Positions 1-48,165 of a DNA stretch of 48,165 nt are shown piece after piece. Below the pieces are notes generated by a model that was not told where the DNA came from, made no database searches, and was given only the letters and a program-made list of their open reading frames with translations. Each line of letters begins with the position of its first letter. Positions within the stretch are counted from its first letter, which is position 1. Source of the DNA: Elusimicrobia bacterium GWC2_61_19 (GTDB taxonomy: Bacteria; Elusimicrobiota; Elusimicrobia; Elusimicrobiales; UBA9959); the NCBI GenBank assembly GCA_001799795.1, contig MGUD01000022.1:24986-73150 (forward strand). Reading direction: 5' to 3'. The translations under genes were made by a program, and so were the position numbers.

Positions 1-32
1 AATAAAAGCGCCCCTCCCCGCGTTATAGAGAT

Positions 33-1298
33 ATGACCATGAATAATAGACTTCTTTTCCTGCCGCTGGTCCTGCTGCTGTCGGTTCCCGCCCTCGCCCA
101 GCAGGGGCTTACCCTTACCTGGGAGGACGCCCGCAGGCTGGCGCTGGAGAACAACCCTTCCGTCAGGGCCGCCAGGGCGTCCATGGAGCAGGCCGATTAC
201 AACTACCTGGCCGGACTTAATTCCTACCTGCCCCAGGTCAGCGTCTCCCATTCCGTAACGCGCAGCGGCGGCGACGCGTCCTCCGCTTCCAACCGCTGGG
301 GAGCCTCCGTCTCCGCTTCCCAGGACCTGCTCAACCTCAGGACGGTTTCAGCCGTAAAGAGCGCCCGCATCTCCAGGGAGAAGGCCGAGGCCGATTACCT
401 GGCCGCTTCGGCCGCGGCCCGCCAGGCGCTGGCCGGCGCCTTCGCCGACCTGCTGTTCGCGCAGAAGCGGGTGGAGGTGCAGAAAAAAATATACGGCATC
501 AGGCTCGAGAACGCGAAGCTGATCCGCCTTAAATACGAGAGCGGCATGGAGTCCAAGGGTAACGCGCTCTATACCGAGGCCCTGGCCGACAACGCCGAGG
601 TCTCGGTGAAGAAAGCGGAGCGCCAGCTGGCGTCGGCGCAGCGCTCCCTGCTGGAGGCCATCGGCCTCGAAGGGACCGGCGGCGTGAAGGCCGCCGGGGA
701 CATCGGCGTCCCGGACTTCACGATGGCGGAGGCCGAGGTGGACGCCGCGCTGGAGCGGTCCCCTATTATCGTAGGCGCCAAAAAAACGCTGGAAGCGGCC
801 AAAGAGAGGACCAGTTCCGCGCGGTATTACGCCTATCCCTCCCTTAAGGCCAGCGGCGCCTACGGGTGGAGCGGCGACGGCGAGTTTCCGCGGGACAAGA
901 GCTGGTCCATGGGCCTGAGCCTCAGTGTCCCGCTGTTCTCGGGGGGGCCTACCTATTACTTTAACAACCTGTCCGCCTATAAAAAAGCGCTGGCCGCGGC
1001 CGAAGAGGACTACCGGGCCGCCAGGATCTCGCTGGCCGCCTCGCTGCGCTCCGGCTACGACGACTACCTCAGCGCCGCGGAGACGGCTAAAGCCGCCGTC
1101 TCGCTGCTGACCGCCAACCAGGAGCGCTACAAGGAAGCCCAGATCAAATACATGGCCGGCAACATAAGCTTTATAGACCTGGAGAACGTGGAGCAGAACT
1201 TCGTGGACTCCGACCTGAACCAGCTGGACTACGCCCGCGCGGCCCACAGCCGCAAGCAGGCGCTGGAACAGCTGCTCGGCGTGACCATGGAACGGTAA
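33..1298 (+). CDS. TolC-family outer membrane efflux protein
   Basis: Signal peptide MNNRLLFLPLVLLLSVPALA; TolC-like repeats (LTLTWEDARRLALENNPSVRAARA; QNFVDSDLNQLDYARAAHSRKQALEQLLG); next to MacA/MacB-like genes. Confidence 0.9.
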   Translation: MTMNNRLLFLPLVLLLSVPALAQQGLTLTWEDARRLALENNPSVRAARASMEQADYNYLAGLNSYLPQVSVSHSVTRSGGDASSASNRWGASVSASQDLLNLRTVSAVKSARISREKAEADYLAASAAARQALAGAFADLLFAQKRVEVQKKIYGIRLENAKLIRLKYESGMESKGNALYTEALADNAEVSVKKAERQLASAQRSLLEAIGLEGTGGVKAAGDIGVPDFTMAEAEVDAALERSPIIVGAKKTLEAAKERTSSARYYAYPSLKASGAYGWSGDGEFPRDKSWSMGLSLSVPLFSGGPTYYFNNLSAYKKALAAAEEDYRAARISLAASLRSGYDDYLSAAETAKAAVSLLTANQERYKEAQIKYMAGNISFIDLENVEQNFVDSDLNQLDYARAAHSRKQALEQLLGVTMER

Positions 1299-1312
1299 GC
1301 GCAAGGAAAAAT

Positions 1313-2293
1313 ATGAAAAAGATCATCATCATAATTGTTGCCGCCGCGCTGGCGGGCGGGGGCTGGTACGCTTTCCGCAAGAAGGAAGCCGGCGCCAACC
1401 CCGGCTACCTGTCCACGCAGGTGGAGCTCCGCGATCTTTCCGAGTCCGTGGATACCACCGGGGTGGTGGAGCCGGAGAACCGCGTGGAGATCCAGCCCTC
1501 CGCCTCCGGACGCATAGAGGAAATACTCGTGGACGAGGGCGACAGGATAAAGGCCGGCCAGGTGCTGGCTCTGATGAGCTCGTCGGACCGGGTGGCCATA
1601 CTGGACGCGGCGCGCGCCGCCGGCGACGACCAGTACAAGCAGTGGCAGGAGACCTACAAGCCGATAAAAGTGATCTCCCCCATAGACGGCACGCTGATAC
1701 TGAAGAATATCGTGCAGGGGCAGACCGTGGGCGCCAGCACCGTGCTGTTCGCGATCTCCGACAAGCTGATAGTTTCCGCCAGCATGGACGAGTCCGACAT
1801 CGGCAGGATAAAGAAAGGCCAGCGCGCCGCCATAGTGCTCGACTCCTACCCGGACAAACCGGTCAAGGGCACCGTCTTTAAGATCCTGGACGAGGGCACA
1901 ACCAAGAATAACGTGGTGACCTACACGGTTAAGATCCGCCCGGACCAGGTCCCGCCCTTCTTCCGTTCGCAGATGACGGCCAACATAAAGGTGAAGGTTT
2001 CGGAGCGCCAGAAGGTGCTGCTCCTCCCCGCCGCGGCCGTGACCACCGACGGCAAGGGCGAGACGGCCGTCATTACCGGCCTGAAGGACGATAAGCCGGT
2101 CTATGCCGCGGTGGAGACCGGGCAGAACGAAGGCGACATGGTGGAGATCACCTCCGGCCTGCGGGACGGGGACACGGTGCTCTACTCGGCCGGAGGCTAT
2201 ACGGCCCAGAAGGATTCTTCCGGCAGCAACCCGCTGATGCCAGGCCGTCCCAACGTCAACCGGCAGCAGCGCCGGGCGATCTCCGGGCATTGA
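1313..2293 (+). CDS. HlyD/MacA-like periplasmic adaptor subunit
   Basis: N-terminal TM, lipoyl/barrel-sandwich-like segments (VEPENRVEIQPSASGRIEEILVDEGDRIKAGQVLA); between TolC and MacB-like genes. Confidence 0.88.
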   Translation: MKKIIIIIVAAALAGGGWYAFRKKEAGANPGYLSTQVELRDLSESVDTTGVVEPENRVEIQPSASGRIEEILVDEGDRIKAGQVLALMSSSDRVAILDAARAAGDDQYKQWQETYKPIKVISPIDGTLILKNIVQGQTVGASTVLFAISDKLIVSASMDESDIGRIKKGQRAAIVLDSYPDKPVKGTVFKILDEGTTKNNVVTYTVKIRPDQVPPFFRSQMTANIKVKVSERQKVLLLPAAAVTTDGKGETAVITGLKDDKPVYAAVETGQNEGDMVEITSGLRDGDTVLYSAGGYTAQKDSSGSNPLMPGRPNVNRQQRRAISGH

Positions 2294-2314
2294 GCCCGGG
2301 ACGCGAGGCCCGTT

Positions 2315-4264
2315 ATGATCGAAATTAAAGGCATTAAGAAGACCTACCAGATGGGCGGCGAGCCGCTGGAGGTGCTCAGGGGCGTGGACCTCTCCGTCAA
2401 GGAGGGGGAGTTCGTGGCCATCATGGGGCCGTCTGGTTCCGGCAAGTCCACGCTGATGCATATCCTCGGCCTGCTGGACAGGCCCGCCGCCGGGTCCTAC
2501 AAGCTGTTCGGCCGCGAGATCTCGGAACTCGACGACGTGGAGCTCTCCTACCTGCGCGCCAGGATACTGGGTTTCGTGTTCCAGCAGTTCAACCTGCTGC
2601 CGCGCATGACCGCCGCCTCCAACGTGGCGCTGCCTCAGATCTACCTCGGCGAGAAGAGTCGCCCCCACGAGGCCATAAAATACCTGGAGCAGGTCGGTCT
2701 CGGCGACCGCTCCGGCCACAGGCCCAACCAGCTGTCCGGCGGCCAGCAGCAGCGTGTCGCCATCGCCCGCTCGCTGGTGAACGACCCCAAGATCATTTTC
2801 GCCGACGAGCCCACCGGCAACCTGGCCTCGGACCAATCCAACGAGATCATGGCCATCTTCCGCAAGCTTAACCAGCGCGGCATCACCATCGTGATGGTCA
2901 CCCACGAACCCGACATCGCCGCCTGGGCCGACCGCGTGATAAAGCTCAGGGACGGTTTGATCATCGAGGACTCCGGCAGGAAGTCCCCGGTGAAGAAAGA
3001 GCCCGATCTGGCGCGCATGCACATCCCCAAGACCTTCTTCCTGAGCTGGCGCGAAGTGGCGGAGAACCTGGCCTCTTCGGTCAGCTCCATCATCAGCAAC
3101 AAGACCCGCTCGCTCCTTACCATGCTGGGCATCATCATCGGCGTCGGCGCCCTGATCGCCATGCTGGCGGTGGGCACCGGCGCGCAGCGGTCCATACAAA
3201 AATCCATGTCCTCGCTGGGCACCAACCTGCTGGCCGTAATGTCTGGCATGTCCCGGGGGCCCGGCGGGGCCGGCCTCGGCGCCGGCGCCGTCAACAGGCT
3301 GACCCTGGAGGACGCCAGGGCCATGGGCGAAGTGGACGGCGTTTCCCGCTACGACGCCAACGTCTCCGGCAGCGCGCAGGTGGCCTACGGCGCCAACAAC
3401 CAGAAGACATCCGTCAGCGGCGTCGGCGCCGTTTACGCCTCGATGCGCAACTCGCAGCCCTATTACGGCCGGTTCTTCTCCGACGCCGAAGGCGCGCGCC
3501 TGGCCAAGGTGGCGCTGGTCGGCAACACCGTGGTGAAGGAGCTGTTCGGCAGCGAGAACCCGGTGGGCAAGACCATCAAGATAAACCGCAAGAATTTCAC
3601 CGTGATAGGCGTGCTGCCGCTGAAAGGCGCGCAGGGCCCGCGCGACCAGGACGACGTGGTGGTGATACCGCTGCAGACCGCCATGAAGAGCGTGCTGGGC
3701 AAGGTCTACGTGGATTCCGTCTGGCTCGAAGTGTCCGACTATTCTAAAATGGCGCAGGTGCAGGCGGACGTGAAGGCGCTGATGCGCAAGCGCCACAGCA
3801 TCCCGGCGCAAAAGGACGACGACGTGATGATGATGAACATGGCCGAGCTGCAGAGCATGCTGACCGGCACGATAAAGACCTTCAGCACGCTGCTGGGCAT
3901 GATAGCCGGCATTTCGCTGATCGTCGGGGGCATCGGCATCATGAACATCATGCTGGTCAGCGTCAGCGAGCGCACCAAGGAGATAGGCCTGCGCAAGGCC
4001 ATAGGCGCCACCAGCCGCGCGGTGCTGCTGCAGTTCCTGATAGAGGCCGTCATCGTTTCGGTGGTGGGCGGCGTGCTCGGCATCCTGGCCGGCGCGGTGA
4101 GCTCACTGCTGCTCTCCAAGTTCTCCGGCTGGGCCGTCTATATCTCGCCGTTCTCTGTGGCGCTGGCTTTCGGCTTTTCCGCCGGGGTGGGCATAGTCTT
4201 CGGCTTCTGGCCGGCCAGAAAAGCGTCCCTGCTTTCGCCTATAGAGGCCCTGCGTTACGAATAA
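2315..4264 (+). CDS. macB: MacB-like ABC transporter, fused ATPase and permease
   Basis: Walker A GPSGSGKST, signature LSGGQQQR, Walker B IIFADEPT, then MacB periplasmic domain and FtsX-like permease (ERTKEIGLRKAIGATSRAVLLQFLIEA). Confidence 0.93.
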   Translation: MIEIKGIKKTYQMGGEPLEVLRGVDLSVKEGEFVAIMGPSGSGKSTLMHILGLLDRPAAGSYKLFGREISELDDVELSYLRARILGFVFQQFNLLPRMTAASNVALPQIYLGEKSRPHEAIKYLEQVGLGDRSGHRPNQLSGGQQQRVAIARSLVNDPKIIFADEPTGNLASDQSNEIMAIFRKLNQRGITIVMVTHEPDIAAWADRVIKLRDGLIIEDSGRKSPVKKEPDLARMHIPKTFFLSWREVAENLASSVSSIISNKTRSLLTMLGIIIGVGALIAMLAVGTGAQRSIQKSMSSLGTNLLAVMSGMSRGPGGAGLGAGAVNRLTLEDARAMGEVDGVSRYDANVSGSAQVAYGANNQKTSVSGVGAVYASMRNSQPYYGRFFSDAEGARLAKVALVGNTVVKELFGSENPVGKTIKINRKNFTVIGVLPLKGAQGPRDQDDVVVIPLQTAMKSVLGKVYVDSVWLEVSDYSKMAQVQADVKALMRKRHSIPAQKDDDVMMMNMAELQSMLTGTIKTFSTLLGMIAGISLIVGGIGIMNIMLVSVSERTKEIGLRKAIGATSRAVLLQFLIEAVIVSVVGGVLGILAGAVSSLLLSKFSGWAVYISPFSVALAFGFSAGVGIVFGFWPARKASLLSPIEALRYE

Positions 4265-4331
4265 TTTAGTATTATAAGCGTTACCGCCGGGCGCCATGCC
4301 GCGGCGGACACCTGTTTTTCTGGAGGCCCTT

Positions 4332-4733
4332 ATGGTAAGCGTTCTCGTTAAATGTCCGCATTGCGGCAAGTCGCTCATGAATTCCGGCCACAAGCTGGAT
4401 AACGCCGCCTCCATCGAGGTCAACCTGACCTACGCCGGCAAACACGCCCCGCTTTACCTGAGCTCCCTTTACGGCAGCTACAAAGCCGAGACCGACCTGA
4501 ACATGCCCGTGGGCAAGGTGGCCGGTTTCCGCTGCCCCAGCTGCAAGGCCGACCTGAAGAGCACCCGCAAGTGCGACGCGTGCGGCTCGCAGATGATCGC
4601 TTTCGAGCTGAAGGCCGGCGGCCAGGTGCAGATCTGCTCGCGCCGCGGCTGCAAGAAGCACGTGCTGGAGTTCCAGGACGCCGACAGCGAGCTGCAGGCT
4701 TTCTACAAGTCTTACCTCAAAGCGCTTAAATAA
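4332..4733 (+). CDS. Small protein with zinc-ribbon-like CPxC/CxxC motifs
   Basis: CPHCGKS, CPSCKADL, CDACGSQ; ATG at 4332 preferred over 4296. Confidence 0.6.
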   Translation: MVSVLVKCPHCGKSLMNSGHKLDNAASIEVNLTYAGKHAPLYLSSLYGSYKAETDLNMPVGKVAGFRCPSCKADLKSTRKCDACGSQMIAFELKAGGQVQICSRRGCKKHVLEFQDADSELQAFYKSYLKALK

Positions 4734-4787
4734 CCGGCGCCCGGCGGGGCCGTAAGGCGCGAAGGCGTTTTGCGGCCCTGTATTTAT

Positions 4788-5516
4788 ATGGCGGAAATAG
4801 AACATAAAAGTTTCTTCCGTACCCACAAGGTGCTGGCTTTCCTGCCGCTGGTCCTGATGGGGGCCGGCGTCTGGTATTTTGTGCACGGGCGACTGCCGGC
4901 GTCCAGCGGCGGGTCCGCAGCGACCGCGCCGGCCGCCGAGGAGCCGGCCGGGGTGGTCCCGCTTTCCTCGTCCATCCCCCTCCCCGAGGCCTACGATCCG
5001 CAGGCAGGTCTGGATATCCAGGGGTCTCCGGAATTCAAAAGCCAGGTCACGCACGCCCTTAAACTGGTATGGCTGGCCGACAGGAATATTTTCCTTTTTA
5101 TCAGAAAGAACCTCTCCGTGATCCGCAACGAGAACAAAACCGGCTTTTACACGGACGACGGCCGCCCCGTGGCCGCCCTCTCCACCGGGCAGGCGTTCCG
5201 TTCGCTTACCTGGTGCGCCGGCGTGATCGCCCACCAGGCCTGGCACGCCTGGAACGAACTTAACGCCGCAAAAAAGGTCAGGCGCGCCCCGCCGCTGCCC
5301 GGCGAAAGGGACGGCAGACTGCCCGAGGCCAACCCGGCCAGCGTGAACTATAAGGGCCTGGGCGCCGTTTTATCCGCCGAGGACAGGGCCTTCGCTTTCC
5401 AGCTGGACGTGCTGCGCAAAGTGGGCGCCCCCAAAAAAGAGACGGACCTGGTCCTGCGCCGTGACCCGCGGGATTTCACGGCCGCCCACGACGGCAGTTA
5501 CGCTTTAAATCCGTGA
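4788..5516 (+). CDS. Hypothetical membrane-anchored protein
   Basis: N-terminal TM (VLAFLPLVLMGAGVWYFV); stop overlaps start of dus gene. Confidence 0.6.
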   Translation: MAEIEHKSFFRTHKVLAFLPLVLMGAGVWYFVHGRLPASSGGSAATAPAAEEPAGVVPLSSSIPLPEAYDPQAGLDIQGSPEFKSQVTHALKLVWLADRNIFLFIRKNLSVIRNENKTGFYTDDGRPVAALSTGQAFRSLTWCAGVIAHQAWHAWNELNAAKKVRRAPPLPGERDGRLPEANPASVNYKGLGAVLSAEDRAFAFQLDVLRKVGAPKKETDLVLRRDPRDFTAAHDGSYALNP

Positions 5517-6508
5517 CCGATAAAAAGCTCCTCCATCCCGTTCCGGTGGGCCGCGTGGCCTTGCGGAACAATCTGGCGCTGGCCCCCATGGCCGGCATAA
5601 CCAACGCCGCTTTCCGGATCCTCGCGGCGGAGGGCGGCGCGGGGCTGGTGGTCACGGAAATGGTGTCCGCCGAGAGCCTGAAATACGGAAATAAAAAATC
5701 CTTCAAGATGCTGGAACTGCTCCCCGGAGAGCACCCGGCCGCCATACAGCTGTTCGGGGCCGACCCGGCCTCCATGGCCCTGGCCGCCCAGGCCGCGGAG
5801 CGCGCCGGCGCCGATCTCGTGGACGTGAACGCGGGGTGCCCGGTCAAGAAAGTGCAGCGTTCCGGCGCCGGGGCCGCGCTGATGAAAACCCCCCAGCTGC
5901 TGGGCGATATAATTTCGCGCATGGTCAAAAGCGTAAAGATCCCGGTGACCGTGAAGTTCCGCGTCGGGCTTACGGCGGGCGAGAACCTGGCGCCGCTGCT
6001 GGCGCGGGTGGCCGAAGAGGCGGGCGCCGCGCTCATCACCCTGCACGGCCGGCCGGCCTCGCAGTTCCATACCGGGCCGGTGGACCTGCCGGCCATGGCG
6101 GCCGCGGCCGCGGCCGTGAAGATACCGGTTTTCGGCAACGGCGGCGTGGAGAACGCCGCCCAGGCGCGCGCCATGCTGGAGGCCGGCTGCGCCGGGGTGG
6201 CGATCGGCCGGGCGGCGGTCTTCAACCCGGCGGTCTTCGCCGAGATAGCCGCGGACCTTTCCGGCGCGGGTGCCGGCTCCGCGCTGACCGCAGCGGCCAG
6301 GATGCGGCTGTTCCTGCGCTTCCTGGAGCTGAACGCCGGGATCTACGGCGAAGAGCACGGCCTGGCCCGGGCCCGCAAGCTGGTCGGTTACTGGCTGAAG
6401 GGCCTGCCGGGGGCCGCGGGCGCGCGGGCCTCGTTCATGCGCCTGAAAACGCTTAAAGAGGCGGAAGACCTTTTGATACAATATACAGGCGGACGAGGCG
6501 CCCTATGA
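5513..6508 (+). CDS. dusB: tRNA-dihydrouridine synthase (DusB-like)
   Basis: LAPMAGITNAAFR, DVNAGCPVKKVQRSGAGAALM, GNGGV motifs; GTG start overlapping upstream stop. Confidence 0.92.
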   Translation: MTDKKLLHPVPVGRVALRNNLALAPMAGITNAAFRILAAEGGAGLVVTEMVSAESLKYGNKKSFKMLELLPGEHPAAIQLFGADPASMALAAQAAERAGADLVDVNAGCPVKKVQRSGAGAALMKTPQLLGDIISRMVKSVKIPVTVKFRVGLTAGENLAPLLARVAEEAGAALITLHGRPASQFHTGPVDLPAMAAAAAAVKIPVFGNGGVENAAQARAMLEAGCAGVAIGRAAVFNPAVFAEIAADLSGAGAGSALTAAARMRLFLRFLELNAGIYGEEHGLARARKLVGYWLKGLPGAAGARASFMRLKTLKEAEDLLIQYTGGRGAL

Positions 6509-9084
6509 ACCAACAGGTTGAAACCCCCGAAACCCCCCTGATGCAGCAGTACCAGTCGCTCAAGAGCGCCTATCCCCACGCGCTGCTGTTCTTCCGTTTG
6601 GGCGATTTCTACGAGATGTTCTTCGACGACGCCAAGGCCGCCAGCGCCGTGCTGGGGCTTACGCTTACCGCCCGTCAGGGCGTGCCCATGTGCGGCGTGC
6701 CGCACCATGCCGCTTCCAATTACATCGCCCGCCTGCTGGCCGCCGGCCATAAGGTGGCCATTTGCGAACAGATGGGCCCCGACGGGGACGCCAAGAAGAC
6801 CAAGCTTTTTAAACGCCAGGTGGTGCGCCTGATCACCCCCGGCACCGTGGTGGAGGACGAACTGCTGCGCCCGCGCGCTTCCAATAGTCTGGTGGCGCTG
6901 GATATCGACATCGTCGGCTGGGGCCTGTCCGCTTTCGACGCCTCCACCGGCGATTTTATCGCCACGCAGAACCTCAACGACCCGGACCTGTACCAGCTTT
7001 TGTCCTTCGTTTCCAAGACCGGGCCGGCTGAGATCCTGGCCGATCCCAGGACCATCAAGGAGATAAACAAGCGCGGCCTCAATTTCGGCCAGGTCGTCCT
7101 CACCGAGTATGCCAGGACCGACGCCTCCGTGCCGGCCTGGGCGGCGCAGTCCGTCTGGCAGAACCATAAACTGGCCATGAAGACCGCGCTGAAGGTGACG
7201 TCCTATGTGCGCCAGACCCAGCCGGGTCTGAAAGAAGTTTTCTCCCCTTCCTATTACGAACCGGCCAACCGCCTGCAGCTCGACGAGTCCGCTATTAAGA
7301 CGCTGGAACTGGTGGCCTCTCCGGACGGCGACGACTCCAAGACCCTGTGGGGTTCGCTGGACATGTGCAAGACCTCCATGGGGTCCCGGCTGCTCAAGCG
7401 CTGGATCCTGGAGCCCCTCTCCGACATCCGCGAGATCCTTTCCCGGCAGGCCTTCACCGCTTTTCTCGCCGAGAACCGGGAGGCCCGCGAGCAGCTGGGC
7501 GATATCCTGGCGCAGGTGCCGGACATCGAGCGCCTGCTCGGCCGCGTCATAAATTTAAGCGCCTCCCCCAGGGACCTGGCCGCGGTCAGGAAAGCCCTGG
7601 GCCAGCTGCCCCGTCTGAAACTGCTTTTAAGCTCCGCCGGTTTCTTCGAGTGCGCCCCCGAGCTGGCCTCCCGCTTGGACGGGGTTTCCCACGCCCTCAA
7701 CAGCCTGCGCGGAGAACTCGAGCGCGCGCTGGCGGAGAACCCGCCCGCCCGGCTGTCCGACGGCGGCGTTGTCTGCGAGGGTTACAGCGCGGAGCTGGAC
7801 GAGCTGCGCCTGGTGCGCCGCGACAGCCAGAAACTGCTGGCCGACATCGAGCTGCGCGAGAAGGAAAAAACCCAGATCTCCACCCTCAAGGTGGGCTATA
7901 ACGGGGTGTTCGGCTACTATATAGAGGTTTCCAAGGCCCAGGTCTCCAAGGTGCCGCATTATTTCGTGCGCAAGCAGACCCTGGTCAACGCCGAGCGCTA
8001 CATTACGGAAGAACTTAAGACCCTGGAGAACAAGATCCTGGGCGCCGAAGAAAAGATGTCCAAGCTGGAACTGCATCTTTTTAGCGAACTGCGCGAAAAG
8101 GTGCGCGTTTCCCTCGGCGAACTTAAAACTTTCGCCTCGGGCGCGGCCGAGCTGGACGTGTTCTACGCGCTGGCCGAAAGCGCCGTGCGCTACGAATTCT
8201 CAAGGCCCCGCGTCACCTCCGGCGACGAGCTGAAGATCGAGGAAGGGCGCCACCCCTCCGTGGAGCGCTTTCTGCCGGCCGGCACCTTCGTGCCCAACGA
8301 CCTGAGCCTGGGCGGCGCCGACGCCCGCGTGATCATCCTCACCGGCCCCAACATGAGCGGCAAGAGCGTCTATCTCCGCCAGGCGGCCGTGGCCGTCATC
8401 ATGGCGCAGATGGGCTCCTTCGTGCCCGCCCGCGCGGCCGAGATCGGCCTGGTGGACCGCATCATGACCCGTATCGGCGCCCAGGACCGCATGGCCCGCG
8501 GCGAATCCACGTTCATGGTGGAGATGCGCGAGACCTCGGCCATCATGCGCCTGGCCACCCCCAGGAGCCTGATCCTGCTCGACGAGGTGGGCCGCGGTAC
8601 TTCCACTTTCGACGGCATCTCCATCGCCTGGGCCGTGGTGGAGCATCTCTATAAACCGGAAGGCGGGCCCAAAGTGCTGTTCGCCACCCATTATTTCGAA
8701 CTGACCGAACTGGCCGAGAAGTTCGCCGGCATAAAGAACTGCAACATCTCGGTGAAAGAATGGACCAACGCCCTGGGCAAGACCGAGGTCGTCTTCCTAC
8801 ACAAGATCAGCTCCGGCCCGGCCGACAAATCCTACGGCATCCATGTGGCCCAGCTGGCCGGTCTGCCCGATTCCGCCATACAGCGCGCGCGGGAGATCCT
8901 GCATGTCCTGGAAACCAAGGGGAATATCCAGGTGGATTCCAAGGATGAGAACCAGACGCCCATGCTGCCCATTTTCTCCAGCCACCCCGTTCTGGACGAG
9001 CTGAAGATGTGCGACACCGATAATATGACCCCGCTGGCGGCGCTGTCCGCCGTCTCCGACTGGAAAAAAAGACTCAGGGATTAG
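6505..9084 (+). CDS. mutS: DNA mismatch repair protein MutS
   Basis: LFFRLGDFYEMFFDDA (Phe-x-Glu), GPNMSGKSVYLRQ Walker A, LLDEVGRGTSTFDG Walker B. Confidence 0.98.
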   Translation: MNQQVETPETPLMQQYQSLKSAYPHALLFFRLGDFYEMFFDDAKAASAVLGLTLTARQGVPMCGVPHHAASNYIARLLAAGHKVAICEQMGPDGDAKKTKLFKRQVVRLITPGTVVEDELLRPRASNSLVALDIDIVGWGLSAFDASTGDFIATQNLNDPDLYQLLSFVSKTGPAEILADPRTIKEINKRGLNFGQVVLTEYARTDASVPAWAAQSVWQNHKLAMKTALKVTSYVRQTQPGLKEVFSPSYYEPANRLQLDESAIKTLELVASPDGDDSKTLWGSLDMCKTSMGSRLLKRWILEPLSDIREILSRQAFTAFLAENREAREQLGDILAQVPDIERLLGRVINLSASPRDLAAVRKALGQLPRLKLLLSSAGFFECAPELASRLDGVSHALNSLRGELERALAENPPARLSDGGVVCEGYSAELDELRLVRRDSQKLLADIELREKEKTQISTLKVGYNGVFGYYIEVSKAQVSKVPHYFVRKQTLVNAERYITEELKTLENKILGAEEKMSKLELHLFSELREKVRVSLGELKTFASGAAELDVFYALAESAVRYEFSRPRVTSGDELKIEEGRHPSVERFLPAGTFVPNDLSLGGADARVIILTGPNMSGKSVYLRQAAVAVIMAQMGSFVPARAAEIGLVDRIMTRIGAQDRMARGESTFMVEMRETSAIMRLATPRSLILLDEVGRGTSTFDGISIAWAVVEHLYKPEGGPKVLFATHYFELTELAEKFAGIKNCNISVKEWTNALGKTEVVFLHKISSGPADKSYGIHVAQLAGLPDSAIQRAREILHVLETKGNIQVDSKDENQTPMLPIFSSHPVLDELKMCDTDNMTPLAALSAVSDWKKRLRD

Positions 9085-9195
9085 GGATTTTCCCGCCTTC
9101 GCGCCCCGCCATAGGACCCACCGTTCTTGCGGCCCTTTGGCCCATGTGGCGGCCTCGAACAATTAATACAATATAAATAGTCCCAGGGAGGTCTC

Positions 9196-10365
9196 ATGTT
9201 CAACGTTTTACTGTTCCCGGTCCTTTCGGTTCTCGCTTTCAGCGGCCCCGCCTTTTCCCAGCCCTTCGATCTCGACTCTTCCGGGCTCGCGGATGTTCCG
9301 GCCCTCAAGGTGGTCGAACCGGCCAGGCCCGCGCCCGTCACCCCTCCCGGCGTGATCATAGCCGCTTACTCCACCGACGAGGAATTCACTTTCGAAAGCG
9401 AAGTTAAGCCGGCTATGGACGCGCGCATCGGCGCGCTTAAGGCCGCCGGCCTGACCACCCTGGGCGGCCGCGTCGTGCCGCTGGGCAACGATTATTCCTT
9501 TATCATAGACTACCTGCCCACCGTGAAAGGCGCCGCCGCGCTGCCGCCCGCGGTGCAGGTGGAAACCTACAGGAACGGCGCCGCCTACTGGCTGGAGAAG
9601 GACGCGGCCGACGAGATGAAGGCCTGCGCGGCCAGCTTCCGCGCCGCTAAACTGCCCGTGCTGGGCTCCTATCTGTACGCCGCCGGCGGCGACAACGCTT
9701 TTGCCGTGGATTACCTGGTAAAGAACGTCCTGCGCCCCGCGCAGGAGTACGACGTGAAATTCGAGAACTATACCGGCGGCAAGTTCACCTTCGAGAGCGA
9801 GGCCGTAAAAGCCGTGCCCGCCTGGCTGGCGCAGCTCAAGGCCGCCGGCGTCCCCGCTATCCGCGGCAAGGCCGTGCAGCGCCAGGACGGCGACTATGCC
9901 GTCAGCGTAGAGTACGTGGTGAAGACCGGCAAGACCGGGCTCAGGCCGCAGGCTTCGGTGGTCCGCTACGACTCACGCGAAAATTTCACTTTCGACAGCG
10001 AAGCCCTGAAGGCGGCCAGGGCCGCCCTGCCCTCTTTCGCCAGGGCCGGCTTGCCGCCGCTTTCCGCCGTGGTCCGGCCCGAAGGCCGGGATTATTCCTT
10101 CAGCGTGGATTTCCTGGTAATGAATATTTACCAGCAGGGCGGGGTTATTCCCGCCGCCGCCGTGGAGACGTATCAGGCCCCTGAGACCTTCACTTTCGAC
10201 ACCGAAGCAAAAAAAGCCATGGACGAGAAAGCCGCGGCCTTCAACGCCGCCGGCCTCGGCGTCGTCGGTTCGGCCGTCACCGGCTCCCTCGGCAGCTTCA
10301 CCTACGCCATAGATTATGTAACCAAGGCGGGTCAGCCCGCGGACCACGGCCACCTGCCGCGCTAA
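9196..10365 (+). CDS. Secreted protein with about five tandem internal repeats of roughly 65-75 aa
   Basis: Signal peptide; repeated (F)TF[ED][ST]E..KA...AGL......DYSF..DYL blocks visible in the translation. Confidence 0.7.
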   Translation: MFNVLLFPVLSVLAFSGPAFSQPFDLDSSGLADVPALKVVEPARPAPVTPPGVIIAAYSTDEEFTFESEVKPAMDARIGALKAAGLTTLGGRVVPLGNDYSFIIDYLPTVKGAAALPPAVQVETYRNGAAYWLEKDAADEMKACAASFRAAKLPVLGSYLYAAGGDNAFAVDYLVKNVLRPAQEYDVKFENYTGGKFTFESEAVKAVPAWLAQLKAAGVPAIRGKAVQRQDGDYAVSVEYVVKTGKTGLRPQASVVRYDSRENFTFDSEALKAARAALPSFARAGLPPLSAVVRPEGRDYSFSVDFLVMNIYQQGGVIPAAAVETYQAPETFTFDTEAKKAMDEKAAAFNAAGLGVVGSAVTGSLGSFTYAIDYVTKAGQPADHGHLPR

Positions 10366-10380
10366 GTATTTATTCAGCGG

Positions 10381-10406
10381 AGCCCGGGCCGTCGCCCGGG
10401 TTCTTT
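10381..10406 (+). terminator. Rho-independent terminator
   Basis: agcccgggc-cgtc-gcccgggtt hairpin followed by ctttatttat after the repeat-protein gene. Confidence 0.75.
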
Positions 10407-10410
10407 ATTT

Positions 10411-11145
10411 ATGGACGAAAAAAACCCGTTTGGCGGCATAAGAACGTATGACAATTACTCTCATCTCTGGCAGCTGACGGGTTTCATCCTCCTGCTGCAG
10501 GTGGCTGTTTCCGTACTCGTGTTTATTTTGGGGGACAGCTTGGGCGTGAAGTTCAGCCCCTTTGAAAGCATTATCCCCGCCTTGCTGGTTACGGGATATA
10601 CTTCCTGGGCCATGTTGGACGGGCTGGGGGTTTCCTGGCGCGCGGCTCTGGCCGAATGGAACAGCCAGTTACCCTCTGATCTTAAGAAAGCGTTAAAATA
10701 TTTGGCCGGTTACGGTCTGATGCTGCTCATTATTGTCGCTATTCTTATGGCGGCCTACTGGTTCTGGGGGGCCGGTTTGGAAAAAGTTATGAAGCCGCTG
10801 GAAGACCGCCACGCCGGTGAAAGCGCCCGGCTCGCAGCGGCGGCCGTTTCCCGCCTGCGCGTGCTGCTGGTGCTGTTCAGCGCGTGCGTCGTGGCCCCCG
10901 TGGTGGAGGAAGTCTTTTTCCGCCGCATAGTTTTTACCACCCTCCGCCTTAAAAACGGGTTTTGGACCAGCGCTTTCTGGGCCGGCCTGCTTTTCGCCGT
11001 TTTTCACGGCGCCGCGGCGCCGCTCATCCTGCCGGCGGGCGTCTACCTGTGCTGGGTATACGAGAGGGAGCGGCGCTTGACGATCAATATCATGCTGCAC
11101 GCCATGGTCAACCTTATTATGGTGACCCTTAAGCTGTTTCTATAA
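10411..11145 (+). CDS. CPBP-family (Abi/Rce1-like) intramembrane metalloprotease
   Basis: VVEEVFFRRIVFT motif, LLFAVFHGAAAP, multiple TM segments. Confidence 0.88.
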   Translation: MDEKNPFGGIRTYDNYSHLWQLTGFILLLQVAVSVLVFILGDSLGVKFSPFESIIPALLVTGYTSWAMLDGLGVSWRAALAEWNSQLPSDLKKALKYLAGYGLMLLIIVAILMAAYWFWGAGLEKVMKPLEDRHAGESARLAAAAVSRLRVLLVLFSACVVAPVVEEVFFRRIVFTTLRLKNGFWTSAFWAGLLFAVFHGAAAPLILPAGVYLCWVYERERRLTINIMLHAMVNLIMVTLKLFL

Positions 11146-11161
11146 ATTGTAAAATATCCCT

Positions 11162-12928
11162 ATGCCGGAAATTAAAGTCCTGTCCGAAGACGTGATAGCC
11201 AAGATCGCCGCAGGCGAGGTTATCGAGCGGCCCGCGTCGGTGCTCAAAGAGCTGATCGAGAATTCGCTGGACGCCGGCGCCTCCAAAATAGAAATAGATA
11301 TCAAGAAGGCCGGCCGCGGCCTTATCCGCGTGCACGACGACGGCCGCGGCATGGACCGGGAAGACCTGAAGCTCGCGCTGGGCCGCCACGCCACCAGCAA
11401 GCTCAACGCTTTCGACGACCTCTACTCCCTTGCCACTTTCGGTTTCCGCGGCGAGGCCCTTTATTCCATTTTCGCGGTATCGCGCCTTAAATTGTCTTCC
11501 CACCGCGCCGGCGCCGAGTCCGGCTACGGCCTGGAGGGCGAGGGCGGCCATATTACCGCCGAGATCCCCACGGCGCCGGTAAAAGGCACTACCATAGAGG
11601 CCGCCGACCTGTTCTTTAATACGCCGGCCCGCGCCAAGTTCATGAAGAGCGACGCCGCCGAGCGCGCCCACCTGATAAAGACCGTGGAAGAGGCCGCGCT
11701 GGCCAACCTTGGCGCCGCTTTCCGCCTGGTCATTGACGGAGCGGAGATCCTGTCGCTGCCCGTGCTGCCCGGCGGCCTCTGGGAAAACCTTAAGCACCGC
11801 GCTGCCGCCATCTTCGGAAAAAATATTTATTCAGGCATGGCCCGGGTAGAAGGGAAAACCGCGGGGATGGCAGTCTACGGCTTCGTCTCGCGGTCGGACG
11901 CCCTGGGCGCCACGCGCGCCAACCAGCATTTCTTCGTCAACCGCCGGCCGGTGAATTCCGCCCTGCTGCGCCAGGCTTTCTACCGCGGCTACGGCCACAT
12001 GCTGGTCGGCAAGCACCCGTCCTGCGCGCTTTTCGTGGAGCTGGACCCCGGCGCTTTCGACGCTAATATCCACCCGCAGAAGCGCGACGTGAAGTTCTCC
12101 GGCGAGAACGAGATCTTCAAGACCGTTTCCAACACCATTTACGAGGAACTGATAACAAAGCAGACGGCGTCGGTGCAGCTGGCCGCGCCCGCCGGGGAAA
12201 ACAAGTTTTCTGCGGCCGATGTGCCCGCCTACAGGGAAGCCGCCGCGCCCCCGCCCGCCGCGGCGGATAACGGCAGCCTTTTTGATCTGGCCGGCGCCGC
12301 TCCCCTGGCCGAGACCCCGGCGGCCCCCGCCGACTGGCGCGGCAAAGACCTTAACTACATAGGTCAGCTGGCCAAGAGCTATTTATTGTTCGAATGCGAG
12401 GCCGGCCTGCTGGTGGTGGACCAGCACGCGGCGCAGGAGCGGGTGCTGTTCGAGAAATACCTGGAAGAATTCTCCAAGGGCGCCATCCGGGTGCAGCCGC
12501 TGCTGGTGCCGCTGGAGACGGAACTTTCGCGCTCCCAGATGGAGACGGTGCTGAAGTGGCGCGACTGGATGAAGACCGCCGGTTTCGAGATAGACCAGCG
12601 CGGCCCCGCGGTGGCGCTGCTGCGCGCGGCGCCGGCGCTTTTCTATTTTACACAGCCGGCCTTCGCCGACTTCCTCGGTTACCTGTCGGAAGTCCTGGGC
12701 GAGCCGCAGAAGGCCGCCGAGGACATGAAGCGGAGCGTCATCGCCACCATGGCTTGCAAGAAGTCCATAAAAGCGCACGATTTCGTAAAGCCGCAGGAGG
12801 CCCTGCGCCTGATGGACGACCTGAAGAAAGCCAAAGACGGCTACCACTGCCCGCACGGCCGCCCCACCTTGTTCCACGTGTCGGCCGCCGATATCGCCCG
12901 CCGTTTCCAGCGCAGTTCCGCGTTGTAA
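11162..12928 (+). CDS. mutL: DNA mismatch repair protein MutL (with endonuclease-type motif)
   Basis: KIAAGEVIERPASVLKELIENSLDAGA, DDGRGM, GFRGEALYSI; C-terminal DQHAAQERVLFE fits DQHA-x2-E-x4-E. Confidence 0.97.
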   Translation: MPEIKVLSEDVIAKIAAGEVIERPASVLKELIENSLDAGASKIEIDIKKAGRGLIRVHDDGRGMDREDLKLALGRHATSKLNAFDDLYSLATFGFRGEALYSIFAVSRLKLSSHRAGAESGYGLEGEGGHITAEIPTAPVKGTTIEAADLFFNTPARAKFMKSDAAERAHLIKTVEEAALANLGAAFRLVIDGAEILSLPVLPGGLWENLKHRAAAIFGKNIYSGMARVEGKTAGMAVYGFVSRSDALGATRANQHFFVNRRPVNSALLRQAFYRGYGHMLVGKHPSCALFVELDPGAFDANIHPQKRDVKFSGENEIFKTVSNTIYEELITKQTASVQLAAPAGENKFSAADVPAYREAAAPPPAAADNGSLFDLAGAAPLAETPAAPADWRGKDLNYIGQLAKSYLLFECEAGLLVVDQHAAQERVLFEKYLEEFSKGAIRVQPLLVPLETELSRSQMETVLKWRDWMKTAGFEIDQRGPAVALLRAAPALFYFTQPAFADFLGYLSEVLGEPQKAAEDMKRSVIATMACKKSIKAHDFVKPQEALRLMDDLKKAKDGYHCPHGRPTLFHVSAADIARRFQRSSAL

Positions 12929-12932
12929 CCTT

Positions 12933-13298
12933 ATGGCCTACCGCTTATTTAAAACAGGCAGATACGGAGCTTTGGCGCTGCTTCTTGTCTTCCCCCTGGC
13001 CGGTTGGTCCGCGGCGGATGCGGCAGAACCGAAAGCCGCTCAGCCCGGCCCCGCCGCCAAAAGCTCCGTCCCCGAACTCAGAAAAGCGCTGGGCGATACC
13101 GACGCTTATGTGCGCGTCGCTGCCGCCAGGTATTTGGCCACGGTAAAGCCCGAAGCGGCAGCCGCCGTTTCCGAGCTCTTAAAAGCACTGAACGATAACG
13201 ATGAGTATGTGCGTTTTTCCGCCGCCAAAGCGCTGGACAAGACAGGTTACAAGCCGGCTAAATCCGTCCAGGTTCAGGGGACGCTCTTAGTTAATTAG
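12933..13298 (+). CDS. Short secreted HEAT-repeat protein, C-terminus ends inside an inverted-repeat element
   Basis: PELRKALGDTDAYVRVAAARYLA / SELLKALNDNDEYVRFSAAKALDK HEAT repeats; last residues GTLLVN* encoded by the 13277 repeat arm. Confidence 0.65.
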   Translation: MAYRLFKTGRYGALALLLVFPLAGWSAADAAEPKAAQPGPAAKSSVPELRKALGDTDAYVRVAAARYLATVKPEAAAAVSELLKALNDNDEYVRFSAAKALDKTGYKPAKSVQVQGTLLVN

Positions 13299-13351
13299 TT
13301 TTTGTTGCCAGACGGGAATTGGCCTAAAACTAATTAACTAAGAGCGTCCCC
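13277..13351. repeat. Perfect 26-bp inverted repeat element (REP/MITE-like)
   Basis: ggggacgctcttagttaattagtttt (13277-13302) and its exact reverse complement (13326-13351), 23-nt spacer. Confidence 0.85.
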
Positions 13352-13359
13352 TTCGCCTA

Positions 13360-13698
13360 TCAGGGCTTTCTGACGAAGTGCGGCAGGACGGCTGGCAGTT
13401 CCAGGGACAGTTCCACCAGGCCGGCCGCTTTTCCGTCTTTGAGCCACGGGGTCTGGTAGATCAATTTCTTTACGCCGTTCTTTTCTATGGTGTAGGCATT
13501 GGTAAAAGGTTTTGCCAGCATTTCTTTCACCTTGGTTTTAGACGGTTCCGGGTGGCAGTCCAGCAGACTTTTGCCTATAAGGCCGTCACCGCCGCTTTTG
13601 GCGAAGGTGGCCGAGGCCTTGGCGTTCATCTCCAGTATTTTCCCGTCCGCGCCGCAGACCGTAATGGCGAAATTCACGCCGTCTTTCCAGTTTTGCAT
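13360..13698 (-). CDS. PAS-domain protein
   Basis: ITVCGADGKILEMNAKASATFAKSGGDGLIGKSLLDCHPEPSKTKVKEML typical single PAS fold. Confidence 0.72.
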   Translation of the reverse strand: MQNWKDGVNFAITVCGADGKILEMNAKASATFAKSGGDGLIGKSLLDCHPEPSKTKVKEMLAKPFTNAYTIEKNGVKKLIYQTPWLKDGKAAGLVELSLELPAVLPHFVRKP

Positions 13699-13748
13699 AT
13701 AGCTCCGTATATATTCCCGCTGTCCGCCGGTTTCCTATATTATAAAAT

Positions 13749-14303
13749 ATGGCTATGCCGGAATCACGTTTTCTCGAACTCGCCGCCGCGCGGCGCAGCA
13801 TCCGTAAATACAAGCCCGTCCCCGTGGAAAGGGCGAAGCTGGACATCTGCCTTGAGGCCGCCCGCCTGGCCCCGTCGGCCTGTAACGCCCAGCCGTATAA
13901 ATTCATAGTGCTGGCGGACCCGGCCGCCCGCAAAAAATTCTGCGACGCCGCTTTCGGCGGGGTCTACTCCGTCACAAAGTTCGCGGCCGCCGCTCCCGCC
14001 CTGGCGCTGGTGGTCGCTGAAACCGGCAAGGTCAGCGCCTGGCTGGGCAATCAGCTGCGGGACACTAATTTCCGCCTGGTGGACATAGGTATAGCGGCCG
14101 AGCACTTCGTGCTGGCGGCGGCGGAGCAGGGGCTGGGGACCTGCTGGATAGGCTGGTTCGACGCCAAAGCCGGCGCCAAAGCCCTCGGCATGGGCGCCGG
14201 CAAAAAGATAGAAGTAATGCTGTCCGTCGGCTACCCCGACGAGGCGCCCGCGCCCCGCCCGCGCCGCGCCGCCGCGGAGTTCTCCTCTTACGATAAAATA
14301 TGA
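13749..14303 (+). CDS. Nitroreductase-family protein
   Basis: AARRSIRKYKPVPVERAKLDICLEAARLAPSACNAQPYKFIV; GLGTCWIGWF. Confidence 0.9.
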   Translation: MAMPESRFLELAAARRSIRKYKPVPVERAKLDICLEAARLAPSACNAQPYKFIVLADPAARKKFCDAAFGGVYSVTKFAAAAPALALVVAETGKVSAWLGNQLRDTNFRLVDIGIAAEHFVLAAAEQGLGTCWIGWFDAKAGAKALGMGAGKKIEVMLSVGYPDEAPAPRPRRAAAEFSSYDKI

Positions 14304-14653
14304 AAACATTGATCACGCTCACCCTCCTGTCCTGCTGCCTGGCGCCTGCGCGCGCCGCCGGCGACTGCGCCAACAATTCCGACGCCTGTGCGGCCAGCTC
14401 CCGGACGGTCTCCCCTTTCCTGGCTGCCGCCGCGGCAGAATCCGCGCCGGTCAAGCGGCCCGCGGCCGCTAAAAAAACAGCCGCCGCGCCGGCGGCGGCG
14501 ACACCGGCGGAAGTGTCTGTCTCGTCGGGCGCTCCCGCCGCCTCCTCCGGGTCCGGCTCTTCCAGCCCGCTCTGGCTTCTCTTCATCGGCGCGGCCGTGG
14601 CCGGGCTTTATTTCTACCTGGCCGGCGGCGCCAAAAAGAGGAAAAGCAAATGA
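14300..14653 (+). CDS. Ala/Pro/Ser-rich secreted protein with C-terminal TM and basic tail
   Basis: Signal peptide, low-complexity middle, LWLLFIGAAVAGLYFYLAGGAKKRKSK. Confidence 0.5.
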   Translation: MKTLITLTLLSCCLAPARAAGDCANNSDACAASSRTVSPFLAAAAAESAPVKRPAAAKKTAAAPAAATPAEVSVSSGAPAASSGSGSSSPLWLLFIGAAVAGLYFYLAGGAKKRKSK

Positions 14654-15357
14654 CGCTCGATTACGCCGGTTTCACCAAAGCTTCCACTTTGATCCATGTC
14701 GCGCAAGGCGCCGGCCTTCTGCTGCTGGGCGCGGCCGAGGCCTATACCCTGGACAACCCGGGGCGCAAGGTGTCCCTGGTCGGCCCGCTGGCGCTGCTGG
14801 CGGCCGCGGCCGCCATCCCGCTGCTTATACTGGCCCTGCCCGGCGCCTGGAACTTCGACCAGCTGCGGCTGGCCCTGGAGGTGCGCAGGGGGTTCCATAT
14901 TTTCCCGGCCTTCGCCTGCCTTTTCGGGGCCGCCGGCCTGAGCCGTTTCGCGCAGGCGGCGATGGGGCGGCGCGGGGGCGGCTGGCAGGCGCTGTTCCTT
15001 TTCTTTCTGGCGGCCGCCGGCCTGCTGTATTTCTTTATGGCCTCGCGCGTTAACGACGAGGCCTGGCGGCAGGTGCTGGTCTGGCACGCCGCTGCCGGCG
15101 CCACCCTGCTGCTGGCGGTCGCCTTCAAGACCGTCCATGTTTTAGACGGCCGCCGGTTCTTTCATATCGTCTGGGCCGCGCTGCTGATGATAACCGCGCT
15201 GCAGCTGCTGACCTATAAAGAGTCACCCGGCGCCTTCGGCCTGCGGCTGGTAACTTTCGAGGCGGCCCCGGACTTGCCGTCCGTCGCCGGCCGGCCGACC
15301 GCAAAGCCCCTCCCCAAAAATGCCGGAACTGCTGATAAAAAACGCTCTGGTCATTGA
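14650..15357 (+). CDS. Hypothetical integral membrane protein
   Basis: Several TM segments; 3' end overlaps pyrC start by 38 nt. Confidence 0.55.
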   Translation: MTLDYAGFTKASTLIHVAQGAGLLLLGAAEAYTLDNPGRKVSLVGPLALLAAAAAIPLLILALPGAWNFDQLRLALEVRRGFHIFPAFACLFGAAGLSRFAQAAMGRRGGGWQALFLFFLAAAGLLYFFMASRVNDEAWRQVLVWHAAAGATLLLAVAFKTVHVLDGRRFFHIVWAALLMITALQLLTYKESPGAFGLRLVTFEAAPDLPSVAGRPTAKPLPKNAGTADKKRSGH

Positions 15358-16588
15358 CCCCGCCTCGGGCGAGGCCAGGCGCGACCTGCTGCTGGGCGGC
15401 GGCAGGATCCTGCGCGCCGCGCCGCGCATAAAGGCGCGCCCGGGCGTGGAAGTGTACGACGCCGCCGGTCTCTGGGTTTTCCCCGGTTTTATAGACGCGC
15501 ATGTGCACGCCCGCGAACCCGGCGCGCAGGACAGCGAGACGATAGCCAGCGCCGCGCGCGCTGCCGCAACCGGCGGCGTGACCTCCATCCTGCTGATGCC
15601 GAACACCTCCCCGCCCATGGCGGCCCCCGGGCTGATAAGAAAATACCTGCGCCGCGCGGCAGCGGCCCGCATCAACGTTTATCTTTCAGCCGCGGCCACA
15701 TCTGGCCGCGCCGGCCTGCGCCCCGGGGACCTGGCCGCGCTTAAAAAAGCCGGCGCCGCCGCTTTTACCGACGACGGGGCCTGCGTGCCCAGCGGGCTTC
15801 TTCCCGGCCTGATAAAACGGGCCGCCGCCCTCGGCCTGCCGCTTCTGGACCACGCCGAGGATTTCGAGCTGACCGGCGCGGGCGTCGCCGACAGCGCCGC
15901 GGCCAGGCTGTTGGGGCTGCCCGGCATCCCCGCCCGGGCCGAATGGCTGGCCGTGCTGCGCGACATCCTGGCCGCCGCCTCGGCCGGGCCGCTGCACCTG
16001 CAGCATCTCAGCCTGGCGGCGTCAGTCAGCGCGCTGCGGCTGGCGAAAAAACTTGGCTGGCCGGTGACCGCGGAAACCTGCCCGCATTATTTCGCGCTTT
16101 CCGAGGCCGATATAAAGAGTGACGACGCCGATCTTAAAATGAAGCCGCCGCTGCGGCCGGCGGCCGACAGGCTGGCCGTGCTGGCCGGCCTGGCCGACGG
16201 CACCATCGATATTGTGGCCAGCGACCACGCGCCTCACGCGCGGCGGCTGAAGGCCCGCGGTTTTAAGAACGCCCCGTTCGGCGTGATCGGCCTTGAAACG
16301 CTGGCTCCGCTCTGCGTTACGGAGCTGGTGCTGAAGGGAATAATTTCAAAGACCCGTCTGGCGCGGCTGCTTTCCGCCAATCCCGCGCGGCTGCTGGGCC
16401 TTAAGAATAAAGGGTCCCTGCGGCCCGGAGCCGACGCCGATCTGACCATCATCGACCCGGCTCGGGAACAGCGCGTGCCCGCGGCCTTTGTTTCCAAGTC
16501 CTCCAACTCCCCTTTCATAGGCATAAAACTCCGCGGCTGGCCGGCGCTGACCGTGGTCGGCGGTAAAGTCGTTTACCGCGCGGCCTGA
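15320..16588 (+). CDS. pyrC: Dihydroorotase
   Basis: FIDAHVHAREPG metal-binding motif, DHAED, ASDHAPH. Confidence 0.94.
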   Translation: MPELLIKNALVIDPASGEARRDLLLGGGRILRAAPRIKARPGVEVYDAAGLWVFPGFIDAHVHAREPGAQDSETIASAARAAATGGVTSILLMPNTSPPMAAPGLIRKYLRRAAAARINVYLSAAATSGRAGLRPGDLAALKKAGAAAFTDDGACVPSGLLPGLIKRAAALGLPLLDHAEDFELTGAGVADSAAARLLGLPGIPARAEWLAVLRDILAAASAGPLHLQHLSLAASVSALRLAKKLGWPVTAETCPHYFALSEADIKSDDADLKMKPPLRPAADRLAVLAGLADGTIDIVASDHAPHARRLKARGFKNAPFGVIGLETLAPLCVTELVLKGIISKTRLARLLSANPARLLGLKNKGSLRPGADADLTIIDPAREQRVPAAFVSKSSNSPFIGIKLRGWPALTVVGGKVVYRAA

Positions 16589-16643
16589 GGTTCTTCATTT
16601 GCTAAAATTTAGCTGACTTGAACGCGGGACAGCTTTTACAACT

Positions 16644-17687
16644 ATGGGCTTTTTATACAGGAAACTGATACGCCGGCTGCTCTTCAACCTTAATCCGGAA
16701 CTGGTGCATGACGCCGTGATAAAAGGCGCCGGCGCCGCCCAGAACCTCCCCTTCCTCAATTCCATGGTGGCCATGATGACGCGGGCCAAGGACCTCCCTG
16801 TTACCGTGGCCGGCATAAAGTTCCGTAACCCCGTCGGGCTTGCCGCCGGCTTTGACAAGAACTGCGAGGCGGCCCGGTTCCTTTCGGGGCTGGGTTTCGG
16901 TTTTCTGGAACTCGGCACCGTCACGCTGCGGCCCCAGCCCGGTAATCCCAAACCGCGCCTGTTCCGCCTGCACGAGAACAAGGCCATTATAAACAGGATG
17001 GGTTTTAACAATGCCGGCGCCTGGGAAGCCGCGCGGTCGCTGGAGCGCCTGCTGCCTCTGGCCGTGCCGGTCGGCATAAGCATAGGCAAGAACGCGGACT
17101 GCTCCATGGAGGAGGCCCCCAGGAATTATCTGGAGACGCTCCGGATCATGTACGCTTTGGGAGATTATTTCGCCGTGAACATAAGCTCTCCCAATACGCT
17201 GCAGCTGCGCTCGCTGCACGGCGGGGAGAAGCTGCGGCGCCTGCTGGCGCCCATGCTGGAGTTCGCCGCCGGGCAAAAGCGCGTTAAGCCGTTCTTCGTG
17301 AAGATAGCGCCGGACCTTGAGTCCGCGGACCTTGAGTCCGCCGCCGCGCTGGCGGTCGAGCTGGGCTTCGGTCTTATCGCCACCAATACCACCGTCAGCC
17401 GCACCGCCGTGGCGGCGCGCTGGCAGGGCCACGAGGGCGGCCTGAGCGGCCGCCCGCTGCGCGCGCTGTCCAATGAAATTCTTTTCAAGACCGCGGAGCT
17501 GGTCAAGGGCCGGGTGCCCATCATCGGCTCCGGCGGCGTTTCCGACGGGGCTTCCGCGCTGGAGAAATTCACCCTTGGCGCGGACCTGGTGCAGGTTTAT
17601 TCCGGGCTGGTCTACGAGGGCCCTTTTCTCGTTAAAGAGATCCTCGGCTACCTGGACCGCCATCACTGGCGTCCCCGCCGCCATTAA
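16644..17687 (+). CDS. pyrD: Dihydroorotate dehydrogenase, class 2 type
   Basis: NPVGLAAGFDKN, NRMGFNN, NISSPNT, IGSGGVSDG motifs. Confidence 0.95.
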   Translation: MGFLYRKLIRRLLFNLNPELVHDAVIKGAGAAQNLPFLNSMVAMMTRAKDLPVTVAGIKFRNPVGLAAGFDKNCEAARFLSGLGFGFLELGTVTLRPQPGNPKPRLFRLHENKAIINRMGFNNAGAWEAARSLERLLPLAVPVGISIGKNADCSMEEAPRNYLETLRIMYALGDYFAVNISSPNTLQLRSLHGGEKLRRLLAPMLEFAAGQKRVKPFFVKIAPDLESADLESAAALAVELGFGLIATNTTVSRTAVAARWQGHEGGLSGRPLRALSNEILFKTAELVKGRVPIIGSGGVSDGASALEKFTLGADLVQVYSGLVYEGPFLVKEILGYLDRHHWRPRRH

Positions 17688-17689
17688 AT

Positions 17690-18367
17690 ATGCATAAAAC
17701 CGAACTTATAGTCGCGCTGGACACCCCCACGCTGAAGGCCGCCGAGCGCCTGATGGAAAAGCTGGAGGGTTCTGTTAAATATTTCAAGATCGGCTCCGTC
17801 CTCTTTACCGCCGAGGGGCCTGCCGCCGTGGACCTGGTGCACAAACGCGGCGGCAAGGTGTTCCTGGACCTTAAATTCCACGACATCCCCAACACCGTGA
17901 AGGGCGCCGTAAAGAACGCCGCGGCCATGGGCGTTTACTCCGTCTCGCTGCATTTGTCGGGCGGCGCGGATATGCTGAAGGCCTGCGCCGAACTGGAGCA
18001 CAGGCCGAAGCTCTGGGGGATAACCGTTCTGACCAGCTTTAACGAATATAATCTTTTCAGCGCCGGTTTCCGCGGCGGCATAGACAAGACCGTGAAATTG
18101 CTGGCGGCCTTGGGCCGGGCGAACGGGGCGGACGGCGTGGTCTGTTCCCCCCTCGAGGCGCACCGGCTGAAAGCTATCCACGGCGCCGACCTGAAGCTTA
18201 TTACTCCCGGCATAAGGCCCGCCCCGGGCGCGGACGACCAGAAGCGGGCCGTTTCCCCGGCGCAGGCCCGGGCGGCCGGCGCCGATTTTATCGTCGTAGG
18301 CCGGCCCATAATAGAGGCCGCGGACCCCGCCGCCGCTGCCGCCGGGATATTGGAGACCCTGAAATGA
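17690..18367 (+). CDS. pyrF: Orotidine 5'-phosphate decarboxylase
   Basis: VFLDLKFHDIPNTVKGA (DxKxxDI-type), TPGIRP, VGRPI. Confidence 0.95.
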   Translation: MHKTELIVALDTPTLKAAERLMEKLEGSVKYFKIGSVLFTAEGPAAVDLVHKRGGKVFLDLKFHDIPNTVKGAVKNAAAMGVYSVSLHLSGGADMLKACAELEHRPKLWGITVLTSFNEYNLFSAGFRGGIDKTVKLLAALGRANGADGVVCSPLEAHRLKAIHGADLKLITPGIRPAPGADDQKRAVSPAQARAAGADFIVVGRPIIEAADPAAAAAGILETLK

Positions 18368-18933
18368 ACGAGGCCGACCTTAAGGCTTACCTGTCGTCCA
18401 GCGGCGCTTTCCTCGAAGGGCATTTCCTGCTTTCCTCCGGCCTGCATAGTCCGAATTACGCGCAGTGCGCCCTCGCCCTGAAGAACCCCATGTGGGCGGC
18501 CGCCATGGGCGTCGCGCTCGCCGAAGGCTGGAAGGGCGCCAGGCCGGACCTGGTCCTGTCGCCCGCGATGGGCGGCCTGATAATAGGCCATGAAACTGCC
18601 CGCGCCTTCGGCGTGGATTTTATTTTCACCGAAAGGGAGAATAACGTAATGGTGCTGCGGCGCGGTTTTTCCATCCCTGAAGGCGCCAAAATAATTATAG
18701 TGGAAGATGTGTTTACGACGGGTAAATCCACGCTGGAGACCGCGGCGGTGGTTGCCGCCTGCGGCGGGGAGGTTGTAGGCGCCATGTCCGTTATAAACCG
18801 TATGGGAGCGCGCGCCCTGCCCTTCCCTTCGGTAAGCCTGCTCAAGCTGGACCTGACGGCCGTGCCCGAAGCCGAGTGCCCTTTGTGCCGCGCCGGCGTG
18901 CCGGCGGTCAAGCCCGGCTCGCGCAAATTCTAG
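18364..18933 (+). CDS. pyrE: Orotate phosphoribosyltransferase
   Basis: FLLSSGLHSPNY; PRPP loop IIIVEDVFTTGKST. Confidence 0.95.
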   Translation: MNEADLKAYLSSSGAFLEGHFLLSSGLHSPNYAQCALALKNPMWAAAMGVALAEGWKGARPDLVLSPAMGGLIIGHETARAFGVDFIFTERENNVMVLRRGFSIPEGAKIIIVEDVFTTGKSTLETAAVVAACGGEVVGAMSVINRMGARALPFPSVSLLKLDLTAVPEAECPLCRAGVPAVKPGSRKF

Positions 18934-18951
18934 GCCGGGTGTGCCTGTAAA

Positions 18952-18974
18952 AAAGGCCGCGCAGAGCGGCCTTT
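18952..18974. terminator. Bidirectional intrinsic terminator between convergent pyrE and ccdA-like genes
   Basis: aaaggccgc-gcaga-gcggccttt; minus strand continues with a long T run. Confidence 0.85.
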
Positions 18975-18991
18975 CTTATTTGTGCGGCCTA

Positions 18992-19675
18992 TCAGACGAC
19001 GAAAGTCAGTTTATCCAGGAAAAGCAGCACACCCGCCAGGGCCAGCACCACTCCCGCAGTTATTTCAACATAGCGCATGGCCGTTTTAAAACGCGCCATA
19101 AAGGCGAAGAACCTGGCCGTCAGGAAAGCGGCGGCCAGCAGCGGCAGCGCCATGCCGGCCGAATACGTGACCAGCAGGGCCACGCCCTTGCCGGCGGTGC
19201 CGGCCACGGCCGCCATGCCGAGTATCACCGCCAGTATCGGGCCTATGCAGGGCGACCAGCCCAGCGCGAAAGCGAAGCCCATCATGAAGGAGCCCGCCGG
19301 ACCCTGGGTTATGCCGCGCATGGAGAAGCGCTTCTCATAGTTGAGGAAGTTGAAGTTGAACAGGCCGGTCATATGCAGGCCCAGCAGCGTCATCACCACG
19401 CCGAAAACCTTCATCAGCAGGTCCTTGTGAGAGGCCAGCAGGTCGCCTACGCTCGAGGCGGCCGCGCCCATCAGGGCGAAGGCCAGCGTGAAGCCGGTTA
19501 TGAAGATGGCGGCGTTGCCCACCACTTTGCGCGTGACCACTTTGGCGTCGCCTTTTACTATCTCGGCGGCGGAGAACCCCGACAGCATGGAGAGGTAGGC
19601 CGGCAGCAGCGGCAGAATGCACGGCGAAAAGAACGACATGACCCCCGCCCCGAAAGCCGCTAGAAATTGTCCCAT
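18992..19675 (-). CDS. ccdA: CcdA/DsbD-type cytochrome c biogenesis membrane protein
   Basis: GVMSFFSPCILPLLPAYLSMLSG and GFAFALGWSPCIGPILAVIL paired Cys/Pro motifs. Confidence 0.92.
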   Translation of the reverse strand: MGQFLAAFGAGVMSFFSPCILPLLPAYLSMLSGFSAAEIVKGDAKVVTRKVVGNAAIFITGFTLAFALMGAAASSVGDLLASHKDLLMKVFGVVMTLLGLHMTGLFNFNFLNYEKRFSMRGITQGPAGSFMMGFAFALGWSPCIGPILAVILGMAAVAGTAGKGVALLVTYSAGMALPLLAAAFLTARFFAFMARFKTAMRYVEITAGVVLALAGVLLFLDKLTFVV

Positions 19676-19678
19676 AGT

Positions 19679-20140
19679 TTATCCCTGCTTGCCCGCCTTG
19701 GCGGGCGGCGCGGAAGCTTTTATCTCCAGCTTGAAGATGTCCAGCCCGCCCCAGGGGCCGTTCTGCAGGTGGAACACAGCGGTGTATTTTTTGCCGGCGG
19801 CGTCCTTGAAGACGGCCGTCACTTTCTTTACGCCGCCCTCGCCGTTGACCGGCCTGGGGTCCACCGAGGCCAGCGACAGCTTGAGGATCTTCCTGGTGGC
19901 TTTTTCCTCTATAAAGAAAGCGCCCTTGAGCTGTGTGTCCTTGCGGATATAGTCCGTCACAAAGGCCGCCAGGTCCTCGTCGTTCTCCTGCAGCACGGTC
20001 TGATCGTCCTCCTCGTCGGCGTTCTTTGCCGTTTCGGTGGAGGTCACGGTCTCCGAAAGTCCCTCATCCTCGTAGGCGGCCGAGGCGGCCGCGGGCCAAA
20101 GCAGGCCGGCCGCCAGCAGCGCGAAAGCGATATTCCTCAT
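19679..20140 (-). CDS. Secreted hypothetical protein
   Basis: Signal peptide MRNIAFALLAAGLLWPAAASA; ORF coupled to neighbours. Confidence 0.55.
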   Translation of the reverse strand: MRNIAFALLAAGLLWPAAASAAYEDEGLSETVTSTETAKNADEEDDQTVLQENDEDLAAFVTDYIRKDTQLKGAFFIEEKATRKILKLSLASVDPRPVNGEGGVKKVTAVFKDAAGKKYTAVFHLQNGPWGGLDIFKLEIKASAPPAKAGKQG

Positions 20141-20766
20141 TTCCCCCTCCCGTTCGATTCCCGGACAACCTTCATGGGGTCTTTTTTTATTTCAGGCCAG
20201 TGCGCGGTCTCCACGTAGCCCATCACGGTCTCCCAGTGGCCCTGGCTGCGCAGTATGAAATCGCACACTTCGCGCACGGCGCCCATCCCGCCCTCTTTGG
20301 CCGTGACCAGGTGCGCCGCCGCCTTTACTTCCGCCTGGGCGTTGGCGGGGGCGCAGGCGAGTCCGGCTTTTTTCAGCACGGGGATATCGGTCCAGTCGTC
20401 GCCCATGTAGGCCACGTTCTCCGGCTTTAGGCCTGTGTCGGCCAGGATCTGCCGCAGCGGTTCCAGCTTGGAGAGGAAACCCTGGTAGGCGTAACCCATG
20501 CCCAGGCTTTTGGCCCTTTCCTCGGTGCCGGGGGACTCACGTCCGGTAATAACGCCGGTAATGATATTGAACTGGTTGAGCAGGCGCAGGCCTATGCCGT
20601 CGAGGGAATGGAAGGCTTTGAATTCCACCATTTCTTTTCCCTTGCCCGGGATGTAATACATCTTGCCGTCGGTGAGCACGCCGTCGACGTCCATGAGGAA
20701 GAGCTTTATCTTTTTCGCGCGCGCCGCGTTGGGGATCGGTTCTTTGGTCATAGTTTCATTATCCAT
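20137..20766 (-). CDS. kdsC: HAD phosphatase, KdsC-like (KDO-8-P phosphatase)
   Basis: LFLMDVDGVLTDGKMYY, GVITGRES, YMGDDWTDIPVL. Confidence 0.85.
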   Translation of the reverse strand: MDNETMTKEPIPNAARAKKIKLFLMDVDGVLTDGKMYYIPGKGKEMVEFKAFHSLDGIGLRLLNQFNIITGVITGRESPGTEERAKSLGMGYAYQGFLSKLEPLRQILADTGLKPENVAYMGDDWTDIPVLKKAGLACAPANAQAEVKAAAHLVTAKEGGMGAVREVCDFILRSQGHWETVMGYVETAHWPEIKKDPMKVVRESNGRGK

Positions 20767-21740
20767 TTTTTGGCCAGCTCGAGTTCCCGCTTGCGCGAGG
20801 CGTAATTCTCCGGGGCGGGGCCGGTATAGCTGAAAAGATACCAGTTTATCGTCTCCTCAAGCCACTTCGCCGCCGGGGTCGAGGCCCAATCGAGCTCTTT
20901 TTCGGCCCTGGCGGTGTCCAGGACGAAATCACCGCCCATGGAGAAAGGCGAGGCCTCGAAATCGAAGCCGTTGGTCTTCAGCCAGGCGTAGTCCGGGTAA
21001 AGGACTTCCGCTTCCTTGTGCATTATCCTCGCCGAGATCTTGATGAAATCGTCCAGGGTCATCGCGGCGGAGTCGCCGAAATTATAAGCCTTGCCGTAAG
21101 GCTCGCGCGCGAAAGCCAGGGTCTCGAGGGCTTTGGCCATGTCCTTCGAGAATATGAACCTGTTCTTGAAGGCGAAGCCCGGCAGGAACAGGGGGCCGCC
21201 GTCGGCCAGGCGCAGCCAGTAGGAATAGGCGCGCAGGGTCGGGTCGTTGGGCCCTATCACCACCGGCGGCCGGGCTATGGTCACCGGGAATTTGTGGTCC
21301 AGGAAAGCTTTCAGGTATTCCCGCTCGGCGGCGTATTTGCCCAGGCCGTAAGCGTATTTGTCCTTTAGCTGGGCCTTGAGCGGCAGCAGTTCCGCCTGGT
21401 TCTCGCGGAAAGGGGAGGAGGAGCCGTCCAGAACGGAGTAGATGGAGGCGGAGGATGTGTAGATGTAGAGCCCGACGCGCCCGTTAAAAACGTTCACGGC
21501 CTTGCGCGCGTCCTCGGCGTTGTAACAGATGTTGTCTATTATCACGTCCCAGGGTTCCACGGCCATGCGGGACAGGTCTATCTCGACGGTGCGGTCGCCG
21601 CGGGTCTGGCGGATGTCCATCGGCAGGCCGTCCACCGGGGCGCGGCGGGAGAAAACGGTTACCTCGCTGCCGGCTTTTGAAAGGCGGATGGCGGTTTCCT
21701 TGCCGAAAAAGCTTGTGCCGCCAAGTATGAGGATTTTCAT
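20748..21740 (-). CDS. NAD-dependent epimerase/dehydratase
   Basis: MKILILGGTSFFGKETAIRLSKAG Rossmann start; YGLGKYAAE YxxxK. Confidence 0.88.
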   Translation of the reverse strand: MKILILGGTSFFGKETAIRLSKAGSEVTVFSRRAPVDGLPMDIRQTRGDRTVEIDLSRMAVEPWDVIIDNICYNAEDARKAVNVFNGRVGLYIYTSSASIYSVLDGSSSPFRENQAELLPLKAQLKDKYAYGLGKYAAEREYLKAFLDHKFPVTIARPPVVIGPNDPTLRAYSYWLRLADGGPLFLPGFAFKNRFIFSKDMAKALETLAFAREPYGKAYNFGDSAAMTLDDFIKISARIMHKEAEVLYPDYAWLKTNGFDFEASPFSMGGDFVLDTARAEKELDWASTPAAKWLEETINWYLFSYTGPAPENYASRKRELELAKKWIMKL

Positions 21741-21842
21741 AATAATAGTGAAACAGCCTGTATAGTATATAAATTTTCAGGCCGCCGGTCAGGCGGGTCG
21801 GTTTGGGGCTTTAGGTCCGTGCCTTGCCGGTAATATTTAGCG

Positions 21843-21943
21843 GTTAACACAGGTTAATCGGATATGGTGCCCATCTGTATGGGTGTGATCGGCCGCCGCG
21901 CGGTTCATTTTATCGTTTGCAATAATGGTTAACATAAGTTAAC
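21843..21943. promoter_or_regulatory. Two pairs of GTTAA(C/T) boxes upstream of HTH gene
   Basis: gttaac 21843, gttaat 21853, gttaac 21928, gttaac 21938; each pair spaced 10 bp start to start. Confidence 0.5.
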
Positions 21944-21956
21944 ATAAATATAGAAA

Positions 21957-22235
21957 ATGGACAGGGAATATTTTTCAATTCCTGAGGCGGCGGCTATGCT
22001 CGGCATAAGCCGCATCGCCGTTTTTAAAAAAGTTAAGAAAGGTCAGCTGCCCGCACTGCGCTTTGGCCGTAATTGGGCGGTGCCGGCCTCGGCCTTGGAA
22101 AAATCCGCCTCTGTCCCCCCGCCTGTCCCTCCGGCCGCAGCTCCTGTCCGCCCGTTACCCCCCCGGAAAAAGAAAGAGGCGGAGTCGCCTCCGCCTTCTT
22201 CCGACGATGAAATGAATTCAATGGGTTGGGATTAA
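21957..22235 (+). CDS. Small helix-turn-helix (excisionase/MerR-like) DNA-binding protein
   Basis: YFSIPEAAAMLGISRIAVFKKVKKGQLPALRFGRNWAVPASAL; Pro-rich tail. Confidence 0.78.
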   Translation: MDREYFSIPEAAAMLGISRIAVFKKVKKGQLPALRFGRNWAVPASALEKSASVPPPVPPAAAPVRPLPPRKKKEAESPPPSSDDEMNSMGWD

Positions 22236-22239
22236 GTCT

Positions 22240-24486
22240 TCAGTCCCAGACCGGCGAAAACGCCATAAAGCGCGCCAGCGGAAATTCCGTGTAGGGTTTG
22301 TCGTCCGTTACCGCCGGATACGGCGCCGCGGCGGCCTCGGCCTGGGCGTTGTTCATGAAGCGCAGCCCCGCTATGAAGCGCGCCGACATGAAAGGCAGTT
22401 CCTTCCTTACATTTCCCCTCTTTATGTGCGCCTCAAGCGTGGCCGGGTTCATGTCCAGCTCGTTATTGGAGGCCAGGGCCAGGAAGCCGGGCAGGCCGGG
22501 GAAGCTCCAGACGTTGACATAAGGAAAGACTTCCCTGAGACTCTTGATCATCATGTAATAGTCGCTTTCGAAGCAGGGTTTGGGGATCCAGATACTGAAC
22601 ACGCCCGTTTTGGAAAGCTTTTTTCTTGCCAGCGCGAAGAAGTCCCTGCTATAGACGTTCACCGCGCCGGAACTGTAGATGGGCGGGGTCACGTCCACGA
22701 TTATGGCGTCGTAAAGTTTGCGCGAGCGCAGCAGCTCGTTGCGCCCGTCGTTCAGGCGCACCGAGAATTTACGTTCTTTCAGGAGTTGGGCCCAGTCGCT
22801 CACGAACAGGGGGCCCGCTTCCCGCACCGCGGCCACCAGTTCCGCTACCGTCACGTTGACCCCGTGCAGCACGCCGGAGCGCATGGTATTGCCCGCGCCC
22901 AGGCCGATAATGAACATCTCCCGCGGGTTTTCCTGGAAGATCAGCGGGAAATGGGACATCAGTTTGCCGGCCGCGCCGTTGCCGGAGACCGCGAAGCCGT
23001 TTATAAAGAGGGATTTCACGTTCCCTCCCTGCGAAAAGACCACGCTGACCGCTCCGCCCCTGTCTTCGTTGTAATAAACCAGCTCGCCCGGCATGTTTAC
23101 GGCCAGGCGTCTGTTTATGATGTTGAAAATGGGGTCCGGCAGGGCGAAAGCGGCGATGGCCAGACCGGCGGAAACCGCCAGCCACGGGGTGAAGCGGCGT
23201 TTTTCGGCTTCTCCGGCGAGCGTCGCCAGGAAGGTCCCGGTAAGCGCGGCCAGCAGCGCTATGATTATGAAACTGAACTTGGTGCCCAACTGGGGGATAA
23301 GTATGAACCCCGCCGCCAGCGAACCGAGGATAGTGCCCAGGGTGTTGGCGCCGTAAAGCGGCCCGATGGCGCCCACCCGCCCGGCCGCCCGCACGCCGGC
23401 CTGCGCCGCCACGGGGAAAAAGAAGCCCATCAGCAGCGTAACGGGGAAGACTATCAGCAGGGTCCAGCCGAAAAGCGAAAAAATATCCGAGGCTTGCGTC
23501 AGCGGGGAATAGATGTATTTCGGGTTCAGGGTGGTTCTGCCTATAAAGTAGAACGCCGCCAAGCCCGCCACCGCCAGTATGGCTATGGCCGCCTGCGTCC
23601 TGGCCAGGGCGGGCAGCGGGTCTTCCGTCGAGCCCGCCTGCTTTTCCGCGTAGAGGCTGCCCAGTGCTATGCCCAGCAGATAGACGCCCAGCATCGCGGA
23701 GAAGGCGTACACGGAATTACCTATGGTGAGCACCAGCGTGCGCGCCCATAATACCTCGAGGGCCAGGGCTGTAAAGCCCGAGACGCCCATGATGATCAGT
23801 ATGCGCCTGTAGCCGCGGCCTTCCGCCGGCGTGGCGGCGGGGGCGGCGGCCGGGGTCTGCCTGGGTTCAGGGCCGTATGCCCCCAGGCGCAGCGCGATCA
23901 GCAGGTTGAGGGCGGCGGCTATGGCGGTGGTGCCCTTTTCCCCCAGGTGCCCCAGCAGGATGTAGCCCGAGACCAGCACCCCGAGCATGGCGCCCAGCGT
24001 GTTGAGCGCGTAAAGCCGTGAGATCTTTCCCCCCGAGTCCGACGTGCCGCCGGACAGGTGGCTGGCCAGCAGCGGCAGGGTGGCGCCCATAAGCACGGTG
24101 GGCACCAGCAGTACGGCGGACGAGACGGCCAGGCGCAAGGCCGTTACGGACGCGCCGGCGGCGCCTTCGGGCAGCAGGGCGGCTATGAATTCCGGCAGGC
24201 CCGCCATTACCAGGGTGGCGGCCAGGGCGGTCAGCGCCACCAGCAGTTCCAGCACGGCATAAACTTTAAGCGGGTTCCTGAGCCCGTCGGCTTTCTTGCC
24301 GGCCAGGACGGCCCCGAGGGCCAGGCCGCCCATAAAAACGGCCAGTACGGTGCTGGTGGCCTCCAGCGTGGTGCCGAACACGCGTATCAGCATGCGGAAC
24401 CAGACGGTTTCGTAAATAAGGCCGCTTATGCCGGAGATGAAGAACAGCAGCGGGACGTTGGGATGATTTTTAAAAGGGTTTTTCAT
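22240..24486 (-). CDS. Fused MFS-like membrane domain + spermidine synthase-like (class I methyltransferase-fold) protein
   Basis: N-terminal ISGLIYETVWFRMLIRVFGTT and many TMs; C-terminal MFIIGLGAGNTMRSGVL, YDAIIVDVTPPIYSSGAVNVYSRDFFALA. Confidence 0.85.
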   Translation of the reverse strand: MKNPFKNHPNVPLLFFISGISGLIYETVWFRMLIRVFGTTLEATSTVLAVFMGGLALGAVLAGKKADGLRNPLKVYAVLELLVALTALAATLVMAGLPEFIAALLPEGAAGASVTALRLAVSSAVLLVPTVLMGATLPLLASHLSGGTSDSGGKISRLYALNTLGAMLGVLVSGYILLGHLGEKGTTAIAAALNLLIALRLGAYGPEPRQTPAAAPAATPAEGRGYRRILIIMGVSGFTALALEVLWARTLVLTIGNSVYAFSAMLGVYLLGIALGSLYAEKQAGSTEDPLPALARTQAAIAILAVAGLAAFYFIGRTTLNPKYIYSPLTQASDIFSLFGWTLLIVFPVTLLMGFFFPVAAQAGVRAAGRVGAIGPLYGANTLGTILGSLAAGFILIPQLGTKFSFIIIALLAALTGTFLATLAGEAEKRRFTPWLAVSAGLAIAAFALPDPIFNIINRRLAVNMPGELVYYNEDRGGAVSVVFSQGGNVKSLFINGFAVSGNGAAGKLMSHFPLIFQENPREMFIIGLGAGNTMRSGVLHGVNVTVAELVAAVREAGPLFVSDWAQLLKERKFSVRLNDGRNELLRSRKLYDAIIVDVTPPIYSSGAVNVYSRDFFALARKKLSKTGVFSIWIPKPCFESDYYMMIKSLREVFPYVNVWSFPGLPGFLALASNNELDMNPATLEAHIKRGNVRKELPFMSARFIAGLRFMNNAQAEAAAAPYPAVTDDKPYTEFPLARFMAFSPVWD

Positions 24487-24556
24487 TTAAGGGTATATTC
24501 TATTCTAATTAAGACGCTTGTGGAACATGCGTGTTCTTTAAGTATATAATCAGGTT

Positions 24557-25423
24557 ATGGATAATTCCTTTTTTGACGACCTGAAAGGGGTCGTGGACGA
24601 ATTCAGAAAACAGAACGGAGGCAAAATGGAAAAAGACTTTTCCGGTAAGCTGTTCATTCCCGCGCTCGCGGTGATAGCCGCGGTGATAGCGTTTTCGTCG
24701 TTCTTTATAGTCCCCCCCGGCGAGGTGGCCATAAAGACCCGGCTGGGCAGCATTGTGGATTCCTACAGCGAGGGGCTGCATTTTAAGGTGCCCTTCCTCG
24801 AGAGCGTCACAAGGTTCTCGATACAGATCCAGCGCGCCAATATCAAAACGCAGGCTTTCTCGAAGGACCTGCAGACCATGAACGCGCACCTCGTCGTGAA
24901 TCACCGCATCCAGCGGGAGACCGCGGTCAGTATTTTCCGCAACCTGGGGCCCAATTATGTGGACAATATCGTGGACCCGACGGTGCAGGAGGTCTTTAAG
25001 GCCATAGCGGCCCGCTATTCCGCCGAAAGCGTCATTTCGGAGCGCAATCAGCTCGTGCAGGAGCTTAATAAAGAGGTGAAGGACCGGCTCACTCAGAAAG
25101 AGATCATTGTTACGGATATTTCCGTGGTGGACCTGGACTTCACCGAGCAATTCCTTAAGGCCGTGGAGGATAAGCAGGTGGCGGACCAGCAGGCCCAGAT
25201 GGCCGGCAAGCTCGTCGAGAAAGCCAAGCGCGACGCCGAGCAGCAGATCGCCAAATCCCGCGGCGAGGCCGAAGCTTTGCGCATGCAGCGCGAGCAGGTC
25301 ACGCCCCAGCTCATCGAGCTGCGTAAGGTGGACGCCCAGCTGAAAGCCATTGAGAAGTGGAACGGCGTGCTGCCCGGTTACGTCGGGGCGGGCGTGCCTT
25401 TTATCTCCATAGAGAAGAAATAA
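24557..25423 (+). CDS. SPFH/prohibitin-family membrane protein
   Basis: TM then VPPGEVAIKTRLGSIVDSYSEGLHFKVPF; coiled-coil AEQQIAKSRGEAEALRMQRE. Confidence 0.92.
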   Translation: MDNSFFDDLKGVVDEFRKQNGGKMEKDFSGKLFIPALAVIAAVIAFSSFFIVPPGEVAIKTRLGSIVDSYSEGLHFKVPFLESVTRFSIQIQRANIKTQAFSKDLQTMNAHLVVNHRIQRETAVSIFRNLGPNYVDNIVDPTVQEVFKAIAARYSAESVISERNQLVQELNKEVKDRLTQKEIIVTDISVVDLDFTEQFLKAVEDKQVADQQAQMAGKLVEKAKRDAEQQIAKSRGEAEALRMQREQVTPQLIELRKVDAQLKAIEKWNGVLPGYVGAGVPFISIEKK

Positions 25424-25503
25424 ATGTTCCCCCCCTGGACAGGGCAAGTGTCCAGGGGCCCCCGGCGCAATAGGGCGGAAAAAATACGGGATCGGGACCA
25501 AAG

Positions 25504-25527
25504 TCCCCCGCAGAAGCGGGGGATTTT
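25504..25527 (+). terminator. Intrinsic terminator
   Basis: tcccccgc-agaa-gcggggga followed by tttt. Confidence 0.7.
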
Positions 25528-25560
25528 GCTAAAATTATCCAAGAGTTACGGGAGGTTTCA

Positions 25561-25833
25561 ATGAAAAAACTTTTAACCGCGGTTTTCCTGCTGTTCATGG
25601 TGCTGGTTTACGGCACAATGACCGGCGCTAACCTGCTTTGCGGCACGGCTTATGCGAAGTCTTCAAAGCCTAAGCCCGACACAACCGGGCCCGATGGTAC
25701 GGACGATGGCTCCGGCTCCGGCGACACGGGTAGCGGCCCCGACGACACCGACGACGGCGGCGGCTGCGGCGGCGGTGGCTCCGATTCCGGCGGCAGTTCC
25801 GGGCCCGACGATTCCGGCGGCGGTGATTTTTGA
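25561..25833 (+). CDS. Small secreted Gly/Ser/Asp-rich protein
   Basis: Signal peptide then GPDGTDDGSGSGDTGSGPDDTDDGGGCGGGGSDSGGSSGPDDSGGGDF; RBS gggagg upstream; terminator downstream. Confidence 0.6.
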   Translation: MKKLLTAVFLLFMVLVYGTMTGANLLCGTAYAKSSKPKPDTTGPDGTDDGSGSGDTGSGPDDTDDGGGCGGGGSDSGGSSGPDDSGGGDF

Positions 25834-25853
25834 GCGTCTGAAAACACCATGAA

Positions 25854-25886
25854 GAGGCCTGGGCCAGTCCCGGGCCTCTTTTTTTG
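25854..25886 (+). terminator. Intrinsic terminator
   Basis: gaggcctggg-ccagt-cccgggcctc + tttttttg. Confidence 0.88.
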
Positions 25887-25925
25887 TCCCCCCTTATACC
25901 TTTTCATTTTGTAACAGAAAAGGGC

Positions 25926-25954
25926 TTGACATCGTAAAATACGTGTGTTATGAT
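25926..25954 (+). promoter_or_regulatory. Sigma70-type promoter
   Basis: TTGACA (25926-25931) - 17 bp - TATGAT (25949-25954). Confidence 0.75.
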
Positions 25955-26003
25955 TAACTATAGTGAGGCAAACATTAACAAAGTCAAGGAAGGGATTAAT
26001 AAA

Positions 26004-26372
26004 ATGAATATTCCTAATAAGTGCCCATCCTGCAGCGGCCGTGTGGTTGTGACCGAGCTTTGCTGCTCGGATTGTAAAACTACCATAAAAGGTAGTTTTG
26101 AGCTGCCGCAGTTTGCCGCTCTCGCTCCGGAGGACGAGAATTTCTTAAGGGTTTTTTTGGCCGCGCGGGGGAATATTAAAGAGGTGGAGCGCCAGCTGAA
26201 CATTTCTTACCCTACGGTCAAAGGCAGGCTGGAGGCGTTGTTGAACCGGCTGGGGTTGGGCAGTCTTCAGGCCGAGGCGAAAAGGCGCCGGCTGGGTATA
26301 GTGGAGCGCCTGGAGCGGGGGGAGATAACCGCTCAGGAAGCGATAGTTCTGTTAAGGGGCCTGGAGGCCTGA
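26004..26372 (+). CDS. DUF2089-like regulator
   Basis: CPSCSGRVVVTELCCSDCKTTIKGSFELP zinc-ribbon, HTH segment FLAARGNIKEVERQLNISYPTVKGRLEALLNRLG; ATG at 26004 chosen because the promoter -10 overlaps the 25950 ATG. Confidence 0.82.
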   Translation: MNIPNKCPSCSGRVVVTELCCSDCKTTIKGSFELPQFAALAPEDENFLRVFLAARGNIKEVERQLNISYPTVKGRLEALLNRLGLGSLQAEAKRRRLGIVERLERGEITAQEAIVLLRGLEA

Positions 26373-26381
26373 GGAATTTAT

Positions 26382-26750
26382 ATGAACGAAGAAAAAATGC
26401 GGATACTTAAACTGCTGGAGGAAAAGAAGATCTCCTCGACCGAAGCCATGGAACTGCTGGAGGCGCTTGGGAGGGCCCAGCCGGACGGCGCGGCTGGCGG
26501 CAAGGGACGGCTGCTCCGCATTCGTGTGTATGAGAGCGGGTCCGCCGAGCCCAAGGTTAATGTAAACGTGCCGCTGGGCTGGGCGAAGTTCATGGCTCCG
26601 TTTATAGAGGGTAAGATAAAGGCCACTCTGGCCGCCAAGGGTTATGACGTTGATCTTGGCAAGATACAGGAAGCGATAGAGGGGGCTGAGCCCATGAGGA
26701 TCATAGACGTGCAGGACGGGGGGGATAAGGTGGAGATATTTATCGAGTAA
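26382..26750 (+). CDS. SHOCT-like/YvlB-type small protein
   Basis: MRILKLLEEKKISSTEAMELLEALGRA N-terminal module; conserved tail IRIYxSG-like and VNVPLGWAKF. Confidence 0.7.
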   Translation: MNEEKMRILKLLEEKKISSTEAMELLEALGRAQPDGAAGGKGRLLRIRVYESGSAEPKVNVNVPLGWAKFMAPFIEGKIKATLAAKGYDVDLGKIQEAIEGAEPMRIIDVQDGGDKVEIFIE

Positions 26751-26815
26751 ATAAGGTGGAGTCCCGACCTCGGGGAATTGAGGTCGGGCCTCACTTACAC
26801 TGCAAGGAGGCAATT

Positions 26816-27121
26816 ATGTTGGCATTCAGCATGCGGAAGTTTTTTTGGGGCTTGATCATGGCCGGCCTGGGCGGCCTGATCTGGGCGAGCAACCTGGGTT
26901 ATGTAAGTCTTTCTTTCAAGTTTAGCAGGGACTGGCCGATAATAATTGTGGCCATAGGGTTGATGTCTATTTGGGACGCTCTGTTCGGGCGCCACTGGTG
27001 GGGGCATATGTTCTCCGGGCAGCGCAGGGAGAAGCGGGACGCCATAGCCAGGATACTGGAGGACTTGGAGAAGGGGAGTATAGATGCCGAGGAGGCCGCT
27101 AGACGCATGGGGGGAAAGTAA
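26816..27121 (+). CDS. LiaF-TM/DUF5668-like small membrane protein with C-terminal SHOCT-like tail
   Basis: FFWGLIMAGLGGLIWASNLGYV; WPIIIVAIGLMSIWDALFGR; tail ILEDLEKGSIDAEEAARRM. Confidence 0.65.
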   Translation: MLAFSMRKFFWGLIMAGLGGLIWASNLGYVSLSFKFSRDWPIIIVAIGLMSIWDALFGRHWWGHMFSGQRREKRDAIARILEDLEKGSIDAEEAARRMGGK

Positions 27122-27122
27122 A

Positions 27123-27138
27123 GTTTTCACGTGAAAAC
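27123..27138. promoter_or_regulatory. parS-like site 1
   Basis: gttttcacgtgaaaac perfect 16-bp palindrome, close to canonical parS TGTTTCACGTGAAACA. Confidence 0.88.
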
Positions 27139-27171
27139 AATATCCCTCTGAAAATACCATGAAGAGGTTTT

Positions 27172-27205
27172 TGCCCCCAAGGCCAGTGCCTTGGGGGTGT
27201 TTCTT
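27172..27205 (+). terminator. Intrinsic terminator of DUF2089 operon
   Basis: cccccaaggc-cagt-gccttggggg then tgtttcttt. Confidence 0.75.
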
Positions 27206-27227
27206 TGCGCTAAAGGCGTGCTTTGGT

Positions 27228-27243
27228 GTTTTCACGTGAAAAC
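27228..27243. promoter_or_regulatory. parS-like site 2
   Basis: gttttcacgtgaaaac, identical to site 1. Confidence 0.88.
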
Positions 27244-27351
27244 AATGCCCCTCAATTAGCCACCCTGTTCCTTATATATAGCCTGGGCGCGCCATCGGCC
27301 TTGACTTGCCGGGATTAAATCTATAGAATTAATCTGACGGTAAAGATTATT

Positions 27352-27367
27352 GTTTTCACGTGAAAAC
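27352..27367. promoter_or_regulatory. parS-like site 3
   Basis: gttttcacgtgaaaac, identical to sites 1 and 2. Confidence 0.88.
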
Positions 27368-27428
27368 AAATTATCCATCCCGTAACGAACAGGATATCGA
27401 TAACCCCTGTGAAGGCAATGGAGCTTAT

Positions 27429-28268
27429 ATGGCTGAAATAGTGGCGATAGCTAACCAGAAGGGCGGTGTCGGCAAGACCACCACGTCTATTAATCTGGCC
27501 GTGGCCCTGGCCGCCTTTGATTATGAGACCCTCCTTATAGACTTCGACCCCCAGAGCAACGCCACTTCCGGCCTGGGCGTGGACATAACCAAGAACAACA
27601 AGAACATTTACGACGTGCTTTGCGGCAAAGCCCCTATAGAGTCCGCTATCCACCAGACGTCGGTGGAGTGGCTAGATATAGTCCCCACCAGCCATAACCT
27701 GGCCGGCGCGGAGATAGAACTGGTCAGCGAATTCTCCCGCGAATCGGTGCTTAAGCGCTCCCTGGCCAAGATAGGGGACATGTACAAGTTCATTATCATA
27801 GACTGCCCACCCTCCCTGGGCCTGCTCACGGTCAACGCCCTTAATTCCTCCAATTCGGTCATCACCCCCGTGCAGTGCGAGTTTTATGCGATGGAAGGGC
27901 TTGCCTACTTCATGAATACCGTTGAGAAGATCCGCCAGGCGCTCAACCCCGGTCTGAAAATAGACGGCGGCGTCATTACCATGTACGACTCCCGCATAAA
28001 CCTGGCCAACCAGGTTAAGGGGGAGATAGGCAAGTATTACGGAGACAGGCTATATAAGACCGTTATCCCGCGCAATGTGCGGCTTGCGGAGGCCCCCAGC
28101 TTCGGCCAATCCATTTTTGTCTATGACCCCAGTTCCCGCGGGGCCCTGGCCTACAAGGAGCTGGCCCTGGAGTTTCTTGCCAGGCGCGGCGTGGACATTT
28201 CGGCCTATAAGAAATCGGACCTCTACGTTAACGAGGAAGCCGAGCTGGAATACGACCTCGGAGGTTGA
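27429..28268 (+). CDS. parA: Chromosome partitioning ATPase ParA/Soj
   Basis: IANQKGGVGKTTTSINLAVALA deviant Walker A; LLIDFDPQSNATSGLG; start placed at ATG 27429. Confidence 0.96.
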   Translation: MAEIVAIANQKGGVGKTTTSINLAVALAAFDYETLLIDFDPQSNATSGLGVDITKNNKNIYDVLCGKAPIESAIHQTSVEWLDIVPTSHNLAGAEIELVSEFSRESVLKRSLAKIGDMYKFIIIDCPPSLGLLTVNALNSSNSVITPVQCEFYAMEGLAYFMNTVEKIRQALNPGLKIDGGVITMYDSRINLANQVKGEIGKYYGDRLYKTVIPRNVRLAEAPSFGQSIFVYDPSSRGALAYKELALEFLARRGVDISAYKKSDLYVNEEAELEYDLGG

Positions 28269-28283
28269 ACCTCCGCCGGCTGT

Positions 28284-28311
28284 CTATCGAGGCTGAGCCT
28301 CGATAGATTTT
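28284..28311 (+). terminator. Terminator-like hairpin in parA-parB gap
   Basis: ctatcgaggc-tga-gcctcgatag then attttt. Confidence 0.55.
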
Positions 28312-28325
28312 TAAGGAGATAATAT

Positions 28326-29195
28326 ATGAGAAAGGCTTTAGGCAGGGGGATAGACTCCCTTATAACGAAGGTTAACAATAATGATATTTCCGGGGATATG
28401 GTGCAGCGCATCCCCGTGGGAAAGATACGCCCCAACCGCTACCAGCCCAGGCGGAATTTCGACGAGGCCGCGCTGGCGGAATTGTCCGAGTCCATCAAGG
28501 AGCGGGGGCTGCTGCAGCCCATCTCCGTCTGGAAGGACCACGGCGAGGACCATTATGAGCTGATAGCCGGAGAGCGGCGGCTGCGCGCGTCCAGGCTGGC
28601 CGGCCTGGCGGAGATAGACGCCATAGTAAAGAAAGACCTGGATGACGAGCAGAAGCTGGGCCTGTCCCTTATAGAGAATATCCAGCGCGAAGACCTCAAC
28701 GCGGTGGACACCGCGCTGGCCTACCGCCAGCTGATGCAGAATTTCGGCGTGTCGCAGGCGGATATAGCCAAGCGCGTGGGTAAGAGCCGCGCGGCCGTCT
28801 CCAATACGCTGCGCCTGCTGGAGCTGGACGAGGATATCCGCCAGGGTATACAGGGCGGCGTTATAAGCGAGGGCCACGCCCGCGCCCTCATCTCCATTCC
28901 CGACTCCGCCAAGCGCCGCGAAGCCTTTCAGCGGATAATCGCCGAAAAGCTTTCCGTGCGCGACATAGAGAATTTCGCGCAGGGCTTTCACGCCCAACGG
29001 CCCCACGCGCCGCGCGCGCCGCGCGGCGGGTCGCGCAAGACCCCTGAGGCCCAGGAACTGGAATCCTCGCTGGAAAAGACCCTCGGCACCAAGGTCGAGA
29101 TCTGTCCCGGGTCCGGGCCGCAGAATGGTAAAATAGTGATACATTACTTCTCGCTGGACGATCTGGACAGGGTAACACGAATTCTTAAAAAGTAG
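28326..29195 (+). CDS. parB: Chromosome partitioning protein ParB/Spo0J
   Basis: RKALGRGIDSLI; RPNRYQPRRNFDEAALAELSESIKERGLLQPI; GERRLRASRLAG; VGKSRAAVSNTLRLL HTH. Confidence 0.97.
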   Translation: MRKALGRGIDSLITKVNNNDISGDMVQRIPVGKIRPNRYQPRRNFDEAALAELSESIKERGLLQPISVWKDHGEDHYELIAGERRLRASRLAGLAEIDAIVKKDLDDEQKLGLSLIENIQREDLNAVDTALAYRQLMQNFGVSQADIAKRVGKSRAAVSNTLRLLELDEDIRQGIQGGVISEGHARALISIPDSAKRREAFQRIIAEKLSVRDIENFAQGFHAQRPHAPRAPRGGSRKTPEAQELESSLEKTLGTKVEICPGSGPQNGKIVIHYFSLDDLDRVTRILKK

Positions 29196-29201
29196 CACAA
29201 G

Positions 29202-30233
29202 GTGAATATGCGCTATCTTCTCGCGCTCTGGCTGCTGGCCGCCGGTTCCGGCGCGGCCCACGCCCAGGCGCCGGCCCCCGCCGACGCGGAAAAGGTCTCC
29301 GCTTTTTCCGCCAAGTCCCCGGTGCCCGCCTACTACGCCCCCGAAAGGAACCTGGGGAAATATTATCTTTACGCCGACGGCGGCTTCCACGCGGACTGGT
29401 ACGTGGGCTACAATAACTGCTGGGTGGTGAAGCTCCCGCCGATACCCGCCGGCGGGTACGCCAAGGCCTTCATCGGGGCCAAGCTCGGCCGGGCCAAGAT
29501 CATGTCCTGGCCTGCGTCCTGGGACACCACGCCCATTCCCGGCAAGATCTATATGGCGGTCAACCAGGCCCCCTCGTTCAATTCCGACCATACCTATTTC
29601 CTGGTGGACGCGGCCGACCTGCCGCGCGAGCCCCTGCCCAACGATTCTCTCGACGGGGTGGATTCGGCGCGCTGGCTCTGGACGGAGATCCCGCTGGCGC
29701 GCGTGTCCGCCGAGAACCCCAATTACCTGGCCCTGTGGTCCTCGTCGCGGTATTTCACCGCGGCCTCCAGTTCGCCCATAATTTCCGCGGCCCTGAGCGA
29801 CAGCACCGAAGAGGACGTCTGGCTGAACCGCTCCATAAAGGGCAATCCGCCTTCCGGAGAGGGCGTGCTGGAAACCCCGATCTCCGGCCTGAAACCGGCC
29901 ATAGCGATAAAACTCGTGCCGGCCAACGAATACAAGGTCTTCATAAAGGGCTTTTCGGCCGAATTGGACGCCGAGAATATCACCGCTTCTTTTACCGCCA
30001 TCGGCGAGGATATCCGGGCCGCCTGGCTGGAGATCTCCTACGACAAATTCGACTGGCAGCGGGTGACCCGCTACATGTTCAAGGCGCCTTATTTCTGGAC
30101 CTTCGGCCGCGAAGAGCTGTCCAAGGAAATGTTCTACCTGCGCGCCGCGGCCGTGGATAATCTGGAGAACACCGGCTACTCCAAGGAAATAACCGTGCCG
30201 GCCCCGGCGCCCAGGGCCCCGGAGGCCGAGTGA
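29202..30233 (+). CDS. Secreted hypothetical protein
   Basis: Signal peptide MRYLLALWLLAAGSGAAHAQ; GTG 29202 or ATG 29208 start. Confidence 0.65.
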   Translation: MNMRYLLALWLLAAGSGAAHAQAPAPADAEKVSAFSAKSPVPAYYAPERNLGKYYLYADGGFHADWYVGYNNCWVVKLPPIPAGGYAKAFIGAKLGRAKIMSWPASWDTTPIPGKIYMAVNQAPSFNSDHTYFLVDAADLPREPLPNDSLDGVDSARWLWTEIPLARVSAENPNYLALWSSSRYFTAASSSPIISAALSDSTEEDVWLNRSIKGNPPSGEGVLETPISGLKPAIAIKLVPANEYKVFIKGFSAELDAENITASFTAIGEDIRAAWLEISYDKFDWQRVTRYMFKAPYFWTFGREELSKEMFYLRAAAVDNLENTGYSKEITVPAPAPRAPEAE

Positions 30234-31234
30234 GAAAATACAATATAGCCGTGGTGGGCGCGTCCGGCATGGTGGGCGGGGAGCTGCTCGGCCTGCTGGA
30301 AAGCCGGCATTTTCCCGTCGGGGACTTTTACGCTTTTAATTCCGGCCGCCGTCCGGACGCCGTGTCCTTCCGCGGCAAAAAATACGCCTGCGCCGCCCCC
30401 ACTCTGAGCGCCCTTAAAAAAGCCGACATCGCTTTCTTCGTCTCCACCGACGAGGTTTCCGGGCGCTTCGCCAAGCGGCTGGCCGCGGCCGGGACGTGGT
30501 GTATAGACGATTCGTCCAGGTTCCGGCTTTCTCCGAGCGTGCCGCTGGTTATCCCGGAGGTTAACGGGGGGGAACTTAAGCCGTCCAGGAAACTTGTCGC
30601 CGGGCCCAACTGCACCCTTACCGGCGCCGCCGTGGCGCTGGCCGCCGTGCACCGGAAGTTCCGCGTGACGGAGCTGCGCCTGGCCACCTACCAGGCCGTC
30701 TCGGGGGCGGGTAAAGCCGCTATGGGGCAGCTGGAAGAGGAGCTCAGGACCTATTTTAAAAAAGGCGCGGTGCCCGCCGCCAACGGCCGCTTCCCGCGGC
30801 CCATCGCCTTCAACCTTTTCCCCCAGGTGGGCGGCTTCGACGCCGAGGGCAACTCCGTCGAGGAAAACAAGGTGGAGGGCGAGCTGAAGAAGATCTGGGG
30901 CGATAAAAGAATAAAGATCAGCTCCACCGCCGTGCGCGTGCCGGTGCTGCGCGGCCATTCCCTCGCGGTCTGGTTCAAGGTCGCGCGGCCGTGCTCGCTC
31001 GGCTCCCTTAAAAAAGAGCTGGGGCGCACGCCCGGGCTGAAATTTTACGCGAAACCCGGAAATTATCCCACGCCGCTGGAGAACGGGCAGCGCACGGAGA
31101 TAGTTTACGCCGGGCGGCTAAGACGTGCCAAGACGGCGGCCAACGAATTTCAGCTTTGGATTGTTTCGGATAACCTGTATAAGGGCGCGGCTCTTAATTC
31201 GGTGCAGATAGCTGAGCGTATAATTAAACTTTAG
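30230..31234 (+). CDS. asd: Aspartate-semialdehyde dehydrogenase
   Basis: NIAVVGASGMVGGELL; GPNCTLTG active-site Cys; RVPVLRGHS. Confidence 0.95.
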   Translation: MRKYNIAVVGASGMVGGELLGLLESRHFPVGDFYAFNSGRRPDAVSFRGKKYACAAPTLSALKKADIAFFVSTDEVSGRFAKRLAAAGTWCIDDSSRFRLSPSVPLVIPEVNGGELKPSRKLVAGPNCTLTGAAVALAAVHRKFRVTELRLATYQAVSGAGKAAMGQLEEELRTYFKKGAVPAANGRFPRPIAFNLFPQVGGFDAEGNSVEENKVEGELKKIWGDKRIKISSTAVRVPVLRGHSLAVWFKVARPCSLGSLKKELGRTPGLKFYAKPGNYPTPLENGQRTEIVYAGRLRRAKTAANEFQLWIVSDNLYKGAALNSVQIAERIIKL

Positions 31235-31252
31235 CGTTCGTCGGGGGGGCTT

Positions 31253-31537
31253 GTGAAAAAAATATTCATACTACCGGTCCTTGTTCTGGCCGTTGGCGCG
31301 GCGGCGTGCAAAAAGCGCGCGCCCGAGACCGTGCCGCAGCCGAAAGCGGAGGATACGGCGGCGGCCGTTGTTTCCACCGGCCCGGTGAAAGCCGCCGGGC
31401 TGACCGCGGCGTCCGGTAATTACCTTAAGGCCACCGTGGGGCATGTGGGGGAGGCCAAGGCGGCCAAGACGCTTTTTGAAAAAACCGCCCAGCAGGGGCT
31501 GGATGGACTGAACCTGGATAAAACCGGCGGGAATTAG
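31253..31537 (+). CDS. Small lipoprotein
   Basis: Lipobox VGAAAC after KKIFILPVLVLA; GTG start. Confidence 0.6.
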   Translation: MKKIFILPVLVLAVGAAACKKRAPETVPQPKAEDTAAAVVSTGPVKAAGLTAASGNYLKATVGHVGEAKAAKTLFEKTAQQGLDGLNLDKTGGN

Positions 31538-31567
31538 ATCGTTTTGGGCGCGCGTCCGGAGGGACTC

Positions 31568-32224
31568 ATGGAATTTTTCAGGGAATACTCGTGGTTCATC
31601 ATACTGGCTATAGCGGCCGCGGTGATCGGCCTGAGTTTATACGCCGGCTGGCGGCGCCGCAAGGCGCTGGAGGTGTTGGCCGTCTCCGCCGGCCTGCGGT
31701 GGTCGCCGGAGGGGCCCGAGCCGGCCTTTCTGGAAGCCACCGGCCTTGAAATTTTCCGGTCGGGGCGCGCGCGCAAGGCCTCGAACCTTATGCAAGTCCC
31801 CTCGCCGGCGGGAGAACTGCGTTTTTTCGACTATCGCTATACTACCGGCAGCGGCAAGAACAGTTCCACACACAAGTTTACGCTGGCCCTTATTGAATGC
31901 ACCCGCTGTCAGGTGCCGGATTTCGACCTGAAGCCGGAAACGTTCATGTATAAGATAGGCGAGGCCATCGGCTTTAAGGATATAGATCTGCCTGCTTTCC
32001 CTCTGTTCTCCGATAAATACCGCCTGACCGGCCCCGAAGAAGGCGCCGTCCACATGTTCTTCACCCCGGAGCGCGCGGCCTGGTTCGAGCGCAACCTGGG
32101 GCTGCGCGTGCAGGGGGCCCGCAACTTCCTGGTGCTGTTCAAGCGCGCGGGGCTCCTGCCCGCAGACGCCTGGCAGGGTTTCATGGAGGAAGTGAAGGCG
32201 TTCGCGGCCGAAGTGCTGCGTTAG
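31568..32224 (+). CDS. Hypothetical membrane-anchored protein
   Basis: N-terminal TM FIILAIAAAVIGLSLYAGWRRRKALEVLA; ATG at 31568. Confidence 0.6.
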   Translation: MEFFREYSWFIILAIAAAVIGLSLYAGWRRRKALEVLAVSAGLRWSPEGPEPAFLEATGLEIFRSGRARKASNLMQVPSPAGELRFFDYRYTTGSGKNSSTHKFTLALIECTRCQVPDFDLKPETFMYKIGEAIGFKDIDLPAFPLFSDKYRLTGPEEGAVHMFFTPERAAWFERNLGLRVQGARNFLVLFKRAGLLPADAWQGFMEEVKAFAAEVLR

Positions 32225-32238
32225 TCCATCCCCCGGCC

Positions 32239-32266
32239 TTGACAAGTCAATATATTCGCCTATAAT
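32239..32266 (+). promoter_or_regulatory. Sigma70-type promoter
   Basis: TTGACA (32239-32244) - 16 bp - TATAAT (32261-32266). Confidence 0.8.
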
Positions 32267-32390
32267 ATCTATAGGCGCCGTCGATTCCCCTATTGTAGCC
32301 GCTATCTTGGGCCCTATGGCCCAGGCGCCCATGGGTCTTTGGACCTTTGATAAAAGTCAAACTGCGGGCGAGAATATAGTAGGGAACGTT

Positions 32391-33677
32391 ATGAAAAGAA
32401 CCGTCCTTGCAGCTCTGGCGGCGGTAGCCGTCCTCGCAATGGGCCTGAGAGCCCAGGATGTTTCTTTTGACAGCCTTTACTCCAACAGTCCCCTGCCCGC
32501 GGTGGCCGCCCCCGCGGTAGCCGCGCCCGCAGCGGTCGTCCCCCAGAGCGCCGTCCAGGAGGAACGCGAGTGGCTGGTCATGGTGTTCATAAACGGCGTT
32601 AACGACCTGGGCATACTCGGCTTCGCCGACAAAAGCATCAACGACATGGAAAAAATCGGCTCCACCGACCGGATGGCCGTGGTGGTGGAGTACGGCATAA
32701 TGGGCGCCGACGGTTCGGCGGACCGCAATCTCAGGTTCCAGCGCGGCTCCAGGACAATTTTTGTGACCAGGGACGCGGACACCAGTAAAATAAATTCCCG
32801 GCCCTTTTATTCCTCCAATGACGGCGACATGGGCAGCACCGCCAACCTGGTGCGGTTCGTTAAACGCGCCGCGCGCCGCTTCCCGGCCCGCAAAACCGCG
32901 GTCGTGATCTGGAACCACGGCGCCGGGCGCCTGGGCATCTCCTACGACGACGCCAGCAAGAACCACATGGAAGTGGACCAGCTGGGCCTGGCGCTGGGGC
33001 AGATAAAGCAGGCGCTGGGTAAAAAGATCGACGTCTTCGCCACGGACGCCTGCCTGATGCAAATGGCCGGCGTGGCTTACGAATTCAAGGACGCGGCCAA
33101 GGTCATAGTCGGTTCCGAAGAGGTCATTCCCGGGGACAGCTTTCCCTACGACGAGATCCTCGGGCCGCTGTCGGCCCGGCCCGGCATGGACGCGGAGGCC
33201 CTGGGCGCCCTGATGGTGGACGCCTATGGCGCTTATTACGAGGACGAGGTCACCCTGTCGGCTCTCCGCTCGTCCGCTCTGCCTGGTTTTGTGAATATGC
33301 TCAACTACTGGGTGAGCGCGGTCAGGCGGGACCCGAAGGCCTTCGCGGCCGCCACTTCCAGGGCGGCGGTGGACGCTACGTATAGTTTTGAGATGAAAGA
33401 TTCCCGTGATCTGCTCGACTACCTCGACAATGTCAACGGCCTGCTGGCGAAAAGTCCGGAGGTGAAGAACGCCGCCAATAGTCTAAGGGCTTATATGGAG
33501 GGGACGCTGCTGGTCCGGGATACCGGTCTGCCCTCCATGACCAAAGCGCACGGCTTGGCCGTCTACATCCCCCAGCTGCGCTATAACTCGGCCAACTACG
33601 AAAAACTGGCCTTCTCCCGCGATTCGCTCTGGGACGATTTCCTGCGCGACATGATGGAGGAGCGGCTTAAGCCGTAA
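32391..33677 (+). CDS. Clostripain-like (peptidase C11, clan CD) secreted cysteine protease
   Basis: Signal peptide; VVIWNHGAGRLG (His) and IDVFATDACLMQMAGVAYEFKD (Cys) motifs. Confidence 0.88.
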   Translation: MKRTVLAALAAVAVLAMGLRAQDVSFDSLYSNSPLPAVAAPAVAAPAAVVPQSAVQEEREWLVMVFINGVNDLGILGFADKSINDMEKIGSTDRMAVVVEYGIMGADGSADRNLRFQRGSRTIFVTRDADTSKINSRPFYSSNDGDMGSTANLVRFVKRAARRFPARKTAVVIWNHGAGRLGISYDDASKNHMEVDQLGLALGQIKQALGKKIDVFATDACLMQMAGVAYEFKDAAKVIVGSEEVIPGDSFPYDEILGPLSARPGMDAEALGALMVDAYGAYYEDEVTLSALRSSALPGFVNMLNYWVSAVRRDPKAFAAATSRAAVDATYSFEMKDSRDLLDYLDNVNGLLAKSPEVKNAANSLRAYMEGTLLVRDTGLPSMTKAHGLAVYIPQLRYNSANYEKLAFSRDSLWDDFLRDMMEERLKP

Positions 33678-33680
33678 TTT

Positions 33681-35429
33681 ATGACCTGCCTGACCGCGAA
33701 AACGCTGCGCCTGGCCGTTCTTACGGCGGGCCTGCTGCTTTGCGGTACCGGCGCTTTCGCGCAGAACGCGGCGGAGCGCCTGGCCGCCTACGAGTATTCC
33801 CTCTCCCTGGGAGATCCGGCCGCCGCCTCGGTATTTCTAAATGACCGCGAGGCGAGAGACCTGGCCGCCGGAGAAGATAAGGCGTCCGCCCTTATTTCAA
33901 AAGCCGAAGCTCTTAAAGACCTGAAGGATCTGCTGGCCATGCCCTGGGACGGGACCAAAGCCAACAAGCTCAGCCAGGCCCTTTCCATAAGGATAGACGC
34001 CGACAAACCCCTGGCCGGGGCCGGGGTAGGGCCGGAGCCGGAAAAATTGCTGACCTGGCTGGAAAAATACCAGCCCGCCTACCCGCGCTCCAAAAAAGAA
34101 ACGGTAAAGAACGCCATCCGCCAGTGGGATATAGTTTTCGGCACCATGACCGCCGTGCGCGCCATGAGCTGGGACCAGGCCACCCTGCGTTCCGGCCAGG
34201 GCGTCACCGTTACAAAAGAAGCCTGGGCGGCCATGGTGATCGGCGAGCGCAACACGATCATCTCCCAGCTGATGAAGCAGGACCCGGCTTTCCTGGTCTA
34301 CGACGACGCCGTGCTCGCCTCGGCCAAAGACCAGGTGGCGCTGCAGAAGTCCGTAAACAGGGTCAAGGCCTCCGGCCTGCTCACCCCGGCCCAACTGGCG
34401 CAGCTTTCCGGCAAAACCCTGGCGGACCAGGCGTATCTGCTGGGCAACTTCTTCGACGGCGGCGCGGCCAAAGGGAACGACGACATAGCCAGGATCCACG
34501 CGGCGCGCGACTCCCTGCCCAAAGAGGTGCTGCCCGCCCAGCAGCGCGCCCTGCTCGGCGGCATGCTGGGACCGGCGGTCGCTAAAGAGCTGGCCGGCAC
34601 CAGGGCCGGCAATAAGGTGCTGGCTTTCTACGCCAAGGAAGGGCCGCTCAAGATAGAAATAAAGCCCTGCGACGGAAAATATTCCCGCTACGACCCGGCC
34701 ACAAAGACCATTGTGCTGGATTCCGAAACCGTCCAGCAGTACATGCGCATGAAAGGGTACACCGCCGACTCCGTGATGCGCAGCCGCGCGCAGGTGGCCG
34801 AGATCGCCAAGTATATGTCGCCGGCCGTGGTCTACGAAGCCGCCCACCAGATGCAGGACACCTGGGCCAAGAACCGCGGCGTCTACAAGCCGCGCGTGCA
34901 GGAGGACGAAATAGAGGCCATGTCGCTGGAGGGGCTCTACACCAACGAGAAACTGCGCAAAGACGCGGCTTTCAAGAACATAATGGACGGCAGCCGGGAC
35001 CTCTCCTCTTACGCTTCCAAGCGCGTGGCCATAGCCACCAAGTATAAAAAGAGCGGGTCAAAAGGTTTCGCCAACACCGTGCGCCAGCTTTATTTCTCCG
35101 GTCTGCCTTCGCTGGACGCGGCCGCCGCCCAGGTGCTGGGCGCGGTTTCAGAAGAACTCTCCCGCCGCGCGGCGCTTACGCCGGCGGAGCTGGCGCGCGC
35201 CGACGCCGTCAATCTTACCCTGCCGGAAGCCATGGAAATGACCCCGGAGGAACTGGCCGGTTCGGTGGGTGAAATTAGCACCGCCGCACTTGCTAAAATA
35301 GAGGGGGACCTGTCGGCGCTGGGCGTTTACAAGGACCGCTATAGCGCCGCCGACAAAGAGGGCCGCAAGGCGCTCAAAACTCTGAAGACGGGCTCTGCGG
35401 GCGGGACTCACGCGCCCCCGATTTTATGA
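33681..35429 (+). CDS. Large secreted hypothetical protein, possible degenerate metallopeptidase-like domain
   Basis: Signal peptide; SPAVVYEAAHQMQDTW...VQEDEIEAMSLEGLY resembles a peptidase region without intact HExxH. Confidence 0.6.
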   Translation: MTCLTAKTLRLAVLTAGLLLCGTGAFAQNAAERLAAYEYSLSLGDPAAASVFLNDREARDLAAGEDKASALISKAEALKDLKDLLAMPWDGTKANKLSQALSIRIDADKPLAGAGVGPEPEKLLTWLEKYQPAYPRSKKETVKNAIRQWDIVFGTMTAVRAMSWDQATLRSGQGVTVTKEAWAAMVIGERNTIISQLMKQDPAFLVYDDAVLASAKDQVALQKSVNRVKASGLLTPAQLAQLSGKTLADQAYLLGNFFDGGAAKGNDDIARIHAARDSLPKEVLPAQQRALLGGMLGPAVAKELAGTRAGNKVLAFYAKEGPLKIEIKPCDGKYSRYDPATKTIVLDSETVQQYMRMKGYTADSVMRSRAQVAEIAKYMSPAVVYEAAHQMQDTWAKNRGVYKPRVQEDEIEAMSLEGLYTNEKLRKDAAFKNIMDGSRDLSSYASKRVAIATKYKKSGSKGFANTVRQLYFSGLPSLDAAAAQVLGAVSEELSRRAALTPAELARADAVNLTLPEAMEMTPEELAGSVGEISTAALAKIEGDLSALGVYKDRYSAADKEGRKALKTLKTGSAGGTHAPPIL

Positions 35430-36022
35430 AAAAGATATTTCTTGCGGCAATAGCTTTTTGTTTCGCGGCGGGTGTTATCCACGCCGGCGGCACCGCCGCC
35501 GCCCCCAAGGCGCCGGCGCAGTACAAGAAATATTCCATGGACCACGGCTACTTCTCCTGCCTTATCCCGGCCGCCTGGACGCTGCAGCGGGAAAAGAACA
35601 AGGACGAGGAATACAGGATATTCGAAATACAGCTGCTGGCCCCCAGGTCTGACAAGGCGCCCACCTCAATATCCGTGTCTTACTATGCCGGGGAGAACGA
35701 GGACTTCGACGGACACGAGGACTTTATTGACCGCAATTCCAGCAACGCGCTGGGTGAGGTTAAAAGCGAGCGTGAGGCCTACGAGCCGGTGAAAAAAATA
35801 AAACTCAACGGCCGCAAGGGGTTCGAGCTGGCCAGCGAGGTCATGGAATACCTCCACCCCGAGAGCAAGTCCGACGAGAGCGTGCAGCTGAAGGAAAAGA
35901 TGTACGTGCTGCCGGCCAAGGAAGGCTTCTACGTTCTTAAATTTAACGCCCCTAAAGAGTTCTTCGCGGAAAACCTGCCGGTCTTCGAGAAGCTGGTGAA
36001 AAGTTTCAAGGGAAAATACTAA
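35426..36022 (+). CDS. Secreted hypothetical protein
   Basis: Signal peptide; MDHGYFSCLIPAAWTLQREKNKDEEYRIFEIQLL (PsbP/lipoprotein-like beta pattern); overlaps upstream stop. Confidence 0.6.
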   Translation: MKKIFLAAIAFCFAAGVIHAGGTAAAPKAPAQYKKYSMDHGYFSCLIPAAWTLQREKNKDEEYRIFEIQLLAPRSDKAPTSISVSYYAGENEDFDGHEDFIDRNSSNALGEVKSEREAYEPVKKIKLNGRKGFELASEVMEYLHPESKSDESVQLKEKMYVLPAKEGFYVLKFNAPKEFFAENLPVFEKLVKSFKGKY

Positions 36023-36045
36023 CGCGGGGCGAAGCCGCATAGAGA

Positions 36046-36079
36046 AACCGCGCCGGAACTACGGCGCGGTTCTTTTATT
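36046..36079. terminator. Intrinsic terminator between convergent genes
   Basis: aaccgcgccg-gaacta-cggcgcggtt + cttttattt. Confidence 0.85.
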
Positions 36080-36092
36080 TACGGCCCGGGCG

Positions 36093-36983
36093 CTACGGTG
36101 TTTTCTTGCCGTCCCGTTTCGCCGCCAGGTAGTTCACCAGGTCGGCGGGATAGTCCGTTATGATGGCATCCACGCCGGCCGCTATGGCCATGTCCCACTC
36201 CTTGGGGGTGTTTATCGTCCAGGGCGCCACTTTTATGCCGGCCGCGTGGGCTTCCTTTATGGCTTCGGGCGTTATCCACTTGGAGTTGGGGCTCCAGATA
36301 TCCGTCCTGGCGGCCTTAAGCGCCGGCACAAAATCCAGAAGTTCCTCGTAGGTCAGCTGGGAGGTGCGTATGGCCGGGGCCAGCTTTTTAATTTCCTTAA
36401 GGGTGCGCACGTCGAAAGACTGCACCATCACACGGGCTTCCATCCCGGCTTTCTTCACCGCGTCGACAACGAGGCGGGCGAAGCCGGCCGGGGCGGGGGA
36501 GAGTTCCGGCTCGGCGGGGAAGATCTTGGTTTCGATATTGAATTCGACTTTGGCGGCGGCCGGGTAGGGGGAGGCCTTCACCAGGGCGAACACCTCGTCC
36601 AGGGTGGGCATGCGTTCCCCCGGCGCGGCTATCTGCCGCGGGAATTTAGGGTTGACCAGCGAGCCGCAGTCGTATTTCTTCAGCTCGGCCAAAGTCAGCG
36701 AACGGATGGGAACGGCTTTTTCCAGTTTTGCGCCGTCCGGGCCCAGGCAGCGTTCCGGGGTGACGCGGGGTTCGTGCGAAATAACCAGCACGTTATCCCT
36801 GGTCACGCCCATATCCATCTCAAGCACGTCGGCCCCGGCCATAAGAGCCGCCTTGAAGGCCGGGATGGTATTTTCGGGCGCGGTGCCGCGGCTGCCGCGG
36901 TGGCCGTGCACCGCTATGGTTTTAACTTCCTGCGCCCGGGCCGGCGCGCAGAGCACGGAGATCAGTATTAAAAGTTTTATCAT
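36093..36983 (-). CDS. Glycerophosphodiester phosphodiesterase
   Basis: IAVHGHRGSRGTAPENTIPAFKAALMAGADVLEMDM; WTINTPKEWDMAIAAGVDAIITDYP. Confidence 0.94.
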   Translation of the reverse strand: MIKLLILISVLCAPARAQEVKTIAVHGHRGSRGTAPENTIPAFKAALMAGADVLEMDMGVTRDNVLVISHEPRVTPERCLGPDGAKLEKAVPIRSLTLAELKKYDCGSLVNPKFPRQIAAPGERMPTLDEVFALVKASPYPAAAKVEFNIETKIFPAEPELSPAPAGFARLVVDAVKKAGMEARVMVQSFDVRTLKEIKKLAPAIRTSQLTYEELLDFVPALKAARTDIWSPNSKWITPEAIKEAHAAGIKVAPWTINTPKEWDMAIAAGVDAIITDYPADLVNYLAAKRDGKKTP

Positions 36984-37115
36984 GTTTCCTCCTACTGAAT
37001 AATAGGATATTGCGGCCCCGCGCGCAAAATCCCGGCAGCGCACGGCTTTTCGCCGCCGCGGCGCTCCCCGTTACCGCCGCCTGAAAAAACTGATAAACTA
37101 TCCGCTGGACATACG

Positions 37116-37937
37116 ATGACCTTAACCCTGGCGGCTTTAATTGCCGGCATCCTGCTCGTGCTTTACGCCCTTTTTAATTCGGGGAAAAAGCAGGTGATGG
37201 CGGACACCCCGACTTCGAAGGTCCGGTCGGTGGCGATGGGTTTCGCGGAACTTAAAGGCGTGGCCAAACCGCGCATCATGCTGGTCAGCCCCTATGCCAA
37301 ACTGCCGTGCCTTTACTACAAATATAAAGTGGAAGTCATTACGGACAGCGGCCGGCACCGCAGCAGCCGGACCGTAAGGGAAGGGGAATCCGGGTCTCCT
37401 TTTTATTTGGACGACGGGACAGGCAGGATCCTGGTGTCCCCGAAGGGCGCGGAAATGCGCCTGACCGACCGCGTGCAGAGCGAAGACCCGCCCGAGATCA
37501 TTACGGAGTGGAGCATACGGGGCGGCGAGCGGCTGTATGTCGCCGGCACGGTCGGGAAGCTGAGGGATTTTACCGGCGCGGACTTCGACCAGGCCGCGCA
37601 TTACCGCCAGGAACTGGAAAGATTGCACGGCCTGCTGGCCGACGTGGACCGCAAACCCCGGGAGTGGACCGGGCCGCAGGCGCAGGAAGCGGCGCGCGAC
37701 AGGGTCAGGCAGGATATCCGGCAGCTGGAGGAAAAGATCAATTCTTTCTCCCGCGAGACCAATGGGGACCTGGGCGAGGAGATCGCCGTGGGCAAGGGAA
37801 CCGGCGAGGCCACGTTTATAATTTCGGACATGAGCGAAGAGGACCTGGCCCAGCAGTTCTCTTACTCTAACGCCCTTGCCGGCGCGGCGGGCGGCAGCCT
37901 GATCATCTACGCGCTGTGGACTTTTATGCAGGGCTAG
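37116..37937 (+). CDS. GIDE-domain-like membrane protein (MUL1-type fold without RING)
   Basis: N- and C-terminal TMs; KLPCLYYKYKVEVITDSG...FYLDDGTGRILVSPKGAEM. Confidence 0.65.
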   Translation: MTLTLAALIAGILLVLYALFNSGKKQVMADTPTSKVRSVAMGFAELKGVAKPRIMLVSPYAKLPCLYYKYKVEVITDSGRHRSSRTVREGESGSPFYLDDGTGRILVSPKGAEMRLTDRVQSEDPPEIITEWSIRGGERLYVAGTVGKLRDFTGADFDQAAHYRQELERLHGLLADVDRKPREWTGPQAQEAARDRVRQDIRQLEEKINSFSRETNGDLGEEIAVGKGTGEATFIISDMSEEDLAQQFSYSNALAGAAGGSLIIYALWTFMQG

Positions 37938-37973
37938 GCGCGGCGGCTCACGGGCGCATAACGGAGGCGAACG

Positions 37974-38543
37974 ATGGAAATGCTTTGGATAGCGCTGCCT
38001 GTGCTGGCGGCGGCAACGGGTCTCGCGTATATCGTCAAGCTCTATAATGAACTTGTACGGGTGGCGGTCAATGTCGAAAAATCCTGGGCCAATATAACCG
38101 TGCTTGAAAAACAAAGATACGAAGAGGTCCCGCGGCTGGTAGAGATCTGCAACGCGTATATGAAGTACGAGCGCGGGACTTTCCTGAAAATAACCCAGGC
38201 CAGGGCCCAGTTCCTCGAGGCGACGACGCCGTCCGCCACGGCCAGGGCGGACAGGCAGCTGGAGAGCGGCCTTAAAACCCTTTTCGCCACCGTGGAGAAC
38301 TACCCGGACCTGAAAGCCGAGGAGAATTTCAGGCGCCTGCAGGGCAGGATCACCGCGCTGGAAAACGCGATCGCCGACAGGCGGGAATTCTACAACGACT
38401 CCGTGGCCGTGTTCAACACGCGTATCGGGCAGGTGCCGTACACCTTTATAGCCGGGCTGTTCGGCTATTCGGAGCAGGATATGTACCAGGTGCCGCCGGA
38501 GGAAACGGAACCGGTCGCCGTTACGTTCGGCGGCGGGCGCTGA
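37974..38543 (+). CDS. lemA: LemA family protein
   Basis: LYNELVRVAVNVEKSWANITVLEKQRYEEVPRLVEI; ENYPDLKAEENFRRLQGRITALENAIADRREFYNDSVAVFNTRI. Confidence 0.94.
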   Translation: MEMLWIALPVLAAATGLAYIVKLYNELVRVAVNVEKSWANITVLEKQRYEEVPRLVEICNAYMKYERGTFLKITQARAQFLEATTPSATARADRQLESGLKTLFATVENYPDLKAEENFRRLQGRITALENAIADRREFYNDSVAVFNTRIGQVPYTFIAGLFGYSEQDMYQVPPEETEPVAVTFGGGR

Positions 38544-38563
38544 CGCCGCATTCTTAAAGTCTT

Positions 38564-39322
38564 ATGAAGTTCTTCGACGCCCATAACCACCTTCAGTCTT
38601 ACCAGGCCCGGAATAAATATTCCGACGCCATGCGCCGGGCCGCCGAGACCGGGGTGGAGCTGATGCTTTGCAACGGCACCAGCCCGGGCGACTGGGAGGC
38701 GGTGGCGGCCCTGGCGGCGGAGAACAGGAGCATTATCCCGTGTTTCGGGCTGCATCCCTGGTTCATCAAGGAAGGCGCTCCTGGCTGGCTTGAAAAACTG
38801 GAAGGCCTGCTGCTGCGCGTTCCCTCTTGCGTGGGAGAAATAGGCCTGGACGGCGGCCAAAACGCCACGGACCTGGCGCGGCAGGAAGGGATCTTCGCGG
38901 CGCAGCTGCGCCTGGCCAAGAAACTGGAGCGGCCCGCCTGCGTGCACTGCGTAAAAGCCTGGGGCGGGATGCTGGAGATAATAAAGGAAGAGAAGCCCGG
39001 CCCTTTCATGTTCCACTCTTACGGCGGGCCGGCCGAGCTGATGGCCGAGTTCGCCTCCCTTGGCGCGTATTTTTCTTTCAGCGGCGCCATCCTGGACAAT
39101 AAAAGGGAAAAACTCCGACGGGCGCTGCTGGCGGCGCCGGCCGACAGGCTGTTGTTCGAGACCGAGGCCCCCGAGGCGGACGCGCCCGGCTGGCGCGGCG
39201 GTCCGGCCGGCATAGCGGCGGTGATAACGGCGGCCGCCGGCGTGCTGGGCAAACCCGCCGGGGAGCTGGCGGAGCTTTCACTGGTCAACGGAAAAAAATT
39301 CATTGAACATATAGGCGGCTGA
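38564..39322 (+). CDS. TatD-family hydrolase
   Basis: FFDAHNHLQ; GLHPWF; VGEIGLDG; LLFETEAPEA. Confidence 0.9.
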   Translation: MKFFDAHNHLQSYQARNKYSDAMRRAAETGVELMLCNGTSPGDWEAVAALAAENRSIIPCFGLHPWFIKEGAPGWLEKLEGLLLRVPSCVGEIGLDGGQNATDLARQEGIFAAQLRLAKKLERPACVHCVKAWGGMLEIIKEEKPGPFMFHSYGGPAELMAEFASLGAYFSFSGAILDNKREKLRRALLAAPADRLLFETEAPEADAPGWRGGPAGIAAVITAAAGVLGKPAGELAELSLVNGKKFIEHIGG

Positions 39323-39326
39323 CACT

Positions 39327-40070
39327 ATGGACGACAGACTTGCGCGCATAAGACTGATGCTGGGCGAAGAAAAGCTGGAGCGTCTTAAAAACTCGTTCGT
39401 GGTCATCGTCGGGATGGGCGCCGTGGGCAGCTATGCCGTGGAGGGCCTGGCCCGCTCGGGCGTGGGCCGCCTGCGCCTGGTGGATTTCGACGTGGTGCGC
39501 GCCAGCAACATTAACCGGCAGCTCTACGCCCTGGGGTCCACCCTGGGCCGGCACAAGGCCGACCTGGCCGCAGAGCGCGTGCTGGACATAAATCCGCATT
39601 GCCGCGCGGAAAAAATGAACCTGTTCGCCGATACCGGCACTTTCGACGCCATACTGGAGGGCACCCCGGACCTGGTGATAGACGCCATAGATTCGCTGGG
39701 CCCCAAAGCCGGGCTGATAGCCGAGGTGGTGAAGCGCGGCCTGCCGCTGATCGCCTCCATGGGCGCCGCCCTGCGCACGGATCCGGCCGCGGTGCGCGTC
39801 GGCCCGATAAAAGAAGTGGTGGGCTGCCCGCTGGCCGCCAAGGTGCGCAACCTCCTCAGAAAAAGCGGCACGCATCTGGATTTCACCTGCGTTTATTCCC
39901 TGGAGCCGGTGGGCGAGCTGAAGAAAAAACGCCAGGTGGACCCGGAAACAGAGTTCCATGAGCAGGGGCGCCGCCGCGCCGCGCTGGGCAGCCTTCCCAC
40001 GCTTACCGGCATATTCGGGCTTACCATCGCTAATGCCGCCATACAGAAACTTACCGGGGCCGCGGATTAA
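39327..40070 (+). CDS. tcdA: ThiF-family tRNA threonylcarbamoyladenosine dehydratase (TcdA/CsdL)
   Basis: VVIVGMGAVGSYAVEGLARSGVGRLRLVDFDVVRASNINRQ. Confidence 0.92.
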   Translation: MDDRLARIRLMLGEEKLERLKNSFVVIVGMGAVGSYAVEGLARSGVGRLRLVDFDVVRASNINRQLYALGSTLGRHKADLAAERVLDINPHCRAEKMNLFADTGTFDAILEGTPDLVIDAIDSLGPKAGLIAEVVKRGLPLIASMGAALRTDPAAVRVGPIKEVVGCPLAAKVRNLLRKSGTHLDFTCVYSLEPVGELKKKRQVDPETEFHEQGRRRAALGSLPTLTGIFGLTIANAAIQKLTGAAD

Positions 40071-40104
40071 AATATCGGGCGTCCGGGCCCGGACAGAACC
40101 GCAC

Positions 40105-41514
40105 ATGACACCTCTCCCGCCCTTCCGTTTAGGCCTGCTTTTTAAACCGTCATATATCCTGCCGCGTCTGCGTGAATTGCGTTCTCCGCGGGCCGCCGTC
40201 GGGCGGTTGTGGGACCTGGCGCGTTACCTGGGCTTCAGGGCGCAGGATGTTTTTTATGCGGCGAGAGGCGGTTGCCTGCGCCTGACCGCGCGGCTGTCCC
40301 GTGCCTGGTATTTTTTAAGAGGTGTGCCGCTGCGCGCGGGCGCCGCGGCGGCGCGCGGCTGGAGCGCGCTGGAGGCGGCTTTGTTCCGGCTGCGTGGAAG
40401 GGCCCGGCTCTTTCTGGCCGCGGTAATGGACGACGTCCGCTATGCGGCCGGGGCAACGGCGGCCCGTTTGGCCAAACCGGTTTGTTTCGTTTTTGATCTT
40501 CGTTCGGATATGGCGCTGGCCCGGCTGATGTCGGGCTTTAAGCCGTCGCGCCGCCCGGACCCTGTCCCCAATCCGCCGTCGCCGGCGCGCGGCAACCCGC
40601 CCGCCGCCGTGCAGTTGTCCTGGAATATCCACGCGGCCTGCAATTACGACTGCCCCTACTGCTGGTTCCACGGGCACTGGGACGACTTTTCCGGCGGCAA
40701 CGTCTACCTGCCGCCCGGGGAGTGGGCCGGGCATTGGGACCGCTTTAACGACCGCTGCGGCGGTGCCGAGATCTATATAGCCGGCGGCGAGCCCTTCGTC
40801 TATCCCGGTTTTGAGCAAATAGTCGCGCGGCTGTCGAAGCGCAACGTTGTCTTCGTCATCACTAACCTGGCCTGGGCCCCGGCCTCGGTAATAGGAAAGC
40901 TGGACCCGGCCAAGGTGGCTTTTTCCGCGAGTTTTCATCACCAGGCCGCGGGGTCGGCCGACGCTTTCGCCGAAAAAGTGGCTTCCCTGCGGCGGGCCGG
41001 TTTTCACGCCGGGGCGTCGATAGTGGCTTATCCGCCGTTCCTGCGGCAGCTGCCGGACTGGGTGGACGCTTTTATGGCGCGCGGTATTTATCCCGTCGTG
41101 CAGCCGTTCCGCGGCGAGTGGCGCGGCCGCGCTTACCCCGCCGCCTATTCCCGCCAGGGCAGGCGCCTGGTGGAATGGCTGGCCCGCGGTGAATTTGTCG
41201 GCAAGTACGGCCCCCTGGCCTGGCGGGCGGCGGGGGGCGGCCGGACCGACACGGAACGCAAGACGGATGATTTCGCGCGGGAGTACCAGCTGGCGCCGCG
41301 GGTTACGCGCGGGGCCCTGTGCAACGCCGGGCGGAGCTATGGCCGCCTGCAGTTCAACGGCGACATGATCCGCTGCTCCCAGGGCGGCTATGTGGGGAAG
41401 TTCTTCGACAGGGATTTTAACATGGGGGCGGGGGCGCAGGCCTGTCCTTTCAGGTTTTGCGAGTGCGGCAACGAAGTGGTGTATGTGAAAGGCGGGCCGC
41501 TCGGCCCGGGCTAG
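40105..41514 (+). CDS. Radical SAM protein with long Arg-rich N-terminal extension
   Basis: HAACNYDCPYCWFHGHW (CxxxCxxC), AGGEPFVYP; ATG at 40105 preferred. Confidence 0.85.
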   Translation: MTPLPPFRLGLLFKPSYILPRLRELRSPRAAVGRLWDLARYLGFRAQDVFYAARGGCLRLTARLSRAWYFLRGVPLRAGAAAARGWSALEAALFRLRGRARLFLAAVMDDVRYAAGATAARLAKPVCFVFDLRSDMALARLMSGFKPSRRPDPVPNPPSPARGNPPAAVQLSWNIHAACNYDCPYCWFHGHWDDFSGGNVYLPPGEWAGHWDRFNDRCGGAEIYIAGGEPFVYPGFEQIVARLSKRNVVFVITNLAWAPASVIGKLDPAKVAFSASFHHQAAGSADAFAEKVASLRRAGFHAGASIVAYPPFLRQLPDWVDAFMARGIYPVVQPFRGEWRGRAYPAAYSRQGRRLVEWLARGEFVGKYGPLAWRAAGGGRTDTERKTDDFAREYQLAPRVTRGALCNAGRSYGRLQFNGDMIRCSQGGYVGKFFDRDFNMGAGAQACPFRFCECGNEVVYVKGGPLGPG

Positions 41515-42254
41515 CGGCGCTTGACGGCTTTACTCTTAACCCAGGCTAGTACTGCGGGCAGAACGTCCGGGTTATTTAACATGCTCACGCCGTGGCCGCC
41601 CTTTCCGTCGATAAAGTCAGGCCGCAGGCTGCCGGCACGGGCCGTTCTTATGAACAGGGAGGAACTCTGGCTGGCGTAAGGGTCGTCGTCCGAGGCCGTG
41701 GTCAGTACCGGGTAGCTCCTCGGGGCTAAAAAATAATCTTTAATGTTCACGCCGGCGTATTCCAGCCCTGGCGAAAGCAAGATCACCGCCGCCGGCTTCC
41801 GCCGGCTTTCCGCGGCGGCTTTAAGGGAAAGATTCGCGCCTATGCTGGCGCCGCAGAACACTAGCTTCCTCGACGAAAAGCCTTTTTTCGCAAGCCAGGC
41901 GGCCGCGGCCGCTATGTCGCGGGAGGCGTTGTTCCAGTCGGCCTTGGAAAAATTCCGGTAGTCCGTCTTCAGTCCGCCGCAGGTCCGGCTTTCGTTGTGG
42001 CCGCGCAGGTCCAGCGACAGATAACCGTAACCGGCCTTCTTAAGTTCCTCCTGGAAAGGCGCCCACTCGTTCTTGGATGAGCCAAGACCGTGCGTATTGA
42101 TAAAGATATAGGCGCCGGAAGAGGGCGCCAGGTAAAAGGCTTCCAGGGCGCAGCCGTCGGCGCTGGTGAGGCGTATGGTGGTCTGTTGGGCTTGCGCCCG
42201 GGCTCCCGCCAGCAGCAGTAAAGCCGCGGCCAGCATGGGTTTAATATCCGGCAT
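41511..42254 (-). CDS. Secreted alpha/beta hydrolase
   Basis: GLGSSKNEWAPFQEELKKAGYGYLSLDLRGHNES; FCGASIGANLSL nucleophile elbow-like; ATG 42254 overlaps MFS stop. Confidence 0.82.
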   Translation of the reverse strand: MPDIKPMLAAALLLLAGARAQAQQTTIRLTSADGCALEAFYLAPSSGAYIFINTHGLGSSKNEWAPFQEELKKAGYGYLSLDLRGHNESRTCGGLKTDYRNFSKADWNNASRDIAAAAAWLAKKGFSSRKLVFCGASIGANLSLKAAAESRRKPAAVILLSPGLEYAGVNIKDYFLAPRSYPVLTTASDDDPYASQSSSLFIRTARAGSLRPDFIDGKGGHGVSMLNNPDVLPAVLAWVKSKAVKRR

Positions 42255-43633
42255 CAGGCCGCCCTGTCCGCCTTGTGGTGGACTTTCCAGGTGGCGGCAA
42301 AAAGGATCAGGGAGATAAAACAGGCGCCGAGCAGCAGCGTGAAACCGCCGTCCCAGCCCCAACGGTCCACTATGCGGCCCAGGCCCAGCTCCGCTATGAC
42401 CGCGCCGAACACGTAACCGAAGAAGCCGGTAAAGCCCGCGGCGGTGCCGGCGGCTTTCTTGGGCGCCAGGTCCACGGCGCTGACGCCTATCAGCATGACG
42501 GGCCCGTAGATAAGGAACCCTATGGCGAACAGCGCCAGCGAGTCCACCAGGAAATGGCCCGCCGGGTTCTTCCAGTAAACCCAGACGGCTATGGTCACCA
42601 GCACCATGAATATGAAAGAGACCGGGCTCCGGCGCCCGCCGAAGAATTTATCTGAGGCCCAGCCGGCCAGCAGCGTGCCGGGGATGCCCGCCACTTCGTA
42701 GAGAAAGAACAGCCAGCGTGAGGTGTCCGCCGGGCAGGCCTTGACCGAAGTGAGATAGGTGGGGGCCCAGTTCAGTACGCCGTAGCGCACTACGTAGATA
42801 AAAATATTAGCCACGGCTATTATCCACAGCGGCTTGTTTTTTAGGACGTAGGTGACGAAGATCTCCTTCGCGCTCAGTTCCCGTTCCGGATCGTCCACGC
42901 CGGTGTCGGGATGGTCGTTCTTGTGATCCTCTATCGACGGAAGGCCGCAGCTCTGCGGCGTGTCGCGCAAAAAAACCAGCAGCAGTACTGCCATGGTGAT
43001 GGCGAGCAGGGCCGGCACGTAGAAAATTATATGGAAGGTCAGTCCGGCGCTGAGGGCCGCGCCGGCGGCCAGGATGGTGGCGAGGGCCAGCGAGCCGTTG
43101 ACTATGGGTCCGATCAGGCCGCCGCCAACGTTGTGGGCCAGGTTCCAGGTGGCGAAAATGGTGCCGCGCTCGTGGTCGCCGAACCAGTGTGTCAGCGTGC
43201 GCGCGCACGGGGGCCAGCCCATGCCCTGAGCCCAGCCGTTGACGAACCACAGCGCGAACATCATGGCGACAGAGCCGGCGAAGCTGGGGAAGATCAGGTT
43301 GACTATACCCGACAGCAGCAGGCCGGTGGCCATGAAGTAGCGCGGGTTGGACCGGTCGGAGACGTTGCCCATGATGAACTTGCTCAGGCCGTAGGAGATG
43401 GCTAGCGCCGTGGCGATAAGCCCGACGTCGCCCTTGCTCATGCCGTAGTCCTTGATCAGGTAGGGTTTGGCCAGCGAGAAGCTGTTGCGGACGAAATAGA
43501 AGAAAGCGTAGCCGGCGAAAACGCTCAGCAGCATCTGCCAGCGCAGGCGCCGGTAGGCGGCCGGCACTTGTTCGGGCGGCAGCGGCGGGGTAAAAGCCGC
43601 GGGTTTGTAGATATCCAGTAATTTAAGGGCCAT
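42254..43633 (-). CDS. MFS organophosphate:phosphate antiporter (GlpT/UhpT family)
   Basis: FAGYAFFYFVRNSFSLAKPYLIKDYGMSKGDVGLIATALAISYGLSKFIMGNVSDRSNPR; WAQGMGWPPCARTLTHWF. Confidence 0.9.
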   Translation of the reverse strand: MALKLLDIYKPAAFTPPLPPEQVPAAYRRLRWQMLLSVFAGYAFFYFVRNSFSLAKPYLIKDYGMSKGDVGLIATALAISYGLSKFIMGNVSDRSNPRYFMATGLLLSGIVNLIFPSFAGSVAMMFALWFVNGWAQGMGWPPCARTLTHWFGDHERGTIFATWNLAHNVGGGLIGPIVNGSLALATILAAGAALSAGLTFHIIFYVPALLAITMAVLLLVFLRDTPQSCGLPSIEDHKNDHPDTGVDDPERELSAKEIFVTYVLKNKPLWIIAVANIFIYVVRYGVLNWAPTYLTSVKACPADTSRWLFFLYEVAGIPGTLLAGWASDKFFGGRRSPVSFIFMVLVTIAVWVYWKNPAGHFLVDSLALFAIGFLIYGPVMLIGVSAVDLAPKKAAGTAAGFTGFFGYVFGAVIAELGLGRIVDRWGWDGGFTLLLGACFISLILFAATWKVHHKADRAA

Positions 43634-43711
43634 GGTTCTCCTTGCTATGGGTGAGATCCCCGCCGCGGGACCGCGCGCGGGTGGCATAAGGGCGCTGCCG
43701 CGAAAGTGTGT

Positions 43712-44311
43712 TTACAGCTGCTCCAGCTCCCGGGCCAGCTCCTCGGGGAACAGCGCGAAGACCTTGCTGGTGGAAAGGCAGTTGTCGGATTTGATCCCTA
43801 TGGTGACCGTCAGCGTGCGGAAACCGGCTTTCAGGTCCACTACGCGGCCGAGTTCTCCGGTAATGCTCTGCAGGTCTCCTTCGATGTATTGGGGGACAGC
43901 CGGCATTATGCTCCGCTTCAATGCGTTCAGCAGGGAATTGATCAGGGCGTTAAGGATTATGTTGCCCAGCTCCGTCAGCATTATCTCTTCGGCCACGGTG
44001 GTGCTTTTGCCGTGGGGGAAGGAGTGCCCGGTAAAACACTTGGAGATGCACTCCGTGTTCTCTGGGTCGAACATCATTACCAGGGTAAGCGGCGCCGTAT
44101 CCTTGAGGTTCAGGTAGACGGCGGCGGCGGAGTTCTTGAAATCATGATGTTTGAGGGCGTCCTCGAGCGTGCCGGAGGAAACTTCCGCGTCGAGTATCTG
44201 CCAGGTGCCGGCCGAGACCCGCGAGATCCTGAGCAGGCATTTGGCCAGGTCCACGGCCGCCAGGCTTTTTAATGTGACGTCGGGTTTAGAGGTCATATTT
44301 TCCGGGGTCAC
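43712..44311 (-). CDS. CheC/CheX-like chemotaxis phosphatase-family protein
   Basis: EEIMLTELGNIILNALINSLLNALKRSIMPAVP fits the E-x2-N ... P phosphatase-type motif. Confidence 0.78.
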   Translation of the reverse strand: MTPENMTSKPDVTLKSLAAVDLAKCLLRISRVSAGTWQILDAEVSSGTLEDALKHHDFKNSAAAVYLNLKDTAPLTLVMMFDPENTECISKCFTGHSFPHGKSTTVAEEIMLTELGNIILNALINSLLNALKRSIMPAVPQYIEGDLQSITGELGRVVDLKAGFRTLTVTIGIKSDNCLSTSKVFALFPEELARELEQL

Positions 44312-44661
44312 GCGACCTTTTTCAGGACGGCCTCTAATTCTTCGTACATGAAGGGTTTGTGGAGCACGGCGATAGCGCCCTTGTCGAGGAGCTGCTGGCT
44401 CATGATGTCCTGCTGCACGGCGGTCACCATCACCACTTTGGCGGTCCGGTCTATCGCTATTATCTCCTGCAGCGCCTCCAGGCCGGTCTTGCCGGGCATG
44501 ATGAGGTCCATCAGTACCAGTTCCGGTTTCTGCTCGGTGAAAACCTTGACGGCCTCGTCGCCGTTCTCCGCCTGGCCCACTATCTGGTGGCCCATTTCCG
44601 TCAAAAGATCTATTATCATGCTCCGGGTCATGACATTGTCGTCTACTACCAGTACTTTCAT
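44308..44661 (-). CDS. Single-domain response regulator (CheY-like)
   Basis: VLVVDDNVMTRSMI; LVLMDLIMPGKTGLEAL; VTAVQ; LHKPF. Confidence 0.95.
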   Translation of the reverse strand: MKVLVVDDNVMTRSMIIDLLTEMGHQIVGQAENGDEAVKVFTEQKPELVLMDLIMPGKTGLEALQEIIAIDRTAKVVMVTAVQQDIMSQQLLDKGAIAVLHKPFMYEELEAVLKKVA

Positions 44662-44761
44662 AGAGACTCCCTGTTGGTGCTTGAAACTTTCCCGCGCCCC
44701 TGAAATATAACTAGATTATAATACAAAAAGGGACGGTTTTGTCCGGCCAGGCGGCGCCCGG

Positions 44762-45049
44762 TCAAAGATAATGCCTTAAGGTGAGCAGCGGGTGGTAAAA
44801 CAGCATTTTCGGGGCGGCGTGGCGCATGACCGCCCGGAGCTGTTCGCGCCTTTCCGGCGGGAAGCAGTGGGTGGGGCACTTTTTGCAGGCCGGTTTGGGG
44901 TGGTGGGGGCATTTGGCCAGGCGGCCGGCGGCATAAACGAGCAGCTCATGGCAGGCCGGGCACAGGTCATGGTTGGCATGGACGCCGCCGCAGTAAATGA
45001 CCAGCATCTTTTCCAGGGACTCGATCTCAAGCGCGATGTTTTTTTGCAC
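44762..45049 (-). CDS. YgbA-like (nitrous oxide-stimulated promoter family) Cys-rich protein
   Basis: IYCGGVHANHDLCPACHELLVYAAGRLAKCPHHPKPACKKCPTHCFPPERREQLRAVMRHAAPKMLFYHPLLTLRH. Confidence 0.85.
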   Translation of the reverse strand: MQKNIALEIESLEKMLVIYCGGVHANHDLCPACHELLVYAAGRLAKCPHHPKPACKKCPTHCFPPERREQLRAVMRHAAPKMLFYHPLLTLRHYL

Positions 45050-45134
45050 ACTGGTATTATATGTAAAATGGAAATGAGGGGAAAGCCTGACGGGCCTTTT
45101 GACTGGGCGGGCGGCATATCCTAGAATCTAGAGT

Positions 45135-45455
45135 ATGAACGGCAAAGACAAACGGCGCGCACCGCGCAACAATCATAATTCCGTCATCGAGATCTTCGAT
45201 GTGGAAGGTAAAGTGGCCGCCTCCGGCCGGCTTATCGATTTTTCCACCGTGGGGGCGGCTTTTACGGTGGGGGACCCGCTGGTGATGCCGGATAAGTTCC
45301 ACGCCCGCATGAGATTTCTGGATAAGGGCGTGCTGGAGGTCGAGGCGCGGGGGGTCTGGACCCGCAGGGAAAAGAACACGACGCATTACGGCATAGTGTT
45401 CGACTCGCTCAAGCGCGTCCATCCCACCGGTGAATTTAAAGGCCACAGGGAATAG
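45135..45455 (+). CDS. PilZ-domain protein
   Basis: KRRAPRNNHNSVIEIFD...GRLIDFSTVGAAFTV; typical RxxxR and D/NxSxxG-like elements. Confidence 0.75.
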   Translation: MNGKDKRRAPRNNHNSVIEIFDVEGKVAASGRLIDFSTVGAAFTVGDPLVMPDKFHARMRFLDKGVLEVEARGVWTRREKNTTHYGIVFDSLKRVHPTGEFKGHRE

Positions 45456-45476
45456 CGGGAGCTGAAATTAAAACTT

Positions 45477-45896
45477 ATGTCCAAGTCCGTGCTGATAATA
45501 GATGACGACGAGGATCTGTCTGTCCTGCTGATGGAATTCCTTCAATCGAAGGGTTTTACCGTCTCCAGGGCTTTCGACGGCGCTTCCGGGCTGGAGAAGG
45601 CCAGGGCGCAGCTGCCCGACCTGATCACCATGGATTTCAATATGCCCGGCGCCAACGGCGTCGAGACCTACAACAAACTGCGCAGCCACCCCGAGACCGC
45701 GGTCATCCCCGTCATCTTCTTTTCCTCCACCATGATGGGCCTTATCAAGCGCATGGTGCTGGAGAACACGCGCATAAAATTCCTGAAAAAAGGCTGCCCC
45801 ACCAAAGAGCTGGAGGCCTGCGTCAACGAAATGATGGCCCTCCCCAAACTCGCCCCTCCGCCCCCGCCCCCCGTAAAACCCGACGGCCTCCGCTAA
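45477..45896 (+). CDS. Response regulator receiver protein
   Basis: SVLIIDDDEDLSVLL; LITMDFNMPGANGVE; K near FLKKG; Pro-rich tail. Confidence 0.93.
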   Translation: MSKSVLIIDDDEDLSVLLMEFLQSKGFTVSRAFDGASGLEKARAQLPDLITMDFNMPGANGVETYNKLRSHPETAVIPVIFFSSTMMGLIKRMVLENTRIKFLKKGCPTKELEACVNEMMALPKLAPPPPPPVKPDGLR

Positions 45897-45899
45897 CTT

Positions 45900-46181
45900 A
45901 GATAAAACTCCGCAAGGTGCGGAGTTGGGTGTGTCGCCAATGCAAGTTCGGGGTCCTGCCGCCCGAACCGACTTTCCGGTCCAGCCGCTCCACCCATCCC
46001 CTGCTAGGCTGGCGAGATGTAAACCTGCCGTTCACCTTACGCGGCTGGCCCAGAAAGCCGGTCCGTGCGTCACCCCTCCAGCGTTCCGCCCGGCCAGATA
46101 AAGGTTTCTCTACTTGGCTTCATAGACTTAGTATTTGAACCTTCGAATCCTCTGGTTAATTTCGGCTCGTTTTGGGGTATT
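45900..46181 (-). ncRNA. Candidate structured non-coding RNA of unassigned family
   Basis: Minus-strand 20-position helix (46060-46041 with 45988-45969), further hairpins, intrinsic terminator 45926-45906, TATAAT on minus at 46193-46188; no convincing ORF. Confidence 0.5.
45902..45926 (-). terminator. Intrinsic terminator reading on minus strand
   Basis: AACTCCGCA-CCT-TGCGGAGTT followed by TTAT on minus strand; plus strand lacks a T tail. Confidence 0.8.
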
Positions 46182-46189
46182 TAGGTGAT
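46174..46189 (+). repeat. Left copy of direct repeat flanking R-M-like pair
   Basis: ggggtatttaggtgat versus ggggtattcaggtgat at 48060, 15/16 identical. Confidence 0.65.
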
Positions 46190-46375
46190 TATATTTTCAC
46201 TGAATATTTCATTAACAAGCGCCGCTATATTTGGTAAATTATACTCGGAGTATTTAAATAATTTCTTATTATGATGGGTTGGTGAATAAGAAAATCTTAT
46301 ATTCCCCCATATGTTATCACGACACTACGCTGTCGGGATAATCTGCTAGACTATTTAAAGAGTTTTGGGGGATAT

Positions 46376-47392
46376 ATGTACTTTTTTACGGAAAAAACAG
46401 AGTCGTATGTCAGGGAGAAACTCGTTCAGGAGAGTCTATTTCAAATCGGTTACAATAAAACTATGAGCACACCCGTAATAACTTTAGGACCCAAAGTGAT
46501 GCCTGCTATGGCCAAAAAGAGTGGGGGATTGGCTAAAAACAAATTAAACAGAATCTATGAAAAAGATTGCATTGCTTTTATGGATGAACTGTCGGAAAAA
46601 GTGCTTGACGTTGTAGTGACCTCCCCTCCCTATAATATACACAAAAACTATTCAAAGTATAAGGACAATAAAGAGAGTGGTGAGTATGTTGAGTGGATGG
46701 GGATGGTTGCTGAAAAAAGCAAGAGGGTTTTAAAAGATAATGGCTCTTTTTTTCTTAATATAGTTGGGGCTCCTAGTGAGCCGTGGGTCCCTTTTGATGT
46801 AGCGAAGGAGTTTTCTAAACATTTTACCCTTCAGAACACCATCCACTGGGTTAAAGCTATTGCTCTCCCAAAGGACAGCACGGAGACAAAATCTAACACA
46901 AATGGTTTAAATGGGGATATCTCATTGGGGCATTTTAAACCTATAAACACCCCTAAATATTTAAACCAATGCCATGAATATATTTTTCACTTTACGAAAA
47001 ATGGGACTGTGGCGTTGGATAAGCTGGCAATAGGTGTTCCATATCAACATGAAAGCAACATGACTCGGTGGAAAACAAAGTCGAATAAAAGAGATCGGGG
47101 TAATATCTGGTTTATTCGATACGAAAACAAACAGGGTGCTTTTGCCCCCATTGTTCATCCTGCGACGTTCCCGGAAAAACTGCCTTACCTGTGTGTAAAA
47201 CTTCATGGGGCCGGCCCCGAAACAGTAGTCTACGATCCCTTCATGGGGATCGGAACTACCGCTCTTGCCTGCCTTCGACTTGGGGTGTCTTTTTTGGGTA
47301 CGGAGATAGACCCCAGATATATAAAAGAAGCCGAGAAGGCGATCTTGAAACGAAAAACAGACCTGGAAACGTCAAAATCAAATGGACACTAA
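46376..47392 (+). CDS. Site-specific DNA methyltransferase (beta-type motif order; N4-cytosine or N6-adenine)
   Basis: VVTSPPYNIHKNYSKY (motif IV) precedes VVYDPFMGIGTTALACLRLGVSFLGTEIDPRYIKEA (motif I); exact start uncertain. Confidence 0.93.
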   Translation: MYFFTEKTESYVREKLVQESLFQIGYNKTMSTPVITLGPKVMPAMAKKSGGLAKNKLNRIYEKDCIAFMDELSEKVLDVVVTSPPYNIHKNYSKYKDNKESGEYVEWMGMVAEKSKRVLKDNGSFFLNIVGAPSEPWVPFDVAKEFSKHFTLQNTIHWVKAIALPKDSTETKSNTNGLNGDISLGHFKPINTPKYLNQCHEYIFHFTKNGTVALDKLAIGVPYQHESNMTRWKTKSNKRDRGNIWFIRYENKQGAFAPIVHPATFPEKLPYLCVKLHGAGPETVVYDPFMGIGTTALACLRLGVSFLGTEIDPRYIKEAEKAILKRKTDLETSKSNGH

Positions 47393-48005
47393 CTCAAACA
47401 AAGAAATATCTTTCAAGGAAATATCTCAGTTGCCCGGAAAGCTTGGAAAGCGCAGCTTTTCTGAGATTTTAGTGGCAGTGTGTGATCACAGTATTTTGCC
47501 AATGCAGTTGTCTGATCGGGATGACAGCAAATTGCTGGATACCATCAAAAAAGCGATGGATAACTTCATGAAGGCTAGTCGAAAATCGGAAACGAGATAT
47601 AAGGCGAGCCGGGCGAATGAGGCGGGTAGTAAGATGGAAAGCGCCATCGTTGAGGAAATGAAGAAAACCTCGTTAAACCCAGAAAAACTTGGGAGTAGTG
47701 GCTATCCTGATTTGTGTATAAACCTAGATGGAAAAACATCATATATTGAATTAAAAACAAGTGCACAAAAAAATAAAAAAGGGACTCACCATCGGTTATT
47801 CTATTTTACATCCGGGAAGAAAATAAAAATGGACGCACACCATTTACTTCTGCAGGTTCAGATTATCGAGGAGGTGGACAAGTATTGGAAGGTCGCCTCT
47901 TGGGAACTGCGCGATTTGTATAATTTAAAAGTCGGTTTAAAAACAGAATGGAATGCAAATCAAGGGGACTTTGACGACGCAGGGCTTCTTGTAAAAGGAG
48001 AATAG
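47382..48005 (+). CDS. Putative type II restriction endonuclease, PD-(D/E)XK fold
   Basis: GSSGYPDLCINLDGKTSYIELKTS = PD-x12-ELK; overlaps methyltransferase stop by 11 nt. Confidence 0.75.
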   Translation: MDTNSNKEISFKEISQLPGKLGKRSFSEILVAVCDHSILPMQLSDRDDSKLLDTIKKAMDNFMKASRKSETRYKASRANEAGSKMESAIVEEMKKTSLNPEKLGSSGYPDLCINLDGKTSYIELKTSAQKNKKGTHHRLFYFTSGKKIKMDAHHLLLQVQIIEEVDKYWKVASWELRDLYNLKVGLKTEWNANQGDFDDAGLLVKGE

Positions 48006-48027
48006 CGACGCTGGGAGGGGGTATTTG

Positions 48028-48057
48028 CCGCCGGGGAATCCCGGCGGTTTTGCTTTT
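48028..48057 (+). terminator. Intrinsic terminator after R-M-like pair
   Basis: ccgccggg-gaat-cccggcgg followed by ttttgctttt. Confidence 0.88.
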
Positions 48058-48059
48058 GA

Positions 48060-48075
48060 GGGGTATTCAGGTGAT
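48060..48075 (+). repeat. Right copy of direct repeat flanking R-M-like pair
   Basis: ggggtattcaggtgat; see 46174. Confidence 0.65.
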
Positions 48076-48165
48076 GTTGTTCACTAGTTGACTGATTTAA
48101 TCCTTTTAAGCTTCCAATTTGCCGAAACTTAGGAAACATCAATAGCGTTAACGAAACCGGAGGGG

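What the first reader, a model, noticed from the sequence alone, without database searches (positions are those of the whole stretch)
45900..46181. Unassigned, strongly structured minus-strand RNA candidate at the island boundary
Seen directly: on the minus strand 5'-CGGCUUUCUGGGCCAGCCGC (46060-46041) pairs with GCGGCUGGACCGGAAAGUCG (45988-45969) over 20 positions with one G.A mismatch. A 7-bp hairpin GTTCGGG/CCCGAAC with a 9-nt loop sits at 45968-45946. A 6-bp hairpin GTGAAC-GGCAG-GTTTAC sits at 46035-46019. A possible closing helix GGGTG/CACCC plus CGC/GCG joins 46075-46067 with 45937-45927. The segment ends in a 9-bp intrinsic terminator. The segment is GC-rich like the host, unlike the AT-rich DNA to its right, so it is probably chromosomal. 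I looked for RNase P, SRP, tmRNA and 6S hallmarks and found none that fit. The RNA identity is inference; the helices are in the sequence.
Basis: partly seen in the sequence, partly recalled or inferred. Interest (0 to 1): 0.78.

Follow-up and report, generated by a model that had tools for sequence, protein, structure and literature searches.

The report
Structured dispersed repeat beside restriction genes
The folded segment is real, but it is not a one-of-a-kind RNA gene: it is one copy of a family of dispersed folded repeats in Elusimicrobiota bacteria (I found no earlier description), and here, with a second folded repeat on the other side, it brackets a DNA restriction-modification module that close relatives lack.

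Summary
The minus-strand structure exists (fold z = -3.8) and the strand is right, but the interpretation changes. Rfam has no match. The element is a dispersed, multi-copy intergenic repeat (about 165 nt) found almost only in Elusimicrobiota, plus a few Omnitrophota copies; one genome holds 28 stem-confirmed superfamily copies in 985 kb. The long stem is kept by compensatory change (25 of 41 pairs change on both sides; 0 of 500 shuffles reach this) while loop blocks are almost invariant. The inner stem tolerates G.U over A.C (52:11), so one strand is what folds. The family is modular: shared arms carry different cores. Copies pair as inverted doublets (7 of 7 close pairs in G157 in -/+ order). 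In relative G014 the flanking genes adjoin; here the site holds [this element, -], a DNA methyltransferase and restriction enzyme, then [second element, +]. Inconsistent neighbours argue against a riboswitch, patchy distribution against a housekeeping RNA. Best reading: a REPIN/BOX-like non-autonomous mobile element of a new family. The mobilising enzyme is unknown, RNA versus ssDNA is undecided, and RAYT linkage was not found.

The parts
45927..46103 (-). Structured repeat element (family 1): both arms plus core; homology shared with other copies is about 45930-46091, and the outer 5' stem (46080-46103) is degenerate in this copy
46065..46079 (-). 5' arm GGAGGGGTGACGCAC: near-invariant block; GGGGU (46076-46072) pairs with ACCCC (45954-45950)
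   Evidence: alignment A1; helix 100% paired in 15 homologues
46041..46065 (-). 5' strand of the long covarying stem
46030..46038 (-). AAGGTGAAC, invariant loop segment of the expanded tip
46011..46029 (-). Small variable hairpin GGCAGG...CTCGCC inside the tip (this, not GTGAAC/GTTTAC, is the better conserved pairing)
45991..46008 (-). CCTAGCAGGGGATGGGTG, invariant 18-nt tip block; exact scan of the GTDB species-representative collection gave 44 loci, one of them probably chance
45964..45988 (-). 3' strand of the long covarying stem
45930..45960 (-). 3' arm, ..GCAGGACCCCGAACTTGCATTGGCGACAC (arm type A), shared with a second core family (L310)
45906..45926 (-). Inverted repeat AACTCCGCA/TGCGGAGTT; not shared by other copies, not scored as a terminator
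46316..46357 (+). Genus-wide ~38-bp repeat, palindrome plus -10-like box, upstream of the methylase gene; possible promoter/operator of the cargo
46376..47392 (+). Cargo: type II DNA methyltransferase (N6_N4_Mtase, PF01555)
47382..48005 (+). Cargo: probable type II restriction enzyme (PADLOC REase_II 1.2e-17; weak RE_TdeIII)
48145..48165 (+). First bases of the second structured element (5' outer stem and arm, AGCGTTAACGAAACCGGAGG..); the rest lies beyond the window in L331:2640-2790, interrupted by an assembly gap

Best explanation
The segment is one copy of a non-autonomous, REPIN/BOX-like mobile repeat of Elusimicrobiota. Shown: (1) a dispersed, intergenic, multi-copy element; (2) one strand folds into arms + long stem + tip, and this fold is conserved by covariation with nearly invariant loops; (3) modular build, with shared arms carrying different cores; (4) copies occur as inverted doublets with 5' ends facing inward; (5) this site is empty in relatives; (6) here the space between two oppositely oriented elements holds a restriction-modification module. 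Inferred: the folded single strand (ssDNA or RNA) is the substrate of a trans-acting mobility enzyme that recognises the conserved arm and tip loops; the doublet is the mobile unit; accessory genes can ride between its halves. The enzyme was not identified.
For: Multi-copy in genus and family: G014 8 matches, G025 5, G016 4; 26 of 342 phylum genomes by covariance model, at most 8 candidates scored per genome; 39 matches in one groundwater Elusimicrobia MAG, many copies at contig ends; 28 stem-confirmed superfamily copies in 985 kb of G157. Structure: 25/41 pairs with two-sided change, 73 compensatory cells against 21 expected, 0/500 shuffles; inner-stem G.U 52 against A.C 11 over 59 distinct copies, p about 2e-7, while the outer stem shows no asymmetry, 19:15. 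Doublets: G157 pairs within 600 bp are 7/7 in -/+ order, 9/11 within 1.5 kb; the five partners found near family-1 copies are all on the 5' side and opposite strand; a two-element unit of about 380 bp recurs at four loci. Empty site: in G014 the two flanking genes are adjacent (about 110 bp); in the window genome they are separated by element + R-M genes + element; other relatives also lack the element after the response regulator. Intergenic position with inconsistent neighbours.
Against: No mobility enzyme was identified. RAYT-type Y1 transposases are not flanked by copies and were not found in G016, G025 or G158, which carry copies. No autonomous version turned up in the 985 kb of G157 and 160 kb of G014 checked. 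No target-site duplication could be defined. Element ends differ between genomes: GGGTG..CGAAAATTTC inverted ends in G061/G171, copy-specific outer stems elsewhere. The doublet statistics come mainly from one genome; a 400-kb contig of G019 gave only one arm cluster and could not test them. G.U counts are not fully independent because copies are related.
Confidence: 0.62

Rival explanations
1. The repeats are functional cis-acting RNA parts (large terminators, mRNA-stabilising or protein-binding 3' elements) that happen to be abundant; selection on host RNA function, not mobility, keeps the fold.
For: Strand-specific G.U tolerance and nearly invariant loops; several G157 type-A copies end in a GC stem followed by a U-run, e.g. 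GCCGCTATTTTTCC in L164.
Against: Neighbour orientation is mixed: upstream gene same/anti 16/12, downstream gene same/anti 10/18; no terminator is scored at the window copy; variable copy number between related species and empty orthologous sites.
Confidence: 0.2
2. A trans-acting small RNA or ribozyme gene family, transcribed from its own promoter on the minus strand, that has multiplied by duplication.
For: Covariation with highly conserved loops and strand asymmetry; an expanded tip domain with extra paired arms in L023/L024.
Against: No sigma-70-like promoter on the minus strand by a simple scan; the tip with the most conserved loops is dispensable, since short versions lack it and near core-less versions exist; absent from most genomes of the phylum.
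Confidence: 0.1
3. A classical terminal-inverted-repeat DNA-transposon MITE whose internal structure is incidental.
For: In G061/G171 about 40 sites carry the same ~18-bp end GGGTGNNNCGAAAATTTC with different interiors.
Against: Some copies there lack the left end; in other genomes the outer stem is copy-specific, not a conserved terminal repeat; the inner covariation and G.U bias are not explained by decay of an incidental palindrome.
Confidence: 0.08

Closest known systems
REP/REPIN elements with TnpA-REP/RAYT (PMC3116915, PMC8266576, PMC2817692)
   Same: High-copy, extragenic, hairpin-forming, inverted doublets predicted to fold in ssDNA or mRNA, non-autonomous
   Different: Units are about 100-250 nt with arms, a long covarying stem and conserved tip loops instead of 20-40-bp palindromes (PMC3733652); no RAYT next to copies; one doublet here encloses a 2-kb R-M cargo
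Pneumococcal BOX/RUP/SPRITE repeats (PMC3049150)
   Same: Small interspersed repeats with extensive secondary structure, considered parasitic
   Different: Different phylum; no sequence comparison was made; here covarying stems with nearly invariant tip loops and interchangeable cores
MITEs (general knowledge)
   Same: Short, non-coding, dispersed, inverted-repeat ends in G061/G171
   Different: Outer ends not conserved in most genomes; fold and loops of one strand conserved; no target-site duplication established

Membership tests
Any Rfam 15 family | Covariance-model match at the gathering score | tested here: not met
   0 matches in the whole window; best local sub-threshold match is a chance-like mir-3160 hairpin, 24.5 of 80 bits; only a tRNA in 11 loci that hold copies
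REP/REPIN-RAYT | High copy number in intergenic DNA | tested here: met
   28 stem-confirmed superfamily copies in 985 kb of G157; neighbours inconsistent
REP/REPIN-RAYT | Inverted doublets | tested here: met
   7/7 pairs within 600 bp are -/+ in G157; 5/5 partners of family-1 copies
REP/REPIN-RAYT | 20-40-bp palindromic unit | tested here: not met
   Unit about 100-250 nt, arms + stem + tip
REP/REPIN-RAYT | Copies flanking a Y1 (RAYT) transposase gene | tested here: not met
   PF01797 hits in 6 of 9 genomes; no copies in the 14 loci around them
MITE | Terminal inverted repeats | tested here: inconclusive
   Clear in G061/G171, copy-specific stems elsewhere
MITE | Target-site duplication | not tested
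   Ends could not be fixed precisely; many G171 copies are cut by contig ends
MITE | Partner element with the same ends and a transposase | tested here: inconclusive
   No convincing long arm-to-arm interval in the contigs checked; other contigs and genomes not searched
BOX-like repeat (by analogy) | Modular build around interchangeable inner parts | tested here: met
   Type A arms on two different cores (L310); tip present, absent or expanded; similarity of principle only, no homology test
Riboswitch / cis-regulatory leader | Consistent downstream gene on the same strand | tested here: not met
   Neighbours vary in identity and orientation
Housekeeping RNA (RNase P, SRP, tmRNA, 6S) | Present in nearly all related genomes | tested here: not met
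   26 of 342 phylum genomes; no tmRNA/tRNA in window; no Rfam match
Intrinsic terminator (window copy) | GC-rich stem directly followed by a U-run | tested here: not met
   0 sites in 45800-46400

The most novel reading that the evidence does not exclude
Pairs of oppositely oriented structured elements form the ends of composite mobile units in Elusimicrobiota that carry accessory genes (here a type II restriction-modification system; elsewhere pairs enclose a PIN-domain gene, a methyltransferase and an AT-rich gene of unknown family), moved by an unidentified enzyme that reads the folded RNA or ssDNA rather than a conventional terminal repeat.
Probability: 0.2. Interest if true: 0.85.

Novelty: new variant of a known kind. 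Interest (0 to 1): 0.58.

Why it matters
It points to a large, apparently undescribed class of structured dispersed repeats in a poorly studied phylum, with unusually strong strand-specific conservation, a REPIN-like doublet layout, and a case of a doublet bracketing a defence module. If the doublets move cargo, they give a route by which these bacteria gain restriction-modification and other accessory genes; the conserved loops make the search for the recognising protein concrete.

Tried and rejected
Rfam at gathering and permissive thresholds: nothing credible. Viral contigs: no exact match to the 18-nt tip block. RAYT (PF01797) as the mobiliser: present in some genomes, never next to copies. 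Search for an autonomous element with the same arms at long spacing: none convincing. Trial alignment A2 contained a wrong L031 interval and was discarded. Column-wise G.U/A.C counting on A3 gave 36:30, no bias; I attribute this to misaligned diverged stems in A3 and replaced it by arm-against-arm alignment of each copy, but the discrepancy should be kept in mind. An empty site for the G157 copy in L164 was not resolved: the syntenic G160 region carries another repeat there. For L013 the upstream gene's orthologues lack the element, but the downstream gene differs too. A 400-kb contig of G019 was not informative for doublets. Considered and set aside: integron attC (invariant loops, no array), introns (copies intergenic, no interrupted gene seen), IS110 bridge RNA and HEARO/omega RNA (no Rfam match, no adjacent enzyme; compared from memory only). 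The Lentisphaerae match L038 is probably chance: it has the 18-mer but no arms.

Full report
WHAT WAS CLAIMED. A strongly structured, unassigned minus-strand RNA at 45900-46181 beside an AT-rich island.

CHECK. The stem is there and the strand folds well beyond chance (-114.8 kcal/mol, z = -3.8, 0/200 shuffles). Rfam 15 has no match in the window; sub-threshold matches at the site are chance-like. The conserved closing helix is instead GGGGU (46076-46072) with ACCCC (45954-45950), 100% paired in 15 homologues. The terminator hairpin is not shared by other copies and is not scored as a terminator.

IT IS A DISPERSED REPEAT. A DNA search of the window's own genome finds one full copy and a fragment. 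In relatives the 150-bp core is multi-copy: eight matches in G014, five in G025, four in G016, single matches in others. An exact scan for the invariant 18-mer CCTAGCAGGGGATGGGTG over the GTDB species-representative collection gives 44 loci, almost all Elusimicrobia, with a few Omnitrophota MAGs and one probable chance match. One groundwater MAG (JACQJM = G061 = G171) has 39 matches, many at contig ends, as expected of recent repeats. A covariance model built from 19 copies finds the element in 26 of 342 phylum genomes, eight genera, with at most eight candidates scored per genome, so counts are lower bounds. In G157 the loose stem scan gives 54 raw hits over 985 kb, against 36 in shuffled DNA; only the 28 with strong stems (duplex below -24 kcal/mol), which I also inspected in the printed list, are used.

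STRUCTURE. Copies share an arm (GGAGGGGUGRC ... GRCAGGACCCCGAAC), a long stem of variable sequence, and a tip. In the window type the tip carries AAGGUGAAC, a small hairpin, and CCUAGCAGGGGAUGGGUG, invariant over the alignment. Of 41 pairs, 25 show changes on both sides; 73 compensatory cells against 21 in shuffles; no shuffle of 500 reaches any of the five measures; sliding the structure by one column drops pairing from 88% to about 50%. The stems of L025 and L026 are nearly wholly rewritten and still complementary. Aligning the two arms of every copy with a strand-neutral score, mismatches in the inner stem are G.U 52 against A.C 11 in 59 distinct copies (p about 2e-7; relatedness makes this rough), while the outer stem shows 19 against 15. 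So one strand, the minus strand here, appears to be what folds under selection. This does not separate RNA from ssDNA, since G.T is also better than A.C in ssDNA (general knowledge). A column-wise count on the coarse alignment A3 had shown no bias (36:30), which I attribute to misaligned stems.

MODULARITY. L023 and L024 carry the same ~104-nt structured insert in the tip; L027 has only a short GAAA hairpin. G157, G158, G160 and G027 carry a short version without the expanded tip, and near core-less arms exist. In the window's genus a second core (GGCCGGAACGCAAAACACGTTC...GGTTTTGCTAACCCGGCC) is more abundant: 13 matches in the window's incomplete genome, at least 41 in G014; L310 shows that core on the same type A arms. 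G061/G171 copies have GGGTGNNNCGAAAATTTC inverted ends shared by different interiors.

DOUBLETS AND CARGO. In G157, neighbouring copies within 600 bp are 7/7 in -/+ order (5' ends facing inward) and 9/11 within 1.5 kb; of neighbours more than 5 kb apart only 1 of 21 is -/+. Near family-1 copies in the window's genus the five partners found are all upstream on the opposite strand, and a ~380-bp two-element unit recurs at four loci. At the window locus, the response-regulator gene (45477-45896) and the next chromosomal gene are adjacent in G014 (about 110 bp between them). In the window genome they are separated by this element (-), a type II methyltransferase (46376-47392) and a probable restriction enzyme (47382-48005), and a second element (+) whose first bases are the last of the window and which continues after an assembly gap. 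The island boundary in the finding is therefore the inside edge of a bracketing pair. Other relatives also lack the element after the response regulator. In G157, pairs about 1 kb apart enclose a PIN-domain gene, a methyltransferase and a GC-0.40 gene of unknown family, but also apparently ordinary genes (rhomboid-like, metF-like; read from sequence, not searched), so cargo carriage is suggestive only.

MECHANISM. Best supported: a non-autonomous mobile repeat of REPIN/BOX type, in which the folded strand is read by an enzyme acting in trans. Shown: repetition, folding, strand bias, doublets, empty site. Inferred: mobility by such an enzyme, and cargo transport. The known REP enzyme is a Y1 transposase (PMC8266576; REPINs PMC3116915); it is not adjacent to copies here and was not found in three carrier genomes, so membership in REP-RAYT is not claimed. 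BOX repeats (PMC3049150) are the nearest analogue in being structured, interspersed and probably parasitic. Inconsistent neighbours argue against a riboswitch; patchy distribution argues against a housekeeping RNA.

LIMITS. Draft MAGs, capped searches, no expression data, no target-site duplication, doublet statistics mainly from one genome. Literature searches in the held library found no description of these repeats in Elusimicrobia/Elusimicrobiota; most subscription papers and preprints were not searchable.

Noticed in passing
window 46316-46357; G000:C29 (L330:661-14430): A ~38-bp repeat, palindrome CCCGACACTACGCTGTCGGG followed by a -10-like box, lies upstream of the methylase gene and at many other places in genus genomes, including five in 14 kb of G000:C29, several just before an ORF start; probably a shared promoter/operator of accessory genes.
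   Followed up: partly
L164:531-727 (G157:C17) and many places in G158/G160: A second, apparently unrelated ~187-nt structured dispersed repeat with ends TTAACCTGAA...TTCAGGTTAA, dozens of matches, stems that change in a complementary way, no Rfam match.
   Followed up: partly
L291-L310 (genus genomes), G000 and G014: A very abundant second core family (GGCCGGAACGCAAAAC...GTTTTGCTAACCCGGCC) with apparent covariation of GNAAAAC with GTTTTNC, up to 97% identical across species of the genus.
   Followed up: partly
L330 (G000:C29:4500-20000): The contig with five copies of the 38-bp promoter-like repeat may be an accessory-gene cluster; its genes were not annotated.
   Followed up: no
window 47382-48005: The restriction enzyme is only distantly related to known families (PADLOC REase_II 1.2e-17; Pfam RE_TdeIII below its cut-off).
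   Followed up: no
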